A stretch of DNA of 64,000 nucleotides from an uncultured Prevotellaceae bacterium (GTDB lineage: Bacteria; Bacteroidota; Bacteroidia; Bacteroidales; Bacteroidaceae), in NCBI GenBank assembly GCA_902767775.1, contig CACXIP010000006.1, positions 62,001 to 126,000 of the forward strand, given 5' to 3'. Shown here piece after piece: positions 1 through 64,000 of this stretch. The notes beneath the pieces are model-generated. The model was not told the DNA's origin, ran no database searches, and worked only from the letters and a program-made list of their open reading frames with translations. Position 1 is the stretch's first letter, and the number at the start of each line of letters is the position of its first letter. Both the position numbers and the translations under genes were made by a program.

Positions 1-325
1 CAGTCACAGAGACAGTGAATTTCGAGCCGTCGACAATTTTCTTGTCGTAGCCATCGATAATCACGGGGTTAGCAGGGTCGTCCACATTCATGAACGTCAC
101 TTCATGCCCGTCGGCACCTGCCACAGTAGGCCAACTAACGGTGGCCGTCTTGCCGTCGGTGCTGACGATAAATGAAATACTGTCTTGGATGGGTGTCTTC
201 ATTTGGGTATTGGTCACACCCAAGTTAAAGCCGTCGGGCGAGTCATAACCCTCGGCGCAACCACCCAGCAGCAGGATGCACAGCACATACAGTGATGCAT
301 GCCATTTCTTGGTTTGGTTTTTCAT
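1..325 (-). CDS. Surface lipoprotein, N-terminal part (gene cut by window start)
   Basis: Reading leftward from ATG at 325, the product begins MKNQTKKWHASLYVLCILLL followed by GGC, a signal peptide with a lipobox whose Cys is residue 23. After it comes a stretch with the look of a fibronectin type III fold (ISFIVSTDGKTATVSWP, then the turn AGADGHEV). About 108 residues are visible and the gene continues past base 1. It lies 247 bases downstream of the pectate lyase gene on the same strand, so a role in binding or processing pectic glycans at the cell surface is likely. This placement resembles lipoproteins of the DUF4957/DUF5123 type found next to pectate lyases in Bacteroidota, but the diagnostic part is outside the window. 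The function is inferred from context only. Confidence 0.75.
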   Translation of the reverse strand, partial: MKNQTKKWHASLYVLCILLLGGCAEGYDSPDGFNLGVTNTQMKTPIQDSISFIVSTDGKTATVSWPTVAGADGHEVTFMNVDDPANPVIIDGYDKKIVDGSKFTVSVT

Positions 326-401
326 TGTGAAGTAGTTTTTTATTAGTCAATTGATTTGTTTTCTCGTTATTTAGGTTGTGTCTCTCTTGTCATTAAGTGC
401 A

Positions 402-409
402 CAAAAATA
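402..409 (-). promoter_or_regulatory. Possible -7 promoter box for the lipoprotein gene
   Basis: On the minus strand this reads TATTTTTG, a match to the Bacteroidota TAnnTTTG box, about 77 bases before the lipoprotein ATG. No convincing TTTG box is seen 19-20 bases upstream. The 247-base gap 326-572 is otherwise AT-rich and holds no gene that I can support. A small 5-bp hairpin (492-504) is too weak to call a terminator. Confidence 0.35.
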
Positions 410-572
410 CAAAAAAATGTGATATCATGTATGTTTTTATTCCTAAAAAGGAAAAAAAACTTTCAAATTCTTAAAAAAGACTACTTTTTCCCGCCAGTAT
501 GGCGAATTTTTGCTTATTTGACATCAGTCAGAACACACCAAAGTGTGAATGGTGCTGAGGTATTGCCAGATG

Positions 573-3287
573 TCAGTTTTTGATGATTTTGAAACTGTGT
601 GTGTGGTCTTCAATGTCGGTCACCCGCATCACATAGGTCTCCTGTGCCCTCAATGTGGTGACTTTCTTGCCGTCAAGGGTGAAGAACTCACGGCTCTTCA
701 CTTGTATGCTGCTTTCATGCCATGCAGGGGAGATGGCTGTGGCGGCATCGGCAGTGATGGCTATGCCAAACCGCTGTGTGAAAGTTGTCTTGCCGTCGTC
801 GACAGTGACATTTACATAGGCGATACCTTGGCTGTCGGGTTGTATGGCATGTATGGTCAGTGTGCTGCCGCTGATGCTGGGAGCAATCATGCCGTATCCC
901 TGTTCATCGAGGCTGAAGGTAGGAGTTGCTGATTTGCCGTTTTGACCATAGAAACCTGCAAAGTGGGGCTTCAGGTCGATGGTGCCGCTGGAGTTGGGCT
1001 GAATCATAAGATAGGGATGAGACATAAACTCAAGATAGTCTTCCAACAGTGTGTAGCCATCATGGTCGGGGTCACCATTGTTGTCTGCGGTGGATGGGTC
1101 ACTGCCAGTTAGTTGCTCCCACCAGTTGGGCATGCCGTCCTGGTCGGTGTCCCAATTGGAGGGTCGTGTCTCTTCGGGATACACTTCCCATCCTTTGCCT
1201 TCAGCATGTTCGGTGATGTCTGCCTCGGTGTCGATTTCACCTTTGATACCGGATTTGGAACCGACATATGTATAGGTACCATCAATGGTCTCACGTATGT
1301 TGCGCACATGCTGTTCGTCGCGCATGGGCATGATGGCACCGCTGTAACTGGTCACCACCTTCAGGGCATCTTGGGCGGTGTGGATGACGGCATACGAGGG
1401 GAAGAAAGGCTCGTTGACGATGGTCTCATATTTGGGTCCGGGGTCGCCGTTGGAGAGCACCACATTGTAGGTCACGTTCTTGGCGTCCTGTGTTAGTGTG
1501 TGGTTCTTGTTCTCCCGGATGTTGCCGTGGACGTATGCCCGCCACGTGCTTTCCGGATGTCCTACATTTTCGTAGTTTTGTGTGAAGAGCACGGTATGGC
1601 GGGTGTCTGGTCCCATTTTGTAGTAGTTGTTCACGAAATTCACCTCATGGCAGTTGCCGTCTGTGGTGCGTCTGTTCCAATTGTACACGACGTTGTTGAA
1701 GATGTCCATTTGGCCGATAGCACGGTTCTCACCATCCATGCCACCACCCAAGCTCCAGTTCCTGCCCTCGCAGTTGACCAGCAGGTTGTGATGCCATGAG
1801 CCAATCTTTCCGTCGATGGTGGCTGCATAACCATGGTTGGTGCCGTCGGCATAGTTCTTATGACCGGCGATGCCAAGTGCCTCACTGATGATGGAGTATT
1901 GGAAGGAGATGTTTTTCGCACCTCTTCCGCTGACGGTCTCATCGGTGCCCCAGGCTGCCGTACAGTGGTCGACAATGGCATGGTCGGCACCGCTCATGCC
2001 CATGGCATTGCCTGTGTTTTGCCCATAAACGCCTAATCCGCGTTTAAATCGCATGAAGCGGCAGATGACGTCGGAGCCGATGTTGATGTTGGAGGCTTTC
2101 AGGCAGATGCCCTTTCCTGGCGCCGTCTGTCCGGCGATGGTGGCATAGGGTTTGACAAACTGGGCACCGAAATCCATCTCGATGATGCCGCTCACATCAA
2201 ACACGATGGTGCGTGGTCCTTCCATGTCAACAAGCCCATAGAGCAATGAACCTGGTTGATGGTCGTTGTTGAGGTTGGTGACATGATAGACCACTCCGCC
2301 GCGGCCACCTTGTGCGAAACGCCCATAACCTTCGGCTTCGGGGAATGCCAGGTGACGTGGACGGAAACTCCATATGATTCCCTTGGTGATGTTGCCGTCG
2401 GCAGTCTCCTCATCTACCCGCCAATAGTAGGTGTTGAGGTTGTAGAGGTCGGTGGCGGTATAGGTGGTGTCTGTTCCTTCATAAAGTGCTGAGGTGGAGT
2501 TGGCCACGGCTGAGGAGTCGGTGCCCAAATATAAATAATGTTTGATGACATCTTTGCTGGCTGGCGACCATTTGAGCGCGAACGTGCCGTTGTCGGCATC
2601 CATATGGAAATCTTTGTCGCTTGGCACTGGCAGTTTGGCTTGCAGTTTGGAGTCTGTCACATCAATCATCAACCCGTTGAGCAGCGGTGTCTTGTCCTTG
2701 ACCCTTTTGGTGTCGGCATCAGCGGGAGCCTCATCCTCGTTTGTGGAGAAAGTGAGCACCACCTCCTCATTGCTGTTGCTGACAGTGAAGAGGGTCATCA
2801 GCACAGTGGCATCTTGTGCAGAACTGACTTGTTCGGTACGGGGCACAGATTGATGCACGACCTTGCCATTGAGACTCACGGTGATGGGCCATGCGGCGGT
2901 GTTGGCAGGGTCTTGCCATCCATTGTGATAGGTCTGGATGCTGTGCTGACCTGGGGCCAGTCCCTTGATAATCAGGTCGAACGAACCGCACTCGTTGGGG
3001 TCGAAGTTCATGCCGTCGCCCGTTAGGCGGCAGTTGTTCTCTTTTTTCTGTACGAACGTCTTGCTCCAACCGGAGCGCATGGTGTGCCCCGAGCGGATGG
3101 TGAAAGTGACACCGTCTATCTCAAGAACGCACTCTTTGACGTCTTTGTTGAACTTCCATGGCGTGAAACCAGGCTCCAGCACCTCATCATTGTTCCGACT
3201 GGGTTCGTTGATATCAATTTTGTAAGTTTTCTGTGCATGCATGCCGATGGCGGCGGCAAGAGCCAGAATGGTCAGTAATGGCCTCAT
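573..3287 (-). CDS. Secreted pectate lyase (PL1-like) with fibronectin type III domain
   Basis: The 904-residue product should cleave polygalacturonate by beta-elimination outside the cytoplasm. The chosen start (MRPLLTILALAAAIGMHAQ) gives a clean signal peptide; a longer reading from 3344 would run through the promoter box at 3325-3332. Residues about 20-230 look like a beta-sandwich. Residues about 235-325 form a fibronectin III unit (TYYWRVDEETADGN). The lyase part starts near residue 319 (EAEGYGRFAQGGRGG) and shows the parallel beta-helix signatures TIAGQTAPGKGICLK, VICRFMRFKRG and AIVDHCTAAWGTDE. A calcium-loop segment DTDQDGMPNWWEQLTGSDP follows. The last 35 residues (FFTLDGKKV...) resemble the short C-terminal sorting-like tails of Prevotella secreted proteins. 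The gene is probably co-regulated with the downstream lipoprotein. Assignment to PL1 is from motif memory, not a search. Confidence 0.88.
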   Translation of the reverse strand: MRPLLTILALAAAIGMHAQKTYKIDINEPSRNNDEVLEPGFTPWKFNKDVKECVLEIDGVTFTIRSGHTMRSGWSKTFVQKKENNCRLTGDGMNFDPNECGSFDLIIKGLAPGQHSIQTYHNGWQDPANTAAWPITVSLNGKVVHQSVPRTEQVSSAQDATVLMTLFTVSNSNEEVVLTFSTNEDEAPADADTKRVKDKTPLLNGLMIDVTDSKLQAKLPVPSDKDFHMDADNGTFALKWSPASKDVIKHYLYLGTDSSAVANSTSALYEGTDTTYTATDLYNLNTYYWRVDEETADGNITKGIIWSFRPRHLAFPEAEGYGRFAQGGRGGVVYHVTNLNNDHQPGSLLYGLVDMEGPRTIVFDVSGIIEMDFGAQFVKPYATIAGQTAPGKGICLKASNINIGSDVICRFMRFKRGLGVYGQNTGNAMGMSGADHAIVDHCTAAWGTDETVSGRGAKNISFQYSIISEALGIAGHKNYADGTNHGYAATIDGKIGSWHHNLLVNCEGRNWSLGGGMDGENRAIGQMDIFNNVVYNWNRRTTDGNCHEVNFVNNYYKMGPDTRHTVLFTQNYENVGHPESTWRAYVHGNIRENKNHTLTQDAKNVTYNVVLSNGDPGPKYETIVNEPFFPSYAVIHTAQDALKVVTSYSGAIMPMRDEQHVRNIRETIDGTYTYVGSKSGIKGEIDTEADITEHAEGKGWEVYPEETRPSNWDTDQDGMPNWWEQLTGSDPSTADNNGDPDHDGYTLLEDYLEFMSHPYLMIQPNSSGTIDLKPHFAGFYGQNGKSATPTFSLDEQGYGMIAPSISGSTLTIHAIQPDSQGIAYVNVTVDDGKTTFTQRFGIAITADAATAISPAWHESSIQVKSREFFTLDGKKVTTLRAQETYVMRVTDIEDHTHSFKIIKN

Positions 3288-3324
3288 ATTTGCTTTAGTT
3301 GTTAGTTTTTTCGTCTTTTGCGGG

Positions 3325-3332
3325 CAAAGGTA
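3325..3332 (-). promoter_or_regulatory. -7 promoter box of the pectate lyase gene
   Basis: The minus strand reads TACCTTTG here, an exact TAnnTTTG match, 38 bases before the pectate lyase ATG. No TTTG box sits at the usual upstream spacing; that place is occupied by the inverted repeat at 3342-3377, which suggests the promoter needs an activator. Confidence 0.65.
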
Positions 3333-3341
3333 ATAAAAAAA

Positions 3342-3377
3342 CACCCATTTGAGGTGGATAAATATCTCAAATGGGTG
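3342..3377. promoter_or_regulatory. 12-bp perfect inverted repeat, likely operator upstream of pectate lyase
   Basis: CACCCATTTGAG (3342-3353) and CTCAAATGGGTG (3366-3377) are perfect inverse copies with a 12-base spacer, 24 bp centre to centre. The repeat ends 10 bases upstream of the pectate lyase -7 box, so it covers the -33 region and lies outside the expected transcript. A protein-binding operator is therefore more likely than an RNA hairpin. The remainder of 3378-3487 holds nothing that I recognise. Confidence 0.6.
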
Positions 3378-3487
3378 GAAAAAATGTTAGAGCCCCTATC
3401 TCATAAGATTCTTCTTGTCTTAATCAAGTATGGACAATTGCCTTAAAGTAGAAGAATAACCTCTTTGGATACTTGAATAGTAAATAT

Positions 3488-3518
3488 TTTGCCGTTTTTT
3501 TAAATTTTCGTACATTTG
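3488..3518 (+). promoter_or_regulatory. Promoter of the ECF sigma / anti-sigma / A2M operon
   Basis: TTTG at 3488-3491, then 19 bases, then TACATTTG at 3511-3518. This matches both Bacteroidota promoter boxes and their spacing. Transcription would start near 3525, leaving a leader of about 145 bases before the sigma factor ATG. The leader contains a 20-codon reading frame (3541-3603) that I do not regard as established. Confidence 0.65.
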
Positions 3519-3668
3519 TCCTCGACATGCATGACTTTTGATGAATTCTTTTCTCCCTACTGAATCCGAAGAACTGAATGATGAAACTGAAAAAAACAGG
3601 TAGAAAAAGAAAAAAGTATTGTTTCATGGTTGGTTTTTCACGATTCTATCCGTTATTATGATAAAACA

Positions 3669-4178
3669 ATGATAGACAACAGGCAATTCGAACAGTTGTT
3701 CAAGAGCAACTACGCGGCAATGATGCGAGTGGCACGCGGCATGCTTGGCGACGATGAGGAAAGCAAGGATGTCGTAAGCGACATCATGCTCCGCGTCGGC
3801 GATGGGCGCATCACCCTCCCGCCTGACAGCCAGCGCTATCTGCTCACTTGTGTGAGAAATCGATGCCTTGACGTCATACAACACAAGAAGACAACAGAGA
3901 AAATAATGCGCCTTTACCCGTTGGTCACACAACCGACACTCAACATCGCCAATGAGCAACAGGTGTATGATGAGATTCTCCATGTGGTGGAGACACAACT
4001 GACCCCACAGACCCGTAAAGTCTTCGAATTGCGCCATGACCGACACCTCTCTTACCAAGAGATAGCCGACACTTTGGATATCAGCAAGGCGGCTGTCTAC
4101 AAGCACCTGGCGAAAGCCATCAACCTACTAAAAGCACATTTCAACGATGAGTCTCCCACCACTCAAGTCACCATTTAG
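3669..4178 (+). CDS. ECF-family RNA polymerase sigma factor
   Basis: This 169-residue protein has the two-domain build of extracytoplasmic-function sigma factors. The sigma-2 helix bundle is at about residues 8-70 (FEQLFKSNYAAMMRVARGML, then DVVSDIMLRV). The sigma-4 helix-turn-helix is at about 112-165 (LTPQTRKVFELRHDRHLSYQ, then EIADTLDISKAAVYKHLAKA). ATG 3669 is preferred over the in-frame start at 3630 because homologues begin just before the sigma-2 helix. The gene is followed after 11 bases by a membrane anti-sigma gene, which is the usual arrangement for sigma factors held at the inner membrane until an outer-membrane signal arrives. The regulon is not visible, but its own operon is an obvious candidate target. 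Confidence 0.92.
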   Translation: MIDNRQFEQLFKSNYAAMMRVARGMLGDDEESKDVVSDIMLRVGDGRITLPPDSQRYLLTCVRNRCLDVIQHKKTTEKIMRLYPLVTQPTLNIANEQQVYDEILHVVETQLTPQTRKVFELRHDRHLSYQEIADTLDISKAAVYKHLAKAINLLKAHFNDESPTTQVTI

Positions 4179-4189
4179 TCAACAACACC

Positions 4190-4834
4190 ATGGACAAGAT
4201 TGCACAACTGCTCGACATCATAGAGCATCCTGAAAAATACAGCGACGAAATGCTGGAAAAGTTGTTTTGCGATGAACAACTCAGCCAATACTATGAAGTA
4301 ATGGCTTTGGCGTCCAGTGCCTACCGTGCACGAAGGGCGGAGGAGCATGAGCCAGATGATGTGGATGAGGCATGGAAGGAGTTTCAATCGAGAAACACAG
4401 TCAGTACCGGCCATCATCAGTGGTGGAGAAGTGCTGCCATCATCATCGGCATCATGGTATCGGGATTGGCCATCGCTGCCTTATGGCCGTTCTGGCATAC
4501 GGAACCCAAGACGGGTTCAATAGAGACTACACAACAGGCACAGCCAATTCCCGCCAACTCCGCCACACCCAAAGAAAGCCTGCCACACACCGAATCACGA
4601 GTCCAAGCCACAGCAAAGAGTGTCGTTTTTGACAATGTATCACTCGAGCAAATCATCCGGGAGACAGCCGTTTTTTATGGAATGAGTTATTCTTTCGAGC
4701 GAGAGGAACCCAGACGGCTGCGGCTTCATGTGAAATGGGACCAGCAGCAACCGATGGACTCTTTCGTCAGCCGCCTCAACCGGTTTGAGAAATTCAACAT
4801 CATCATCAACGACAACACCATCCTCATCAAATGA
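4190..4834 (+). CDS. Short FecR-like anti-sigma protein with DUF4974-type C-terminus
   Basis: The 214-residue product has a cytoplasmic N-terminal part of about 78 residues, one membrane segment (about 80-101, AAIIIGIMVSGLAIAALWPF) and a periplasmic tail. Residues about 145-214 (VSLEQIIRETAVFYGMSYSF to the end) look like the DUF4974/STN-like fold found at the C-terminus of FecR proteins. The central FecR domain of the usual 300-350-residue anti-sigma proteins is missing. Its likely role is to hold the upstream sigma factor at the inner membrane and to receive a signal through the periplasmic domain. Its stop codon overlaps the ATG of the next gene (ATGA at 4831-4834), which suggests translational coupling and a shared function. 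The anti-sigma role is inferred from layout and topology. Confidence 0.8.
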   Translation: MDKIAQLLDIIEHPEKYSDEMLEKLFCDEQLSQYYEVMALASSAYRARRAEEHEPDDVDEAWKEFQSRNTVSTGHHQWWRSAAIIIGIMVSGLAIAALWPFWHTEPKTGSIETTQQAQPIPANSATPKESLPHTESRVQATAKSVVFDNVSLEQIIRETAVFYGMSYSFEREEPRRLRLHVKWDQQQPMDSFVSRLNRFEKFNIIINDNTILIK

Positions 4835-7800
4835 CACGACGCATCCATCTTATCGCTTTGCTCATCGCTCTGATGACACAAGGACTGACAGCCCAGACCA
4901 TCAACCAACAATTCAAGGACTGTTCTCTCTCTGATGCTTTGCTCGCCATTGATGATGCCTGCGACAGCATCACCGTCAATTTCGTGTATGACGACTTGGA
5001 GGATTTCCGTGTGACAACAGATGTCACCAATGCCACTGTTCAGGATGCCGTCAGACAGGTCTGCGGTTTCTATCCCATGCGGATTATCACCTTTGGCAAT
5101 GATATTTTTGTGGAATGTACGCAACGCGACTCCCTCCGTCTCATCGGAAAGGTGGTTGACCAGAAAGGTTTGCCTCTGAAATATGCCAATGTCGCACTCC
5201 TCTCACCCGTGGACAGCAGTCAGGTCAACCATGGTGTGGCCAACGATGATGGCTACGTGGTGATACCGTGTCCGATACAGGAAGTCATCCTCAGAGTCAC
5301 CCACGTGGGCTATAGGACTTATGAAAGACGCTGCAAAGTCACCGACATGGGTGAAATCATTCTCAGCCCCGACACCAAGCAACTTAAAGGTGTCAATGTG
5401 TCGGCCACACCGCCACCCAATCATGTCATCCGAAGGAGTTATGCCTCTTTGTGGAAAGAGGCCAACCGTCTCGCCAAAACCGACCTTCCCCAAAAGGAAA
5501 TGGAGGTGATGCGCCTCATCGCCATGAAAGCAAGAGCGGAGATGAATTATGGTCAACTGCTGACTGCAGAACTGATGTACGGTTCCTTGCAGCGAACAGT
5601 CTCTCCCGACTCGCTCGACAGTTTCATCAGCCGCCTCGTTGCAGAAGAGCAATCGGCTGCTACTCATGCACCCATGTTGGCCGCCACCTATCAGACCATA
5701 CTCAGTAAAATCATTGAAGAAAACGACCCTGGCAGTGATGAGGCAGAGAAATACCGTCAGAAGGCACTCTCGAATCCCGATGTACTGTCACAGACGGATT
5801 CCCATATCTTACAACCTTTCCTCAATTTAGGAGACGACAGTGATATCTTCGGACACGATATGCTGTCTGTTATCGGCTTTGAAACAGGCAATGAGGCCGT
5901 GCTCCGCGATTACTACAAACAAAAAGGAAGCCGAAAGGCACAGATGGTGCTGGATTACAGGTTGTTAACCAATGATTATCATACCAAATACGGACATGTG
6001 ATGGTGGACCGGCGCACGCAGTATTTGGCAAGTCTCGACTCACTCATCCAACGATATTCTGACCTTCCTGAATGCTGCGAACTGGTTATCGAACGTTACA
6101 ATGTGATGAGAGATATGCCAGATTACTCAGCCGAGCAATTGAATGCTTTCCTTGACAACAACATATCAAAATGGAGCAATTGGCGAAATGTAGTGCAACT
6201 CCAAAACTTCAAACGCCAACTCACCCAACCACAGCTTGCTATTGAAACTCATGACCGTCAAATTCCATCACAGCACACCTATGTTGTAAAACTCAAGGAT
6301 ATACGCAATATCAAACAAGTGAATGTCAAGTTGACACGGCTTGATATCGACCAGCAAAATCGTATGCTGCATTCATCATATATGGATGAAGAGAGACTGA
6401 ATGACCTGCGGAAGTACGCCAATGGGAAAAATGAAGTCATCTGCAGCAAACAATTGGCTTCTCATCCCGAATATGAGATATTTAATGACAGTATTCAACT
6501 TCCGGCACTTGGCGCAGGAATCTATCTGATGCAATGGTCTACAGACAAAAAAGAAGCCAATACCATCTATGACATTCTCCATGTGAGTGACATCACCCTG
6601 CTCTCGGAGGCCTTGCCTGACGAGATGATACGCTTTGCCGTTGTCAACACTTCCACGGGCAAGCCTATTCCCCACGCACGTCTCTCACTCGGCGACAAGG
6701 CGAACAAGATAGTGCGTACCGACAGCCATGGAGAGGTTGTCTGCAGCAATAAGTATTCCCGTATCTTTGCGTTTACCGATGACGACCATTTCTCGCTCCC
6801 GCTCAATTGGACATTGCATCATTATGCAGAAGAGACATCGAAGCAGAAACTCATCCACATATTTACCGACAGAAGAATCTACCGTCCCGGGCAACAGGTT
6901 CAGGCTGCCATATCAGTTGTTCTCAACGATTGCAACCATTATCAGGAAATGCTTCAGGGCGAGCAATTGCGGGTGAAATTGATGGACCCTGCTTCCATCA
7001 CGGTGGCTGACACGATTGTCACCACAGATGAATTCGGTACAGCCACACTGCTGTTTCCCCTACACAAGAGCAAAAGTGGTTTCTATAATATTATCGCCAG
7101 TCCAGTAACAGATGCTGCGGATGGCATGAACACCTCTTGCTTTTTTGGTGTGGAAGAATACAAATTGCCCACTTTTGATTTGCAATTCCAACCTCTGGCA
7201 CGCAATCAATTGGAGGCCGATACCCTCAGGTTGCCTTTGTATGTCCGTACTTTTTCTGGCGGTTTCGTCAATCGTGCCCGAGTGGCATATAAAGTATCAT
7301 TGTTTTCCTCTGTAGCATCACCATCTTCTTTCTTCGAGGAGGTGTCGATGTATAGGGCGGCTTTGATAGCCTCCATAGCCGACGATACCACCTATACCGC
7401 TGCCGACGGCACAGCCTATCTGTGTATTCCGCTTCAAACACCCAACGTTGAAAGAGATGGCAGGAAAGTGGATCAGTTTATCTTCAGCATCAACGCTATA
7501 GTCACCGACATGGCAGGTGAGACACACGAAATATCTCAAAACATCAAGTACACCACCCGTCAGCGGACGCTCTCGCTTCTGATGTCCTCTCCCATCATGA
7601 AGGTTGGCCAACCGCTTCGGTTGAAATGGCAATTGAAAGACCATATCGGACTCGACATTGATGAAGATGTCACTTATTATATTGACAATCCCACAAATGT
7701 ATTTCACGCAGAGTCCAACAAACGTGTGGAAATGCCTGAATGTCAAGCCCTAAAACAAGCTGGCAAACATCGCATATTTGCCATATGCGACGGCGACACG

Positions 7801-10800
7801 GTGAGCGGAACTTTTTTAGTTCATGACTTCAATGCCAAGCGGTTGGGCACTCATATGTCATCTTTCCTGGCTGTGAGTGACGGACGGTTCCCCGCCGACG
7901 GCAGTGCGGTGAAACTGCAATTCGGCACATCACTTCAAGATGTGCATTTGGTCTATAGCATCATCGCTGGCAAACAAGTCATTGAGCAAGGAGTCATGCG
8001 GCTCAACGATGAGATTCATACCCGTACGTTGACCTACCGACCGGAATATGGTCCTGGGGTGTTTGTTGCAACAGCTTTCATCAAAGACGGCAAAGTCTAT
8101 CAGGAACAGGCAAACATCAGCATGCCATTGCCTGACAAGCGGCTTCAGATGAAATGGACGACCTTCCGCGACAGACTCACACCTGGACAAAAGGAGGAAT
8201 GGCGACTGCAAGTGACACACCCCGATGGTTCACCTGCCGCTGCCAATGTGCTCGCTACGCTCTATGATGCCTCGCTCGACCGAATCTCCAACCACGCACT
8301 GGGGTTCTCTCCGTTCAATCAATATCGCATTCCGGGCACACAATGGAGAAGCCCATATACCCTTACTAAAACAACACTCATCAGCGAAACACTACAACTT
8401 GCTAATTCCCAGCCTTTGTCGTTCAGCTATTTCGACCCTCTGTTGTCCATACTTAGAGGCAACAACCAGACCATTCAAGAGAAGATGGACATCTCGAGAT
8501 TGTTGCCTAAAAAGGTATCTCACAAAGGTCGGTCGGGCTATGCTTGCGGCATCGTTGTGGATGAGATGGGCGACCCTTTCATTGGCGCAATTGTATCCAT
8601 CAAAAACAGTGAGAAAACGGTTCTGACCAACATTGACGGAGAATTTGAGATAGCAATGCGTGACCCTCAATCTCTGTTGGTGAGTTTTGTAGGCTACAAA
8701 TCTGCCACAGTGAAAGCATTTCCTGGCAGTTATCTCAACATTGTCCTTAATCCTTCAACGGTTCTGAAAGAAGTAGTGGTAGGTGCAGGAAAAAGGAGAG
8801 AAGGTGGGGCATTGAGTGTACCACTCAGGGCAGTTCGACAAGTGGAACAGTTACAACCAGCAGACACGAAACCAGACACGAATCAGGCATTGCAGGGAAG
8901 GATTGCTGGTCTTGACATCGTCTACAACTCATCTTCATTTAGTGAAAACAGTATTCGCATCCGAGGAACATCGCCCATGGACGATGTAGCAGACATTTCT
9001 AATAACCGCGGTATACAACAACCGGTGGTGGTGCGTGAGAACTTCAGCGAGACGGCGTTTTTCATGCCAACGCTCCGCACCGGCACCGATGGTACTGCCA
9101 CCATGGCATTTACCCTTCCCGAGAGCGTCACTACATGGCGCCTCTTAACCCTTGCCTACGACAAAGAGGCCAACTATGCACAGCACGACACTACCGTGGT
9201 GGCTCAGAAAGAGGTGATGGTGCAACCCAACTTGCCTCGCTTCGTGCGTAGCGGCGACCAGTCGGTCATCGCAGCCAGCGTCACCAGTCTCAGTGAGCAA
9301 AACCACAGTGGCGTGGCACTGCTTCAAATGCTTGACCCATCGACCGATACAGTGGTGTGGTCTTCGTCCATGCCTTTTACCGTGGAGGGCGGTTCCTCTA
9401 CCAAAGTAGACTTCCACTATCAGCCCACTGACCAATATCCGTTGTTGATTTGTAGGGTGAGTGTCAGCGGCGACTCTTTCAGCGATGGCGAACAGCACTA
9501 CCTGCCCGTGCTCCCCAACAAGGAACTTGTGCTTACCACGCATCCCATCACCATGCATGGTGCATCTCGTATAGACATCCCGCTCAGTGGTGCCACATCT
9601 AAAGACTCCACACGGGTAACCATAGAGTTTACCAACCATCCTGCCTGGTTGATTGTAGGTGCTGTCCCCACCCTTGCCACCCGTCCCGATGACGATGCGC
9701 TTTCACAGGCATCTGCCCTCTATGTCAATACCATCGCCGGTCAAATGATGAACTCGCAACCCGAACTGAGAGAGGTGATGGAGCAATGGCGTGACGAAGA
9801 TGGCAAAGAGGGGAATGTGGAGAGTGCCTTGGCAAGAAATCAGGAGTTGCGCAATGTGCTGCTGGAGGAGACACCTTGGGCAGCAGAGGCGACCAACGAG
9901 GCGGCCCAGAAACGCCATATGATGAAATACTTTGATGTGCCCACGTTGAAGATGCGTATCAACAACGCCATTAAGCAGTTGGGCGCCCTGCAAGGTCCTG
10001 ATGGAGGGTGGTCTTGGTGCAAGGGTATGGACAGTTCGCCTTACATCACCACCACGGTGATGGAAATCCTCTCACGTCTCGTCTCCCTCGCACAGATAGA
10101 TAAAGCAACGAGCCAACTCATCGACCGTGGCATGGCCTACCTTGACAAACTGACAGCAAAGAAGGTGAAGGAAATGAAACGGCAGGAAGCACAGAACAAG
10201 AAACGGGAAAAAGGCGAGCGAATCATTATCGAACCCGATGAACAGATGCTGCATTACCTCTATATCACTTCACTCTTGGATAAAGACCATAAAGAGCAAA
10301 TGCGGGCAGAGCGCAAATACCTGCTCTCGTATCTCTGCGACCACAGGTTGGACTTATCCATTTATGGCAAGGCGGCTTGCGCTGTTGTTTTGGCAAGAGA
10401 GGGCCAGAAAACGAAAGCAAGCGAATACTTGAAAAGCCTACTTGACTATGCTGTGAAAACCGACGAGATGGGAATGTATTTCGACATACCTAAAGCACAT
10501 TATTCATGGCGCAACTACCGCATCCCCACCGTCGTCATGGCGATGGAGGCAGTGAGGCTTCTTGCACCCAAGGACACCACTTCGGTGAGGATGATGCAAC
10601 GCTGGCTCTTGCAGGAGAAGCGTACGCAACTGTGGGACACATCGGTCAACAGCATCGATGCCATCCATGCCTTCCTCTGCACTGGAGGGATAGGATTTGA
10701 AAAGAAGCAGGATGCTGCTACCTTCCAACTGGACGGACATCCACTCAGCGTACCTCAGTCAACGGCCCCACTGGGATATGTGAAAACTATGCTGACCGAC

Positions 10801-11277
10801 AGCCATGCACAGAAACTGACCATCGACAAATCATCGGAAGGCACCTCATGGGGAGCCGTCTACATACAGTCTGTGGAACCGTCGGAGAAGGTGACTGACG
10901 CATCCTCCGGATTCACTGTGAAACGTGAGGTGGTGTCGGAAGGTGACGCATTGAAAGTAGGTGACAAAATCAAGGTTCGCATCACCATCCGTGCCGACCG
11001 CGACTACGACTTTGTACAGGTGGTGGACAAGAGGGCTTCTTGCTTGGAACCCGTCCGCCAACTCAGTGAATATCACTGGGGTTATTATAGCCAAAAGAAG
11101 GATAGTTCTACCCTCTATTTCATTCAGCACATGAACAAGGGCGTTCATGTGTTGGAAACGGAATATTATGTTGACAGGGAAGGTGATTATGGCATGGGTA
11201 CATGCACTGTGCAGTGTGCCTATGCGCCAGAATTCACCGCTCGTACAAAAGGGGGAATCATCAGGAGCAGCAAATAG
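4831..11277 (+). CDS. Giant alpha-2-macroglobulin-like protein with STN, carboxypeptidase-regulatory and plug-like modules
   Basis: The 2148-residue exported protein starts with a signal peptide (MTRRIHLIALLIALMTQGLTAQ is split between residues 1-22). Domains in order: STN at about 22-98; carboxypeptidase-regulatory-like domain at about 104-190; a helical stretch; MG2-type macroglobulin domain near 674 (FTDRRIYRPGQQVQA); further beta-sandwiches; a second regulatory-like domain at about 1237-1310 (GIVVDEMGDPFIGAIVSIKN); a TonB-plug-like remnant at about 1340-1380 (NQALQGRIAGLDIVYN, SIRIRG); the A2M core near 1408 (TAFFMPTLRTGTDGTATMAF); and an alpha-alpha barrel from about 1690 (GPDGGWSW). No thioester motif (CxEQ) is seen, so covalent protease trapping is unlikely. 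The STN and plug pieces belong to SusC/FecA receptors that signal to anti-sigma proteins. Coupling to the sigma/anti-sigma genes suggests that this protein is the sensor or the product of that pathway (inference). Confidence 0.85.
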   Translation: MTRRIHLIALLIALMTQGLTAQTINQQFKDCSLSDALLAIDDACDSITVNFVYDDLEDFRVTTDVTNATVQDAVRQVCGFYPMRIITFGNDIFVECTQRDSLRLIGKVVDQKGLPLKYANVALLSPVDSSQVNHGVANDDGYVVIPCPIQEVILRVTHVGYRTYERRCKVTDMGEIILSPDTKQLKGVNVSATPPPNHVIRRSYASLWKEANRLAKTDLPQKEMEVMRLIAMKARAEMNYGQLLTAELMYGSLQRTVSPDSLDSFISRLVAEEQSAATHAPMLAATYQTILSKIIEENDPGSDEAEKYRQKALSNPDVLSQTDSHILQPFLNLGDDSDIFGHDMLSVIGFETGNEAVLRDYYKQKGSRKAQMVLDYRLLTNDYHTKYGHVMVDRRTQYLASLDSLIQRYSDLPECCELVIERYNVMRDMPDYSAEQLNAFLDNNISKWSNWRNVVQLQNFKRQLTQPQLAIETHDRQIPSQHTYVVKLKDIRNIKQVNVKLTRLDIDQQNRMLHSSYMDEERLNDLRKYANGKNEVICSKQLASHPEYEIFNDSIQLPALGAGIYLMQWSTDKKEANTIYDILHVSDITLLSEALPDEMIRFAVVNTSTGKPIPHARLSLGDKANKIVRTDSHGEVVCSNKYSRIFAFTDDDHFSLPLNWTLHHYAEETSKQKLIHIFTDRRIYRPGQQVQAAISVVLNDCNHYQEMLQGEQLRVKLMDPASITVADTIVTTDEFGTATLLFPLHKSKSGFYNIIASPVTDAADGMNTSCFFGVEEYKLPTFDLQFQPLARNQLEADTLRLPLYVRTFSGGFVNRARVAYKVSLFSSVASPSSFFEEVSMYRAALIASIADDTTYTAADGTAYLCIPLQTPNVERDGRKVDQFIFSINAIVTDMAGETHEISQNIKYTTRQRTLSLLMSSPIMKVGQPLRLKWQLKDHIGLDIDEDVTYYIDNPTNVFHAESNKRVEMPECQALKQAGKHRIFAICDGDTVSGTFLVHDFNAKRLGTHMSSFLAVSDGRFPADGSAVKLQFGTSLQDVHLVYSIIAGKQVIEQGVMRLNDEIHTRTLTYRPEYGPGVFVATAFIKDGKVYQEQANISMPLPDKRLQMKWTTFRDRLTPGQKEEWRLQVTHPDGSPAAANVLATLYDASLDRISNHALGFSPFNQYRIPGTQWRSPYTLTKTTLISETLQLANSQPLSFSYFDPLLSILRGNNQTIQEKMDISRLLPKKVSHKGRSGYACGIVVDEMGDPFIGAIVSIKNSEKTVLTNIDGEFEIAMRDPQSLLVSFVGYKSATVKAFPGSYLNIVLNPSTVLKEVVVGAGKRREGGALSVPLRAVRQVEQLQPADTKPDTNQALQGRIAGLDIVYNSSSFSENSIRIRGTSPMDDVADISNNRGIQQPVVVRENFSETAFFMPTLRTGTDGTATMAFTLPESVTTWRLLTLAYDKEANYAQHDTTVVAQKEVMVQPNLPRFVRSGDQSVIAASVTSLSEQNHSGVALLQMLDPSTDTVVWSSSMPFTVEGGSSTKVDFHYQPTDQYPLLICRVSVSGDSFSDGEQHYLPVLPNKELVLTTHPITMHGASRIDIPLSGATSKDSTRVTIEFTNHPAWLIVGAVPTLATRPDDDALSQASALYVNTIAGQMMNSQPELREVMEQWRDEDGKEGNVESALARNQELRNVLLEETPWAAEATNEAAQKRHMMKYFDVPTLKMRINNAIKQLGALQGPDGGWSWCKGMDSSPYITTTVMEILSRLVSLAQIDKATSQLIDRGMAYLDKLTAKKVKEMKRQEAQNKKREKGERIIIEPDEQMLHYLYITSLLDKDHKEQMRAERKYLLSYLCDHRLDLSIYGKAACAVVLAREGQKTKASEYLKSLLDYAVKTDEMGMYFDIPKAHYSWRNYRIPTVVMAMEAVRLLAPKDTTSVRMMQRWLLQEKRTQLWDTSVNSIDAIHAFLCTGGIGFEKKQDAATFQLDGHPLSVPQSTAPLGYVKTMLTDSHAQKLTIDKSSEGTSWGAVYIQSVEPSEKVTDASSGFTVKREVVSEGDALKVGDKIKVRITIRADRDYDFVQVVDKRASCLEPVRQLSEYHWGYYSQKKDSSTLYFIQHMNKGVHVLETEYYVDREGDYGMGTCTVQCAYAPEFTARTKGGIIRSSK

Positions 11278-11292
11278 AATCATCTGTCAATC

Positions 11293-11358
11293 AAAAAGAG
11301 GATTTTTGTGTCAAAATAGACGAAAAAGGTCTGTTTATTCACAAAATCCTCTTTTTTT
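11293..11358 (+). terminator. Intrinsic terminator of the sigma / anti-sigma / A2M operon
   Basis: GAGGATTTTTGTG and CACAAAATCCTC pair with one bulged base across a loop of about 29 bases, flanked by A and T runs, and end in seven T. It lies 16 bases after the A2M stop codon. Confidence 0.75.
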
Positions 11359-11389
11359 ATTGCATAATCAGATTTTTACACTAACTTTG
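11359..11389 (+). promoter_or_regulatory. Promoter of the PH-domain / M48 / NfeD / SPFH gene group
   Basis: ATTG at 11359-11362 (one mismatch to TTTG), 19 bases, then TAACTTTG at 11382-11389. It follows directly on the terminator and leaves a leader of about 43 bases. Confidence 0.6.
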
Positions 11390-11438
11390 CTTACGCGAAA
11401 TGTCAATCAAATACTGAAACCGAAAAACAATAACAACA

Positions 11439-11924
11439 ATGAGTCTATCCAAAAACAACATGATGGAGGGCGAGAACGTCATCTGTGAAGCCAAATTTCA
11501 TTACATGATTTATTGGTTGCCCATCCTGCTGACCCTGCTGGCGGTGGCATTGCCATTTATACCCATCGGCGAGAACACACTGAAATACCGGTTGATTTTC
11601 AGCGGCATATTCCTCGTGCTGGCTTTCCTTTGGTACATCGTCATCAACAACGGTAAAAAATTCGTTCTTACCAACAAGCGCATCATACTCAAAACGGGCA
11701 TCATCATGCGCAATTCAAAAGAACTTATGCTGCGCAAATGTGAGAGCATTAACGTGCAGCAGTCCATATTAGGACGTATCCTCAACTATGGCGACGTCAT
11801 TGTCTCAACAGGTGAGGAGAAGGATGTTTTCAAATACATCTGGGGACCCATGTCCTTCAGTACTAAAATCAATGAGCAGATTGACAAAATCAGTACATCT
11901 ACAAATATTGAGGCTAACAACTAA
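11439..11924 (+). CDS. Membrane protein with bacterial PH domain (DUF304/bPH2-like)
   Basis: The 161-residue protein has two membrane segments at about residues 22-42 (MIYWLPILLTLLAVALPFI) and 51-70, followed by a cytoplasmic beta-rich domain with the bPH2 signature (FVLTNKRIILKTGIIMRNSK, ELMLRKCESINVQQSILGRI, LNYGDVIVSTG). Such proteins are small inner-membrane proteins of unclear biochemical role. ATG 11439 is used; an in-frame ATG at 11460 is possible. Only 13 bases separate it from the next gene, a lipoprotein protease, and NfeD and SPFH genes follow, so the group looks like an envelope quality-control cluster. The family call is solid; the role is unknown. Confidence 0.85.
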   Translation: MSLSKNNMMEGENVICEAKFHYMIYWLPILLTLLAVALPFIPIGENTLKYRLIFSGIFLVLAFLWYIVINNGKKFVLTNKRIILKTGIIMRNSKELMLRKCESINVQQSILGRILNYGDVIVSTGEEKDVFKYIWGPMSFSTKINEQIDKISTSTNIEANN

Positions 11925-11937
11925 ATATCTTACGAAT

Positions 11938-12837
11938 ATGAAAAAGAAAAATTGGATGCTGCTTATCATGGCAGTGATTTTGGTGGCCTGCGGCACCTCA
12001 CGCGTGGTGCCTGTGACAGGACGCAAACAAAGCGTGGTGAGCGACAATGCTGGTTTGCTCACTGAGAGTTTTACGGCTTACAAAAACTATGTGAGCACTG
12101 CCAAACTGTCGACCGATGCCACAAAAACGGCCTTGGTGAAAAAAGTAGGCCAGCGGCTTGCCAATGCCGTGGAGACCTATCTCACCAACAACGGCTATAA
12201 GGATGAGGTGCAGAACTACAACTGGGAGTTCAACCTCGTGGCAGACAAGCAGGTGAATGCATTCTGCATGCCCGGTGGAAAAATCGTGGTTTACGAGGGA
12301 CTGCTTCCCGTCACTCAGACAGAAACAGCGCTGGCTATCGTTCTCGGACATGAGATTGCCCATGCTGTAGCATACCACTCCGCAGAACAGCAGCAGTCGG
12401 AAAACAAGCGACAGATTATCGGTCAGGTGGCAGGCAGCGTGTTGTCAGCAGCTGGAATGAGCTCCAATACGGCAAGCACCCTTTCCTCGCTCTATGGACT
12501 GGGCTCACAGGTGGCGCAACTGAAATATTCGCGCAACCATGAGACGGAGGCCGACCGTATCGGACTGGTCTTCGCCGCCATGGCTGGTTATGACCCCAAC
12601 GAGGCCCTCACCTTCTGGCAGAGGATGGCTGCAAACAGTTCTGGTGGTTCCACACCTACATGGATGAGCACACACCCCTCTGATGCACAGCGCATTTCAG
12701 ACATCCAGAAGTTCCTCCCCGAGGCTCTGCGTTATTACAAACCAGCAGGTACTGCCACAACGACAACTTCTTCTAAGAAATCCACGACAAAGAAGGCCTC
12801 CACACCTAAGACCACAAAAACCATCCGTATCCAGTAA
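11938..12837 (+). CDS. M48-family metallopeptidase lipoprotein
   Basis: The 299-residue zinc protease is probably anchored to a membrane on the periplasmic side. MKKKNWMLLIMAVILVAC gives a lipoprotein signal with Cys18, so ATG 11938 is chosen over an in-frame upstream start inside the previous gene. The zinc site is HEIAH at residues 138-142 (in VLGHEIAHAV), with the third ligand expected in NHETEADRIG near residues 200-210. The length and motif spacing fit the LoiP/YcaL/BepA-like secreted M48 group, which degrades or matures outer-membrane proteins. The tail after about residue 265 is rich in Thr, Ser and Lys (TTTTSSKKSTTKKAS) and is probably disordered. It is followed by NfeD and SPFH genes, consistent with envelope proteostasis. 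Confidence 0.9.
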   Translation: MKKKNWMLLIMAVILVACGTSRVVPVTGRKQSVVSDNAGLLTESFTAYKNYVSTAKLSTDATKTALVKKVGQRLANAVETYLTNNGYKDEVQNYNWEFNLVADKQVNAFCMPGGKIVVYEGLLPVTQTETALAIVLGHEIAHAVAYHSAEQQQSENKRQIIGQVAGSVLSAAGMSSNTASTLSSLYGLGSQVAQLKYSRNHETEADRIGLVFAAMAGYDPNEALTFWQRMAANSSGGSTPTWMSTHPSDAQRISDIQKFLPEALRYYKPAGTATTTTSSKKSTTKKASTPKTTKTIRIQ

Positions 12838-12849
12838 TTCTTCTCCGTC

Positions 12850-13302
12850 ATGATAGAATTCTTCACTCAACATGTGTGGCTGATATGGATACTTATATCC
12901 GTATTGGGACTGATTATAGAACTTGGGTCTGGTGACCTTTTTATCCTCTGTTTCTCAATAGGTGCATTGGCAGCCTCGCTGACAGCAGCCCTCGGACTGG
13001 GTATCGTGCCACAGCTCATCTCGCTGGCTTTGTGCTCTTTGTTGAGCATCTATTTCATAAGGCCTGTGGCATTGAGATACCTCCACCGAAATGACCCCAA
13101 CCGAGTCAGCAACGCCGATGCGCTCATCGGCCGTGAGGGACGGGTGTCGGAAGCCATTGCAAAAGGCGGCTCAGGTCGAGTGGCTATCGATGGCGACGAT
13201 TGGAAGGCTGTTTCTGCCGATGGTATGGCCATTGGAAAAGGAGAGAAAGTAAAGGTCGTAGGCAGAGAGAGCATCATCATCACCGTAGAACGGGTGGGCT
13301 GA
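12850..13302 (+). CDS. NfeD-like membrane protein (short form)
   Basis: The 150-residue protein has about three hydrophobic segments in the first 75 residues (LIWILISVLGLIIELGSGDL and following) and a C-terminal OB-fold-like domain (DALIGREGRVSEAIAKGG, then GRVAIDGDDWKAVSADG). This is the short NfeD form, lacking the ClpP-like serine protease domain. Short NfeD proteins are typically encoded with an SPFH/stomatin partner, and one follows 89 bases downstream. The gap 13303-13391 is extremely AT-rich, with repeated TTTTAATTTT-like blocks. Confidence 0.9.
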   Translation: MIEFFTQHVWLIWILISVLGLIIELGSGDLFILCFSIGALAASLTAALGLGIVPQLISLALCSLLSIYFIRPVALRYLHRNDPNRVSNADALIGREGRVSEAIAKGGSGRVAIDGDDWKAVSADGMAIGKGEKVKVVGRESIIITVERVG

Positions 13303-13391
13303 CACCTGCCATGCCAAGATGAATGGTATCCCGTCTCATCTTTTAATTTTATTATTTAATTTTCATTTTTAATCTTTTAATTTTTTCTTCC

Positions 13392-14348
13392 GTGACTACA
13401 CCGATTATTGTATTGATCGCCATTATCATATTGGTGATTTACCTGGCCAAGAAAACTTTGGTCATCATCCCTCAGTCTGAAACGAAAATCATCGAGCGAC
13501 TGGGTAAGTATCATGCCACCCTGCAGCCCGGTATCAACATCATCATTCCATTTATTGATGCTGCCAAGAACATCGTTACCCTGAGCAGGGGAAGATATGT
13601 CTATTCCAGCGACATCGACTTGCGTGAACAGGTGTATGACTTCGATAAGCAGAACGTTATCACCAAGGACAATATCCAAATGCAAATTAACGCATTGCTG
13701 TATTTCCAGATAGTTGACCCCTTCAAGGCTGTATATGAAATCAACAACCTGCCCAACGCTATCGAGAAACTGACGCAGACCACGCTGCGTAACATCATTG
13801 GTGAGATGGAGCTTGACCAGACGCTTACCTCGCGCGACACGGTGAATACAAAACTAAGGGCAGTGCTCGACGATGCCACCAACAAATGGGGCATCAAAGT
13901 CAACCGGGTGGAACTTCAGGACATCACGCCGCCGCAGAGCGTGCTGCAAGCCATGGAGAAGCAGATGCAGGCAGAGCGCAACAAGCGTGCCGTCATCCTC
14001 ACCAGCGAGGGCGACAAACAGTCGCAGATTCTTCAGTCAGAGGGTGAGAAGGCTGCCACCATCAACAAGGCTGAGGCTCTCAAACAGCAGGCCATCCTTG
14101 AGGCAGAGGGTGTGGCACAGGCCCGCATCCGCAAGGCTGAGGCAGAGGCCATAGCCATTCAGAAAATCACAGAGGCCGTGGGCAATTCGACCAATCCCGC
14201 CAACTACCTGCTGGCACAGAAATATATCCAGATGATGGAGGAACTGGCTTCCGGACAGCAGGCCAAGACGGTCTACTTGCCTTATGAGGCAACCAACCTT
14301 TTGGGTAGCCTTGGTGGAATAAAAGACTTGTTTAACGCACAAAACTGA
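13392..14348 (+). CDS. SPFH/stomatin-family membrane scaffold protein (QmcA-like)
   Basis: The 318-residue protein begins at a GTG codon and has one N-terminal membrane segment (TPIIVLIAIIILVIYLA). An SPFH domain follows at about residues 22-200 (IIERLGKYHATLQPGINIII, INALLYFQIVDPFKAVYEIN). After it there is a coiled-coil of Ala, Glu, Lys and Gln residues (KAEALKQQAILEAEGVAQAR). No ATG offers a better start, because the membrane helix begins immediately after GTG. Stomatin-like proteins form membrane ring scaffolds and work with NfeD proteins, matching the gene upstream. The WecB-like gene follows after 8 bases, so the two may be co-transcribed. Confidence 0.9.
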   Translation: MTTPIIVLIAIIILVIYLAKKTLVIIPQSETKIIERLGKYHATLQPGINIIIPFIDAAKNIVTLSRGRYVYSSDIDLREQVYDFDKQNVITKDNIQMQINALLYFQIVDPFKAVYEINNLPNAIEKLTQTTLRNIIGEMELDQTLTSRDTVNTKLRAVLDDATNKWGIKVNRVELQDITPPQSVLQAMEKQMQAERNKRAVILTSEGDKQSQILQSEGEKAATINKAEALKQQAILEAEGVAQARIRKAEAEAIAIQKITEAVGNSTNPANYLLAQKYIQMMEELASGQQAKTVYLPYEATNLLGSLGGIKDLFNAQN

Positions 14349-14356
14349 TTAGGCAG

Positions 14357-15451
14357 ATGAATATATGCATCGTGGCGGGGGCAAGACCCAATTTCATCAA
14401 GGTGGCTCCCATCATGCGTGCCATCGACAATGCAAAAGCTCAGGGCAAGGATGTGGCATGCCAACTGGTCTATGCTGGTGCTGACTCAGATGAGACCTTG
14501 GAGCAGTCGCTCTTCGACGACCTGCAGATGCGGCGCCCTGATGTGTTTCTTGGAGTGGACTGTGCAAGCCTTAACGAACTGACCGGTAGGGTGATGGGGG
14601 AGTTTGAGCACTACCTCGAAACTCATCCTACCGATGTGGTGATTGTCGTCGATGACCTCGCCTCGACCATGGCGGCGGCCATCGTCACCAAGAAACAGGG
14701 TATCCGGCTGACGCATCTCGTGGCTGGCACACGTTCCTTCGACATACGCATGCCGAAGGAAATCAACCGACTCGTCATCGACGGACTTTCCGACCTGCTC
14801 TTCACCGCAGGAGAGGGCGCCTGCCAAATCGTTTCCCGCGAAGGGGCGCAACTCTCACAGGTCTATATGGTGGGCAATATCCTCATGGACACGCTGAGGG
14901 CCAACTACACCCGACTGCGCCGTCCAGAGGTGCTTGGACAATTGGGGTTGGAGGACAAGTCATATTTGGTGTTCACGCTCAATAGAAAAGCACTGATTGC
15001 CAACCGTGACAACTTGCGTCAGATGCTCAAGGCCATGCTGGAGGCGGCAGGTGATACGCATATCGTGGCTCCGTTGCGTGGTGAGGCACGTAAGGCAGTT
15101 GCCTCATTGCTGGCTACCATCAATATGTCGCTCGACACCTTCCATCTCACAGACCCTATGGGATATCTGGAGTTCGGATACCTCACCGCCCATGCCAAGG
15201 GCATCATTACCGATTCGGGAAATGTGGCGGAGGAGGCTACCTTCAATGGGGTACCATGTGCCACGCTCAACAGTTATACTGAGCATATCGAGACCGTCCG
15301 CACGGGGTCCAACATTCTGGTGGGTGAGGATGCACAGTGCCTGCGTGAGACCGTGGAGGACATGGTGGCAGGACGATGGAAGAAAAGCAACATTCCCGAC
15401 CGATGGGACGGACGGTCGGCAGAGAGAATCGTGCAGATATTGTTGTCCTAA
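14357..15451 (+). CDS. UDP-GlcNAc 2-epimerase (WecB)-like protein with substituted active site
   Basis: The 364-residue protein has the length and two-domain GT-B-like layout of WecB: GARPNFIKVAPIMRA at residues 7-21, SFDIRMPKEINRLVIDGLSD near 127-146 and TDSGNVAEEATF near 276-287. Several positions that are catalytic in characterised epimerases differ. The Glu of the usual HVEAGLRS is Val122 (here HLVAGTRS). The His of TGHRREN is Asn209 (TLNRKA), with the following Glu also lost. The usual GDT is DDL (D99, D100, L101). RxxTERPE is replaced by LNSYTEHIE. Either the substrate or chemistry has changed, or the protein is not a classical epimerase. The downstream cobC gene is convergent and overlaps it by 4 bases. 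Confidence 0.8.
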   Translation: MNICIVAGARPNFIKVAPIMRAIDNAKAQGKDVACQLVYAGADSDETLEQSLFDDLQMRRPDVFLGVDCASLNELTGRVMGEFEHYLETHPTDVVIVVDDLASTMAAAIVTKKQGIRLTHLVAGTRSFDIRMPKEINRLVIDGLSDLLFTAGEGACQIVSREGAQLSQVYMVGNILMDTLRANYTRLRRPEVLGQLGLEDKSYLVFTLNRKALIANRDNLRQMLKAMLEAAGDTHIVAPLRGEARKAVASLLATINMSLDTFHLTDPMGYLEFGYLTAHAKGIITDSGNVAEEATFNGVPCATLNSYTEHIETVRTGSNILVGEDAQCLRETVEDMVAGRWKKSNIPDRWDGRSAERIVQILLS

Positions 15452-15975
15452 ATCTCAATATCCACCATTTCTCCATATCCCGGCTGGTGGCTGAAGGCCT
15501 CCTCCTCGGGGTAGAGTCCCACATGCAGACAGGCTGCGACAATCACACCGCCATGGGCGAAAACCGCCACATGGCGGTAGTTTTTTTGACTCAGTTCGTC
15601 AAGGAAATCGCCTACACGACGGCGGAGCATCGGGAAACTTTCTCCTCCCGTGGCGGGCAGATGCAGGAAATCATCATACCAGCGCTGCAAGGCAGGGTCG
15701 CGAATGTCGTCATAGCGTTGCATCTCCCATTCCCCCATGTTCATCTCCTTGAGGCGGTCGTCGATGGTGGCATCTGGATAGCCACACCATTCGGCAAGCA
15801 TCCTCGCTCGCATCAGCGGCGAGGAAAAGACATGGTCGAATGCCATGCCCTGCAGCCGGTCCTTCGTGATGGATGCCTCCATCTCAAAAGTGTCGGCAAC
15901 AGGTACGTCGCTCCACCCGTAGCAGGTGCCGCGGGGCACTGCCACACTTGTATGGCGTATCAGGGTAACTCTCAT
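15448..15975 (-). CDS. cobC: Alpha-ribazole phosphatase (histidine phosphatase family)
   Basis: The 175-residue enzyme removes phosphate from alpha-ribazole 5'-phosphate (or adenosylcobalamin 5'-phosphate) at the end of cobalamin assembly. The histidine-phosphatase signature LIRHTSV holds the nucleophilic His at residue 8. Other family marks are SSPLMRARMLAEW, LKEMNMGEWE and the second catalytic His in VAVFAHGGVI. Its ATG overlaps the cobS stop by 4 bases, which places it last in a cobU-cobT-cobS-cobC operon and decides the choice over general phosphoglycerate mutase-like phosphatases. Confidence 0.9.
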   Translation of the reverse strand: MRVTLIRHTSVAVPRGTCYGWSDVPVADTFEMEASITKDRLQGMAFDHVFSSPLMRARMLAEWCGYPDATIDDRLKEMNMGEWEMQRYDDIRDPALQRWYDDFLHLPATGGESFPMLRRRVGDFLDELSQKNYRHVAVFAHGGVIVAACLHVGLYPEEEAFSHQPGYGEMVDIEI

Positions 15976-16763
15976 TTGCAGGTGATGACAGCAGTGATAT
16001 AGACAGTCAGTTCAACAAGAAGGAATATGGCTCCGCAGCAGTCGCCGGTGTACCCGCGCAGGGTGTGCCAGATTTTCAGGTAGAGAACGTACATCATGAG
16101 GCAGGGGGCGAAAATCAGCCATTGCACCGACCCCGTCAGTCCGCCCCACAGCAGCAACGGAATAGCGGGAAGCAGGCCCTGGAAGGCGAGGAATATGCCG
16201 CCGGCGATGCTCACCTTCCTATAGACCACCTTGGCCTTGGCCTCACTCTCATTACGGGCATAGGGCATCATCTGCACAATCTGTCCTGCCAGCATCTTGG
16301 CAAAGGGGTCGGCTGCCACGACAAGAAAGGCTGCGGTGCGTGTTGGCAGACTGTACAGGCAGATGAAAAGGATGGCGAAATAGGCGATGAGGCTCAATAC
16401 TCCATAGGTGCCGATGCGTGAGTCCTTCATGATGCTGAGGATGTGCTCACGGTTGCTGCCTCCTCCTCCGAACCCGTCGAAGAAGTCGGCGAGTCCGTCT
16501 TCATGGAGAGCTCCTGTGAGCAGCAGGCGTGCTACGATGGCTGCCGCAATGGCAAGTGCCGGGGGCATCACCATCGGACCGAAGTAGAGGATGGCTCCCA
16601 TTGTCAGTCCTGTCAGCCAACCTGCCAATGGCCAGAACTCCACTACGGCACGATAGCACTCGCGTGGTGGCTCATAGATGCGCCACAAGGGAAGGCGTGT
16701 GAAGAAAATCAGGGCAGCCCAGGCGTTCTGCCACCATTTAGAAGTATTTAGTGATATTTGCAT
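15972..16763 (-). CDS. cobS: Adenosylcobinamide-GDP ribazoletransferase (cobalamin synthase)
   Basis: The 263-residue inner-membrane enzyme joins adenosylcobinamide-GDP to alpha-ribazole (phosphate). It shows the diagnostic acidic motif ALHEDGLADFFDGFGGGG at about residues 85-102, next to MKDSRIGTYGVL, and several hydrophobic segments downstream. A Cys/Gly pair near the end (RGYTGDCCGA) is also typical. It overlaps cobT upstream by 26 bases and cobC downstream by 4 bases, so the four genes are translated as a tightly packed operon. Confidence 0.94.
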   Translation of the reverse strand: MQISLNTSKWWQNAWAALIFFTRLPLWRIYEPPRECYRAVVEFWPLAGWLTGLTMGAILYFGPMVMPPALAIAAAIVARLLLTGALHEDGLADFFDGFGGGGSNREHILSIMKDSRIGTYGVLSLIAYFAILFICLYSLPTRTAAFLVVAADPFAKMLAGQIVQMMPYARNESEAKAKVVYRKVSIAGGIFLAFQGLLPAIPLLLWGGLTGSVQWLIFAPCLMMYVLYLKIWHTLRGYTGDCCGAIFLLVELTVYITAVITCK

Positions 16764-17784
16764 GATCGAAGTCGTTCATCTCATTGATCATTCTTACTGA
16801 GGTCTCTATGATGGGATAGGCACACAGCGCTCCTGTGCCCTCTCCAAGGCGGAGGCCGAGGTTGAGCAGTGGTTGGGCACCCATCAGGTCAAGCATCTTG
16901 CGATGTCCTGACTCATCACCGCAATGTCCGAAAATGGCATAGTCGAGGACGGACGGATAGAGGCGGGAGGCAGCAAGCATGCAGGCAGTCATGATAAAGC
17001 CGTCGACCATCACCGCCATGCGCAGTTCGGCTGCACGGAGCATCGCCCCGATGGCTGCCACCATCTCAAATCCTCCAAAATAGCGAATAAGGGTTGCTGT
17101 GTCTTCGGGTGAGTGGTTTTGCCTGTAGCGGTCGACGGAAGCATGAAGAACCTCGCGCTTGTGCGCTATACCTTCATCGTTGAGTCCGGCACCGGCACCA
17201 ATACATTCATCAAGTGGCAGGTGCCCCATTTCACTCATCCAGATGCTCGACGGTGAGGTGTTGGCTATGCCCATCTCACCGATGCATAAGATGTTGCAGC
17301 CTGCCTGATGGCAGGAGTCCACCAGTTCGGCTCCCGTATCGATGGCTCGTGCCATCTGTTCCTCGGTCATCGCCGGTTCGTAGAGGAAGTTGGCGGTGCC
17401 ATAGGCTATTTTGCGGTCGAGGATGCCGCTCACTCCGTCAAAGTCATGGTCTACACCCATATCGACGATATGCAGGTCGAAATGATGCTGGCGGCACAGC
17501 ATGTTGACACCGCCGCCGCCACGGGTGAAGTTGACCATCTGCTGCCAGGTGACCTCCCGTGGTGACACGCTGACTCCCTCACGCTCTATGCCATGGTCGC
17601 CTCCGAGCAGAAGATGGGAGGGATGCGAGAGGGTGGGAGAGAGTGTTTGCTGGATAAGGCATAATTGTTCGGCTATGTCTTCCAACCGTCCTAATGAGCG
17701 GCGTGGCTTGTTCAAGTTGTCAATCTTGTCGCGGATGGCGGCGAGCATCGACATCTCGGTGTGTGGAATATCAAATTTTCTCAT
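16738..17784 (-). CDS. cobT: Nicotinate-nucleotide--dimethylbenzimidazole phosphoribosyltransferase
   Basis: The 348-residue cytoplasmic enzyme activates the lower-ligand base by transferring phosphoribose from nicotinate mononucleotide to form alpha-ribazole phosphate. Seen motifs: LNKPRRSLGRLEDIAEQ near the N-terminus, LLLGGDHGIEREGVS, GGGGVNMLC, CIGEMGIANTS, FGHCGDESGHRKML and LRLGEGTGA near residue 315; the last carries the catalytic Glu of the family. The length matches. The start overlaps the cobU stop region by 14 bases. Which lower-ligand base the organism uses cannot be read from this gene. Confidence 0.95.
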   Translation of the reverse strand: MRKFDIPHTEMSMLAAIRDKIDNLNKPRRSLGRLEDIAEQLCLIQQTLSPTLSHPSHLLLGGDHGIEREGVSVSPREVTWQQMVNFTRGGGGVNMLCRQHHFDLHIVDMGVDHDFDGVSGILDRKIAYGTANFLYEPAMTEEQMARAIDTGAELVDSCHQAGCNILCIGEMGIANTSPSSIWMSEMGHLPLDECIGAGAGLNDEGIAHKREVLHASVDRYRQNHSPEDTATLIRYFGGFEMVAAIGAMLRAAELRMAVMVDGFIMTACMLAASRLYPSVLDYAIFGHCGDESGHRKMLDLMGAQPLLNLGLRLGEGTGALCAYPIIETSVRMINEMNDFDHANITKYF

Positions 17785-18313
17785 GGTCTTCTTTGATGGT
17801 GACAGGGATGCCGCTCACCATGAGTATCACGGTGTCGGCATGGGATGCCACATATTGGTTCATCCATCCTTGCAGGTCGGTAAATCTGCGCTGGAGGGCA
17901 TTGGAACTTACGCCGCCGCTGCCTATCTCGTTGGTGACAAAGATGAACGTGGCGTTTTGGGCGACAAGTTTGTCAAACTCTGTTTTGACATCGTCAAGCA
18001 CTTGTCCGATGTCGGGCAGTTCATCTCCCTTGCAGGCACCAAACAAGAAGTTGGTACACCACAAGGTGACGCAGTCCACCAGCACCACACGGCCAGTCAG
18101 GTCATGTCGGCTGAGATGCCGCTCCTCCTCGATGTTGGTCCACTGCGGTCCGCGGCGTGCCTGATGACGGGCCACCCGTTCGGCAAACTCATCGTCACAC
18201 ACCCTGGCGGTGGCGATATAGACAGGTCGGTCGCTCAGGCGGAGCGCCAACAGTTCAGCGTAGCTGCTCTTGCCCGACCGCTGTCCCCCCGTAATCATGA
18301 TAATCTTGCTCAT
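17771..18313 (-). CDS. cobU: Adenosylcobinamide kinase / guanylyltransferase
   Basis: The 180-residue bifunctional enzyme phosphorylates adenosylcobinamide and then transfers GMP to it, giving adenosylcobinamide-GDP for CobS. The P-loop GGQRSGKS is at residues 9-16. DRPVYIATARVCDDEFAERV and the HQARRG motif, site of the guanylylated His, follow, and VTNEIGSGGVSS is also typical. ATG 18313 is chosen because it puts the P-loop at the usual distance from the N-terminus; longer in-frame starts run into the intergenic region. It is the first gene of the cob operon. I looked for a cobalamin riboswitch upstream and did not find one. Confidence 0.94.
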   Translation of the reverse strand: MSKIIMITGGQRSGKSSYAELLALRLSDRPVYIATARVCDDEFAERVARHQARRGPQWTNIEEERHLSRHDLTGRVVLVDCVTLWCTNFLFGACKGDELPDIGQVLDDVKTEFDKLVAQNATFIFVTNEIGSGGVSSNALQRRFTDLQGWMNQYVASHADTVILMVSGIPVTIKEDHEKI

Positions 18314-18318
18314 CGGGT

Positions 18319-18326
18319 CAAAATTA
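18319..18326 (-). promoter_or_regulatory. Possible -7 box of the cob operon, very close to the start codon
   Basis: The minus strand reads TAATTTTG only 5 bases before the cobU ATG. If used, the mRNA would have almost no leader. No TTTG box is seen at the expected distance, so confidence is low. Confidence 0.35.
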
Positions 18327-18418
18327 CACATTTCGGCGGAATTACAGCCATCTTTTTGAAAGATTAACGCAAATCGAAGGCAATATGAGTGTTGAGGCAC
18401 AGAAATCAAATAGATATT

Positions 18419-18450
18419 TTTGCAAGTTTCAAATTTTTTTTATTATTTTG
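18419..18450 (+). promoter_or_regulatory. Promoter of the OmpA-family porin gene
   Basis: TTTG at 18419-18422, 20 bases, then TTATTTTG at 18443-18450 (one mismatch to TAnnTTTG). It lies 49 bases before the ATG. Confidence 0.55.
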
Positions 18451-18499
18451 CAGTCGTGAATATAATAGGCACTTATCTTAACATCTAATTTTTTGAAAT

Positions 18500-19582
18500 A
18501 TGAAAAAGTTTGCTGTATTGTTGGCTGCTGCCGTCATGGCTGTTTCGGCTAATGCCCAGACCGTTCAGGAAAGCAAGGCTTCGGACAACATCTATGTGGG
18601 TATCAATGGCGGTTATGCCGTCAAGACTACCGGCACACGATGGATGCATAATCTCAATCCCAACCTTGGAGTGAGGGTAGGACGGTGGTTTACACCAGTT
18701 TTCGGACTGGCTGTTGACGGTACGGCCTATTTCTCCAATAAACCTTACATTTCAACGGGGACAGTGGTAAGGGCTACCAATGTGTCGCTCTTGGGAAATG
18801 TCAATTTCACCAACCTCTTCGGTGGCTATCCCGGTGAACCTCGTTTCTTTGAGGTCGCTGGATTCTATGGCGTTGGATGGGGGCATCTCTTCACCAACGA
18901 CGAACAATTGTATCAACCAACCAACCAGACAACCTCGAAGGCTGGTATCGATTTCGCTTTCAATTTTGGAAGTGAGAAAGAGTGGCAGTTCGTCATCGAA
19001 CCTTCATTCACTTGGGTGTTGCTTGGAAGCAACACGCAACCTGGCGTACAACCTGCCTACAAACTCTCTTTCAGCGACCAAGGGCCTCGCTATAATGTCA
19101 ACAACTCCGCGTTCCAAGTCAATGTCGGATTAGTTTACAAACTTGGCAACAGCAACGGAACACATAACTTCCGCCTGGCAGGTGCCCCGGACGACAGAGA
19201 GGTGAAGCGTCTCAACGGCATCATCAATGACCTGAGGGCGCAGTTGGCTCAGCAGCCCAGAGAGGTGGTGAGGGAAGTGCAGGTGCCCGGACAAGTGGTG
19301 CGTGCAGAGAACCTCGTGCTCGTCACCTTCGCACAGGGCAAGTCACTGCTCACACAGGATGCCATGGCTGCCCTCAATGCCGTGAAACCTGGCTCACACG
19401 TGCAGATTATCGGTACTGCCTCGCCAGAGGGTGGCGCTGACCTCAATCTGCGACTGTCGCAGGCTCGTGCTGATGCGGTGGCTGCTTATCTCCGCGACCG
19501 TGGTGTGATTATCGACCAGGCAGAAGGACATGGTGTGCAGGGGAATACCTCCAACCGTCTGGCTATCGTTTACGTGAAATAG
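18500..19582 (+). CDS. OmpA-family outer-membrane protein
   Basis: The 360-residue protein has a signal peptide ([20 protein letters not shown]), an N-terminal region of about 200 residues with alternating hydrophobic strands and aromatic turns typical of an eight-stranded barrel, a linker with possible coiled-coil ([20 protein letters not shown]) and a C-terminal OmpA-like peptidoglycan-binding domain ([35 protein letters not shown], then NRLAIVYVK). Such proteins tether the outer membrane to the cell wall. The gene has its own promoter, and lptB begins 2 bases after its stop codon. A second member of the same family is encoded at 41987-43135. Confidence 0.9.
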
Positions 19583-19584
19583 TC

Positions 19585-20394
19585 ATGGAGGAACAGACAA
19601 CACCCATTGAGGGTGGAATGGTGCTTCGTACCGAGGGCTTGGTGAAGCGCTATGGCAAACGAACGGTGGTCAACGATGTCTCAATAGAAGTGAGACAAGG
19701 TGAGATAGTGGGTTTGCTCGGTCCTAATGGAGCGGGCAAAACCACTTCGTTTTACATGACGACAGGTTTGATTGTCCCCAACGCCGGACACATTTTCCTC
19801 AATGAGGAGGACATCACCAGTTATCCCGTCTACAGAAGGGCAAGGGCTGGCATCGGCTATCTGCCTCAGGAACCAAGTGTGTTCAGGAAGATGAGTGTGG
19901 AGGACAATATCCTTTCGGTGCTTGAGATGACAAAACTGCCGCGCCGACAGCAGTTGGAGAAACTGGAAAACCTCATCAGTGAGTTCCGACTCGGAAAGGT
20001 GCGCCGCAACAAGGGCGACCAGCTGTCGGGTGGAGAGCGGCGACGCACCGAAATCGCACGGTGTCTCGCCATTGACCCGAAATTCATCATGCTTGACGAA
20101 CCTTTCGCCGGCGTCGACCCTATCGCGGTGGAGGATATCCAACATATTGTGTGGAGACTCAAATACCGCAATATCGGTATCCTCATCACTGACCACAATG
20201 TGCAGGAGACGCTGACAATTACCGACAGGGCATACCTGTTGTTTGAGGGACGCATCCTCTTCAAGGGCAACCCGGAGGAGTTGGCTGCCAACAAAATCGT
20301 GCGTGAGAAATACCTGAGCAACAGCTTCGTCTTGCGCAAAAAAGATTTCCAGACTCTTGACGAGGAGCGTCGCGCCCGCGAAGCCATTGACTGA
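19585..20394 (+). CDS. lptB: LPS export ABC transporter ATP-binding protein
   Basis: The 269-residue cytoplasmic ATPase powers extraction of lipopolysaccharide from the inner membrane by LptFG. Motifs: Walker [11 protein letters not shown]-loop [23 protein letters not shown] signature [15 protein letters not shown], Walker [21 protein letters not shown] and switch His in [12 protein letters not shown]. All are typical of LptB. An N-terminal addition of about 14 residues and a C-terminal tail after the standard end ([17 protein letters not shown]) make it longer than the E. coli protein. It starts 2 bases after the OmpA-family stop, implying co-expression with that abundant porin. Confidence 0.93.
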
Positions 20395-20419
20395 TGGCAG
20401 GATTGTCCGACCAGTCCGA

Positions 20420-21757
20420 TTACACTATAGGCAATGAGATGCCGTTGATTTTCTGATAGACATCGAGGGCATAGACATCGGTCATCCCACTGATATAGTC
20501 GATGACAGCCATGAGGCGTGTCTCCAGGTCGGGGGCGGTGATGTCGTATTGGTTGCTCACACGATTGATGAGTTGCTGCGAGTAATAGCGGTCGGGTGCC
20601 ACCACCGCCTGCGTCATCTGCTCCATGAGGGTCTCGATGATTTTGTATCCAGAGAGTTCCACGTCGAGGACGGGTTTGCTGTTGTATATCCTCGCCTTCG
20701 ACACTTCTGTGCAGCGGCGGTAGGCCTCACGGGTGGAGGTGCTGATATGGTCAATCAGGCTGCCGGTGAACTCTCCGGCAAGGATGGCTTCCTCGTTGTC
20801 GACGAATGCCTTGGCACATTCATGCTCCAACAGTCCGATGACCGAGGAGCGCATATACACCACCTTCTCATTGACGTCGTCTATCCCCTCATCGATGATG
20901 CGCTGACGCATTCTGCGCTGCACGTCCTCGTCAAAAAATCCCAGCAACAGATGCTCCGTCTCCTCATAGGAGAGGATTTTCAGTTTGTGGGCATCCTCGA
21001 TGTCCATAATCTCATAGCAGATATCGTCGGCTGCCTCGACAAGGTAGACCAGTGGATGACGGGCAAAACGTATGCCGTTGTCGTTTCGCTCTATTTCACG
21101 GATACCCAGGTCATTGGCTATCTTCAGATAGATGTCCTGCTCGCTGTGGAAGAAACCGAACTTGCCTTTCTTCCCTGCCATGGATGAGGAGTGGGGGTAT
21201 TTCACAATGGAGGCCAATGTGGAATAGGTAAGCACGAACCCTCCGTCACGCCTGCCCTTGAAACGGTGGACAAGCAGGCGGAAAGCGTTGGCATTGCCCT
21301 CGAAATGGGTGATGTCGCTCCATAAAGCCTCACTTACCTTGGAGCATAGGCTCTGACCGGCTCCCTCTGTGAAAAAGGAACGGATGGCACGCTCTCCAGA
21401 ATGGCCGAATGGTGGGTTTCCCATGTCGTGGGCAAGGCACGCTGCCGACACAATGGTGCCGATTTCCTCAAACAACGTACCGGCGAGCGACGGATAACGT
21501 GCCGTCAGCTGCCGGGAAACATCGTTGCCGAGCGACATGCCCACACACGATACCTCAAGGCTGTGGGTCAGTCGGTTATGCACGAAGATGCTGCCCGGAA
21601 GGGGAAATACCTGAGTCTTGTTCTGCAGACGGCGGAAAGGTGCCGAGAACAACAGACGGTCGCTGTCACGTTTGAACTCTGAGCGGTCGTCATGGCGCGC
21701 CATGTGCCGGCCTTCCTGACCCAGGCGCTTGTTGGAGATGAGTTGAAGCCAGTTCAT
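20420..21757 (-). CDS. dgt: dGTP triphosphohydrolase (HD domain)
   Basis: The 445-residue enzyme hydrolyses dGTP (or dNTPs generally) to the nucleoside and triphosphate, helping to control dNTP pools. Visible motifs: DRLLFSAPFRRLQNKTQV, the metal-binding HNRLTHSLEVS, the HD pair in ACLAHDMGNPPFGHSGERAI and VEAADDICYEIMDIEDAHKL. ATG 21757 (MNWLQLISNKRLG) is chosen because the alternative TTG at 21766 lies inside the -7 promoter box. It is convergent with lptB (25-base gap, no clear terminator) and divergent from dut, the other nucleotide-pool gene. Confidence 0.93.
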   Translation of the reverse strand: MNWLQLISNKRLGQEGRHMARHDDRSEFKRDSDRLLFSAPFRRLQNKTQVFPLPGSIFVHNRLTHSLEVSCVGMSLGNDVSRQLTARYPSLAGTLFEEIGTIVSAACLAHDMGNPPFGHSGERAIRSFFTEGAGQSLCSKVSEALWSDITHFEGNANAFRLLVHRFKGRRDGGFVLTYSTLASIVKYPHSSSMAGKKGKFGFFHSEQDIYLKIANDLGIREIERNDNGIRFARHPLVYLVEAADDICYEIMDIEDAHKLKILSYEETEHLLLGFFDEDVQRRMRQRIIDEGIDDVNEKVVYMRSSVIGLLEHECAKAFVDNEEAILAGEFTGSLIDHISTSTREAYRRCTEVSKARIYNSKPVLDVELSGYKIIETLMEQMTQAVVAPDRYYSQQLINRVSNQYDITAPDLETRLMAVIDYISGMTDVYALDVYQKINGISLPIV

Positions 21758-21763
21758 TTCGTG

Positions 21764-21771
21764 CAAAAGTA
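21764..21771 (-). promoter_or_regulatory. -7 promoter box of dgt, close to the start codon
   Basis: The minus strand reads TACTTTTG, 6 bases upstream of the ATG at 21757. The transcript would be nearly leaderless. A longer TTG-started protein would overlap this box. Confidence 0.5.
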
Positions 21772-21835
21772 AACTAAAATTGTCTAAAATCCGTCTTTTT
21801 ATGGCGGAAAATGGCAGAATGTGGATAGAATTCTT

Positions 21836-21843
21836 TATTTTTG
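21836..21843 (+). promoter_or_regulatory. -7 promoter box of the dut operon
   Basis: TATTTTTG, 24 bases before the dut ATG. No clear upstream TTTG box. With the dgt box it forms a compact divergent promoter pair within 110 bases. Confidence 0.5.
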
Positions 21844-21867
21844 CATCTCATTTCAGACAAATAAGAT

Positions 21868-22305
21868 ATGATTTCCATAAAAGTTGTCAACAAAGGGCGT
21901 CATGCCTTGCCAAAGTATGCCACGGCTCTCAGTGCGGGGATGGATCTGCGCGCCAATATTGATGAGCCGGTGACGCTGCGGCCCATGGAGCGCAGGCTGA
22001 TTCCAACAGGACTGTTCATCGCACTCCCTCCGGGATATGAGGCACAGGTGAGACCAAGGAGCGGACTGGCACTCAAGCATGGAATAACAGTGCTCAACAC
22101 ACCTGGGACCATCGATGCTGACTATCGTGGCGAGGTGGGTGTGCTGTTGGTCAACCTCTCCGACAAAGATTTCGTGGTGGCCGACGGCGAGCGTATCGCC
22201 CAGATGGTTGTGGCACGCCATGAACAGGGGGAGTGGATAGAGACAGAAACACTCGACGAGACAGAAAGGGGAACTGGAGGATACGGACATACGGGAGTGA
22301 AATGA
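21868..22305 (+). CDS. dut: Deoxyuridine 5'-triphosphate nucleotidohydrolase (dUTPase)
   Basis: The 145-residue trimeric enzyme converts dUTP to dUMP and diphosphate, keeping uracil out of DNA and feeding thymidylate synthesis. All five conserved motifs are present: [35 protein letters not shown] with the catalytic Asp, GERIAQMVV, and the C-terminal lid [10 protein letters not shown]. The length is standard. The stop codon overlaps the next ATG (ATGA at 22302-22305), so the TPR protein gene is translationally coupled to it. Confidence 0.97.
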
Positions 22306-24104
22306 ACATGCGCAATAGAGCATTCCAAAGCGGATGGACCCTCAGGGTGATGCTGTTGCTGGTGGCAGTGTCGGCAACGCTTATTGTCGTGGCGAAGAAA
22401 AAGCCGCGGGCAAAGTCCGTGCAGCCTGTTATCACCACCACGCTCAGCGAGAACGATGCCAAGAGATTCAGATACTTCTACCTTGAGGCTGTCAGGCAGC
22501 AGCATAAAGACAACTATGCCGCATCATTTGACTTGCTGAGACATTGCCTTGACATCAACCCCTCTGCACCAGAGGCCTATTTCGCTCTTTCCTCATATTA
22601 TTCTGAGATGCACGACGACTCCACCATGCTTGCATGCATGGAGAAGGCGGCACAGCTCAGTCCGGAAAACGTGACCTATCTTGAGAGACTTGGACAAGTC
22701 CTGATCAAGACTCATGATTACAGCAAGGCGACAGAGGTGTATGAGCAACTCGCCGCCACCAGTCCTGCAAGGACAGACGTGCTGGGTATCCTGCTCCAAC
22801 TTTATCAGCATGCCGACAACTATGACAAGGTGATAGCCACACTCGACAGGATAGAGACGATGGAAGGAAGCAGCGAAGACCTGACGCTGTCCAAAATGCA
22901 GGTCTATGCCATGCAGGGTGATAAGAAAAAGGAAATCAAGGAACTGCGCAACCTGGCAAGGCAGCATCCCAATGACTACAAGTATCGCGTGATGATTGGC
23001 AACTGGCTCTTGCAGAATGGAAAAGAGAAAGAGGCTCTGTCGGAGTACAACAGCGTGTTGAAGAAGGAACCCGACAACATCATGGCGCAGATGTCGCTTT
23101 TGGACTATTACAAGGCACAGCACCAGGACTCGCTGGCTCGTGCACAGGCGGAGCAGCTTCTCCTTAGTCCCAATACAGAACAGGAAAGCAAAGTGCTCTT
23201 GCTCAGACAACTTATCAGCGACAATGAGGAACAGGGAGGAGACAGCACAGAGATATTGGGCATTTTCAGAAAAATCCTCAGGCAACCGCAGGAGAATGCT
23301 TCCATGGCCGAACTTTGCGCTGCCTATATGTCGCTCAAGAACATGCCGGAGGACTCGGTCAACGCTGTTTATGAGAAGGTTATCGATATCGAACCCGACA
23401 ATGTGGGAGCAAGACTCCAACTGTTGCAATCTGCATGGAAAAAAAGTGACTACGACAGGATTGTCGCCCTTTCCAAACCAGGTGTGGAGTATCATCCGGA
23501 CAATATCTGGTTTTATTATTTTCTTGGACTCGCCTATGCGCAGAAAGACGAGAGTGAACTTGAACTCAACATCCTGCGCAAAGGGGTGGAACAAGCCAAT
23601 GAGGAGAGCAGCAAGGACATCGTATCCGATTTCTATGCTATGATAGGTGACCTGCTCCATGAAAAAGGACAGTATGAGGAAGCCTATGCTGCTTATGACA
23701 GTTGTCTGCAGTGGAAACCAGACAACATTGGTTGCCTCAACAACTATGCCTATTTCCTCAGTGAGGAAGGACGGGAACTCCCCAAGGCTGAGCAGATGAG
23801 CTACCGCACCGTGAAGTCGGAACCAGGCAACGCCACCTACCTCGACACCTATGCCTGGATACTCTTCAAACAACAGCGCTTCGAGGAGGCGCGCATCTAC
23901 ATCGACCAGGCAGTGGCAGCAGACTCCGCCCAAAGTGCCGTCATCATAGAACATGCGGGCGATATCTACATGATGTCGGGCGATACAGCCAAGGCCTTGG
24001 AATATTGGCAGAAGGCACTTGAACTGGATGAGGAGGAGAACGCCCTACTGCAAAGAAAAATCAAGCTGAAGAAATATATAGAAGAAGAAACAAAAACAAA
24101 ATAG
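22302..24104 (+). CDS. Tetratricopeptide-repeat protein, exported or membrane-anchored
   Basis: The 600-residue protein starts with a hydrophobic segment (about residues 13-31, [18 protein letters not shown]) and then consists of TPR helices to the end. Examples are [40 protein letters not shown] and the last repeats near 540-590. The start at 22302 overlaps dut and gives the expected signal anchor; a longer in-frame reading would lie inside dut. Its neighbours are a DUF4292 lipoprotein and an EnvC-like cell-wall hydrolase activator, so it probably helps to assemble an envelope complex. No enzymatic domain is visible, and the precise role is unknown. Confidence 0.88.
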
Positions 24105-24109
24105 AATTT

Positions 24110-25000
24110 ATGATGCATTACAATCATTCAAAAATAATCATCTTGGTGCTCGCTTTGGTCATGTCAGCTTGCGCAAGCAAGAAGAATGTGGTCAAAGACC
24201 CAGGCAAAGAAGGACCTACTGTCGTCACTTCCACAGCCACACCCGGTAAGAATTCGACAACAAGGGTGGACAAGGTGGCCATCCTGAAAAACGTTGCCAA
24301 CAGTCTGCCAACAACAGCCAACCTCGTATCTTCCATCGATTTCAACATCAAGACGGGAAAGAAAGACATCTCAGTAGATGGGAAAATCAGCATGCGACGT
24401 GACCAGGTCATCAGGATACAACTCTCACCAATGGGATTGGTGGAGGTGGGCAGAATGGAGTTTACACGCGACTCCGTGCTCATCATGGACCGAATCCACA
24501 AGCAATATCTCAAAAGCAGCTATGACCAGGTGAGCTTCCTTCGCGACAACGGCATCGACTTCAATGCATTGCAGGCCTTGTTCTGGAACCAGCTTTTCTT
24601 GCCGGGAGGGAAAGATGTGGTCAAAGCGGCAGACGAATTCGAAATCAATGGCAGCAAAATCTCTGTTGCGGCTGGCAAGATGAAATACGAATGGACTGCT
24701 GACAGCAGCATTGAACATCTCGTAAGCGCTTTGGCGACTTATAGCAGCACCAAACATGGTACTTCGAAACTTGATTGGAGCTATGGCAACTTCAAAAGTT
24801 TTGCCGGCAAATCATTTCCTACCCGACATGCCGTGGGCATCACAGCCGGAACATCGGCTGGAAGCAGCAAAAACATCAATGTGGTCATTACCATGAAGAA
24901 TCTGAAAACTGACAGCGGATGGGACGCCACAACCAAGGTGCCCGCGAAATACAAACCCGTGGAACTCAAAGATGTCATCAACCAAATACTGAAAATATAA
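24110..25000 (+). CDS. DUF4292 lipoprotein (LolA/LolB-like fold suspected)
   Basis: The 296-residue protein has a lipoprotein signal (MMHYNHSKIIILVLALVMSA then Cys21) and a beta-rich body. It includes SSIDFNIKTGKKDISVDGKI, IRIQLSPMGLVEVGRMEFT and VLIMDRIHKQYLKSSYDQVS, all typical of the Bacteroidota DUF4292 family. The half-barrel pattern and lipid anchor resemble LolB, the outer-membrane lipoprotein receptor, but that is structural inference, not shown activity. It sits 5 bases after the TPR gene, and its stop overlaps the ATG of the EnvC-like gene by one base, so the three proteins are likely made together. Confidence 0.87.
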   Translation: MMHYNHSKIIILVLALVMSACASKKNVVKDPGKEGPTVVTSTATPGKNSTTRVDKVAILKNVANSLPTTANLVSSIDFNIKTGKKDISVDGKISMRRDQVIRIQLSPMGLVEVGRMEFTRDSVLIMDRIHKQYLKSSYDQVSFLRDNGIDFNALQALFWNQLFLPGGKDVVKAADEFEINGSKISVAAGKMKYEWTADSSIEHLVSALATYSSTKHGTSKLDWSYGNFKSFAGKSFPTRHAVGITAGTSAGSSKNINVVITMKNLKTDSGWDATTKVPAKYKPVELKDVINQILKI

Positions 25001-26802
25001 TGAAAAAGTTCATTCTCTTGATATTAACCGCCATGATGCTGATGCCCATGTCGGCCCAAACACGCCGAAAAGGACAGCAGACCAGACGACATACCACCAC
25101 ACGAACCTATACGCGACGGGCAACAACAAAAAGCACCACCCAGCAGAAGGCGACCAAAAATACAAAATCCACCAAAGCTGCAAAGGGTGGCAAGCCAAAC
25201 TATACCACAAAAGAAATCAGGGGATTGCAGAACCAGAGACAGCAGATAGAGCAGGACATACGCAACCAGCAAAACCGTCTCAGGGAAAACAAGGAGAATG
25301 TGGCGAACAGACTCAACACGCTGATGGTGCTCAACAGCGAGATAGAAGCCAAACAAAAGGATATCGAGGGCTTTGAGAATGATATCCGTACGCTTGATGG
25401 CAACATCGGTATCCTCAATTCCCAAATGGCAACCCTGAAGAAACAGCTAAGTGACCGTCAGGACAAATATGTCAAGTCGGTGAGGTATATGCAGAGCCAC
25501 AACAGCATTCAGGAGAAACTGATGTTCATCTTCAGTGCCAACAGTCTGACTCAAGCATATCGCCGGCTCCGCTTCATGCAGGAATATGCTGACTACCAAA
25601 GGGCTCAGGGCGAGCAAATCAAGGTCAAGCAGTCGGAGATTGAAACAAAGAACAAGCAGTTGCAGGCTGCACGCCAGCAAAAAAACCAACTGCTCAGCAA
25701 AGGAAAGGCTGCCAGGGCTGACTTGCAGGACAAGCACACGGAGCAGCAGAAAGTGGTAAGCGAACTGCAGAATGAGCAGAAGACCATACAGGTGATTATC
25801 TCTGAGCAAGAGCGAAAGAATGCGCAGATCAATGCCGAAATCGACCGCCTCGTGGCTGTTGAGGTGGAGAAAGCGCGCGTGCGTGCGGAGGCTGAGGCAA
25901 AACGCAAGGCAGAGGCTGCCGCTGCGAAGAAAAGAGCAGAGGAACTGGCCCGCAAGAAGGCTGCCGCAGAGAAAGCCAAACGTGAGGAGGAAAAGCGCAT
26001 TGCTGCCGCAAAAGCTGAAGAGGCACGCCTGAAGGCGGCTGCCGAGAAGGCGGCCCGTGAGCATGAACGAAGAGTGGCTGCGGAGAAAGCCGCTGCCGAG
26101 GCACGTGCCAAAGCAGCCGCTGCCGAGGCGAAAGCCCGTCAGGAAAATGAGGCAAAGGCCCGTCAGGAGGCTGAGGCGAAGGCCCGTGCTGCTGCCGAGG
26201 AGGCCCGTGCTGCCGAGGAAGCTGCACGAAGGAGTGCTGCAGAGAAAGAGAAGGCGGAGCAGGCTGCCCGTGAGGCGGAGTCGGCTCGTCTGGCTGCGGA
26301 GCGCAAGGCTGTGGCAGATGCCGCACGGCGTGAGAAGGAGGTCGAGGAAGATGCCAAAGAGGCTTCAAAGGTGGAGACCATGTCGGCAGTCGACCGTCAG
26401 ATCAGCGGCAGTTTCGAGAGCAACAAGGGAAGGCTTCCCGTTCCGGTCACAGGGCGTTATAAGATAGTGAGCCACTTTGGACAATATGATGTCGACGGAC
26501 TGAAAAACGTGAAACTCGACAACAAGGGAATCAATATCCAATGTGAGCCGGGAGCCAGTGCAAGAACCATTTTTGAGGGTGAGGTCAGTGCCGTTGTCAG
26601 CGTGGCAGGACAACTTGTGGTCATGGTGAGGCACGGTGACTTCATCTCTGTCTATTGCAACCTAAAGTCGGTGCATGTCAGAAAGGGACAGAAAGTGACT
26701 ACCCGCCAGGTGCTGGGTTCCATCGGACAGGACAATATCCTGCAGTTCCAACTCAGAAGGGAAAAGGCTAAACTCAACCCGGAGACCTGGCTCGGACGAT
26801 AG
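25000..26802 (+). CDS. EnvC-like murein hydrolase activator with degenerate LytM domain
   Basis: The 600-residue exported protein starts with a signal peptide (MKKFILLILTAMMLMPMSAQ). Coiled-coil follows from about 65 to 285, then an Ala/Glu/Lys/Arg-rich helix at about 285-465 like that of TolA, and a C-terminal M23/LytM fold from about 478. The catalytic positions are lost: the first zinc His region reads VSHFGQYD, but the matching HKGIDI is NKGINIQ, the VYxHL His is Asn (VYCNLKS) and LHFEIR is LQFQLRR. This is expected for EnvC/NlpD-type activators, which switch on amidases at division without cutting. ATG 25000 overlaps the preceding stop. A terminator for this operon lies inside the convergent M20 gene. 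Confidence 0.88.
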   Translation: MKKFILLILTAMMLMPMSAQTRRKGQQTRRHTTTRTYTRRATTKSTTQQKATKNTKSTKAAKGGKPNYTTKEIRGLQNQRQQIEQDIRNQQNRLRENKENVANRLNTLMVLNSEIEAKQKDIEGFENDIRTLDGNIGILNSQMATLKKQLSDRQDKYVKSVRYMQSHNSIQEKLMFIFSANSLTQAYRRLRFMQEYADYQRAQGEQIKVKQSEIETKNKQLQAARQQKNQLLSKGKAARADLQDKHTEQQKVVSELQNEQKTIQVIISEQERKNAQINAEIDRLVAVEVEKARVRAEAEAKRKAEAAAAKKRAEELARKKAAAEKAKREEEKRIAAAKAEEARLKAAAEKAAREHERRVAAEKAAAEARAKAAAAEAKARQENEAKARQEAEAKARAAAEEARAAEEAARRSAAEKEKAEQAAREAESARLAAERKAVADAARREKEVEEDAKEASKVETMSAVDRQISGSFESNKGRLPVPVTGRYKIVSHFGQYDVDGLKNVKLDNKGINIQCEPGASARTIFEGEVSAVVSVAGQLVVMVRHGDFISVYCNLKSVHVRKGQKVTTRQVLGSIGQDNILQFQLRREKAKLNPETWLGR

Positions 26803-26810
26803 CAGTCAGG

Positions 26811-27884
26811 TCATTGATTGTCAAAACAAAGATTCAAGCCATCGAGAAGTTGTATGTATTTCTCGATGGCGTCTTTTATTTCGCTAAGACAGATATATTC
26901 GTCGGCAGAATGGGAGCGTGATGACTGGCCGGGACCAAGTTTGAGCGAAGGGAAGGGTATGAGTGCCTGGTCGCTTAGTGTGGGTGAACCAAATGGCGTC
27001 ATTCCCATCGACAGACAACGCTGCACCAAGGGATGCCTGATGGGAATGCCTGAAGAACGGAGCCTGAAGGAGCGGACTTTCACCTCACTCCTCACATGAG
27101 AACGGATGATGTCGTAAATCTCCTCATTTTCATAAAGTTCGTTGGTGCGCACGTCGATGACGGCGCTGCAGGTGTCGGGCACGACGTTGTGCTGTGTTCC
27201 GGCATTCAGCATGGTCACATTCATCAACGTGGGACCCAGAAAGTCACTGACACGCTCGAAACGGTAGTCGCGGAGCCACAGCAGGTCGTCGAGCATCCCA
27301 TAGATGGCATTGACGCCCTCACCCCGCGCAGCATGCCCTGACTTGCCGTGCGACACCATGTCGATCACCATCAGTCCCTTCTCAGCAATGGCGGGCTGCA
27401 TGCCTGTCGGTTCGCCCACAATGGCTACAGTGACAGGGGGAAGCAAAGGGAGGGCGCGGCTGAAGCCGTTGGCTCCCGAGACTTCCTCTTCAGCTGATGC
27501 CAGATAGATGAGATTGTAGGATTGTGAGGTGGCGCGGAGATGGCAAAATACCATCAGCAGTGACACCAGTCCGCCACCGCAGTCGTTGCTTCCCAACCCA
27601 TAGAGACGGTCGCCCTCCAACAAGGCTTCATGAGGTGGGCGGGTCCAGGTGGACACCGGACGGACGGTGTCGATATGGGCATTCAGCAACAGGGTAGGGC
27701 GCGAGGCATCATAGTCGGGAGCCACGCACCATAGGTTGTTGCCCTCACGGTGGGGGACAAGGCCTTCTTCCTTCATCCATGTCTCCAAAAAGTCGGCAGC
27801 CGAGGTTTCCTCACGGCTTATACTGGGGATGGCAATCAATTGACTGAGCAGTTCTGATGCCTTCTTGCAATAGGTGTCGGTCAT
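26811..27884 (-). CDS. M20-family deacylase, probably N-acyl-citrulline/ornithine deacylase
   Basis: The 357-residue metallo-hydrolase has the M20 layout: the metal ligand motif LLLNAHIDTVRP, the bridging Asp in LYGLGSNDCGGGLVSLL, the catalytic Glu pair in LASAEEEVSGANG, the ligand Glu in AIVGEPTGMQPA, and the dimerisation-domain motif SHGKSGHAARGEGVNAI. The final His ligand is in SRSHSADEYI. Length and motifs suit the ArgE/DapE group. Bacteroides uses succinylated intermediates in arginine synthesis, so acetyl- or succinyl-citrulline is a reasonable substrate, but no arg genes lie nearby and the substrate is not proven. Confidence 0.85.
   Translation of the reverse strand: MTDTYCKKASELLSQLIAIPSISREETSAADFLETWMKEEGLVPHREGNNLWCVAPDYDASRPTLLLNAHIDTVRPVSTWTRPPHEALLEGDRLYGLGSNDCGGGLVSLLMVFCHLRATSQSYNLIYLASAEEEVSGANGFSRALPLLPPVTVAIVGEPTGMQPAIAEKGLMVIDMVSHGKSGHAARGEGVNAIYGMLDDLLWLRDYRFERVSDFLGPTLMNVTMLNAGTQHNVVPDTCSAVIDVRTNELYENEEIYDIIRSHVRSEVKVRSFRLRSSGIPIRHPLVQRCLSMGMTPFGSPTLSDQALIPFPSLKLGPGQSSRSHSADEYICLSEIKDAIEKYIQLLDGLNLCFDNQ
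26838..26877 (+). terminator. Terminator of the dut-TPR-DUF4292-envC operon, inside the convergent gene
   Basis: GCCATCGAGAA (26838-26848) and TTCTCGATGGC (26860-26870) are perfect inverse copies with an 11-base loop, followed by GTCTTTTATTT. The hairpin lies in the last codons of the minus-strand M20 gene and would stop rightward transcripts 36 bases or more after the EnvC-like stop. Confidence 0.7.
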
Positions 27885-27916
27885 GTCTGTACTTTCTGCT
27901 GATTGGTATCACAGGG

Positions 27917-27948
27917 CAAAATTACTAATATTATTCCAACATCCCAAC
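27917..27948 (-). promoter_or_regulatory. Promoter of the M20 deacylase gene
   Basis: On the minus strand, TAATTTTG at 27917-27924 is preceded after 20 bases by GTTG (one mismatch to TTTG) at 27945-27948. The leader would be about 26 bases. Confidence 0.5.
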
Positions 27949-28006
27949 TTATAAACGCATTAACTAATTTTTTCCCATATTATTAGGTGTTTTGGTTATT
28001 TATGTG

Positions 28007-28014
28007 TAATTTTG
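28007..28014 (+). promoter_or_regulatory. -7 promoter box of trigger factor gene
   Basis: TAATTTTG, 55 bases before the tig ATG. The upstream TTTG (27991-27994) is only 12 bases away, closer than usual. Confidence 0.45.
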
Positions 28015-28069
28015 CACCCAATTTGGGAAATTTTACCAAGTATCACATTAAAAATTATATAGACAAAAG

Positions 28070-29431
28070 ATGAAAATTTCATTCGAAAATCCCGACAAAA
28101 TCAATGGATTGATGACCATTGTCGTGGAGGAAGAGGACTACAAGAAATTGGTAGATGACAAACTGAAGGAGTATCGCCGCAAGGCACAGATGCCCGGATT
28201 CAGACCCGGCAACGTGCCTATGGGCCTCATTAAGCGCCAATATGGTTCGGCCGTCAAAGTAGATGAGATCAACAAACTTCTCGGACAGGAATTGTACAAA
28301 TATGTGAGGGAGAACAATATCGCCATGCTGGGTGAGCCGATGCCTTCGGAGAAACAGGTGCCGCAGGACCTTGAGAAAGAAGGCCCGTTTGAGTTCATCT
28401 TCGACATTGCCGTGGCTCCAGAGTTTTCGCTTACCATTGACGGCAATGACGAGGTGACTTACTATGATATCGAAGTGACTGATGATATGATCGATCAGCA
28501 GGTGGAAATCTTCGCAAGCCGTAACGGACATTATGAGAATCCTGAGGAGTATGATGCTGAGAAACGTGACATGCTCAAAGGTGACATCCGCCAACTTGAT
28601 GCAGAAGGCAACACTCTTGAGGGGGGGATCACAGTGGCCGATGCCGTGCTCATGCCACAGTATATCAAAGTCGATGAGCAGAAGGCTCTTTTCGATGGTG
28701 CCAAACTGGGCGATATCATCACATTCAATCCCAAAAAGGCATATCCTGAGAGCGACACCGAGGTGGCTGCCTTGCTCAAACTGAAAAAAGAGGAAGTGGC
28801 AGACCTGACGGATGATTTCAGCTTCCAGATTACGGAGATACAGAGGTATGTCAGCGCTGAGGTCAACCAGCAACTCTTCGACACCGTGTTCGGAGAGGGT
28901 ACGGTAAGCAGCGAGGAGGAATTCCGCTCGAAAATTGCCGAAGGTCTGAAGGTGCAACTCACTGGTGAGGCCGATTTCCAGTTCTTTGCTGACCTGAGGG
29001 CTTATGCTGAGGCAAAGGTGGGTGAACTGACCTTCCCCGAGGAACTCCTCAAGCGAGTGATGAAGAACAACAACAAGGACAAGGATGACAGCTATGTCGA
29101 AGAGCATTTCGCCGACAGCATCCGTGAACTGAAATGGCACCTCATCAAGGAGCAACTGGTTGCAGCACATGACATCAAGGTCGACGAGGAGGAAGTCAAA
29201 CTCACTGCAAGAGAGATGGCAAGAGCCCAGTTCGCCCAGTATGGCATGAATGACGTGCCCGATGAGTATCTTGACAACTATGCACAGGACTTGATCAAGA
29301 AAGAAGACTACAGCAACGCCATTGTCGACCGCACCATCGACCGCAAAATCACTCAGGTGATGAAGAATGTGGTCAAACTTGGTTTGAAAAAGGTGACATT
29401 TGACGACTTCAGAAATATTGTGAAGGGATAA
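28070..29431 (+). CDS. tig: Trigger factor (ribosome-associated chaperone)
   Basis: The 453-residue chaperone binds the ribosome exit tunnel and shields nascent chains. The N-terminal ribosome-binding signature is visible as AQMPGFRPGNVPMGLIKRQY at about residues 38-57 (family pattern GFRxGxxP). A middle domain with weak FKBP resemblance (YYDIEVTDDMIDQQVEIFAS through to the beta strands near 240) lacks the clear PPIase pocket of E. coli, as is usual in Bacteroidota. The rest is the helical C-terminal cradle ending FDDFRNIVKG. The gene precedes clpP and clpX, the widely conserved tig-clpP-clpX order. Confidence 0.94.
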   Translation: MKISFENPDKINGLMTIVVEEEDYKKLVDDKLKEYRRKAQMPGFRPGNVPMGLIKRQYGSAVKVDEINKLLGQELYKYVRENNIAMLGEPMPSEKQVPQDLEKEGPFEFIFDIAVAPEFSLTIDGNDEVTYYDIEVTDDMIDQQVEIFASRNGHYENPEEYDAEKRDMLKGDIRQLDAEGNTLEGGITVADAVLMPQYIKVDEQKALFDGAKLGDIITFNPKKAYPESDTEVAALLKLKKEEVADLTDDFSFQITEIQRYVSAEVNQQLFDTVFGEGTVSSEEEFRSKIAEGLKVQLTGEADFQFFADLRAYAEAKVGELTFPEELLKRVMKNNNKDKDDSYVEEHFADSIRELKWHLIKEQLVAAHDIKVDEEEVKLTAREMARAQFAQYGMNDVPDEYLDNYAQDLIKKEDYSNAIVDRTIDRKITQVMKNVVKLGLKKVTFDDFRNIVKG

Positions 29432-29468
29432 AAAAGGAATTTTTAGAAAAATTTATCCCTAACTTGAT

Positions 29469-29530
29469 AAGGTTATCGACTTTTTTTCGTAACTTTGTTG
29501 CTACGAATTCAGAAAAAGGTCGATAACCTT
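29469..29530. promoter_or_regulatory. 12-bp inverted repeat enclosing the clpP -7 box
   Basis: AAGGTTATCGAC (29469-29480) and GTCGATAACCTT (29519-29530) are perfect inverse copies, 38 bases apart, with further T/A-run pairing inside. TAACTTTG, a -7 promoter box, lies between the arms at 29490-29497. In tig read-through RNA the repeat can form a hairpin followed by TTTTG, so it may terminate tig transcripts; in DNA it brackets the clpP promoter. Confidence 0.6.
29490..29497 (+). promoter_or_regulatory. -7 promoter box of clpP-clpX
   Basis: TAACTTTG, 73 bases before the clpP ATG and inside the inverted repeat 29469-29530. Confidence 0.55.
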
Positions 29531-29570
29531 TTGTTGTGACCATGATTTTCAATAAATAACTAACAAAGAC

Positions 29571-30236
29571 ATGAACGATTTCAGAAAGTATGCCACCAAG
29601 CATTTGGGCATTAATGGAATGGTGCTCGATGATGTAATCAGTGCTCAATACCAATATCTCAATCCCTATATTCTGGAGGAAAGACAATTGAATGTTACAC
29701 AGATGGACGTGTTCTCCAGATTGATGATGGACCGTATCATCTTCCTGGGTACCCCGATTGACGACTATACCGCCAATACCCTCCAGGCACAGTTGCTGTA
29801 TCTTGACTCAGTAGACAGCGGCAAGGACATTTCCGTATATATCAACTCCCCTGGCGGAAGCGTCTCGGCAGGATTGGGCATCTACGACACCATGCAGTTC
29901 ATCTCATGTGATGTGGCTACCATTTGCACCGGTATGGCGGCTTCCATGGCTGCCGTGCTCCTCGTGGCAGGAACGGAGGGCAAACGAGCTGCCCTCACCC
30001 ACAGCAGGGTGATGATACATCAGCCCCTTGGAGGTGTGCAGGGACAGGCTTCCGATATCGAGATTGAGGCACGTGAGATACAGAAATACAAGAAAGAACT
30101 CTATACCATCATCGCCGACCACTCTCACACTCCCTTTGACAAAGTGTGGGCCGACTCCGACCGCAATTACTGGATGACAGCCGAGGAGGCCAAAGAGTAT
30201 GGCATGATTGACGATGTGCTCAAGCGCAAGAAGTAG
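29571..30236 (+). CDS. clpP: ATP-dependent Clp protease proteolytic subunit
   Basis: The 221-residue serine protease forms the tetradecameric degradation chamber that works with ClpX. The catalytic triad is visible: Ser125 in GMAASMAA, His150 in SRVMIHQPLGG and Asp197 in DSDRNYWMTAEEAKEYGMID. The oxyanion-region motif INSPGGSVSAGLGIYD is also present. The N-terminus is somewhat longer than in E. coli, as is common in the phylum. The clpX ATG follows 3 bases after the stop, so protease and unfoldase are made from one transcript. Confidence 0.97.
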   Translation: MNDFRKYATKHLGINGMVLDDVISAQYQYLNPYILEERQLNVTQMDVFSRLMMDRIIFLGTPIDDYTANTLQAQLLYLDSVDSGKDISVYINSPGGSVSAGLGIYDTMQFISCDVATICTGMAASMAAVLLVAGTEGKRAALTHSRVMIHQPLGGVQGQASDIEIEAREIQKYKKELYTIIADHSHTPFDKVWADSDRNYWMTAEEAKEYGMIDDVLKRKK

Positions 30237-30239
30237 GAA

Positions 30240-31463
30240 ATGAAAAAGACATGCAGCTTTTGTGGCAGCAGTGAAAAGGAAGTAAAACTGCTCATCTCAG
30301 GTATTAACGGACAAATATGTGAGAATTGCGCACGACAGGCCTATGAGATAGTGCAGACATCTGGTGTACTCCATGGCACACGTGGAAAAACAGATGACTT
30401 TGACCTGAAAAAACTGCCCAAACCTCAGCAAATCAAAGACTACCTCGACCAATATGTCATCGGCCAGGATGAGGCTAAACGATACTTAGCAGTTTCTGTA
30501 TACAACCATTACAAACGACTCAACCAAAAAGAGAGTGGTGATGGTGTGGAAATAGAGAAAAGCAATATTATCATGGTGGGAAGCACCGGAACAGGAAAAA
30601 CACTTCTCGCCAGAACCATTGCCAAGTTGCTCAATGTGCCTTTCACCATCGTAGATGCCACAGTGTTCACAGAGGCAGGCTATGTGGGAGAAGATGTGGA
30701 AAGCATCCTGTCGCGCCTGCTGCAGGTGGCTGACTACAACGTGGAGGCAGCACAAAGAGGTATCGTGTTTATCGATGAGATAGACAAAATAGCACGCAAG
30801 AGCGACAACCCCTCCATCACAAGAGATGTAAGCGGAGAGGGTGTGCAGCAGGGACTGCTCAAACTGCTCGAGGGAACAATGGTCAATGTGCCTCCGCAGG
30901 GCGGCAGGAAACATCCCGACCAAAAATATATCCAGGTCGACACACGAAACATCCTGTTTATCTGCGGTGGAGCGTTCGACGGCATCGAGAGGAAAATAGC
31001 ACAGCGAATGAATACCCATGTGGTGGGCTACAACTCTGTGCAGAATGTGAGGAATATTGACAAAGAGGAACTGATGAAATACGTTCTTCCACAAGACCTC
31101 AAGTCATTTGGCCTCATACCGGAAATCATCGGCCGACTGCCTGTGCTCACCTATCTCAACCAACTCGACAAACCTGCACTGAAGAAAATACTGGTGGAGC
31201 CCAAAAACTCAATCGTCAGACAATATGTCAAACTTTTTGAGATGGATGGTATTAAACTGACTTTCAGTGAGGAAGCACTCGACTTCATCGTTGACAAAGC
31301 AGTGGAATACAAACTCGGAGCACGAGGACTGCGCTCCATCGTGGAAAGTGTGATGATGGATGCCATGTTTGAAATGCCATCAGGCAAGACCAAATCTTTC
31401 GAGGTCACTCTAGACTACGCTAAACGACAACTCGACAAAGCACATATCCAAGGTCAGGAATAG
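30240..31463 (+). CDS. clpX: ATP-dependent Clp protease ATP-binding subunit ClpX
   Basis: The 407-residue AAA+ unfoldase has an N-terminal zinc-binding domain (CSFCGSS, then [11 protein letters not shown]), Walker A GSTGTGKT, pore loop GYVGEDVES, Walker [16 protein letters not shown], a second pore-loop region and sensor 2 in [13 protein letters not shown]. The ClpP-contact loop is within the segment near [13 protein letters not shown]. Length and order match the family. It recognises tagged or unfolded proteins and feeds them to ClpP, encoded directly upstream. Confidence 0.97.
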
Positions 31464-31487
31464 GGTGAGGCCCCGAAAGGGGCACCC
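31463..31487 (+). other. GC-rich RNA hairpin between clpX and recQ
   Basis: GGCCCC and GGGGC(C-side ACCC) form a stem capped by the stable loop GAAA: the inner stem 31470-31474 pairs with 31479-31483, and GGGT (31463-31466) pairs with ACCC (31484-31487) across a three-base bulge. It starts at the last base of the clpX stop codon and no T run follows directly, so it may protect or partly attenuate the message before recQ instead of ending it. Confidence 0.5.
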
Positions 31488-31501
31488 TTCCCTTACAGAC
31501 T

Positions 31502-33691
31502 ATGAATATTTTACACATGCCTAAAGACGTTAACCTCACCCAACAGCTGAAACGCTTCTTCGGCTTTGACAATTTCAAAGGCGATCAAGAGGCTATCATC
31601 CGCAATCTGCTTGCGGGCAAGGATACTTTTGTGCTTATGCCAACAGGCGGAGGAAAGTCATTGTGCTATCAACTTCCATCACTCATCATGGAGGGCACTG
31701 CCATTGTCATTTCGCCACTCATCGCATTGATGAAAAACCAGGTGGATGTCATCAATGGAATGAGCGAGGATGAGGGGGTGGCGCATTATCTCAACTCCTC
31801 ACTCAACAAGGCTGCCATCGACCAGGTGAAGGCGGACATCACTGCTGGAAAGACAAAACTTCTCTATGTGGCTCCTGAGTCACTCAACAAGGACGACAAT
31901 GTGGAGTTCCTGCAGACAGTGAAGATTTCCTTCTATGCTATCGACGAGGCACACTGCATCTCAGAATGGGGACACGATTTCAGACCGGAGTACAGGAACA
32001 TCCGACCGACGATTCAGAGAATCGGCAATGCTCCGGTAATAGCACTAACTGCTACGGCAACCGATAAGGTAAGGACTGACATCAAGAAGAACCTGGGAAT
32101 CATTGATGCGAAAGAATTCAACAGCTCTTTCAACAGACCAAACCTCTATTATGAGGTGCGTCCGAAAACCAATGAAATCAACAAACAGATTATACGGTTC
32201 ATCAAGCAGAATCCAGGAAAGAGCGGCATCGTCTATTGCTTGTCGAGAAAAAAGGTGGAGGAACTTGCAGCCGACCTCTGTGCCAACGACATCAGGGCTG
32301 CTGCTTACCATGCCGGACTGGAGTCGGCCAAACGCTCGGAAACACAGGATGATTTCCTGATGGAGAAGATAGACGTCATCGTGGCTACCATCGCTTTCGG
32401 GATGGGCATCGACAAACCGGATGTCAGATTTGTCATTCATTATGACATTCCAAAGAGTTTGGAAGGTTATTACCAGGAAACCGGGCGGGCAGGCCGTGAC
32501 GGAGGAGAGGGCAAATGCATCACTTTCTACTCCTACAAAGACTTGCAGAAACTGGAGAAATTCATGGAAGGCAAACCTGTGGCAGAACAGGATATCGGAA
32601 GACAACTGCTGCAGGAAACGGCTGCCTATGCGGAATCGTCGATGTGCCGGAGGAAAATGCTGCTGCACTATTTTGGAGAGGAATACCCCAAAGACAATTG
32701 CGGCAACTGCGACAACTGCTTGCATCCCAAGACCAAAATAGAGGCACAGGAGGAACTGCTCATCGTCCTCAAGGCGGTGGAGGCGGTGAAAGAGAATTTC
32801 AGAAGCGAGTATATCATCGATTTCGTCAAGGGACGTGGCACCGATGATCTCGTCTCACACAAGCACAACCTATTGGAGGAGTTTGGCTCCGGAGAGGATG
32901 TGGACAGCAAACTGTGGAATCCTGTCATACGCCAGGCATTGCTGGCTGGATACCTTAAAAAAGACGTGGAAAACTACGGATTGCTGAAACTCACAGCCGC
33001 TGGCAGACGTTTCATCAAGAAACCTACGTCATTCATGATTGTGGAAGACGCTGAGTTCAAGGACGACTACGAAGAGGAAAGCACCGAGGGCGGTGGGGCA
33101 CTCGACCCAGAACTCTATTCTATGCTGAAAGACCTCCGCAAGCGAGTGGCCAGAAAACTCAACATACCCCCATACGTCATCTTCCAGGACATCTCGCTTG
33201 AGCAGATGGCCACCATGTACCCCATCACCCTGCAGGAATTGCAGAACATACAGGGAGTGGGAGCAGGAAAGGCCAAACGCTACGGACAGGAATTCTGTGA
33301 CCTGATTCGCCAACATTGCGAAGAGAATGAAATAGAGAGACCGGAGGACATGCGTGTGCGCACCGTGGCCAAGAAGTCGATGCTGAAAGTGAAAATCATA
33401 CAAAGCATCGATAGGAAAATTGACCTGGAGGAAATAGCCAAGGCACAAGGACTGGACTTCGACGAACTGCTCACGGAGATAGAGGCTATCGTCTATAGTG
33501 GCACCAAGCTCAATATCGACTATTACATCGATGAGGTGATGGATGAAGACCATGTGGATGATATCTATGACTATTTCAGCGAAAGCGAGACCGATGACCT
33601 CGATGCTGCCATGGATGAACTCGGTGAGGACAGCACAGAGGAGGAAGTGAGATTGGTGAGGGTGAAATTCTTCTCTGAAATGGCCAACTGA
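31502..33691 (+). CDS. recQ: ATP-dependent DNA helicase RecQ
   Basis: The 729-residue 3'-5' helicase acts in recombination repair and replication-fork rescue. Seen in order: Walker A MPTGGGKSLCYQLP, motif Ia VISPLIALMKNQV, DEAH box AIDEAHCISEWGHDFRPEY, motif III ALTATATDKV, motif V/VI TIAFGMGIDKPDVR and YYQETGRAGRDG, the zinc module (CRRKMLLHYF with CGNCDNC), the winged-helix RQC region, and an HRDC domain near residues 535-605 (LRKRVARKLNIPPYVIFQ, LQNIQGVGAGKAKRYG). A further C-terminal acidic tail of about 100 residues is present. ATG 31502 is used; ATG 31517 is possible. Confidence 0.95.
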   Translation: MNILHMPKDVNLTQQLKRFFGFDNFKGDQEAIIRNLLAGKDTFVLMPTGGGKSLCYQLPSLIMEGTAIVISPLIALMKNQVDVINGMSEDEGVAHYLNSSLNKAAIDQVKADITAGKTKLLYVAPESLNKDDNVEFLQTVKISFYAIDEAHCISEWGHDFRPEYRNIRPTIQRIGNAPVIALTATATDKVRTDIKKNLGIIDAKEFNSSFNRPNLYYEVRPKTNEINKQIIRFIKQNPGKSGIVYCLSRKKVEELAADLCANDIRAAAYHAGLESAKRSETQDDFLMEKIDVIVATIAFGMGIDKPDVRFVIHYDIPKSLEGYYQETGRAGRDGGEGKCITFYSYKDLQKLEKFMEGKPVAEQDIGRQLLQETAAYAESSMCRRKMLLHYFGEEYPKDNCGNCDNCLHPKTKIEAQEELLIVLKAVEAVKENFRSEYIIDFVKGRGTDDLVSHKHNLLEEFGSGEDVDSKLWNPVIRQALLAGYLKKDVENYGLLKLTAAGRRFIKKPTSFMIVEDAEFKDDYEEESTEGGGALDPELYSMLKDLRKRVARKLNIPPYVIFQDISLEQMATMYPITLQELQNIQGVGAGKAKRYGQEFCDLIRQHCEENEIERPEDMRVRTVAKKSMLKVKIIQSIDRKIDLEEIAKAQGLDFDELLTEIEAIVYSGTKLNIDYYIDEVMDEDHVDDIYDYFSESETDDLDAAMDELGEDSTEEEVRLVRVKFFSEMAN

Positions 33692-33725
33692 CCACACAAC
33701 CAATCGCAAGACAAACGACCTGCAG

Positions 33726-33768
33726 ATATAGGGGCATTCGGCTTGATGAAGGCCGGATGCCCCTATAT
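33726..33768 (+). terminator. Terminator-like hairpin after recQ
   Basis: A 17-base left arm (33726-33742, ATATAGGGGCATTCGGC) pairs with 33752-33768 with one G-T wobble and a 9-base loop. No T run follows, so this may be a processing or stabilising structure. It separates recQ from guaB, which has its own -7 box. Confidence 0.55.
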
Positions 33769-33818
33769 CATGTCTGGGTCAGTTGATGATGACACGTTAA
33801 ATCGTATTAATTCAGTAA

Positions 33819-35366
<1,548 letters not shown>

Positions 35367-35403
35367 TATTACATCTATTATTTATACAGCATTTTTTACA
35401 GCA

Positions 35404-36825
35404 ATGAGACTGAAAACCCTTTTTGCAATGCTTGTCATCGGAACAGCGGCTTTCGCACAAAACGATCCGGTGATTATGACTGTCAACGGCACACCTGTTA
35501 CCAGGTCAGAGTTTGAGTATTCTTACAACAAGAACAACTCTGATGGCGTGATTGACAAGAAAACGGTCGATGAGTATGTCGACCTGTTCATTAATTATAA
35601 GTTAAAGGTGGCTGCTGCCCTCGATGCACACCTCGACACCCTCGTTTCTTTCCAAAACGAATTCGCACAGTACCGAGACCAGCAGATAAGGCCTACCTTC
35701 ATCACCGACCAGGACGTGGAGCGGGAAGCAAGGGAAATTTATACCCGTACACAGCATTTTGTCGATTCTTTGGGCGGACTTATCAAACCGGCTCATATCC
35801 TCATCATGGTGGGTCAGAAGGCTACCGAGGCAGAAAGACGCAAGGCTGAACAGCGAGCCGACTCTGTTTACAACGCAATCAAACAAGGCGCCAAATTCGA
35901 AGACCTCGCCAAAAAGGTGTCCGACGACAAAGGCTCTGCCCAAAATGGTGGTGTGCTGGGATGGATTCAACCACAGCAGACTGTCAAGGAGTTTGAGTCC
36001 GTGGCCTATTCGCTCAACAAAGGCGAAATCAGCAAACCGGTGCTTTCTCCTTATGGATATCATATCATAAGGCTCGATGACAAATCGATGTTCTTCCCCT
36101 TTGACTCGCTGAAGGCCGACATCTTTACCTTCATCGACAGAAGAGGCATTCGTGAGAAAATCATCGATGACAAAATTGATGAAATTGTGAAGGCCGACGG
36201 CAACACGACTAAGGAGAAACTGATGGAGCAGCGAGCCATGGAACTCTCCGCCAAAGATTCCGACATGGCCAACCTGATTCGTGAGTATCACGACGGATTG
36301 CTGCTTTATGAAATCAGCAATTCAGAGGTGTGGGACAAAGCTGCCAAAGATGAGGCTGGACTGGCCAATTTCTTCAAAAAGAACAAGAAAAAATACACAT
36401 GGGATTCTCCACGCTTCAAGGGAATGGCTTATCATGTGAAGGAGCAGGCTGATGTCAAGGCCGTGAAGAATTGCGTGAAAGGACTCGCATTCGACAAATG
36501 GGCAGAAAAACTCCGCACTACTTTCAATGCAGACTCCGTGAAGAGGATAAGGGTGGAGAAAGGTATCTTCAAGGTGGGTGACAACCCCCTCGTCGACCGT
36601 GAGGTGTTTAAGAAAAAGGATGCCAAGGTCGTCACCAACAAAGATTACCCCATTGACGCTACTTATGGCAAGGTAATCAAGGCTCCCAAAGAGTATTCTG
36701 ACGTTCGTGGACAGGTGGTGGCCGACTATCAGGACCAGTTGGAGAAAGAATGGGTCGCACGTCTCCGCGAGCGCTACCCTGTGGTGGTCAACAAGGATGT
36801 TCTCGCTACAGTCAACAAACATTGA
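35404..36825 (+). CDS. Periplasmic parvulin-type peptidyl-prolyl isomerase
   Basis: The 473-residue exported protein has a signal peptide (MRLKTLFAMLVIGTAAFAQ), an N-terminal helical chaperone part (VTRSEFEYSYNKNNSDGVID) and one parvulin domain at about residues 135-240 (KPAHILIMVGQKATEAERRK, AQNGGVLGWIQPQQTVKEFE, LSPYGYHIIRLDD). The C-terminal half is of less clear fold. It should help fold outer-membrane proteins in the periplasm. It is followed after 19 bases by a SurA-like gene and then by an OstA-like gene, making an outer-membrane biogenesis cluster. Longer in-frame starts lie inside guaB and are rejected. Confidence 0.9.
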   Translation: MRLKTLFAMLVIGTAAFAQNDPVIMTVNGTPVTRSEFEYSYNKNNSDGVIDKKTVDEYVDLFINYKLKVAAALDAHLDTLVSFQNEFAQYRDQQIRPTFITDQDVEREAREIYTRTQHFVDSLGGLIKPAHILIMVGQKATEAERRKAEQRADSVYNAIKQGAKFEDLAKKVSDDKGSAQNGGVLGWIQPQQTVKEFESVAYSLNKGEISKPVLSPYGYHIIRLDDKSMFFPFDSLKADIFTFIDRRGIREKIIDDKIDEIVKADGNTTKEKLMEQRAMELSAKDSDMANLIREYHDGLLLYEISNSEVWDKAAKDEAGLANFFKKNKKKYTWDSPRFKGMAYHVKEQADVKAVKNCVKGLAFDKWAEKLRTTFNADSVKRIRVEKGIFKVGDNPLVDREVFKKKDAKVVTNKDYPIDATYGKVIKAPKEYSDVRGQVVADYQDQLEKEWVARLRERYPVVVNKDVLATVNKH

Positions 36826-36844
36826 AGCAACAATAATCTGACCG

Positions 36845-38296
36845 ATGCTTATGAACAAAAAGAGGCTCTATGCCTGGGCTTGCGCCACAATGGCTTTCAT
36901 CCCGCTGACCATCAATGCTTTTCAGGTCTCTGACGAGATGAAAACCAGTTTTATGCCTCAGGACTCTGCCGTCGTGGAAAAGGCTTTCGTGCCCAACCCT
37001 GAAAGTATCATCGATGAGGTGGTATGGGTGGTTGGTGATGAGCCTATCCTCAAGTCCGATATTGAGGCCATGAGACTAAGGGCTGAGTCGGAAGGCGTGA
37101 AATGGGATGGAAACCCTGACTGCCTGATACCTGAACAGCTGGCGGTGCAGAAACTATTTCTTCATCAGGCTGCCATCGACAGTATTGAGGTGACAGAGTC
37201 GCAAATATCACAGGATATAGAGGAACAAATCAACTACTGGATTCAGTTGGCAGATGGTTCTCGTGAGAAATTGGAGGAATACCGCAAGCAGACCATCGCT
37301 CAGATGAGACAGGAGATGCATGATGAGTTTAAAAACAGCGAACTCATCCAGAGAATGAAGCAAAAACTGGTTGAGAACATTTCCGTGTCGCCTTCTGAGG
37401 TGAGAAAGTATTTCCAGAACCTTCCCGAGGACAGCATCCCACTTGTACCGACTACTGTTGAGGTGCAAATTATCACCATGCAGCCAAAAGTGGCTGTGGA
37501 GGAGGTCAACAGGGTGAAAGATGCATTGCGTGAATACACCGACCGTGTCAACCGTGGAGAGACCACTTTCGCCACCATGGCAAGGCTTTATTCCGAGGAT
37601 GTCAACTCTGCAAGACAGGGCGGGGAAATTGGCTTCACCCCCAAGGCGGTGCTCGACCCTGCCTTTGCCAGCGTGGCATTCAACCTCACAGATCCTAACA
37701 AGGTGTCCAAAATCGTAGAGTCAGAATTTGGCTATCATATCATACAGCTGATAGAGAAGAGGGGTGAGCGCATCAACGTAAGGCATATCTTGCTCAAACC
37801 CAAAATCTCACGGGAAGCGATGGAACAGGCGTCGCATCAACTCGACTCCATCGCCTCCGACATCAGGGAGGGAAAATTCACTTTCGACGAGGCTGCCACT
37901 TATCTCTCTGACGACAAGGACACAAAGCGAAACCATGGTCTGATGGCCAACTCGCCTGACCAGAACACCAGAACCTCAAAATTCCGTATGCAGGACCTGC
38001 CCACTGAGGTGGCGCGTGCTGTCGAGGGACTTCAGGTGGGTGAGGTGTCCGCTCCTTTCGAGATGGTCAACAGCAGAGGAAAGAATGTGTGTGCCATCAT
38101 CAAACTCAAGAGTAGGGTGGAGAGCCATAGGGCATCAATCACCGAAGATTTCCAAACGATGAAGGATGTGGTGCTCGCCAAACGGCGGGAGCAGAAACTC
38201 AATGACTGGGTGGCAGGAAAGCTCAAAAGCACCTATGTCAGGATGAATGACCAATATAAAGACTGCAAATTTCAATACCAAGGATGGGTAAAATGA
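36845..38296 (+). CDS. surA: SurA-like periplasmic chaperone / peptidyl-prolyl isomerase
   Basis: The 483-residue protein has a signal peptide (from MNKKRLYAWACATMAF), the SurA N-terminal helical domain (IIDEVVWVVGDEPILKSDIE, family pattern for IxxIVAxVNxExIxxS) and two parvulin-like domains at about residues 195-300 (FATMARLYSEDVNSARQGGE, VESEFGYHIIQLIEKRGERI) and 305-415 (RINVRHILLKPKISREAMEQ). It escorts outer-membrane proteins to the BAM machine. Both 36845 and 36851 could serve as start. Its stop overlaps the ATG of the next gene (ATGA at 38293-38296). Confidence 0.92.
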   Translation: MLMNKKRLYAWACATMAFIPLTINAFQVSDEMKTSFMPQDSAVVEKAFVPNPESIIDEVVWVVGDEPILKSDIEAMRLRAESEGVKWDGNPDCLIPEQLAVQKLFLHQAAIDSIEVTESQISQDIEEQINYWIQLADGSREKLEEYRKQTIAQMRQEMHDEFKNSELIQRMKQKLVENISVSPSEVRKYFQNLPEDSIPLVPTTVEVQIITMQPKVAVEEVNRVKDALREYTDRVNRGETTFATMARLYSEDVNSARQGGEIGFTPKAVLDPAFASVAFNLTDPNKVSKIVESEFGYHIIQLIEKRGERINVRHILLKPKISREAMEQASHQLDSIASDIREGKFTFDEAATYLSDDKDTKRNHGLMANSPDQNTRTSKFRMQDLPTEVARAVEGLQVGEVSAPFEMVNSRGKNVCAIIKLKSRVESHRASITEDFQTMKDVVLAKRREQKLNDWVAGKLKSTYVRMNDQYKDCKFQYQGWVK

Positions 38297-39993
38297 CGGT
38301 CTTTCCAATGCAAACCCTACATGGCGGGCATAGAATCTATACCATTCTGATTCTATGCCTGCTTGGCCTTTGCGTGGCTCAGAATGCTGATGCGCAGAGG
38401 AGAAGGGGTGGCAGGGCGGAAGACCAGAGGATTTATCTCGACCATGCAGATTCTCTCTATTATGATGAATACAGAAAGCGTGACACCCAGATTGTAAGAG
38501 GACATGTGAAGTTCAGGCATCAGGGTGCCGTCCTATATTGTGACAGCGCGTATTTCAAACAGCAGGAGAACACTTTTCAGGCTTTCGGTCATGTGAGGAT
38601 GCTTCAGAGCGACACCTTGGAGGTAAGATGCGACACGGCTTTCTATGACGGAAGGGCAGATGCTGACATGGTGCATGCACAAAGCAATGTGGTTGTCATT
38701 CACAGGAAAACATCCGAATTGCATACAGACAACCTTATCCTTGACAGGAAGTTCGATGTCGTTTACTATGACCAAGGTGGCAACTATGCTGACAAGGCTA
38801 AGGGGATGACGCTGAGCAGCGACTGGGGCAAGTACAACCTCACGACCAAGGAGGCGGAGTTTTTTTATGATGTGACACTCAAAACAAAAACTCACATCAT
38901 CACAACCGACACCTTATTATATTATTCAGCAGACGAACGAGCTCATGTGATAGGAGGACGGACAACATATCCCGCTGACGGGGGAAGACCAGTCTGGGGC
39001 AAGTCGCGCATACACTCCATCAAGGATGGATATGATGTGGAGACTACCAACTGCTTCTTCTATATGAAGACCGACCGCACCGAACTTTTCGACAACTCCA
39101 CGATTGAGAATGAGACAAGAACCATTTCGGGCGACAGCCTCTTCTATGACAGTTCAAGCAAAAAGAGCCATGGCTATGGCAGCGTAGTCTATGTGGACAG
39201 GAAAAACAAAAATCAACTCACTGCCAATATTGTGGAGTATGATGAAACGGCTGGAAAGGGGGTGGCTACCAACAATCCCGTATACATCGATTACTCACAG
39301 CAGGATACGTTGTATCTGCATGCCGACACCATCAGGGTGGAGACCTTCTACATTGACACCGACAGCATGTACCGTAAAGTGCATTGCTACCATAAGGTGC
39401 GTATGTTCAGAAAGGATATACAGGCAGTATGCGACTCCATGGTGGTGTGCTCACGAGACTCCAGCCTCACCATGTACATCGACCCCATCACGTGGAATGG
39501 ACCACGGCAACTGCTGGGTGACAGCATCAAGATATGGATGAACGACTCTACTGTTCGCGAGGCCAACGTCATGGCCAACGCATTGTCTATAGAGCAGATG
39601 AAGGATCATGAGCACCCGGGAAAGGTTTACTACAATCAAGTCGCTTCACGCCTGATGAATGCCTATTTCGATGAGGGAAAAATCAGAATGAGCGAGGCGG
39701 TCGGCAATGTGCAGACAGTCTATTACCCTATTGATGATTCCGACAGCACGCTGATCGGAATGATCAACCTTGAGACCGACACCATGAGGATGTTCCTCAC
39801 TCCTGAGCGAAAATTGCAGAAGATATGGACCTCAAAGTCGGATGGCGTGCTCTATCCCATGACACAGATTCCTGCCTCCAAGGATTTCCTACCCAATTTC
39901 GGATGGTATGACTATATACGACCTGTCGACAAGGACGATATCTATTACGTGGAGGAAAAACATAAGAAAAAACCTGTCTCGGTGAGACAATGA
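38293..39993 (+). CDS. OstA/LptA-like LPS-transport protein
   Basis: The 566-residue exported protein has a hydrophobic export segment (about residues 15-31, IYTILILCLLGLCVAQNADA). A long beta-rich body follows, with the OstA/LptA repeat pattern: IYLDHADSLYYDEYRKRDTQ, IVRGHVKFRHQGAVLYCDSA, AFGHVRMLQSDTLEVRCDTA. The family forms a beta-jellyroll bridge that carries lipopolysaccharide across the periplasm. This Bacteroidota version is far longer than E. coli LptA (about 185 residues) and may span both LptA and part of LptD function; that is inference. ATG 38293 overlaps the surA stop; an alternative ATG at 38284 lies inside surA. Translational coupling with SurA fits, because LptD needs SurA. 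Confidence 0.85.
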   Translation: MTVFPMQTLHGGHRIYTILILCLLGLCVAQNADAQRRRGGRAEDQRIYLDHADSLYYDEYRKRDTQIVRGHVKFRHQGAVLYCDSAYFKQQENTFQAFGHVRMLQSDTLEVRCDTAFYDGRADADMVHAQSNVVVIHRKTSELHTDNLILDRKFDVVYYDQGGNYADKAKGMTLSSDWGKYNLTTKEAEFFYDVTLKTKTHIITTDTLLYYSADERAHVIGGRTTYPADGGRPVWGKSRIHSIKDGYDVETTNCFFYMKTDRTELFDNSTIENETRTISGDSLFYDSSSKKSHGYGSVVYVDRKNKNQLTANIVEYDETAGKGVATNNPVYIDYSQQDTLYLHADTIRVETFYIDTDSMYRKVHCYHKVRMFRKDIQAVCDSMVVCSRDSSLTMYIDPITWNGPRQLLGDSIKIWMNDSTVREANVMANALSIEQMKDHEHPGKVYYNQVASRLMNAYFDEGKIRMSEAVGNVQTVYYPIDDSDSTLIGMINLETDTMRMFLTPERKLQKIWTSKSDGVLYPMTQIPASKDFLPNFGWYDYIRPVDKDDIYYVEEKHKKKPVSVRQ

Positions 39994-40005
39994 CCGATTT
40001 GCAAT

Positions 40006-41811
40006 ATGACTGATATAATTCAATTGCTTCCAGATTCTGTCGCCAATCAGATTGCTGCGGGCGAGGTCATCCAAAGACCGGCCTCCGTGGTAAAGGAACT
40101 GGTGGAGAATGCTCTCGATGCGGGTGCCAGCGAGATACAGGTGATGGTGGTGGACGCAGGAAGAACGATGATTCAGGTCATTGACAATGGGTCGGGAATG
40201 TCTGCCACTGACGCACGACTGTCGTTCGAGAGACATGCTACCTCAAAAATCAGGGAGGCTGGCGACCTCTTCGACCTGCACACCATGGGCTTCAGGGGCG
40301 AGGCCCTGGCTTCCATCGCAGCAGTAGCACAGGTGACGCTTATCACACGCTTGCATGAGGAGGAGGTGGGCACCCAACTGCGTATCGACGGGTCTAAATT
40401 TGTTGAGCAGCAACCTGTGGCATGTCAGGCTGGAAGCCAGTTCAAGGTGGAGAACCTTTTCTTCAATGTGCCGGCAAGAAGAAAATTCCTCAAGTCGAAT
40501 GCCACTGAACTCAACAATATCCTTACCGCATATGAACGTATCGTATTGGTCAACCCACAGGTGTCGTTTGTCCTGCAAAGCAATGGCACTGAGTTGTCAA
40601 AACTGCCGGCAGCCGGACTGAGGCAGCGTATCATTGACGTGTTTGGAAAAAAACTCAACCAAGATCTTCTGCCCATTGACGTGAACACAACCCTTTGCCA
40701 TATAAAAGGATTTGTGGGAAAACCACAGTCGGCGAAAAAGAAAGGGGCACATCAATATTTCTTCGTCAATTCAAGGTATATGAAGCATCCCTATTTCGCC
40801 AAGGCTGTCATGGCTCCTTTCGAGAGACTTGTCCCACAGGGCGAGCAGGTGCCTTTCTTCATCTTTTTTGATGTGCCGCCAGCAGACATTGATGTCAACA
40901 TACATCCTACCAAGACGGAAATCAAGTTTGAAAACGAACAGGCAATATGGCAAATCCTCTCCGCAGCGGTCAAGGATGCGGTGGGGAGGTTCAATGATAT
41001 CCCTTCCATCGAGTTTGATACGGAGGGAAAACCTGACATCCCTGTGTTTGGGCCGGGGGAGGATGTGCAGATTCCTAAGGTGAATGTCAATCCACAGTAC
41101 AATCCTTTCAGAAAAGCGGAGATACAGCATGGCAGACAACCTCGTAATGAAGACTGGCAACAGCTCTATGAGGCGGCAGCCCAAAGAGACAACAAGCAGA
41201 CCACGCTCTTTGACGAACAGGACGACACCACCAATGTCATCGCGGAGAAGTCGCCTACACATTATCAATATAAAGGGAGGCTGATTATGACTGCCGTGAA
41301 GTCGGGCCTGATGATGGTCGACCAGCATAGAGCTCATCTCAGGGTGCTGTTTGAGGAGTACCTGCAAAAGATGGACAGACATAAGTGGCCCACACAGAAT
41401 GTGCTGTTCCCGGAAATCGTCAGACTGACCCCGGCAGAGACAGCGGTCATGAGTCAGATGCTTGCCCAATTGGAGGAGGTGGGATTTGCCGTGTCCGACC
41501 TCGGTGGAGGCAGTTTCTCTGTCAACGGAGTGCCTGCTGGTTTGGATGGGGTTGATCCCAAGAACCTGCTCAACGAACTCCTCGCCTCTGCAAAGGATAA
41601 AACTGGAAGGCCCAAAAGCGAGATGGCGGAGTCGGTGGCTCTTGGTATGGCGAGAAGTTCGGCCATACCCTATGGACAAGTGCTCTCAAATGAGGAAATG
41701 GAGAATCTCATCAACAGACTTTTCGCCTGTTCCAATGCCAAAATGACGCCAGATGGCAAATTGATTACATGTATTCTCAAACAAGATGAAATTGAGCGGT
41801 TGATGGGGTGA
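40006..41811 (+). CDS. mutL: DNA mismatch repair protein MutL, without endonuclease motifs
   Basis: The 601-residue protein links MutS mismatch recognition to strand removal. The N-terminal GHKL ATPase is intact: VVKELVENALDAGASEIQV, VIDNGSGMS, HATSKIREAGDLFDLHTMGF then RGEALASI. The C-terminal dimerisation domain starts near residue 420. The usual nuclease motif DQHAxxExxxxE reads DQHRAHLRVLFE from Asp439, so the first metal-binding Glu is Leu. The usual CPHGRP near the end is TPDGKL (581-586) and the ACHSA-type motif is MARSSA. It therefore resembles MutL proteins that do not nick DNA. No mutH is seen in the window. Confidence 0.94.
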   Translation: MTDIIQLLPDSVANQIAAGEVIQRPASVVKELVENALDAGASEIQVMVVDAGRTMIQVIDNGSGMSATDARLSFERHATSKIREAGDLFDLHTMGFRGEALASIAAVAQVTLITRLHEEEVGTQLRIDGSKFVEQQPVACQAGSQFKVENLFFNVPARRKFLKSNATELNNILTAYERIVLVNPQVSFVLQSNGTELSKLPAAGLRQRIIDVFGKKLNQDLLPIDVNTTLCHIKGFVGKPQSAKKKGAHQYFFVNSRYMKHPYFAKAVMAPFERLVPQGEQVPFFIFFDVPPADIDVNIHPTKTEIKFENEQAIWQILSAAVKDAVGRFNDIPSIEFDTEGKPDIPVFGPGEDVQIPKVNVNPQYNPFRKAEIQHGRQPRNEDWQQLYEAAAQRDNKQTTLFDEQDDTTNVIAEKSPTHYQYKGRLIMTAVKSGLMMVDQHRAHLRVLFEEYLQKMDRHKWPTQNVLFPEIVRLTPAETAVMSQMLAQLEEVGFAVSDLGGGSFSVNGVPAGLDGVDPKNLLNELLASAKDKTGRPKSEMAESVALGMARSSAIPYGQVLSNEEMENLINRLFACSNAKMTPDGKLITCILKQDEIERLMG

Positions 41812-41818
41812 TTTTCCA

Positions 41819-41856
41819 AAAAATCGCTAAAAAATCATATAAATAGGGCGATTTTT
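41819..41856 (+). terminator. Possible terminator of mutL
   Basis: AAAAATCGC (41819-41827) and GCGATTTTT (41848-41856) pair perfectly across a 20-base loop just after the mutL stop. The T run belongs to the stem, so efficiency is uncertain. Confidence 0.45.
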
Positions 41857-41910
41857 CGCTGAAAAGTGAAAATTTCTTTAGAAAAAATAATAATATTTGG
41901 AAAAAAATAT

Positions 41911-41918
41911 TATCTTTG
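41911..41918 (+). promoter_or_regulatory. -7 promoter box of the second OmpA-family gene
   Basis: TATCTTTG, 68 bases before the ATG, in a very AT-rich region. The nearest TTTG (41896-41899) is only 11 bases upstream, so the -33 assignment is open. Confidence 0.5.
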
Positions 41919-41986
41919 CGGCGGATTTTATCGCGATTAGTAAAAAAGATTATATTATTTTTTGATTTTTTAAAACATAAAAGGTT

Positions 41987-43135
41987 ATGAAAAAACTATT
42001 AATGGTGTTGGCTATCGCCAGCGTTTCTTTTTCAGCCATGGCACAGGATGATCCCACACTGAAATACAGCGTGGCAACAAATTCATTCTGGAGCAATTGG
42101 TTTATTCAGGTTGGTGCCCAGTGGAATGCTTGGTATTCTGCTGATGAGCACGGTGCCGGACTCGATCGCAGCCCGCTGAAGGATTTCCGCTCCAACCCCG
42201 GTGCAGCTATTGCTATCGGTAAGTGGTTCACTCCGGGTCTCGGACTCCGCACCAAACTGATGGGTATTTGGGGCAAGTCTGTCCGTCCAGTGAATGGCAA
42301 CGGTGAGGGCTACTCCAACAAGTACTGGACTCTCAATGAGAATATCCTCTTCAACCTGAGCAACATGCTCTGCGGCTACAATCCTGACCGCGTTTGGAAT
42401 TTCATTCCCTTCGTTGGTGGTGGTATTGGACGTTCAATGACTCACGACCGCTACGGCATGGATCTCAACGTTGGTTTGCTCAATGAGTTCCGCCTCAGCC
42501 GCAAGGTGTTCCTCAACCTCGAAATTGGTTGGAACCGCTTCGAGAACGATATCGACGGAACAGAGGTTATCCTCGACCCCAACAACCGTGGATGGGATAC
42601 TCACGACAACCTGCTCTATGCAGAACTGGGTCTGACCTTCAACCTGGGCAAGGGTACATGGGACAAAGTGCCTGATCTCGCAGCTATCAAGGCTCTCCAT
42701 CAGTCACAGATCGACGCTCTCAACGCTCAGCTGGCTGACGCCAATGCAGAGATTGACCGTCTGAACAACCTGATCCGCAACCACAAGTGCCCCGAGGCCG
42801 TGAGAGAGGTTATCGCTGCTCCGGCTACCGTTTACTTCTATTGCAACAAGACCGACAATGGTCCTTCATACGAGCGTGACATGGTTGATGTACGCACATT
42901 GGCCAAACTGGCTGCTCAGAAGAATGTTGACCTGCTCATCACAGGTTATGCTGACAGCGCTACAGGTAATCCCGAGCACAACCAGTGGCTCTCCGACGAG
43001 CGCGCAAAGACTGTTGCTGACGAGGTTGTCGGCCAGGGCGTGAGCCGCAGCAAGATCACAACTGTTGGTAAGGGTGGTGTTGACATCCTCTCACCGTTCG
43101 ACCTCAACCGTCGTGCAGTTGTCGAGCTGAAGTAA
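41987..43135 (+). CDS. OmpA-family outer-membrane protein
   Basis: The 382-residue protein has a signal peptide (MKKLLMVLAIASVSFSAMAQ), an N-terminal barrel of about 215 residues with aromatic-rich strands (FIQVGAQWNAWYSADEHG; LLYAELGLTFNLG), a heptad linker (LNAQLADANAEIDRLNNLIR) and an OmpA C-terminal domain (NVDLLITGYADSATGNPEHN, LSDERAKTVADEVVGQGVSR, FDLNRRAVVEL) that binds peptidoglycan. It stands alone between its own promoter and a strong terminator, which suggests high, independent expression. It is related in build to the protein at 18500-19582, but the linkers differ. Confidence 0.93.
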   Translation: MKKLLMVLAIASVSFSAMAQDDPTLKYSVATNSFWSNWFIQVGAQWNAWYSADEHGAGLDRSPLKDFRSNPGAAIAIGKWFTPGLGLRTKLMGIWGKSVRPVNGNGEGYSNKYWTLNENILFNLSNMLCGYNPDRVWNFIPFVGGGIGRSMTHDRYGMDLNVGLLNEFRLSRKVFLNLEIGWNRFENDIDGTEVILDPNNRGWDTHDNLLYAELGLTFNLGKGTWDKVPDLAAIKALHQSQIDALNAQLADANAEIDRLNNLIRNHKCPEAVREVIAAPATVYFYCNKTDNGPSYERDMVDVRTLAKLAAQKNVDLLITGYADSATGNPEHNQWLSDERAKTVADEVVGQGVSRSKITTVGKGGVDILSPFDLNRRAVVELK

Positions 43136-43159
43136 GACAGATTCTTAAAACAAAACATG

Positions 43160-43193
43160 ATAAAAGGTGCATCTTTCGGGATGCACCTTTTAT
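43160..43193 (+). terminator. Strong terminator of the OmpA-family gene
   Basis: ATAAAAGGTGCATC (43160-43173) and GATGCACCTTTTAT (43180-43193) are a perfect 14-bp stem with a 6-base loop (TTTCGG). The symmetric A/T arms make it usable from both strands. Confidence 0.85.
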
Positions 43194-43291
43194 TATGTCA
43201 AAATGCTAAGAGTTAGAATGTCAAAATCCAGGAGCCGAAAAACGGAAGCAAAACCAAGTAGCCATAATTTAGGACCAAGAAGTCATATGTC

Positions 43292-43347
43292 TAAACTCCT
43301 AGACTCCTAAACTCCTAAACTCCAAACTAAACTCCAAATTAAACTCT
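43292..43347. repeat. Short tandem repeat TAAACTCC at the 3' end of trpS
   Basis: Units TAAACTCC start at 43292, 43300 (TAGACTCC), 43308 and 43316, an 8-base period. Two more start at 43328 and 43340 (the latter ends in T), at a 12-base period with AAAC/AAAT inserted. The last unit runs over the trpS stop codon. Six near-copies in 56 bases suggest slippage-driven growth; no function is evident. Confidence 0.8.
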
Positions 43348-44325
43348 GAATCCAATAATTCTCCTCACTTCTTCCACTGTGGCCTTGGCACTCTCACGGG
43401 CACGCTCGGCTCCTTCACGGGCAATGCGGTCGAGCAACTCCTTGTTGGCGCTGTATTCCTTGATACGCTCTCGGATGGGGGCTATCGTGTTCACCAAGTC
43501 GGAGGCTATCTGCTTCTTCAGGTCGCCGTAACGCAAAGTGCAGTCACGCCATTTCTCGTCAAAATAGTCGTAGGCTTCCTGATTGGAGCACAACAGGAGG
43601 AATGTGAACAGGTTTTCGATGATTTCAGGACGCTCGCTGTTGGGAGATTGGGGTCCTAAGTCGGTCACGGCTTTCATTACCTTCTTGGTGATGACTTTGT
43701 CCTCGTCGCGGAGGTAGATGCAGTTGCCCTCACTCTTACCCATCTTGCCGCTTCCGTCAAGTCCGGGAACTTTCACTGCCTTATCGGCAAAATAGAAATT
43801 CTGTGGCTCAGGGAAGAAATCCACCCCATAGATGTTGTTGAAGCGACGGGCGCATTTGCGAGCCATCTCCATATTCTGCTCTTGGTCTTTTCCTACAGGT
43901 ACCTTGTGAGCGCGATGCTGAAGGATGTCGGCTGCCATCAGGGTAGGGTAGGTGAGCAGACCGGCGTTTACATTGTTGGGTTGTTTGCGGGCTTTCTCCT
44001 TGAATGTGGTCACTCGCTCAAGCTCACCAAGGTAAATGTTCATATTCAGATAGAGGTAAAGCTCCAATGTCTCCTTCACGTCACTCTGAACGTAGATGGG
44101 GGCTTTCTGAGGATCCAGTCCGCATGCCAGGTACTCTGCCAAAATCGTGCGGGTGCTCTCTTGTATGTCTTCTGGTTTGGGATGCGTGGTCAGGCTGTGC
44201 CAGTCGGCGATGAAGAACATGCAGTCATACTCATCCTGCATTTTCACAAAACTCTTCACCGCACCATAGTAATTGCCCAGATGCAGATTGCCGGTTGGCC
44301 TGATGCCACTAACTACTTTTTCCAT
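43339..44325 (-). CDS. trpS: Tryptophanyl-tRNA synthetase
   Basis: The 328-residue class I synthetase charges tRNA-Trp. The HIGH-type motif is in SGIRPTGNLHLGNYYGAVKS near the N-terminus, and the KMSKS-type motif is KMGKSEGN, preceded by KVPGLDGSG. ADWHSLTTHP and PTLMAADILQHRAHKVPVGK, with DQEQNMEMAR, are family blocks around the active site. The length is normal. The stop codon falls inside a short tandem repeat, and the last residues (EVRRIIGFRV) are standard. Confidence 0.96.
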   Translation of the reverse strand: MEKVVSGIRPTGNLHLGNYYGAVKSFVKMQDEYDCMFFIADWHSLTTHPKPEDIQESTRTILAEYLACGLDPQKAPIYVQSDVKETLELYLYLNMNIYLGELERVTTFKEKARKQPNNVNAGLLTYPTLMAADILQHRAHKVPVGKDQEQNMEMARKCARRFNNIYGVDFFPEPQNFYFADKAVKVPGLDGSGKMGKSEGNCIYLRDEDKVITKKVMKAVTDLGPQSPNSERPEIIENLFTFLLLCSNQEAYDYFDEKWRDCTLRYGDLKKQIASDLVNTIAPIRERIKEYSANKELLDRIAREGAERARESAKATVEEVRRIIGFRV

Positions 44326-44365
44326 TTCTTGCTCATTTTAAATGAAATATTAGACTTTAAAGCTG

Positions 44366-44373
44366 CAAAATTA
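44366..44373 (-). promoter_or_regulatory. -7 promoter box of trpS
   Basis: The minus strand reads TAATTTTG, 40 bases before the trpS ATG. No clear -33 box. Confidence 0.45.
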
Positions 44374-44411
44374 CCACAAATATGCGTGAAAAAGAAAAAA
44401 ATCAAGAAAAA

Positions 44412-44443
44412 TTTGGTGGTTTCAAGGATAATTCTTACCTTTG
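44412..44443 (+). promoter_or_regulatory. Promoter of the tRNA-Val gene
   Basis: TTTG at 44412-44415, 20 bases, then TACCTTTG at 44436-44443. Transcription would start about 10 bases before the mature tRNA. Confidence 0.65.
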
Positions 44444-44460
44444 CATCGCTTTTAAAAAAG

Positions 44461-44535
44461 GGGCGTTTAGCTCAGCTGGTTTAGAGCATCTGCCTTACAA
44501 GCAGAGGGTCGGCGGTTCGAATCCGTCAACGCCCA
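44461..44535 (+). tRNA. tRNA-Val (anticodon TAC)
   Basis: The acceptor arms GGGCGTT (44461-44467) and AACGCCC (44528-44534) pair fully, with discriminator A at 44535. The D-arm region AGCTCAGCTGGTTTAGAGC, the anticodon stem-loop CTGCCTTACAAGCAG with TAC, and the T-arm GGCGGTTCGAATCCGTC are all in place. CCA is not encoded. The gene stands alone between a promoter and a terminator. Confidence 0.96.
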
Positions 44536-44546
44536 CTTGGGGTGAT

Positions 44547-44580
44547 TCCCTGTGGTCCCAATGGGATTGCAGGGATTTTT
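44547..44580 (+). terminator. Terminator after tRNA-Val
   Basis: TCCCTGTGGTCC pairs with GGATTGCAGGGA (three G-T wobbles) around a short loop and is followed by TTTTT. It lies 11 bases after the tRNA. Confidence 0.7.
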
Positions 44581-44636
44581 GCCTAAAGAAAGAGATTTTT
44601 TTCAGGAGACATGATATATATCACATATTTAATTTG

Positions 44637-44644
44637 TATCTTTG
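44637..44644 (+). promoter_or_regulatory. -7 promoter box of purB
   Basis: TATCTTTG, 32 bases before the purB ATG, after an AT-rich stretch without a clear TTTG. Confidence 0.5.
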
Positions 44645-44676
44645 CATCCTAATAAGGCCACAACTATATATTATAG

Positions 44677-46026
44677 ATGATTCAGCTTGAGACATTGACC
44701 GCCATATCACCCATAGACGGTCGTTATAGAGGAAAAACAGAACTCCTGGCAGGATATTTTTCTGAGTATGCCCTTATCCGTTACAGAATTCGTGTGGAGA
44801 TAGAGTATTTCATAGCTCTATGTCAATTGCCTTTGCCCCAACTCAAGGACTTTGATAAGGACTTGTTCCCCAAATTAAGGGATATCTATCAGAATCTTTC
44901 AACAGAGGATGCTCAAAGGGTGAAAGATATAGAAAAAATCACCAACCATGATGTCAAGGCGGTGGAGTATTTCATCAAGGAGCAACTGGATAAGATTGGC
45001 GGTTTCGACCAATATAAGGAGTTTGTGCATTTCGGACTGACATCTCAGGATATCAACAACACCTCTGTACCTCTTTCCATCAAGGAGGCTTTGGCTGATG
45101 TCCTCTTCCCGTTGTTGGAAGAACTCATTGGGCAGTTGTCGGCATATGCCGAGGAATGGAAGGATGTATCCATGCTTGCCAAGACCCATGGACAACCTGC
45201 CTCTCCCACCCGGCTGGGAAAAGAGGTCATGGTATTTGTCTATAGGCTGCAGGAACAGTTCAGACAGTTGCGCGAATGCCGTTTGACAGCCAAGTTTGGA
45301 GGTGCCACCGGCAATTTCAACGCACATCATGTGGCATACCCGAATATTGATTGGAGAGATTTTGGAAATCATTTCGTGGCGGAGTCACTCGGTCTGGAAA
45401 GGGAGCAGTTTACAACACAGATCAGCAATTACGACTGCATGGGTGCTGTGTTCGACGCGCTCAGAAGAATCAATACCATTCTCATTGACCTTGACCGCGA
45501 CTTCTGGATGTATATATCCATGGAGTATTTCAAACAGAAAATCAAAAAAGGAGAGGTTGGCTCAAGTGCCATGCCCCACAAAGTCAATCCAATAGATTTT
45601 GAAAATAGCGAGGGGAATCTTGGCATATCCAATGCACTGCTGCAGTTCCTGGCAGCAAAATTGCCTGTAAGCAGGCTTCAGCGCGACCTGACCGATTCCA
45701 CTGTGCTCAGAAATGTGGGGGTGCCGGTCGCACACACCGTGATTGCTGTGGAAAGCACATTGAAAGGATTGCGTAAACTAATTCTCAATGAGCAGAAACT
45801 GCATGATGACCTTGAGGCCAACTGGGCCGTCGTGGCAGAGGCCATACAGACCATCCTGCGCAGGGAAGCCTATCCCAACCCCTATGAGGCTTTGAAGCAA
45901 CTGACGAGGACCAATCAGAAAATAACAGAGCAAACCATAAAAGATTTTGTTGCCACTCTGGATATAGACCAGGAAATCAAGGAACAACTGTTGGCGATAA
46001 CGCCACATAATTATACTGGAATTTAA
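44677..46026 (+). CDS. purB: Adenylosuccinate lyase
   Basis: The 449-residue enzyme acts twice in purine synthesis, splitting SAICAR to AICAR and adenylosuccinate to AMP, each time releasing fumarate. The fumarase/aspartase superfamily signature is SSAMPHKVNPIDFENSEGN near residue 294, with the catalytic Ser in the loop. Other blocks are SPIDGRYRGKTELLAGYFSE at the N-terminus, HFGLTSQDINNT and AKTHGQPASPTRLGKE. It belongs to the longer, E. coli-like group. It has its own promoter after the tRNA terminator; the next gene begins 52 bases later. Confidence 0.97.
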   Translation: MIQLETLTAISPIDGRYRGKTELLAGYFSEYALIRYRIRVEIEYFIALCQLPLPQLKDFDKDLFPKLRDIYQNLSTEDAQRVKDIEKITNHDVKAVEYFIKEQLDKIGGFDQYKEFVHFGLTSQDINNTSVPLSIKEALADVLFPLLEELIGQLSAYAEEWKDVSMLAKTHGQPASPTRLGKEVMVFVYRLQEQFRQLRECRLTAKFGGATGNFNAHHVAYPNIDWRDFGNHFVAESLGLEREQFTTQISNYDCMGAVFDALRRINTILIDLDRDFWMYISMEYFKQKIKKGEVGSSAMPHKVNPIDFENSEGNLGISNALLQFLAAKLPVSRLQRDLTDSTVLRNVGVPVAHTVIAVESTLKGLRKLILNEQKLHDDLEANWAVVAEAIQTILRREAYPNPYEALKQLTRTNQKITEQTIKDFVATLDIDQEIKEQLLAITPHNYTGI

Positions 46027-46078
46027 AAAACATTTTTTACTAACCCAGCCGTGAGGCTATTAATAGATTAAAAACACT

Positions 46079-47536
46079 ATGGATTTGGAAAACGAGAACA
46101 AACAGGAAGAACTGTCCAATGAGCAGAATGCTGGTGGCCGAGAAGGTTATCAGACATCAGGACAGCAAGACAACTATTCAAGGGACTATCGCAGTGGAGG
46201 TCGCACACAGCGGCCGAGAATTCACACGCAACGCGCTTATTCTACAGATCGTAATCATGAGGACGAGGGTGGATTCCGCCCAGAGGGTTTTGGTGCTGGA
46301 CTTCAATCCAATGGAGGTCAGCGTCCCTATCGTCCACGTTACAATAATAATGGTGACCGTCAACAGGGCGGCTACCAGCCCCGTCAGGGTGGTTATCAAC
46401 CCCGTCAGCAAGGTGGCTATCAGCCCCGTCAGCAAGGTGGTTACCAGCCCCGTCAGCAGGGTGGCTACCAACGCCAGGGTGGCTACCAGCCTCGTCAGCA
46501 GGAGGGTGGCTATCAGCCTCGTCAGCAAGAGGGTGGCTATCAACCCCGTCAGGGCTATCAACAGCGCGGCGGTTATCAGCAGCATGGGGGAGAGCAGCAA
46601 GGTGGCTATCAGCAGCGCGGCGGTTATCAGCGTCAGGGTGGCTATCAGCAGCGCGGTGGCTATCAGCAGCGCGGTGGCTATCAGCAGCGCGGCGGCTATC
46701 AGCAACGCGGTGGCTATCAGCAGGGCGGTTATCGCCAGCACTCCCCGGGTTATGATCCTTCTGCCAAGTACAGCATGAAGAAGAGGATTGAGTACAAGGA
46801 GGAGCATGTCGATCCCAATGAGCCTATCCGTCTCAACAAATTCCTTGCCAATGCAGGTATCTGCAGCAGACGTGAGGCTGATGCTTTTATCCAGGCAGGA
46901 GTGGTGACGGTCAATGGAAATGTGGTCACCGAACTGGGTACTAAAGTTGCACGCACTGATGAGGTGATGTTCCACGACCAGCCGGTCAAACTGGAGAAAA
47001 AAGTGTATGTCCTGCTCAACAAGCCCAAGGACTATGTCACGACAAGTGACGATCCTCAGCAGCGCAAAACCGTCATGGACCTCGTACAGAATGCATGCCC
47101 GGAGCGCATCTATCCCGTTGGAAGGCTCGACCGCAACACCACTGGTGTGCTGCTGCTAACCAATGACGGTGATTTGGCAAGCAAACTGACTCACCCGAAA
47201 TTCTTGAAGAAGAAGGTATATCATGTGTTCCTTGACAAGAATGTCACCGCTCACGATATGCAGCAGATACGGGAGGGCATCACCCTCGACGACGGTGAAA
47301 TCCATGCCGATGCCATAGAGTATGCGAGCGATACCGACAAGAGTCAGGTGGGCATTGAGATACACAGCGGAAAAAACCGTATCGTCAGACGCATCTTCGA
47401 GAGCCTCGGATATAGGGTCGTCAAACTCGACCGCGTGCAGTTCGCAGGACTCACCAAGAAGAATGTACGTAGAGGTGACTGGAGGTTCCTCACTGAGAAA
47501 GAGGTGGAGATGCTTCGCATGGGCGCCTTTGAGTAG
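46079..47536 (+). CDS. Ribosomal large-subunit pseudouridine synthase (RluB/RsuA type) with long repeat-rich N-terminus
   Basis: The 485-residue enzyme converts a specific rRNA uridine to pseudouridine. The catalytic part is normal: S4 RNA-binding domain from about residue 247 (IRLNKFLANAGICSRREADA), then the synthase domain with catalytic Asp351 in PVGRLDRNTTGVLLLTNDGD and the end motif near KVYHVFLDKNVTAHD. In front of it sits a disordered region of about 245 residues. Residues about 96-222 are near-perfect repeats of GGYQPRQQ and GGYQQR, rich in Gly, Tyr, Gln and Arg, resembling RGG-type RNA-binding tails. The target site (for example 23S U2605 for RluB) cannot be read from sequence. Confidence 0.92.
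   Translation: MDLENENKQEELSNEQNAGGREGYQTSGQQDNYSRDYRSGGRTQRPRIHTQRAYSTDRNHEDEGGFRPEGFGAGLQSNGGQRPYRPRYNNNGDRQQGGYQPRQGGYQPRQQGGYQPRQQGGYQPRQQGGYQRQGGYQPRQQEGGYQPRQQEGGYQPRQGYQQRGGYQQHGGEQQGGYQQRGGYQRQGGYQQRGGYQQRGGYQQRGGYQQRGGYQQGGYRQHSPGYDPSAKYSMKKRIEYKEEHVDPNEPIRLNKFLANAGICSRREADAFIQAGVVTVNGNVVTELGTKVARTDEVMFHDQPVKLEKKVYVLLNKPKDYVTTSDDPQQRKTVMDLVQNACPERIYPVGRLDRNTTGVLLLTNDGDLASKLTHPKFLKKKVYHVFLDKNVTAHDMQQIREGITLDDGEIHADAIEYASDTDKSQVGIEIHSGKNRIVRRIFESLGYRVVKLDRVQFAGLTKKNVRRGDWRFLTEKEVEMLRMGAFE
46364..46740 (+). repeat. In-frame tandem repeat coding for GGYQPRQQ / GGYQQR units
   Basis: DNA units such as GGTGGCTATCAGCAGCGC recur about twenty times with small changes of 18 to 27 bases, always in frame. 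Most differences are at third codon positions (GGT/GGC, TAT/TAC, CAG/CAA), so the protein repeat is kept while the DNA drifts. This is a coding repeat and not a CRISPR array. Confidence 0.9.
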
Positions 47537-47590
47537 TATTCCGCCAACATGGTTTTATAACATATCGAATAGTCAAGAAATAACGATTGT

Positions 47591-48994
47591 ATGGAAAAAA
47601 TACGTAGGACCAAGGTCGTCGACGTACTATGTCGCACAGACTATGGTTCGAAGGTCAATGTGAAAGGATGGGTGCGTACCCATCGGAGCAGCAAGGCGGT
47701 CGATTTCATAGCCGTCAATGATGGTTCCACCATCAAGAATGTACAGGTGGTAGTAGACCCCGCCAAAATAGACTCCGCCATTCTCAAACAAGTTACAACT
47801 GGTGCATGCATCAGTGTCGACGGTATTTTGGTTGAGAGTGTGGGCTCAGGACAGGCCGTGGAGATACAGTGCGAGGAGATAGAGGTCTATGGACTTTGTG
47901 GACCAGACTATCCAATGCAGAAAAAGGGACAGAGCTTTGAGGTGATGCGCAAAAATGCCCATCTTAGGCTTCGCACCAATACTTTTGGCGCTGTCATGCG
48001 CATCAGGCACAACATGGCTATTGCCATACATGACTATTTCCACAAACATGGATTCTTCTATTTCCACTCACCCATTATCACTGGCAGCGACTGCGAGGGA
48101 GCCGGACAGATGTTCCAGGTGACAACCAAAAACTTGTACGACCTGCGGAAGGATGAGAACGGAAGCATCATCTATGATGATGACTTCTTTGGCAAACAAA
48201 CTTCTCTGACGGTGAGCGGACAATTGGAAGGTGAACTGGGTGCAACCGCCCTGGGTGCCATCTATACCTTCGGACCTACGTTCAGGGCAGAGAACTCCAA
48301 TACCCCAAGGCATCTTGCCGAATTTTGGATGATTGAACCTGAGGTGGCTTTCATCGACCTCAACGACCTGATGGACCTGGAGGAGGACTTCATCAAGTAT
48401 TGTGTGCAGTGGGCTCTCGACCATTGCGGCGATGACTTGGAATTCCTCAACAAAATGATTGACAAAACTCTTATCCAACGATTGCAGTCAGTAGTGGAGG
48501 GGGATTTTGTCAGACTCCCATATACAGAGGGCATCCGAATTCTTGAGCAGGCAGTGGCTGATGGAAAACAGTTTGAGTTCCCTGTCAGTTGGGGAATGGA
48601 TCTGGCTTCAGAGCATGAGCGTTTCCTCGTCGAGGAGCATTTCAAGAAACCAGTTATCATGACCGACTATCCCAAGGACATCAAAGCCTTCTATATGAAA
48701 ATCAATGAGGACGGCAAGACCGTTCAGGGTACGGATGTGCTTTTCCCACAGATAGGAGAAATCATAGGAGGAAGTGTGCGTGAAGAGAATTATGACAAAC
48801 TGATGTCGGAAATCAACCGACGCGGTATCCCCATGAAGGATATGTGGTGGTATCTCGACACACGCAAATATGGAACATGTCCGCATGGCGGATTTGGACT
48901 GGGATTTGAGAGACTCATCCTCTTCGTTACAGGTATGCAGAATATTCGCGACGTCATTCCCTTCCCAAGAACCCCCAAGACAGCAGAATTTTAA
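47591..48994 (+). CDS. asnS: Asparaginyl-tRNA synthetase
   Basis: The 467-residue class IIb synthetase charges tRNA-Asn. The N-terminal OB-fold anticodon-binding domain is at about residues 15-115 ([20 protein letters not shown]). The class II core has motif 1 near [20 protein letters not shown], motif 2 [20 protein letters not shown] and motif 3 [20 protein letters not shown]. The motif FRAENSNT, in place of the FRAExSxTxRHxxEFTxxDxE of AspRS, points to Asn. Its presence means the cell can make Asn-tRNA directly. Confidence 0.96.
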
Positions 48995-49009
48995 TTCTTT
49001 CATGTCATA

Positions 49010-49036
49010 CCGCCAGTGCTTGCACTGGCGGTTTTC
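49010..49036 (+). terminator. Terminator of asnS
   Basis: CCGCCAGT (49010-49017) and ACTGGCGG (49024-49031) pair perfectly with loop GCTTGC and are followed by TTTTCTT. Confidence 0.85.
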
Positions 49037-49132
49037 TTATATTTCATATACCTTTTTTGACTCAATAAAATAGCCTATAAAGATTACTTTTGCTCTCTTT
49101 TTCAGTACTTTTCACATACTTTTTGTATTAAA

Positions 49133-49150
49133 AACGTTAAATAACGTTAA
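49133..49150. promoter_or_regulatory. Twin AACGTTAA boxes upstream of the C10 peptidase gene
   Basis: AACGTTAA occurs at 49133-49140 and again at 49143-49150, a 10-base period that puts both on the same face of the helix, about 45 bases before the -7 box. Each copy contains the palindrome AACGTT. It is a candidate activator site. The rest of 49037-49286 is AT-rich and shows nothing else that I can call. Confidence 0.4.
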
Positions 49151-49189
49151 TCTTTTGATGGATAATTGTCTAAATTACACAATTATACC

Positions 49190-49197
49190 TATTTTTG
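49190..49197 (+). promoter_or_regulatory. -7 promoter box of the C10 peptidase gene
   Basis: TATTTTTG, 89 bases before the ATG. ATTG at 49165-49168 is a weak -33 candidate (21-base gap). Confidence 0.5.
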
Positions 49198-49286
49198 TAT
49201 AATTCAATACTTAAGAGACTCATTCAAAACCTGTCGAAGTTGAAGAAACTTCAGTAAAAAATCACTCAATTAAAAACGTCATTTTG

Positions 49287-52200
49287 ATGAAGAGGTCATT
49301 TCTTTTAACAATTATCTTCTTGTGTGCTGTATCGGCTTTTGCTGGACCAGTAACAAAGGAGCAAGCAACAGAGAAAGCTTCTGCTTTCTTCAAGGCAAAA
49401 GGGACGGGAAACCTAAACACCATCTCGTTGGCATATCAGGCAAAACCTGTGTCGACGGGTGCTGCCGCACCTGCCAAGGATGCATATTACTATGTCTTCA
49501 ACAATGATAATGGTGGATTTGTCATTGTTGGTGGAGATGATTATGCAGACGAGGTATTGGGCTACTCTGAAACAGGAACTTTCGAAACCGACAATATTCC
49601 TGAGAATTTACGCAGTTTGCTCGATTGCTATGCCGAAGAGATAGAATGGGCACGCACCAACAAGGCATCTTTGCCAGAGATGGCTAAGGTGAAGGCTGCA
49701 GCTGCTTCCAAGACAAGACATGCTGTGGCTCCCTTGATTACAGCAACATGGGGACAAAAAGATCCTTACAATCAGCAGTGTGTTACCACGTCAGGTTATC
49801 GTGCAGTTGCAGGTTGTACAGCTATAGCCATGGCGCAAATCATGTACTTTCATAGATGGCCAAAAGCAAGCACAACTGCCATACCATCATACACTGCGAA
49901 TAGTAAGACGGTCCAAGCACTGTCTCCTACAGTTTTCAACTGGTCGATAATTAAAGATAACTACAGCCGTTATGATACCTCCGATACGGAATCCCGAAAA
50001 GAGGTGGCCAAACTTATTGACTATTGTGGGCGTGCGCTGATGACCAACTACGGCACCAGTGTCTCAGTAGCTAATTCTCAGAAAATTCCATATGCATTGT
50101 CCAATCACTTTGGGTATGAGAATAATGCCAAAATCAAGGAAAGGAAATACTTCACCAATGAGGAATGGAATGACATGCTCATCAACGAGTTGGAGAATGG
50201 CAGACCTGTAGTATATAATTCCGATAAATATGGTTCCGGCTCTTCGCATGCATATGTTATCGACGGATACGATGGAAATGACATGTACCACGTCAATTGG
50301 GGGTGGGAGCACAAAGGAAACGGCTTTTTCAAGCTTTCTGCTCTTAATCTAGTTTGGGCAGCTTCTCAGGCTACAAATTACCCTGGTTCCTACACTCTGT
50401 CACAGTTTGCTATTATGGGTATTAGCCCTAAAAAATTGGACAACAACAACTGTGGTATGTATGTTATGGACATGGTCCTTACAGATAAGTCCTCTTATAG
50501 ATTGGATGAAACTACTTGCGCTCTTTCCACCAATGCCAAGTATGGACTCTATGGAGCAAGCTTAAAATACCAATATCGCAAATTTGGACCAAAATCAAGT
50601 TATGATGTTGGATTGGGATTGTTTAAGAACGGTGTGTTGGTAGATTCCATTTTCATCAAGAATTGGGCATATCCGAATGAGTATTATGGATTCACCACGG
50701 TCTCGCTTGCTTATTTGGGTGACCAAATCGGTGATGGCAGTTATACCATCAAAGGCATTGACAGGGTAGATGCCAACCATCCTTGGTGTGCCAGTGATCA
50801 GTCTGATATCATGTATATCAGTGTGACTGTGAAAAATGGTGTGGCTACCATGAAGACGGTTCCTGCTTCTGGTAGTGCCACGCTCAAACTCACCAAGGTG
50901 GAACAGGTGTTTGATGTAAGCGACAACAATTATGGAGTGTCAGGAGCTGGTTCCAATTTCAGACATTTAGTGGCTACCATTAAGAACACAGGAAACAAGG
51001 TATGCAATACGCCTATCTCACTTCAGCTCAACGGGTATCTAAAAACGGAAGAAACCCCATTCATTGATCCGGGTGAGACTAAGAATGTTGATTTCTATTT
51101 CACAGCAGCAGCAGGAACTTATAAGACCCTTAGATTGTTGAATGACAATGTGATTTTTTACGAAAAAGATGCGTTTGAAATCCAAAATAACGAGGTGTTG
51201 CCCGAATTGGAGGTGGTCTCTGCAGATGTCATGAACTTCAAGGATGGTATTGTTTATGGCAGTGATGTGGAATGCAAGTTGGTGCTGAAGAATCCCACCA
51301 AGAACACGTACGACCATAATCTGAATATTGAGATGAAGGTTGAGGAAACGCTTGCCAGGTATTACTATTACAACAAGCAGCATGTCGCTGTTGCTCCAGG
51401 CGAGACAGTCACAGTGCCCATCACATTGAAGATGGCCTTGGGTGACAAGTTCATGGTGACTATTAAAGACCACAATAAAGTGTATATGACAACAGGGTAC
51501 ATGGAGGTAAGACCTGGCGTGGTATTCTGGGATGGAAGTGGCAATCGCTCCGTGATGGCTTCTGCAAGCACTGTTACTGTGCCGGCATCGGCCGCAGCTG
51601 TCAGCTTCGAGGAAATTGCCGACATCAGCAAAGTAACCATAAAGCCCAACAACAACCCCAATACGCTCTACTTCTTCAGAGGAAACCAAACGGTGCCTAC
51701 TTCTCTGAGCAAAAAGAATGTGGTAAAGGAGGCTGTGTCAAGCAGCATTACATGGGTAGGTGGATATGACTACTATGTGCCTAAGTCGTTTTCCGCAACC
51801 AAAATATCCTATTCATTCACACCGGTGCAGGCCTACAACGGCAATGGTGGATGGCAAACAATCATGTTGCCTTACAGCGTGTCTTCTGTCACATCAGGTG
51901 GAGTGAAGAAAGTATGGAGCAAGAAGTCTGACAGCGATGGACAATTCCTGCTCAAGAAGTTCTCTGGCGACACGTCTAAAGGGGTATCATTCGCCAATGT
52001 GGACAGTTGGACCCCAAGCACACCTTACATCCTCGCCGTACCTGCCAACATGGTCAACAAGAAGATGGTGTTCAGTGCAGAAAATGCATGGGTATCTTCA
52101 ACAGAGATGCCTTTCACCGAGGGAGACTATTTCAAGTTTGTTGCATCTACAGAGGAAAAGACTGTCCCCAACTCATATGTGCTTGACGCGACAGGTGCCG

Positions 52201-52502
52201 GATTCGTGAAGTTGGCATCAGGCAAGGTCAAGGCTGGCAGTGCTTATTTCCTGGCGCTCAACAAAACGGCTGCTGCTGTGAAGTCGCTCTCCATCGGAGG
52301 CAGCACTATTGTGATTCAAGGTGATGCCAATGGAGACAATGAGGTGACGGTTGCTGATGCCATCACAGTTGTACAGGCCATTCAAAGTGGTGATTTGGAA
52401 CAGGCTGGTGTGATGGATTTTAACAATGACGGACGGATTACCGTGACTGATGTGATGTGCATTATCAATGTGGTGGTCACCCAGCTTCAAAATGAACAAT
52501 AA
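49287..52502 (+). CDS. Secreted C10-family cysteine peptidase (streptopain-like) with C-terminal dockerin
   Basis: The 1071-residue preproenzyme has a signal peptide (MKRSFLLTIIFLCAVSAFAG), an inhibitory Spi-type propeptide at about residues 20-145 (YYYVFNNDNGGFVIVGGDDY) and the peptidase from about 150 to 380. The nucleophile is Cys177 in AVAGCTAIAMAQIM and the catalytic His is 321 in GSSHAYVIDGYDGND, followed by YHVNWGWEHKGNGFF. Long beta-sandwich modules follow to about 1000. The end is a type I dockerin: two calcium loops, GDANGDNEVTVADAI and DFNNDGRITVTDV. ATG 49287 is used instead of the TTG three bases earlier. It probably degrades host or dietary protein at the cell surface. Confidence 0.93.
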   Translation: MKRSFLLTIIFLCAVSAFAGPVTKEQATEKASAFFKAKGTGNLNTISLAYQAKPVSTGAAAPAKDAYYYVFNNDNGGFVIVGGDDYADEVLGYSETGTFETDNIPENLRSLLDCYAEEIEWARTNKASLPEMAKVKAAAASKTRHAVAPLITATWGQKDPYNQQCVTTSGYRAVAGCTAIAMAQIMYFHRWPKASTTAIPSYTANSKTVQALSPTVFNWSIIKDNYSRYDTSDTESRKEVAKLIDYCGRALMTNYGTSVSVANSQKIPYALSNHFGYENNAKIKERKYFTNEEWNDMLINELENGRPVVYNSDKYGSGSSHAYVIDGYDGNDMYHVNWGWEHKGNGFFKLSALNLVWAASQATNYPGSYTLSQFAIMGISPKKLDNNNCGMYVMDMVLTDKSSYRLDETTCALSTNAKYGLYGASLKYQYRKFGPKSSYDVGLGLFKNGVLVDSIFIKNWAYPNEYYGFTTVSLAYLGDQIGDGSYTIKGIDRVDANHPWCASDQSDIMYISVTVKNGVATMKTVPASGSATLKLTKVEQVFDVSDNNYGVSGAGSNFRHLVATIKNTGNKVCNTPISLQLNGYLKTEETPFIDPGETKNVDFYFTAAAGTYKTLRLLNDNVIFYEKDAFEIQNNEVLPELEVVSADVMNFKDGIVYGSDVECKLVLKNPTKNTYDHNLNIEMKVEETLARYYYYNKQHVAVAPGETVTVPITLKMALGDKFMVTIKDHNKVYMTTGYMEVRPGVVFWDGSGNRSVMASASTVTVPASAAAVSFEEIADISKVTIKPNNNPNTLYFFRGNQTVPTSLSKKNVVKEAVSSSITWVGGYDYYVPKSFSATKISYSFTPVQAYNGNGGWQTIMLPYSVSSVTSGGVKKVWSKKSDSDGQFLLKKFSGDTSKGVSFANVDSWTPSTPYILAVPANMVNKKMVFSAENAWVSSTEMPFTEGDYFKFVASTEEKTVPNSYVLDATGAGFVKLASGKVKAGSAYFLALNKTAAAVKSLSIGGSTIVIQGDANGDNEVTVADAITVVQAIQSGDLEQAGVMDFNNDGRITVTDVMCIINVVVTQLQNEQ

Positions 52503-52527
52503 CAATTGAACTCAAAATAGCTGATAA

Positions 52528-52569
52528 CAATGAAAATCCCCTCGCATTGAAGCGAGGGGATTTTCATTG
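52528..52569. terminator. Bidirectional terminator between two secreted-protein genes
   Basis: CAATGAAAATCCCCTCGC (52528-52545) and GCGAGGGGATTTTCATTG (52552-52569) form a perfect 18-bp stem with a 6-base loop. The two adjoining genes converge on it, so it can end both transcripts. Confidence 0.85.
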
Positions 52570-52593
52570 TCTGCTATTGCTGTTTCTTTTTGT

Positions 52594-55500
52594 TTAGCGG
52601 ACGACCACCTTTTTCCCATTGACGATATAAATGCCGGCGGGCAGTTCGGTGATTTCTGATGCTCTGTCGCGCAGCTTCTGTCCGTCGAGGCTGTAGATGC
52701 CTTGCCGTGTGGTTGTCTCAAGGGTGATGATGGGGATGCTGATGCCATCTACCTCATTGGGGGTGAGGGAACCGAAATAGTGCAGGCGGAAATTGTCGAA
52801 GATGCACCAATAATAACTGGGCATGCTGGTGCAGCGTAACCCCATTTTGATTGTTCCGCCGTCGACACCCACTTGTGTGGTGACGCTGTTCTCATAAAAA
52901 CCTTTGCCGAAATAGATGCTGGCTGCCTGCATGTTGTTGGGGAAGTACTTGCCACCTACATACGACTCACTGCCGCCGAGTTTGGCTGTCTGTGCATTGG
53001 CGGTGATATGCGCCATGCGAACAGTCTTGTCACCGGCGTAGACCAATGCGGTGGTTGTTTTGCTGGTGCATTCTTCTGCTCTTCCAGGGCGTTGGAAGGC
53101 TTGCACACGCATCTGGTAGGTTCCTGCAGGAAGGTTCTTCACAGTTTGGTTGAAGTCGAAGGTCTTCTCGTAATACTCAGCGCAAGAGTAATTGATGGTG
53201 GGGGAGTCCGACCATCCATCGGTCGACTGCATGTCGGGGTTGGTAATCAGGTAGGTAAGGTCGAACGGCCGACTCATGTCTGTTGGAGTGGCATTGGCGA
53301 GGAAGTCGAAGGCTGCTTTGTCGAGTTCATCGAGCAATGTCTGCAGGTCAGTGGTGCTGCCAGCGCTGGTCAGTAGTTGTCCGATATTGCTCAGGGCATT
53401 GTCGAATGTTGTGTCGGTGCCTGCCTCATCCTCGGAGTGGGGCACGTCGGCGAGCGCCTTCACCTGTTCCAGTTTTTTGACTACTTGACCTTTCATTTCT
53501 GCCAACATATTGTCGGAGAGTGTTGCCAACTCCTCTGCGTTGAGGATGAGCCAGCGTTGGGAAGTGGCTGCATTGGAGATGCTGAAGACGGCGGCCGTGA
53601 CAGAACCGTTGGCATCAGCCTGAAGGCACGATGGCGTCCAGTTGCCTGTGGGGTGGATAAGCCAATAGCCACGGTGATTGGTGCCGCCCACATCGACACG
53701 GCCAGGCATGAGGTGGAAATCCTCGTTGGCGGTGAGTGCGGTGCGGGGTGCGGTGCGTATGGTGGAAGCGAGGGTGGTCATGTATTGGCCTGTGGCAGCA
53801 TTGCGCAACTGGTAGTATTGGTTGCCGGGCGTGAAGGTGATGTACCAGGCACAACTGTCATTGGATGCAGCCTCCTCGGCAGTCATCGCCCTCCATCTCA
53901 GTGTTCCGTTGGCTTGGGGGATGAGCAGTGAGGTGTAGAGGCCGTGCTCCGCATCCTCATTTTTGATGTAGTATTTGATATCGTCCTCTTGGTCAAGGGA
54001 ATAGTATGGTTCTGCAAACAGGTTGTAGGTGTGCTGCAGACCATCTTCACCCAAGGCTTGGCAGACAAGGGAGTTGCCGATATAGAGCACGTCCGAACCA
54101 TTGTCTTCATTGGCGCCGTTGATGCCGTATGGCCACATGTGCTGGTAATCACCATTGAGTTGGCTGGTGTTGTTGTTGTCCCAGAAGCGAAGCACGGCGG
54201 TGACGCGGTCACCAAGCCAGAGACCTGAACCGGTGGCGTATCCAGCAGCGTTGGAGGTGCCTGAGCGAAGGTCAAACCGGCTCCACTCGGTATCGGCCCA
54301 TGGTATCACACCGCAGCCATGCAGCATCTCGTGCATGATGGTGCCGGCTTTTTGATAAGATTGGTTGGAACCTACACGCATCCAACCTCCATATGAACAG
54401 TCGGCAGTGGGTGTGCCTGGCTCATAACCGATGTTGGGCGAGAAACCTTTCATCTCGGTCAGGTCGTTCCACCATCCGATGGCAGTCTCTGCTGCTGCCT
54501 TGATGCGTGCGTCGGCGGCTGCGTCGCTGCTGGCGCGCTGATTGAATGTTATTGTTCCCTTGGGGATGGTGTAGAACTTGATGATGTCGCCATATCCCAC
54601 TTGCCGGCCTTTGGTGATGACATAGGGCCTCATATAATAGCGTGTGGCGGGCTTGAGGTCGCGGAGCCAGTAGATGTTGCCGTTGTTGGAGAGATATTTG
54701 GTGGTGCGCTCATCATTGATGGTGGGTTCGCTTGTCTCGCTCCAACAGAACCCCGCCTCTGTCACCTCGGTCGTCCTCACTCCGGTGTAGCTCATGCGCC
54801 CGAATGCCATTGTGGCACCTCGTGCAAAGCGTGGGTCAGTGGTCACCGTGGGAACATTCCCTGTGGGGTTGGCCCACAGATAGGTTTCGGTGGCTTTGGC
54901 AAGGGCAGCTTCAGCCTGGTCTACATTCTCTTTGGTGGCATTCTCATCGGCCACTATGGCTTCTGCTGCGGTGATGGCTTCCTTCAGTTCGGTGGCTCCG
55001 TTGCCCGTGCCATCACCATAAAGTTTGTAGGCCTCCGTGATGGCGTCACGCAGGCGGTTCTTGTAAGCATCCATGTCGGAGCTGCCAATCGGGGTGTCAC
55101 GAAGCAGTTTCACGAAGTCCAGACATGGTTTGGCGAAATTGGCGGAACCTTGGTTGGCATTGGCATAGAATCCTATCTGTATCTTGCCTTTCGTGCTTTC
55201 TGTGAGTTCGAAACGGATGGTGTCGGTGACCCAAATGCCGATAGGGAAGGAGGTGAGGCCGGAGAGCTCACCTGGTTTGCCTGTGGGTATCCATGCCACG
55301 CGACTGCGCCCGGCGGTCTTGTCGGCGCTGTTGTAGAAGGCCGTGACAAGGGCATAGCTGCCGGCGGGCAATACCACATCTTGGTAGAAGAGCATCGACT
55401 GTTCCCAACCGGTGCTCAGGGCAAGCACGCCACCGTTGGTGGTGCCGTCTTGGCCTACCGAGGGAATGGATGCTCCGTTGAAGGTCTTCTTGGTGCCTAT

Positions 55501-55728
55501 CTGATAGACACCTGTGATGGTGTAGTTGACAGTAATGTTCTTGGTCCAGCCTTTCACGTCGAGTATCTCCTGGGCTACATTGCCTGTGTCATCGATGGTG
55601 TAGTCGAAATCGGTGTCAAAGCCTGAGTTGCTGAGATAGAAAGGGGTCACATCATAGGTTTGTGCAAAAGCACCTGTGGCACTCAGCGCTATGGCGAGTG
55701 TCAGCATAAGTAAATGTAGTCGTCTCAT
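52594..55728 (-). CDS. Large secreted protein with HExxH metalloprotease-like motif and Prevotella-type C-terminal tail
   Basis: The 1044-residue protein has a signal peptide (MRRLHLLMLTLAIALSATGA), an N-terminal beta domain, a helical repeat at about 215-285 (ITAAEAIVADENATKENVDQ, like FIVAR linkers), a fibronectin-like part (YMRPYVITKGRQVGYGD) and a central region with HEMLHGCGVIPW at residues 466-477. H466, E467 and H470 fit a zinc site. The third metzincin ligand position (residue 476) is Pro, so the active site is either different or inactive; D479 and E481 are nearby. A ricin-like or lipocalin-like region follows. The last 35 residues (GIYSLDGQKL, GIYIVNGKKVVV) match the common Prevotella C-terminal sorting-like tail. 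The substrate is unknown. Confidence 0.8.
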   Translation of the reverse strand: MRRLHLLMLTLAIALSATGAFAQTYDVTPFYLSNSGFDTDFDYTIDDTGNVAQEILDVKGWTKNITVNYTITGVYQIGTKKTFNGASIPSVGQDGTTNGGVLALSTGWEQSMLFYQDVVLPAGSYALVTAFYNSADKTAGRSRVAWIPTGKPGELSGLTSFPIGIWVTDTIRFELTESTKGKIQIGFYANANQGSANFAKPCLDFVKLLRDTPIGSSDMDAYKNRLRDAITEAYKLYGDGTGNGATELKEAITAAEAIVADENATKENVDQAEAALAKATETYLWANPTGNVPTVTTDPRFARGATMAFGRMSYTGVRTTEVTEAGFCWSETSEPTINDERTTKYLSNNGNIYWLRDLKPATRYYMRPYVITKGRQVGYGDIIKFYTIPKGTITFNQRASSDAAADARIKAAAETAIGWWNDLTEMKGFSPNIGYEPGTPTADCSYGGWMRVGSNQSYQKAGTIMHEMLHGCGVIPWADTEWSRFDLRSGTSNAAGYATGSGLWLGDRVTAVLRFWDNNNTSQLNGDYQHMWPYGINGANEDNGSDVLYIGNSLVCQALGEDGLQHTYNLFAEPYYSLDQEDDIKYYIKNEDAEHGLYTSLLIPQANGTLRWRAMTAEEAASNDSCAWYITFTPGNQYYQLRNAATGQYMTTLASTIRTAPRTALTANEDFHLMPGRVDVGGTNHRGYWLIHPTGNWTPSCLQADANGSVTAAVFSISNAATSQRWLILNAEELATLSDNMLAEMKGQVVKKLEQVKALADVPHSEDEAGTDTTFDNALSNIGQLLTSAGSTTDLQTLLDELDKAAFDFLANATPTDMSRPFDLTYLITNPDMQSTDGWSDSPTINYSCAEYYEKTFDFNQTVKNLPAGTYQMRVQAFQRPGRAEECTSKTTTALVYAGDKTVRMAHITANAQTAKLGGSESYVGGKYFPNNMQAASIYFGKGFYENSVTTQVGVDGGTIKMGLRCTSMPSYYWCIFDNFRLHYFGSLTPNEVDGISIPIITLETTTRQGIYSLDGQKLRDRASEITELPAGIYIVNGKKVVVR

Positions 55729-55772
55729 ATTGGGTTGGCTTGTGGTTGATTACAAAGATGCAGGCTGAGGAT

Positions 55773-55937
55773 TTAGTCTCCCCATATGTTCTTGATGGTG
55801 GGCAGAGGAGACACGTCCTCAAATTCCTGAAGGTTGCTGTACTGCTCTTTTTCTCCAACATTTGAATGGATGTCGATGGCAAAGGGCTGCGTTGGGGCGA
55901 TACGGCTTTTTGAGAGAGGTCGGATGTACTTTTTCAT
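55773..55937 (-). CDS. Small protein of 54 residues upstream of the secreted HExxH protein
   Basis: The frame runs from ATG 55937 to TAA at 55773 and starts MKKYIRPLSKSRIAPTQPFA, ending TIKNIWGD. A TAATTTTG box (55967-55974) lies 29 bases upstream and the next gene on the same strand begins 44 bases downstream, so the two probably share a transcript. There is no signal peptide or membrane segment. The first 20 residues are basic and the last 25 are acidic (EKEQYSNLQEFEDVSPLP). Short proteins that begin MKKY and carry an acidic C-terminus are common in Prevotella next to secreted-protein genes, but I do not know a function. It is easily missed because of its size. Confidence 0.6.
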   Translation of the reverse strand: MKKYIRPLSKSRIAPTQPFAIDIHSNVGEKEQYSNLQEFEDVSPLPTIKNIWGD

Positions 55938-55966
55938 GATAACAAGGGTTTTGTGTTTATTATTTG

Positions 55967-55974
55967 CAAAATTA
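55967..55974 (-). promoter_or_regulatory. -7 promoter box of the small-protein / HExxH-protein operon
   Basis: The minus strand reads TAATTTTG, 29 bases before the 54-residue gene. No caaa/TTTG box is seen at the usual distance. Confidence 0.5.
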
Positions 55975-56025
55975 GAGAAAAAAAATGTTTTTTTCTCTTT
56001 TTGGTGGATATAAAATCATGTTTTA

Positions 56026-56069
56026 AACAAAAAGTCCGCCCCGTGGCAGACGTGACTGCCCAGGGCGGA
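56026..56069 (-). terminator. Terminator of the 119-residue secreted-protein gene
   Basis: TCCGCCC (56035-56041) pairs with GGGCGGA (56063-56069) and an inner GGCAG/CTGCC stem caps it. Read on the minus strand it is followed by TTTTTGTTT. It lies just after the stop of the gene at 56102. Confidence 0.75.
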
Positions 56070-56101
56070 TAGCGCTTCCTATTGAGATTGTTCTGCGGTA
56101 C

Positions 56102-56461
56102 TTATTTGTTGAGTCCGCGGTTGTTGAGTGTCAAGTTGAGCAACATCACATATTTCCGGTACTGAGCACGGGTGAGGATGCCTCGGCTGAGGGAGAGGTT
56201 CTTGCTCACTGCGTTGTACACCATCGACAGACGGTCGGAACCTTCTGCGGCGGCAATGCTCATCATGTCTTCGCTGAAGATGTTGAGGGCATCCTCAACA
56301 AACCCATACTGGTCGCTGCTCAGGTTGAGGGCTTTGCCCAGACTGTGCATGTTGATGTGCATCTCGTAGGCACTTGAGTTGTTGCTGTTTTTTTCTTCGT
56401 TGTCGGCAAATGCCATGGTCATGGTCATCATAACCATTACTGTCAAAAATAATCTTTTCAT
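56102..56461 (-). CDS. Small secreted helical protein, unrecognised family
   Basis: The 119-residue product has a signal peptide (MKRLFLTVMVMMTMTMAFAD) and a mature part of about 100 residues that is mostly helical. It has the segments MHINMHSLGKALNLSSDQYG, FVEDALNIFSEDMMSIAAAE and RGILTRAQYRKYVMLLNLTL. The pattern of Met-rich helices followed by LTxxQYxKY loosely recalls Spy/CpxP-type periplasmic chaperones, but the signature LTxxQ repeat is not clear and I do not assign it. It is a single-gene unit with its own terminator and -7 box (56571-56578) in a promoter region with two palindromes. Confidence 0.75.
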   Translation of the reverse strand: MKRLFLTVMVMMTMTMAFADNEEKNSNNSSAYEMHINMHSLGKALNLSSDQYGFVEDALNIFSEDMMSIAAAEGSDRLSMVYNAVSKNLSLSRGILTRAQYRKYVMLLNLTLNNRGLNK

Positions 56462-56570
56462 CTTTTTACCTTTCTTTTAATTACTGAATACTTTCTTTTT
56501 CTCTCTTTGCTCATCAGTTTTCATGTACTGATGGCTTTCTTTTTGTTATCCTGTGTTGTTTTTGACGCTG

Positions 56571-56601
56571 CAAAATTACGCTGAAAAACATGCGAAACAA
56601 G
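56571..56601 (-). promoter_or_regulatory. Promoter of the small secreted protein gene
   Basis: On the minus strand, CTTG (56598-56601, one mismatch to TTTG), 19 bases, then TAATTTTG (56571-56578). The leader would be about 100 bases. Confidence 0.5.
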
Positions 56602-56613
56602 TTTTTTTGCTCG

Positions 56614-56629
56614 CTGTTTGCGCAAACAG
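56614..56629. promoter_or_regulatory. 16-bp perfect palindrome in the divergent promoter region
   Basis: CTGTTTGCGCAAACAG is fully self-complementary with no spacer. It is centred about 56 bases upstream of the predicted start of the minus-strand transcript, a normal place for an activator dimer. Confidence 0.55.
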
Positions 56630-56636
56630 TATTGTT

Positions 56637-56654
56637 TTTTGACCTAAGTCAAAA
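56637..56654. promoter_or_regulatory. FNR/CRP-like palindrome TTTTGAC-N4-GTCAAAA
   Basis: TTTTGAC (56637-56643) and GTCAAAA (56648-56654) flank CTAA. The core TTGAC-N4-GTCAA is one base per half-site from the FNR-type TTGAT-N4-ATCAA pattern. It sits 7 bases from the 16-bp palindrome. Confidence 0.5.
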
Positions 56655-56766
56655 TAATCATGCCAACTCATTATTTAGTCGTTTTGGAGTTTCGGATTTT
56701 AGACATTTTTTACCTAAAAAAGAGCGGCTGAAGATAGACTTTGGTTCAACAAAAAAGCCTTTTTGT

Positions 56767-56797
56767 TTTGCATTTTACTTTACTTGCACTATCTTTG
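56767..56797 (+). promoter_or_regulatory. Near-ideal promoter of the 409-residue protein gene
   Basis: TTTG (56767-56770), exactly 19 bases, then TATCTTTG (56790-56797). Both boxes match the Bacteroidota consensus. The ATG at 56812 follows 14 bases later, so the leader is very short; this also rules out the long upstream in-frame start. Confidence 0.8.
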
Positions 56798-56811
56798 TAA
56801 ACAAAAAAACG

Positions 56812-58041
56812 ATGAAACACCAGTTGCCTTTAATTTTGCTTTTGATAGTCGCAGCAGTTCTGGCTGTCAGCCTTCAAATGTGTGCCAAAAACCAAAAATT
56901 CCCCTCGGGCAAGTTTGTATCCTATTTTTTCTGCCGGGGTGGGGGGATGAACCCCATGGACTATACCATATATCACTTATATTATGACGAGGATACGGGC
57001 AAACCATTGCTGACTGTCAGTGGTGAGTGCGAGGGAGAGGAAATCACCGTGGAAGCGGGAGAAGAGGTGTTTAAGCATTGTTTGGAATTGGTAAAAAAGC
57101 ACAAGCTCAACCGTTCCAAGGGCTACTATAAGTCGAAATTTGAGGCACTTGATGCTCCTTCCTCCAGTTTCAGTGTCAGCTTTGATGATCCTTATGAGGC
57201 AATCAGCGGAAGTGGAGACATGCCGCAATTCATCTGGGACGGAATCTCAGAGATTCATAAGTATCTCATGAGCGTCGTGGGCGGACGTAAGGCAGAGGGA
57301 CATGTTGACCGGCTCTATAAAATAGAAGGCTTTTCGGGTATGCACTGGACCGATGGCGTCATCACCGTCACTACATCCGGTGAGTCGGTTGACGAACTGA
57401 AACAAGCTGCTCGGAAATTGGATATTGGCGATGACACCTCAATAGATGTCATGGGCTATGGCATATTCCGCGATGGCGAGCACCAGTATGTGGAGATTAA
57501 TGACTATCGTAATGATAGAAACCATCTCTTCTATAGTTTCGATGGCACTGAGGTGGCCCGGGAGCAGATGGTGAAGCGCCATTTGGCATCTCTGTTGTGC
57601 GGCTCCTATACAGATGAAGGCGGACGCCGCTTTGTCTTCACTGCCGATGGCATGTGCCAAGGACCGACAGACGAGTCGCCGAAGCCTTTTATCGTCTTTC
57701 ATAATGGGAAGAGTGCCACACCTCAGTATCTCTGGCAGGGCAACACCATCTCAGGCTTCTGTCTTACGGCCGATGGCGCTGACATTCTCGGAAAGCAATC
57801 CAAGGTGGTGACACATCTCAAGCGTGTCAATGAGGGGGATGAAATTTGGCCGGTGGTGAACAAGAGGTTCCTGAGCCAGGCTATGATGGATGTCCTCTCC
57901 ACTGAACAGCTGGAACAGATGCTCAACAGCATCTATGTGCGTCGCGACAGTCCATATAACAGCATGGCGTGGTATACCGACATCGGCGGCGTCAACCGCG
58001 ATCTGCTCATATCTGAGATAGCAAAGCGCAAAAAGGAATGA
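56812..58041 (+). CDS. Membrane-anchored protein of unknown function
   Basis: The 409-residue protein begins with a hydrophobic anchor (MKHQLPLILLLIVAAVLAVS) and then a Cys-containing stretch (LQMCAKNQKFP), so it may be a lipoprotein or simple signal-anchored protein. The body is mixed alpha/beta with no motif that I recognise: FVSYFFCRGGGMNPMDYTIY, VGGRKAEGHVDRLYKIEGFS, GRRFVFTADGMCQGPTDESP, then a helical end (FLSQAMMDVLSTEQLEQMLN, YVRRDSPYNSMAWYTDIGGV). An upstream in-frame ATG at 56590 is rejected because it includes the promoter. It stands alone between a strong promoter and a terminator. Confidence 0.8.
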   Translation: MKHQLPLILLLIVAAVLAVSLQMCAKNQKFPSGKFVSYFFCRGGGMNPMDYTIYHLYYDEDTGKPLLTVSGECEGEEITVEAGEEVFKHCLELVKKHKLNRSKGYYKSKFEALDAPSSSFSVSFDDPYEAISGSGDMPQFIWDGISEIHKYLMSVVGGRKAEGHVDRLYKIEGFSGMHWTDGVITVTTSGESVDELKQAARKLDIGDDTSIDVMGYGIFRDGEHQYVEINDYRNDRNHLFYSFDGTEVAREQMVKRHLASLLCGSYTDEGGRRFVFTADGMCQGPTDESPKPFIVFHNGKSATPQYLWQGNTISGFCLTADGADILGKQSKVVTHLKRVNEGDEIWPVVNKRFLSQAMMDVLSTEQLEQMLNSIYVRRDSPYNSMAWYTDIGGVNRDLLISEIAKRKKE

Positions 58042-58063
58042 TTTACCAGGGTAAAATGTTCGT

Positions 58064-58114
58064 AAATCGCAATCAAGTAAGAACTTGTTTTCTTACCGTT
58101 GCGATTTCTTTTTT
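58064..58114 (+). terminator. Terminator of the 409-residue protein gene
   Basis: AAATCGCAA (58064-58072) pairs with TTGCGATTT (58099-58107), and an inner GTAAGA/TCTTAC stem lies within; CTTTTTT follows. Confidence 0.75.
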
Positions 58115-58189
58115 AGAACTAAAACACTAACAAATAGGCGTGAATTGTGTTAAAATTGACAAAACCAAAAATTTTATATAAAAAATGAG

Positions 58190-58197
58190 TAACTTTA
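58190..58197 (+). promoter_or_regulatory. Possible -7 box of the export operon
   Basis: TAACTTTA, one mismatch to TAnnTTTG, 160 bases before the TolC-like gene. No good -33 box. The leader downstream contains two short overlapping frames (12 codons from 58223 and 24 codons from 58248) and no clear RNA structure. Confidence 0.3.
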
Positions 58198-58247
58198 CAC
58201 CCTAAATATAAATACGTTGACAATGTTTGTTTTAGAGAGACCAAACT

Positions 58248-58322
58248 ATGGATATATATAAAGAGGCTATTCGATGGCTATCAGCGATTGTTTATCATCG
58301 CAAGAAATACTTTGTAAGATGA
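58248..58322 (+). CDS. Candidate 24-codon reading frame in the leader of the export operon
   Basis: ATG at 58248 to TGA at 58320-58322 gives MDIYKEAIRWLSAIVYHRKK plus YFVR, an amphipathic basic peptide. It lies 34 bases before the TolC-like ATG. It could be a leader peptide, or chance. There is no homology or codon evidence strong enough to go further. Confidence 0.2.
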   Translation: MDIYKEAIRWLSAIVYHRKKYFVR

Positions 58323-58356
58323 CAAAAACTATAAATGACTAATTAATTAAACAGAA

Positions 58357-59859
58357 ATGAAAACAGAAAGGAATGCTATGAAGTGGGTACTGCCTCTTTG
58401 GCTTCTTGTCCTGTTGCCGATGACTGCCGGAGCACAGCATGTGCTGTCGCTCGACTCTTGCCGGCGCCTGGCACTGGACAACAACAAGCAGCTTAGCGTG
58501 GCTCGCACAAGCAAGGAGATGGCTTCCTACGACGTGAAAGCTGCCCGTACGAAGTACCTTCCCCGCGTGGATGCCATGGCGGGTTATGAGCTGATGAGCA
58601 AGGAAGTGTCGATATTAAACAATTCGCAGAAGAATGCGCTCAACAATCTTGGCACCAATGCCGTCACAGGTATGGGAAACACGGTGTCGGACATCATCAT
58701 GGGCATGGTTCAGGATGGTTCCATCACTCCGCAGATGGCACAGCAACTCGGCCAGCAAATGGGTGCCTTGTCTCCGGCACTTGCTGCTATGGGCGATGAA
58801 TTGGGCTCCACCATCCGCAAGGCTTTCCGTACCAACAATCGCAATATGTTTGCTGGTTCTGTGATGCTGAGCCAACCTTTGTACATGGGTGGTGGCATCA
58901 AAGCCTTGAACCGTGTGGCAGAACTCAAAGAGACAATGGCCGACGACAATTATGATATGCTGCTCCAGAAAGTCCTTTACGAGATAGATGCCACTTATTG
59001 GTTGGTGGTTTCGCTCCGCCAAAAACAGAAATTGGCAGAGAGTTTTCTCGGTTTGGTGAAACAACTTGACGAGGATGTGGAGAAAATGATTCGCGAGGGT
59101 GTCGCTATCAGGGCAGATGGTCTGAATGTGTCTGTGCGTGTCAATGAGGCGGAAATGACCAAATTGCGCGTCGACGACAACCTGGCCTTGGCCAAGATGC
59201 TCCTTTGCCAACTTTGCGGCTTGCCTATAGAAACCAATATCACCCTCGCTGACGAGGGTAGGGAATTGTCTTCTGCTGACGAACCGCTTCCAGCAGATGC
59301 CGCATGGTCGGTCTCCCGTCCGGAACTGCGTATGCTTCAGACAGCCATAGGAATTACCGAGCAGGCACAGCGAATCGTCACGGCAGCTCATTTCCGGCCA
59401 CAGGTGCTCCTAACAGGTGGTTACCTCTTGTCCAATCCTAATGTCTACAATGGTTTTGAGCAAAAATTTGCTGGTGTGTGGAATGTGGGTGTCCTCGTCA
59501 GAATGCCTTTGTGGGATTGGCATGATGGGCGTTACAAATTAGCAGCTTCTCGTGCCGCCACGACAATTGCCAAGTTGGAGCGCAGCGATTTGGAGGAAAA
59601 AATCAACCTTCAGGTGGCGCAGGAGCGTTTCAAGTTGCGAGAGGCCAACCACCGTCTGGAACTGTCGTCCAAGCATGTGGCCAGTGCGGAAGAAAACCTT
59701 CGGTGTGCTTCCCTCGGTTTCCGCGAGGGCGTGATGAGCCTCTCCGACGTGATGGCCGCACAGACTGCTTGGGAGGCAGCCCACACGCAAAAAATAGATG
59801 CAGAAATAGAAGTTCAACTCTCCCTCTTGGGCTTGCGCAAAGCCATGGGACAATTATAA
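58357..59859 (+). CDS. TolC-family outer-membrane efflux protein
   Basis: The 500-residue protein has a signal peptide (about residues 8-27, MKWVLPLWLLVLLPMTAGAQ) and two related halves of long helices with the OEP pattern: LSLDSCRRLALDNNKQLSVA, YDVKAARTKYLPRVDAMAGY and, in the second half, LRMLQTAIGITEQAQRIVTA and FREGVMSLSDVMAAQTAWEA. A Met/Gly-rich insertion of about 65 residues near 90-155 (GMGNTVSDIIMGMVQDGS) lies where the extracellular loops of the barrel are expected. It forms the outer channel for the adaptor and permeases encoded directly downstream (10-base gap to the HlyD gene). Confidence 0.92.
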   Translation: MKTERNAMKWVLPLWLLVLLPMTAGAQHVLSLDSCRRLALDNNKQLSVARTSKEMASYDVKAARTKYLPRVDAMAGYELMSKEVSILNNSQKNALNNLGTNAVTGMGNTVSDIIMGMVQDGSITPQMAQQLGQQMGALSPALAAMGDELGSTIRKAFRTNNRNMFAGSVMLSQPLYMGGGIKALNRVAELKETMADDNYDMLLQKVLYEIDATYWLVVSLRQKQKLAESFLGLVKQLDEDVEKMIREGVAIRADGLNVSVRVNEAEMTKLRVDDNLALAKMLLCQLCGLPIETNITLADEGRELSSADEPLPADAAWSVSRPELRMLQTAIGITEQAQRIVTAAHFRPQVLLTGGYLLSNPNVYNGFEQKFAGVWNVGVLVRMPLWDWHDGRYKLAASRAATTIAKLERSDLEEKINLQVAQERFKLREANHRLELSSKHVASAEENLRCASLGFREGVMSLSDVMAAQTAWEAAHTQKIDAEIEVQLSLLGLRKAMGQL

Positions 59860-59869
59860 ACACAAAAGT

Positions 59870-60859
59870 ATGTCAGCAAAAAGTCAACATAACAATATCC
59901 TGCTTGCCATCGCAGGATTTGCAACAGTAGTTTGTATCGTGGCACTCGTCGGTTTCCTTGCCCTGGACCGTGACCCAGATGTGATTCAGGGTGAGATGGA
60001 GGTAGAGGAATACCGCGTGTCGAGCAAGGTGCCCGGACGTATCCTCGAACTCCATGTCAAAGAGGGTGATTTCGTACATAAGGGCGACACCCTTGCTATC
60101 ATAGACGCGCCTGAGGTGCATGCCAAGAAGGTGCAGGCTGAGAGTGCCCGAAACGCTGCCTCCGCTCTTCATGAGATGGCAGATAATGGCGCACGTGAGG
60201 AAACCATCCGTGGTGCCTTCGAACTCCTGCAGCAGGCGAAGGCAGCCAATGATATCGCCCGCAAGACCTATGAGCGTGTCAACAACCTCTTCAATGAGGG
60301 GGTGGTGACCGCACAGAAGCGAGACGAGGCTATGGCTGCCGTGAATGCCACCGATGCTCAGGTGAAGGCTGCGCAGAGCCAATATGACATGGCACGCAAT
60401 GGCGCCCGCTACGAGGAGCGCAAAGCTGCGTCTGCTCAGGTCAACCAAGCTAGTGGAGCCATCATGGAGGTGAACTCCTACATCAACGAGACCGTGCAGG
60501 TGGCACAGATGGACGGCGAGGTCAGCGACATCTATCCCAAGGTGGGTGAACTGGTGGGCACTGGCTCTCCCATCATGTCCATCTCTGTGATGGATGATAT
60601 GTGGGGAACCTTCAATATCCGTGAGGACCAATTGAAGGGATTGAAGGTAGGCGATCAGGTGACGGTGTACATTCCTTCGCTTGACAAGGAAACCAAAATG
60701 GAAATTTATTATTTGAAGGATCAGGGCAGTTATGCCGTTTGGAAGGCCACGAAAGCCAATGGTCAGTATGACCAGAAGACCTTTGAGATGAAAGTGAAAC
60801 CTACGGAAAAAATCGATGGTCTGCTGCCAGGAATGTCGCTGATTCTCAGGCAAAAATAA
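59870..60859 (+). CDS. HlyD-family membrane fusion protein
   Basis: The 329-residue adaptor has one N-terminal membrane segment (about residues 11-31, LLAIAGFATVVCIVALVGFL), a lipoyl half-motif (VSSKVPGRILELHVKEGDFV), a helical hairpin (EETIRGAFELLQQAKAANDI, YERVNNLFNEGVVTAQKRDE), the second lipoyl half (GEVSDIYPKVGELVGTGSPI) and a beta-barrel end. It links the inner-membrane permeases to TolC across the periplasm. The following permease gene is 20 bases away. Confidence 0.93.
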   Translation: MSAKSQHNNILLAIAGFATVVCIVALVGFLALDRDPDVIQGEMEVEEYRVSSKVPGRILELHVKEGDFVHKGDTLAIIDAPEVHAKKVQAESARNAASALHEMADNGAREETIRGAFELLQQAKAANDIARKTYERVNNLFNEGVVTAQKRDEAMAAVNATDAQVKAAQSQYDMARNGARYEERKAASAQVNQASGAIMEVNSYINETVQVAQMDGEVSDIYPKVGELVGTGSPIMSISVMDDMWGTFNIREDQLKGLKVGDQVTVYIPSLDKETKMEIYYLKDQGSYAVWKATKANGQYDQKTFEMKVKPTEKIDGLLPGMSLILRQK

Positions 60860-60879
60860 AAGATAATGGTGAGCAGACA

Positions 60880-62049
60880 ATGAAAGTCATCTCTCAAATA
60901 GGAGCCATTGCCCTTCGCGAGCTCCATATCCTCTGTCATAACGGCATCTATGCCTTCTGCATGGTGGTGTTCCCGTTGATGGCGGCATTCTTCTTCACAT
61001 CCTTCCTCGATGAGGGACTGCCAGAAGAAATTCCGGTGGGTGTTGTCGACCTCGACAACAGCTCCACCTCACGAGGTTTGGTGCGCCGTCTTGATGCTTT
61101 TCAGAACACAAAGGTGGTGGCGCGCTTTCCTTCTGTGACTGAGGCACGCTGCGCCATGCAGGAGAACAAGATTTATGCCTACCTCTATATTCCTGATGGA
61201 ACAGCGGAAAAACTGCTTTCTGGCCGTCGTCCGAAAATCTCCTATTATTACTCGATGACGTGCATGACTGCTGGTTCCATGACCATGAAGGACCTCAAGA
61301 CCATCTCTACGCTTGGGTCGGCTGCCTTGGGACAGGCAACCATGCGGGCTAAGGGCTTCACACCCGAACAGATACAGACGTTCTTGCAGCCAGTGCGTAT
61401 AAACATCCACCAGATTGGCAACCCCGAGGGTAGTTACAATGTCTATCTGTCCACAGTCATGGTTCCAGGCATCATGATGCTCTTTATGATGCTCATCGCA
61501 GCTTACTCATTGGGCATGGAACTGAAATTGGACACAGGCAAGGAATGGTTGGCCAAGGCCGACGGCAGCATTGTCGTTGCGATACTGGGCAAGTTTCTGC
61601 CTCATGTGTTTATATTCCTGACCGTCGTGTTCTTTTACCAATACTATATCTATGGCGTACTCCACTTCCCCCGTGAGGGAAGCGTGGGCGATATCGTACT
61701 GCTTTGTTTCTTGCAGGTAGTCGCATCCATCGGGTTTGGCATCTTTGCTTTTGGACTGATGCCGTCGCTTCGTATGTCAATGAGTATCAGTTCGCTGTGG
61801 GGCGTACTGGGTTTCTCCATGGCGGGTTCGGCATTCCCCATCATGGCGATGGACGCTCCTTTGCAGTCTCTTTCATGGCTGTTTCCCCTGCGTCATTACT
61901 TCATGCTCTATCAGGTAACGGTGTTCAATGGGTTCCCGCTCATCGATACATGGTTTCACCTCGTGGCTCTTGTTGGCTTCACGCTACTTCCTTGGTTTGT
62001 AGTCAGTAAAATCAAAAATGCGATGCTTACCTATGTCTATATTCCATAA
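60880..62049 (+). CDS. ABC-2 type transporter permease (first of two)
   Basis: The 389-residue membrane protein has one N-terminal helix (about residues 26-45), a large periplasmic domain (IPVGVVDLDNSSTSRGLVRR, FPSVTEARCAMQENKIYAYL) and five C-terminal helices from about 190 (VPGIMMLFMMLIAAYSLGME; FLPHVFIFLTVVFFYQYYIY; GVLGFSMAGSAFPIMAMD). This is the YhhJ/YbhR-type build of drug or polysaccharide exporters. It needs an ATPase partner, which is not encoded in this operon. The next permease overlaps its 3' end. Confidence 0.9.
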   Translation: MKVISQIGAIALRELHILCHNGIYAFCMVVFPLMAAFFFTSFLDEGLPEEIPVGVVDLDNSSTSRGLVRRLDAFQNTKVVARFPSVTEARCAMQENKIYAYLYIPDGTAEKLLSGRRPKISYYYSMTCMTAGSMTMKDLKTISTLGSAALGQATMRAKGFTPEQIQTFLQPVRINIHQIGNPEGSYNVYLSTVMVPGIMMLFMMLIAAYSLGMELKLDTGKEWLAKADGSIVVAILGKFLPHVFIFLTVVFFYQYYIYGVLHFPREGSVGDIVLLCFLQVVASIGFGIFAFGLMPSLRMSMSISSLWGVLGFSMAGSAFPIMAMDAPLQSLSWLFPLRHYFMLYQVTVFNGFPLIDTWFHLVALVGFTLLPWFVVSKIKNAMLTYVYIP

Positions 62050-63244
62050 GTTAAGAGTGCTCATTAAAGACATCGCCTACATTTGGCGGAAGGAGATGCG
62101 GCAGGTTATTCGAGACGAGGGCGTGTTTATGTTCTTCATCGTCGTTCCACTTGCCTATCCGCTGCTCTATTCGTGGATTTATAATAACGAGACAGTGCAT
62201 GATGTCCCTGTGGCCGTTGTCGATCAGTCGCACTCGCACCTCTCTCGACAGTTTATCCGCGACTGCGACGCTACTCCTGATGTCCATGTGGCATATCATG
62301 CAGAGGACCTTGATGAGGCGAAATCACTCGTCAGCCGTCAGTTGGTGAAGGGTATTTACCTTATCCCATCAGACTTCGCCACTCGTATCAATAGGATGGA
62401 ACAGGGTGTGGTGAATGTCTACTGCGACATGTCGCTCATGCTTACCTACAAGGCCATCTTCCAAACTGCCATGGCCGTATCGCAGAAGATGGGTAAGGAG
62501 ATGCAGGTGAAGTTGTCGGGCAACTACACGAATCGTGAGGACGCCGTCACCGTTCAGCCTTTGGCGTATGATGATATTGCCTTATTCAATCCCTCAGGTG
62601 GCTACGGCAGTTGTATTCTGCCGGGTGTGCTGATTCTTATCTTGCAGCAGACACTCGTCCTTGGCATTGGCATGGCTGCGGGCACCACACGTGAGAGAAG
62701 CCGATATGGCAACCTCATCCCTGACGACAAGAATTATAAGGGGGTCTATCGTATTGTTGGCGGCAAGGCGCTTTGTTATGCCATGGTCTATGCTGTGATG
62801 GCGGCATACCTGACATTGGTCGTTCCAAAGCTTTTCTCCTTCCCCTTGCTTATCAATGGAAAAGACCTGCTGCTCATCATGGTCCCCTATGTCATTGCAT
62901 GTATATTCTTCGGAATGACCGTCTCAAGTTTTGTCCGCTATCGTGAGAATGTGATGCTCATCATGGTATTCGTCTCTGTGCCACTCCTCTTCCTTAGTGG
63001 CGTGTCGTGGCCGCAGAGCAATATTCCCTCTTTTTGGCGCGGTGTGTCGTGGCTGTTCCCCAGCACGTTTGGCATCAGGGCTTATGTCAGGATGAACTCC
63101 ATGGGGGCCTCGTTCAATCAGGTGTTGCCCGAGGTACGTTATATGTGGATTCAGGCTGCTGTCTATCTCAGCCTCGCTTGCTTGGTTTATCGATATCAGT
63201 TCTATCTGTCGCACCGTATGGCAAAAAAAGCTGAAAAGGCATAA
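62033..63244 (+). CDS. ABC-2 type transporter permease (second of two)
   Basis: The 403-residue protein has the same build as the preceding permease: an N-terminal helix (FMFFIVVPLAYPLLYSWIY), a periplasmic domain (PVAVVDQSHSHLSRQFIRDC; VKGIYLIPSDFATRINRMEQ) and C-terminal helices (SCILPGVLILILQQTLVLGI; LLIMVPYVIACIFFGMTVSS; ENVMLIMVFVSVPLLFLSGV). ATG 62033 (MSIFHKLRVLIKD) overlaps the previous gene by 17 bases; ATG 62018 in the same frame is possible. The two permeases probably form a heterodimer. Confidence 0.9.
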   Translation: MSIFHKLRVLIKDIAYIWRKEMRQVIRDEGVFMFFIVVPLAYPLLYSWIYNNETVHDVPVAVVDQSHSHLSRQFIRDCDATPDVHVAYHAEDLDEAKSLVSRQLVKGIYLIPSDFATRINRMEQGVVNVYCDMSLMLTYKAIFQTAMAVSQKMGKEMQVKLSGNYTNREDAVTVQPLAYDDIALFNPSGGYGSCILPGVLILILQQTLVLGIGMAAGTTRERSRYGNLIPDDKNYKGVYRIVGGKALCYAMVYAVMAAYLTLVVPKLFSFPLLINGKDLLLIMVPYVIACIFFGMTVSSFVRYRENVMLIMVFVSVPLLFLSGVSWPQSNIPSFWRGVSWLFPSTFGIRAYVRMNSMGASFNQVLPEVRYMWIQAAVYLSLACLVYRYQFYLSHRMAKKAEKA

Positions 63245-63297
63245 AGGCAAGTCGGATTAAATAATTTCCAAGAAACTAAATTTAATAATTTAAAATT

Positions 63298-64000
63298 ATG
63301 GTTATAATGAAACGGGAAGATTTGAACAAATTATTATGCATGCTCACATTGATTGTTGGGCTGGTATCATGTGGGATTGATATTCCCAAGGAAGTTCCTT
63401 CGTCATTTGAGACGATAAAGGTTGAGGAGTCCGATATTGTATTTCCCATGAAATTCAGTGCGAAGTTGAAGGGACAGTCTGATGTGACGATTTCGCCTCA
63501 GGTGAGTGGTCAGTTGATGAAAATCTGTGTGACCGAGGGTCAGCAGGTGAGCAAAGGACAGACGCTGTTCATCATCGACTCCCGCAATGCCCAGCATGAG
63601 GTCGAGGCTGCCCAAGCCAACCTTCAGGCAGCTCAGGCTAATCTCTTGGCTGCTGAAGCGCAGGCCAACAGTGCCAAATTGGAGTATGAGAGCAACAAAA
63701 ACCTGTTCGACAAGAAGATTGTGAGCAGTTATATGCTTGAGAACTCATTGAACAGCTACAAGCAGGCACAGGCTGCTGTCAGTCAGGCCAAGGCTTCCAT
63801 CACACAGGCACAGTCGTCGGTCAATCGTGCTAAGGTCAATCTCGGTTTCTGCACCATTTCTTCACCGGTCTCCGGTGTCATCGGTGAGATTCCAGTCTTC
63901 GCAGGCGACCAGGTGTCACCGATGACCCAACTGACCGTCGTCAGCGGCAACCAGCAGATGGAAGCATGGTTCTCTATTGCGGAAACCATCTTGGAGTCTG
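63298..64000 (+). CDS. RND-type efflux periplasmic adaptor lipoprotein, N-terminal part (cut by window end)
   Basis: About 234 residues are visible. A lipoprotein signal (MLTLIVGLVSC, Cys near residue 26) is followed by the AcrA/MexA pattern: VTISPQVSGQLMKICVTEGQ and QVSKGQTLFIIDSRNAQHEV for the first lipoyl half, a helical hairpin (LEYESNKNLFDKKIVSSYML) and the second half (FCTISSPVSGVIGEIPVFAG; DQVSPMTQLTVVS). Either ATG 63298 or ATG 63307 is the start. It begins 54 bases after the second permease, and an RND pump and another TolC are expected beyond the window (inference). Confidence 0.9.
   Translation, partial: MVIMKREDLNKLLCMLTLIVGLVSCGIDIPKEVPSSFETIKVEESDIVFPMKFSAKLKGQSDVTISPQVSGQLMKICVTEGQQVSKGQTLFIIDSRNAQHEVEAAQANLQAAQANLLAAEAQANSAKLEYESNKNLFDKKIVSSYMLENSLNSYKQAQAAVSQAKASITQAQSSVNRAKVNLGFCTISSPVSGVIGEIPVFAGDQVSPMTQLTVVSGNQQMEAWFSIAETILES

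What the first reader, a model, noticed from the sequence alone, without database searches (positions are those of the whole stretch)
3488..11277. ECF sigma / anti-sigma pair coupled to an alpha-2-macroglobulin instead of a SusC/TonB receptor
Seen: sigma gene, then a 214-residue membrane anti-sigma protein lacking the central FecR domain, then by ATGA overlap a 2148-residue exported protein with an N-terminal STN domain. Known: STN domains of FecA-type receptors pass signals to FecR anti-sigma proteins. Inference: the A2M protein may sense protease attack or envelope stress and signal to the sigma factor, a surface-signalling route without transport.
Basis: partly seen in the sequence, partly recalled or inferred. 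Interest (0 to 1): 0.8.

Follow-up and report, generated by a model that had tools for sequence, protein, structure and literature searches.

The report
Macroglobulin wired to a sigma switch
In some rumen Prevotella, a large protease-trap-like protein carries the signalling domain normally found on outer-membrane receptors and sits in one operon with a sigma switch, which suggests that the trap itself reports to the genome.

Summary
The window holds an ECF sigma gene, a 214-residue membrane anti-sigma whose only recognised periplasmic domain is FecR_C, and, by ATGA overlap, a 2148-residue exported alpha-2-macroglobulin (A2M) with an N-terminal STN-like plus carboxypeptidase-regulatory (CPD) module.

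The linkage is conserved: 12 of 16 STN-A2M loci have the anti-sigma directly upstream, against 0 of 12 sampled STN-less A2Ms. STN-A2Ms form one clade, as do their anti-sigmas. Sister operons carry the same STN-CPD on an outer-membrane barrel, so this looks like a receptor swap.

A promoter-like motif of fixed spacing precedes 11 of 11 readable operons and one solo STN-A2M, and is nearly private to them. Three STN-A2Ms with neither pair nor motif lost an STN stretch ([FY]YPMR) that all 13 others keep (two independent losses).

The A2M lacks CxEQ, and its bait position carries a SusC-derived N-terminus (CPD, Ton-box-like stretch, plug remnant).

Best reading: a soluble periplasmic A2M replaces the barrel transducer of cell-surface signalling. 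Protease sensing is plausible but untested. The STN call is weak by sequence and rests on predicted topology and context.

The parts
3628..3656 (+). promoter-like motif GGTTGNTTTTT-N9-ATCCGTTAT, proposed target of the operon's own ECF sigma
   Evidence: only match in the window at up to 3 mismatches, 0.01 expected; same spacing in the 12 loci that have it
3669..4178 (+). ECF sigma factor, 169 aa from ATG 3669 (ORF list: TTG 3630, 182 aa)
   Evidence: Sigma70_r2, Sigma70_r4_2; TIGR02985 best, under its cut-off; start from relatives' N-termini and motif
4190..4834 (+). mini anti-sigma, 214 aa: cytoplasmic part, one TM, linker, FecR_C tail; no FecR domain
   Evidence: PF16344 E 3.5e-6, no PF04773
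4831..11277 (+). STN-CPD alpha-2-macroglobulin, 2148 aa, exported
4894..5127 (+). STN-like domain (residues 22-99)
   Evidence: AlphaFold topology; weak PF07660; alignment A4
5128..5364 (+). CPD (carboxypeptidase regulatory / NTE-like) domain (residues 100-178, limits from alignment and model)
   Evidence: two CarbopepD_reg stretches in the protein; fold match of the model to SusC NTE 9hfj, E 2.1e-5
6853..7113 (+). MG2 domain
   Evidence: PF01835 E 2.5e-11
7909..8250 (+). A2M_BRD domain
   Evidence: PF07703 E 1.1e-6
8548..8979 (+). SusC-derived segment in bait position: CPD/NTE, Ton-box-like LKEVVVGA, plug remnant NQALQGRIAGLDI...IRIRG (residues 1240-1383)
   Evidence: best TIGR04056 stretch, model positions 5-148; plug profile 34.2 bits; hypervariable by indels
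9052..9303 (+). A2M (MG7) domain
   Evidence: PF00207 E 7.7e-17
10933..11232 (+). bMG10 domain
   Evidence: PF17973 E 1.3e-22

Best explanation
This is a cell-surface-signalling-type module in which the transducer is a soluble periplasmic alpha-2-macroglobulin instead of an outer-membrane barrel. The A2M's N-terminal STN docks on the STN-like FecR_C tail of the anti-sigma and keeps it intact, so the sigma stays bound (inferred by analogy with FoxA/FoxR). When the bait region is cut, by a protease that has entered the periplasm or by damage there, the A2M changes shape, the STN is withdrawn or altered, the anti-sigma is degraded and the sigma is freed (inferred). The sigma then transcribes essentially its own operon from the promoter-like motif upstream of the sigma gene, making more trap (motif and its near-uniqueness shown; sigma dependence inferred). 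Shown: operon structure, conserved linkage, single origin, module swap, motif, loss of the STN YPM stretch where pair and motif are absent, absence of CxEQ, SusC-derived bait. Not shown: binding, signal, cleavage, location.
For: Anti-sigma gene directly upstream in 12 of 16 STN-A2M loci (window plus 11 of 15 named; sigma also seen in 11, L123 being cut by the contig end) against 0 of 12 sampled STN-less A2Ms of the genus. STN-A2Ms one clade (SH-aLRT 100), their anti-sigmas one clade (98), with matching subclades. Sister operons with the same STN-CPD on barrels: pair upstream in 9 of 9 named (L139 sigma cut) and 21 of 26 unnamed. Motif of fixed spacing in 11 of 11 readable sigma operons and in solo L120. 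At up to 2 mismatches the operon site is found in 7 of 7 genomes with a readable paired operon (G829 at 2 mismatches), and no site in 16 of 16 genomes in which or 19 showed no STN-A2M. In deep paired comparisons STN is the best-conserved segment (window-L121: STN 65%, body 36-47%); [FY]YPMR is kept in 13 of 13 loci with pair or motif and lost in 3 of 3 without. STN against body rate shift on the L131 branch: Fisher p 0.0016-0.03. Precedent: FoxR STND alone interacts with FoxA SD in two-hybrid, and the SD shields FoxR from proteolysis (PMC11637429: abstract, sections 10 and 12 read).
Against: 4 of 16 STN-A2M loci have no adjacent pair, yet all four keep the STN. The YPM losses are only two independent events (L128 and L129 are sisters). 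The L128/L129 rate tests are weak and vary with outgroup (p 0.017 for L129; 0.095, 0.18 and 1.0 for L128); the CPD shifts the same way, so the signal may be of the whole module. Sequence evidence for STN is weak, hhalign of STN against FecR_C gave only 12%, and no STN structure is among the 50 fold hits shown. In PupR both subdomains are needed for NTSD binding in vitro (PMC7186176, abstract and passages), and one of them is absent here. No protease or ligand evidence. The motif pattern read backwards also hits 5 times in 27 genomes at up to 2 mismatches, so 2-mismatch sites are within background. The information figures are on rows picked by the pattern.
Confidence: 0.62

Rival explanations
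1. The A2M is only an effector gene in a sigma-controlled stress operon; the sigma pair senses something else, and the STN-CPD is a leftover of the gene fusion or serves assembly.
For: Four STN-A2Ms keep STN-CPD without an adjacent pair. Autoregulated operons with non-sensing cargo are common (general knowledge).
Against: STN is the most conserved segment in deep comparisons of paired loci and its [FY]YPMR stretch is lost only in the loci without pair and motif; the sister receptors carry the same module with the same gene pair.
Confidence: 0.22
2. The A2M senses TonB or SusC traffic and not proteases: the NTE, Ton-box-like stretch and plug remnant in its bait position bind TonB or another SusC partner, and tension or binding is passed to the STN.
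For: Residues 1240-1383 match SusC TIGR04056; the order CPD then EVVVxG is that of the Bt1763 NTE and Ton box DEVVVTG (PMC7782687, passages). All 12 complete STN-A2Ms reach 5 bits against a SusC plug profile, 0 of 84 reversed or shuffled controls.
Against: The stretch after the Ton-box-like part is hypervariable and partly deleted (L118 lacks 53 residues of window 1321-1380), more like bait than a conserved binding site; in the model this stretch has pLDDT about 25.
Confidence: 0.1
3. The linkage is chance proximity of an ordinary sigma pair and an ordinary A2M.
Against: Linkage, motif and congruent subclades persist down to about 40% A2M identity.
Confidence: 0.03

Closest known systems
FecA/FecR/FecI-type cell-surface signalling (PupB/PupR, FoxA/FoxR/FoxI)
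   Same: ECF sigma, membrane anti-sigma with C-terminal STN-like domain, transducer with N-terminal STN-like domain, apparent autoregulation of the operon
   Different: transducer is a macroglobulin without barrel or transport; anti-sigma lacks the FecR (juxta-membrane) domain
Bacterial alpha-2-macroglobulins (E. coli ECAM, Salmonella SaA2M)
   Same: MG2, BRD, A2M and MG10 domains in order; bait position before MG7
   Different: STN-CPD in front, no CxEQ, SusC-derived CPD and plug segment in the bait position, no lipobox seen, sigma pair in the operon
STN-CPD-OMP_b-brl_3 operons of the same genus (L133-L141; own C12, C15, C48)
   Same: same gene order, mini anti-sigma, homologous STN-CPD (39-45% in the own genome), related promoter-like motif in several
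   Different: outer-membrane barrel in place of the macroglobulin
Dma/Das dual membrane-spanning anti-sigmas and the related Phocaeicola pair (PMC13088901, PMC9308784; passages read)
   Same: Bacteroidota ECF/anti-sigma variants that depart from the FecR layout; the Phocaeicola pair is described as likely triggered by envelope stress
   Different: there the anti-sigma itself reaches the outer membrane; here a separate periplasmic protein would carry the signal

Membership tests
Cell-surface signalling (FecIR-type) | ECF sigma gene next to a membrane anti-sigma gene | tested here: met
Cell-surface signalling (FecIR-type) | anti-sigma with C-terminal FecR_C/STN-like domain | tested here: met
   PF16344 E 3.5e-6
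Cell-surface signalling (FecIR-type) | anti-sigma with FecR domain PF04773 | tested here: not met
   no hit in the protein, none in the genome at E 0.001 (4 of 14 control genomes ring)
Cell-surface signalling (FecIR-type) | transducer is an outer-membrane TonB-dependent barrel | tested here: not met
   no barrel family hit in the A2M (the best TIGR04056 stretch covers only the N-terminal part of that model)
Cell-surface signalling (FecIR-type) | transducer has an N-terminal STN | tested here: inconclusive
   topology fits; Pfam weak, 5 of 26 members, best 0.001; no PDB sequence match
Cell-surface signalling (FecIR-type) | transducer STN binds the anti-sigma tail | not testable with these tools
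   no complex prediction offered; indirect evidence
Bacterial alpha-2-macroglobulin | MG2, BRD, A2M, MG10 domain series | tested here: met
   fold matches of residues 905-1500 to complement and A2M entries, best E 1e-11 but TM-scores (by query) of only 0.14-0.20 on a poor model
Bacterial alpha-2-macroglobulin | CxEQ thioester motif (YfhM/ECAM type) | tested here: not met
   absent in 12 of 12 complete STN-A2Ms, the own paralogue and 29 STN-less loci read over their C-terminal part
SusC/RagA | NTE, Ton box and plug | tested here: inconclusive
   N-terminal 144 model positions present inside the A2M; plug incomplete
SusC/RagA | outer-membrane barrel | tested here: not met
   no barrel family hit

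The most novel reading that the evidence does not exclude
A self-reporting periplasmic protease trap: an alpha-2-macroglobulin whose bait is a decoy of the SusC transporter's N-terminus, so that a protease or toxin that attacks SusC-like sequences springs the trap, and the attached STN tells the anti-sigma, which switches on production of more trap through a promoter used almost only by this operon.
Probability: 0.2. Interest if true: 0.88.

Novelty: new variant of a known kind. Interest (0 to 1): 0.72.

Why it matters
The roles of bacterial macroglobulins are little tested (general knowledge). Here one appears to be wired to gene control through the receptor module of cell-surface signalling, which would be signalling without transport, with a natural receptor swap, a candidate promoter and a named interface stretch (YPM) that make it directly testable. 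The SusC-derived bait raises a second question: why a trap would display a transporter's N-terminus.

Tried and rejected
Pfam STN over the own genome: no hit at E 0.001. Profile search of the PDB with the STN alignment: nothing up to E 10; with the FecR_C alignment: only chance matches, best E 0.17. hhalign of STN against FecR_C: 12% probability, not usable as support. Foldseek of the N-terminal model: best hits are to the CPD (SusC NTE 9hfj); no STN entry in the 50 rows shown. The bait-region model is poor (pLDDT 58.8); I use only its fold hits, which have low TM-scores. A first search of the sister motif had one N too few and found nothing; corrected, it hits without mismatch in 3 of 7 genomes, each at an STN-barrel operon, two of these genomes (G813, G791) having been put in because their loci showed the motif. 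Identity cannot tell A2M-type from barrel-type anti-sigmas at about 30%, so says only that G793, G642 and G663 hold no close relative (best 37%) of the L126 anti-sigma. Paper searches on macroglobulin with anti-sigma, STN, TonB or Bacteroides terms showed no report of this system in the listings; only openly licensed PMC papers are held, and I opened only six of the listed papers, in part.

Full report
WHAT IS THERE. Window 3340-11500 holds three genes on the + strand in close order: an ECF sigma, a 214-residue anti-sigma and a 2148-residue A2M, the last two sharing ATGA. Pfam and NCBIfam confirm the sigma (TIGR02985 best but under its cut-off), FecR_C in the anti-sigma without PF04773, and MG2, A2M_BRD, A2M and bMG10 in the A2M. 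The genome (4.64 Mb, 73 contigs) has no PF04773 match at E 0.001, and its five FecR_C hits all lie in short open frames of 209-257 aa. The sigma start at TTG 3630 is inside the conserved motif; ATG 3669 fits the relatives.

THE N-TERMINUS. Residues 22-99 are STN-like. The sequence support is weak: PF07660 E 0.26 for the window domain, 5 of 26 homologues, best 0.001. The AlphaFold model (411 aa, 25 rows, mean pLDDT 83.2) shows beta-alpha-beta-beta-alpha-beta-beta, in line with the two beta-alpha-beta repeats described for STN domains (PMC7186176, passages). Residues 100-178 are a CPD; the best fold match of the model is the NTE of SusC BT3090 (9hfj, E 2.1e-5). I see no lipobox and no barrel, so the protein is most likely soluble in the periplasm (inference).

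A RECEPTOR SWAP. In the own genome six other proteins (open frames 839-875 aa) share a stretch within residues 2-199 at 39-45%; a seventh, weaker match covers 83-198. Of proteins of this kind I ran four through Pfam: L006, L008 and L078 are OMP_b-brl_3 barrels; L105 (504 aa) shows only the CPD. They too follow a sigma and a mini anti-sigma: 21 of 26 unnamed loci (L005, L007, L083, L088 and L090 show none within 1.5 kb, of which L005 and L007 are second genes of tandem pairs; in L039 and L077 sigma and anti-sigma fall in one open frame) and 9 of 9 named loci (the sigma of L139 is cut by the contig end). So the A2M operon looks like this module with the barrel exchanged for an A2M body. The own STN-less A2M paralogue (1911-aa open frame, C3) matches from residue 198 on.

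CONSERVATION. In the genus, 11 of 398 genomes, own included, have a match that runs through residues 10-349 (up to five candidates scored). A phylum sample (395 genomes) showed no further match of that span. The named scan, which rests on two short patterns, gave 24 loci: 15 STN-A2M (L118-L132) and 9 STN-barrel (L133-L141). All are titled Prevotella or Prevotellaceae; of the 15, five name rumen or omasum hosts and ten bear RUG isolate names (recalled as rumen genomes). L123, L127, L130 and L132 are cut by contig ends. Of these 16, the anti-sigma gene is directly upstream in 12 (in L126 about 250 bases away) and the sigma is seen in 11 (L123 is cut). The pair is missing in L120, L128, L129 and L131; L128 has only 4.2 kb upstream on its contig, with a weak sigma-like ORF (E 6e-5) on the other strand. 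Of the STN-less A2Ms I fetched 12 of this genus with upstream DNA: 0 of 12 have an adjacent pair (L106 and L117 have a lone sigma-like ORF about 2.5 and 4.6 kb away). Trees: the 12 complete STN-A2Ms are one clade against 29 STN-less rows (SH-aLRT 100), and the 11 A2M-type anti-sigmas one clade against 18 barrel-type (98). Both are quick trees without bootstraps, and the second warns of meeting long branches among the barrel-type rows. L128/L129 fall beside L126, and L131 on the window's side (88), so the pair was probably lost at least twice.

A PRIVATE PROMOTER. Upstream of the sigma gene lies GGTTGNTTTTT-N9-ATCCGTTAT, with identical spacing in 11 of 11 operons whose upstream DNA is present and in solo L120 (L122 has one deviation, L126 and L132 two). 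It is not found in L128, L129 or L131. Information is 1.61 bits per column over the motif against 0.44 and 0.43 in the flanks; the rows were picked by the pattern, so this shows the contrast with the flanks and is not a test, and the window, L118 and L119 are close kin. In 27 genomes at up to 2 mismatches, all 7 genomes with a readable paired operon are hit there (G829 with 2 mismatches), 16 of 16 genomes in which or 19 showed no STN-A2M have none, and G793, G663 and G915 (operon cut) none. Extra sites: own C6:156526 (2 mismatches, ahead of a glycosidase-like ORF), G642 C185 (2 mismatches, not at the A2M) and G909 C29 (1 mismatch, ahead of a DUF4139 gene). The pattern read backwards hits 5 times, so 2-mismatch sites are within background. 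Several barrel operons have a sister motif, found without mismatch in 3 of 7 genomes, each at an STN-barrel operon. This pattern fits autoregulation; sigma dependence itself was not tested.

STN AND THE PAIR. In deep paired comparisons the STN is the best conserved part (window-L121 65% against 46, 36 and 47% in three body segments; L121-L126 79% against 49, 49, 59%); in close pairs it is not always so (L121-L120 85% against 87, 81, 89%). In L131 it is hardly above the body (42-49% against 33-47%). The stretch [FY]YPMR is kept in 13 of 13 loci with pair or motif and lost in 3 of 3 without either (L128 NLPIR, L129 NLPVR, L131 GCPVL). That is two independent losses. The barrel STNs that my regular expression caught all have FYPM (15 of 35; the other 20 were not caught and are not assessed). 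Relative-rate counts, STN against body: L131 p 0.0024, 0.030 and 0.0016; L129 0.017; L128 0.095, 0.18 and 1.0. These are uncorrected and not independent, and the CPD shifts too.

THE BAIT. Between A2M_BRD and MG7, where the bait lies, the window protein carries SusC sequence: TIGR04056, whole-protein E 7.5e-31 over two stretches, best stretch 1240-1383 on model positions 5-148. It comprises CPD, LKEVVVGA (compare the Ton box DEVVVTG of Bt1763, which follows the NTE; PMC7782687 passages) and NQALQGRIAGLDI...IRIRG. It varies by indels: L118, 88% identical over the whole protein, lacks 53 residues of window 1321-1380, while L126 keeps a longer plug part. With a plug profile from 20 SusC-like genes of the own genome, 22 of 42 baits reach 5 bits against 0 of 84 reversed or shuffled and 0 of 42 body segments; 12 of 12 STN-A2Ms and 10 of 30 STN-less ones, so 20 STN-less baits, the own paralogue among them, do not. 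L036, STN-less, scores highest (45.6 bits). No CxEQ is found in the A2Ms read, so covalent trapping of the ECAM kind is unlikely.

MECHANISM. In the Fox system the signalling domain binds the anti-sigma before the signal and protects it from proteolysis, the STN subdomain of FoxR alone interacts in two-hybrid, and FoxA appears to be cut to a form without its signalling domain (PMC11637429: abstract, sections 10 and 12). In ECAM, bait cutting releases a disordered stretch and rearranges the protein (PMC4498604 passages). Joining the two gives the model proposed. Against it, PupR needs both its subdomains in vitro (PMC7186176 passages). Every step after the operon anatomy is inference.

LITERATURE. 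Listings of nine searches showed no report of an A2M tied to a sigma/anti-sigma pair or of SusC-derived bait. The library holds only openly licensed PMC papers.

Noticed in passing
L022, L026, L035, L036, L010 (bait position): SusC Ton-box and plug motifs also occur in the bait position of STN-less A2Ms: 10 of 30 reach 5 bits; L036 has 45.6 bits and by eye resembles particular own-genome SusCs (L153, L169). Bait may be captured repeatedly from SusC genes.
   Followed up: partly
L172:676-2550 (G909 C29): A DUF4140/DUF4139 protein with an internal CPD followed by LNEVAVVGYG (Ton-box-like) has the operon's promoter motif (1 mismatch) upstream.
   Followed up: partly
L113, L114, L115: Tandem ORFs of about 233-275 aa with a CPD-like stretch lie upstream of STN-less A2M genes.
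   Followed up: no
L105:2425-3325: Sigma and anti-sigma read as one 300-aa open frame ahead of a 504-aa STN-CPD ORF in G770; could be a fusion or a frameshift.
   Followed up: no
L119 and L120: One MAG (Tb.RUG.168) holds a paired STN-A2M and a solo one of another subclade that carries the motif; trans control or mixed assembly.
   Followed up: partly
window 3487-3518: A TTTTG...TACATTTG stretch resembles the housekeeping promoter of Bacteroidota (consensus recalled), upstream of the ECF-like motif.
   Followed up: no
window 573-3344 (-): Divergent 923-aa protein next to the operon; resembles secreted pectate-lyase-like proteins by eye only; Pfam gave only a weak fn3.
   Followed up: no
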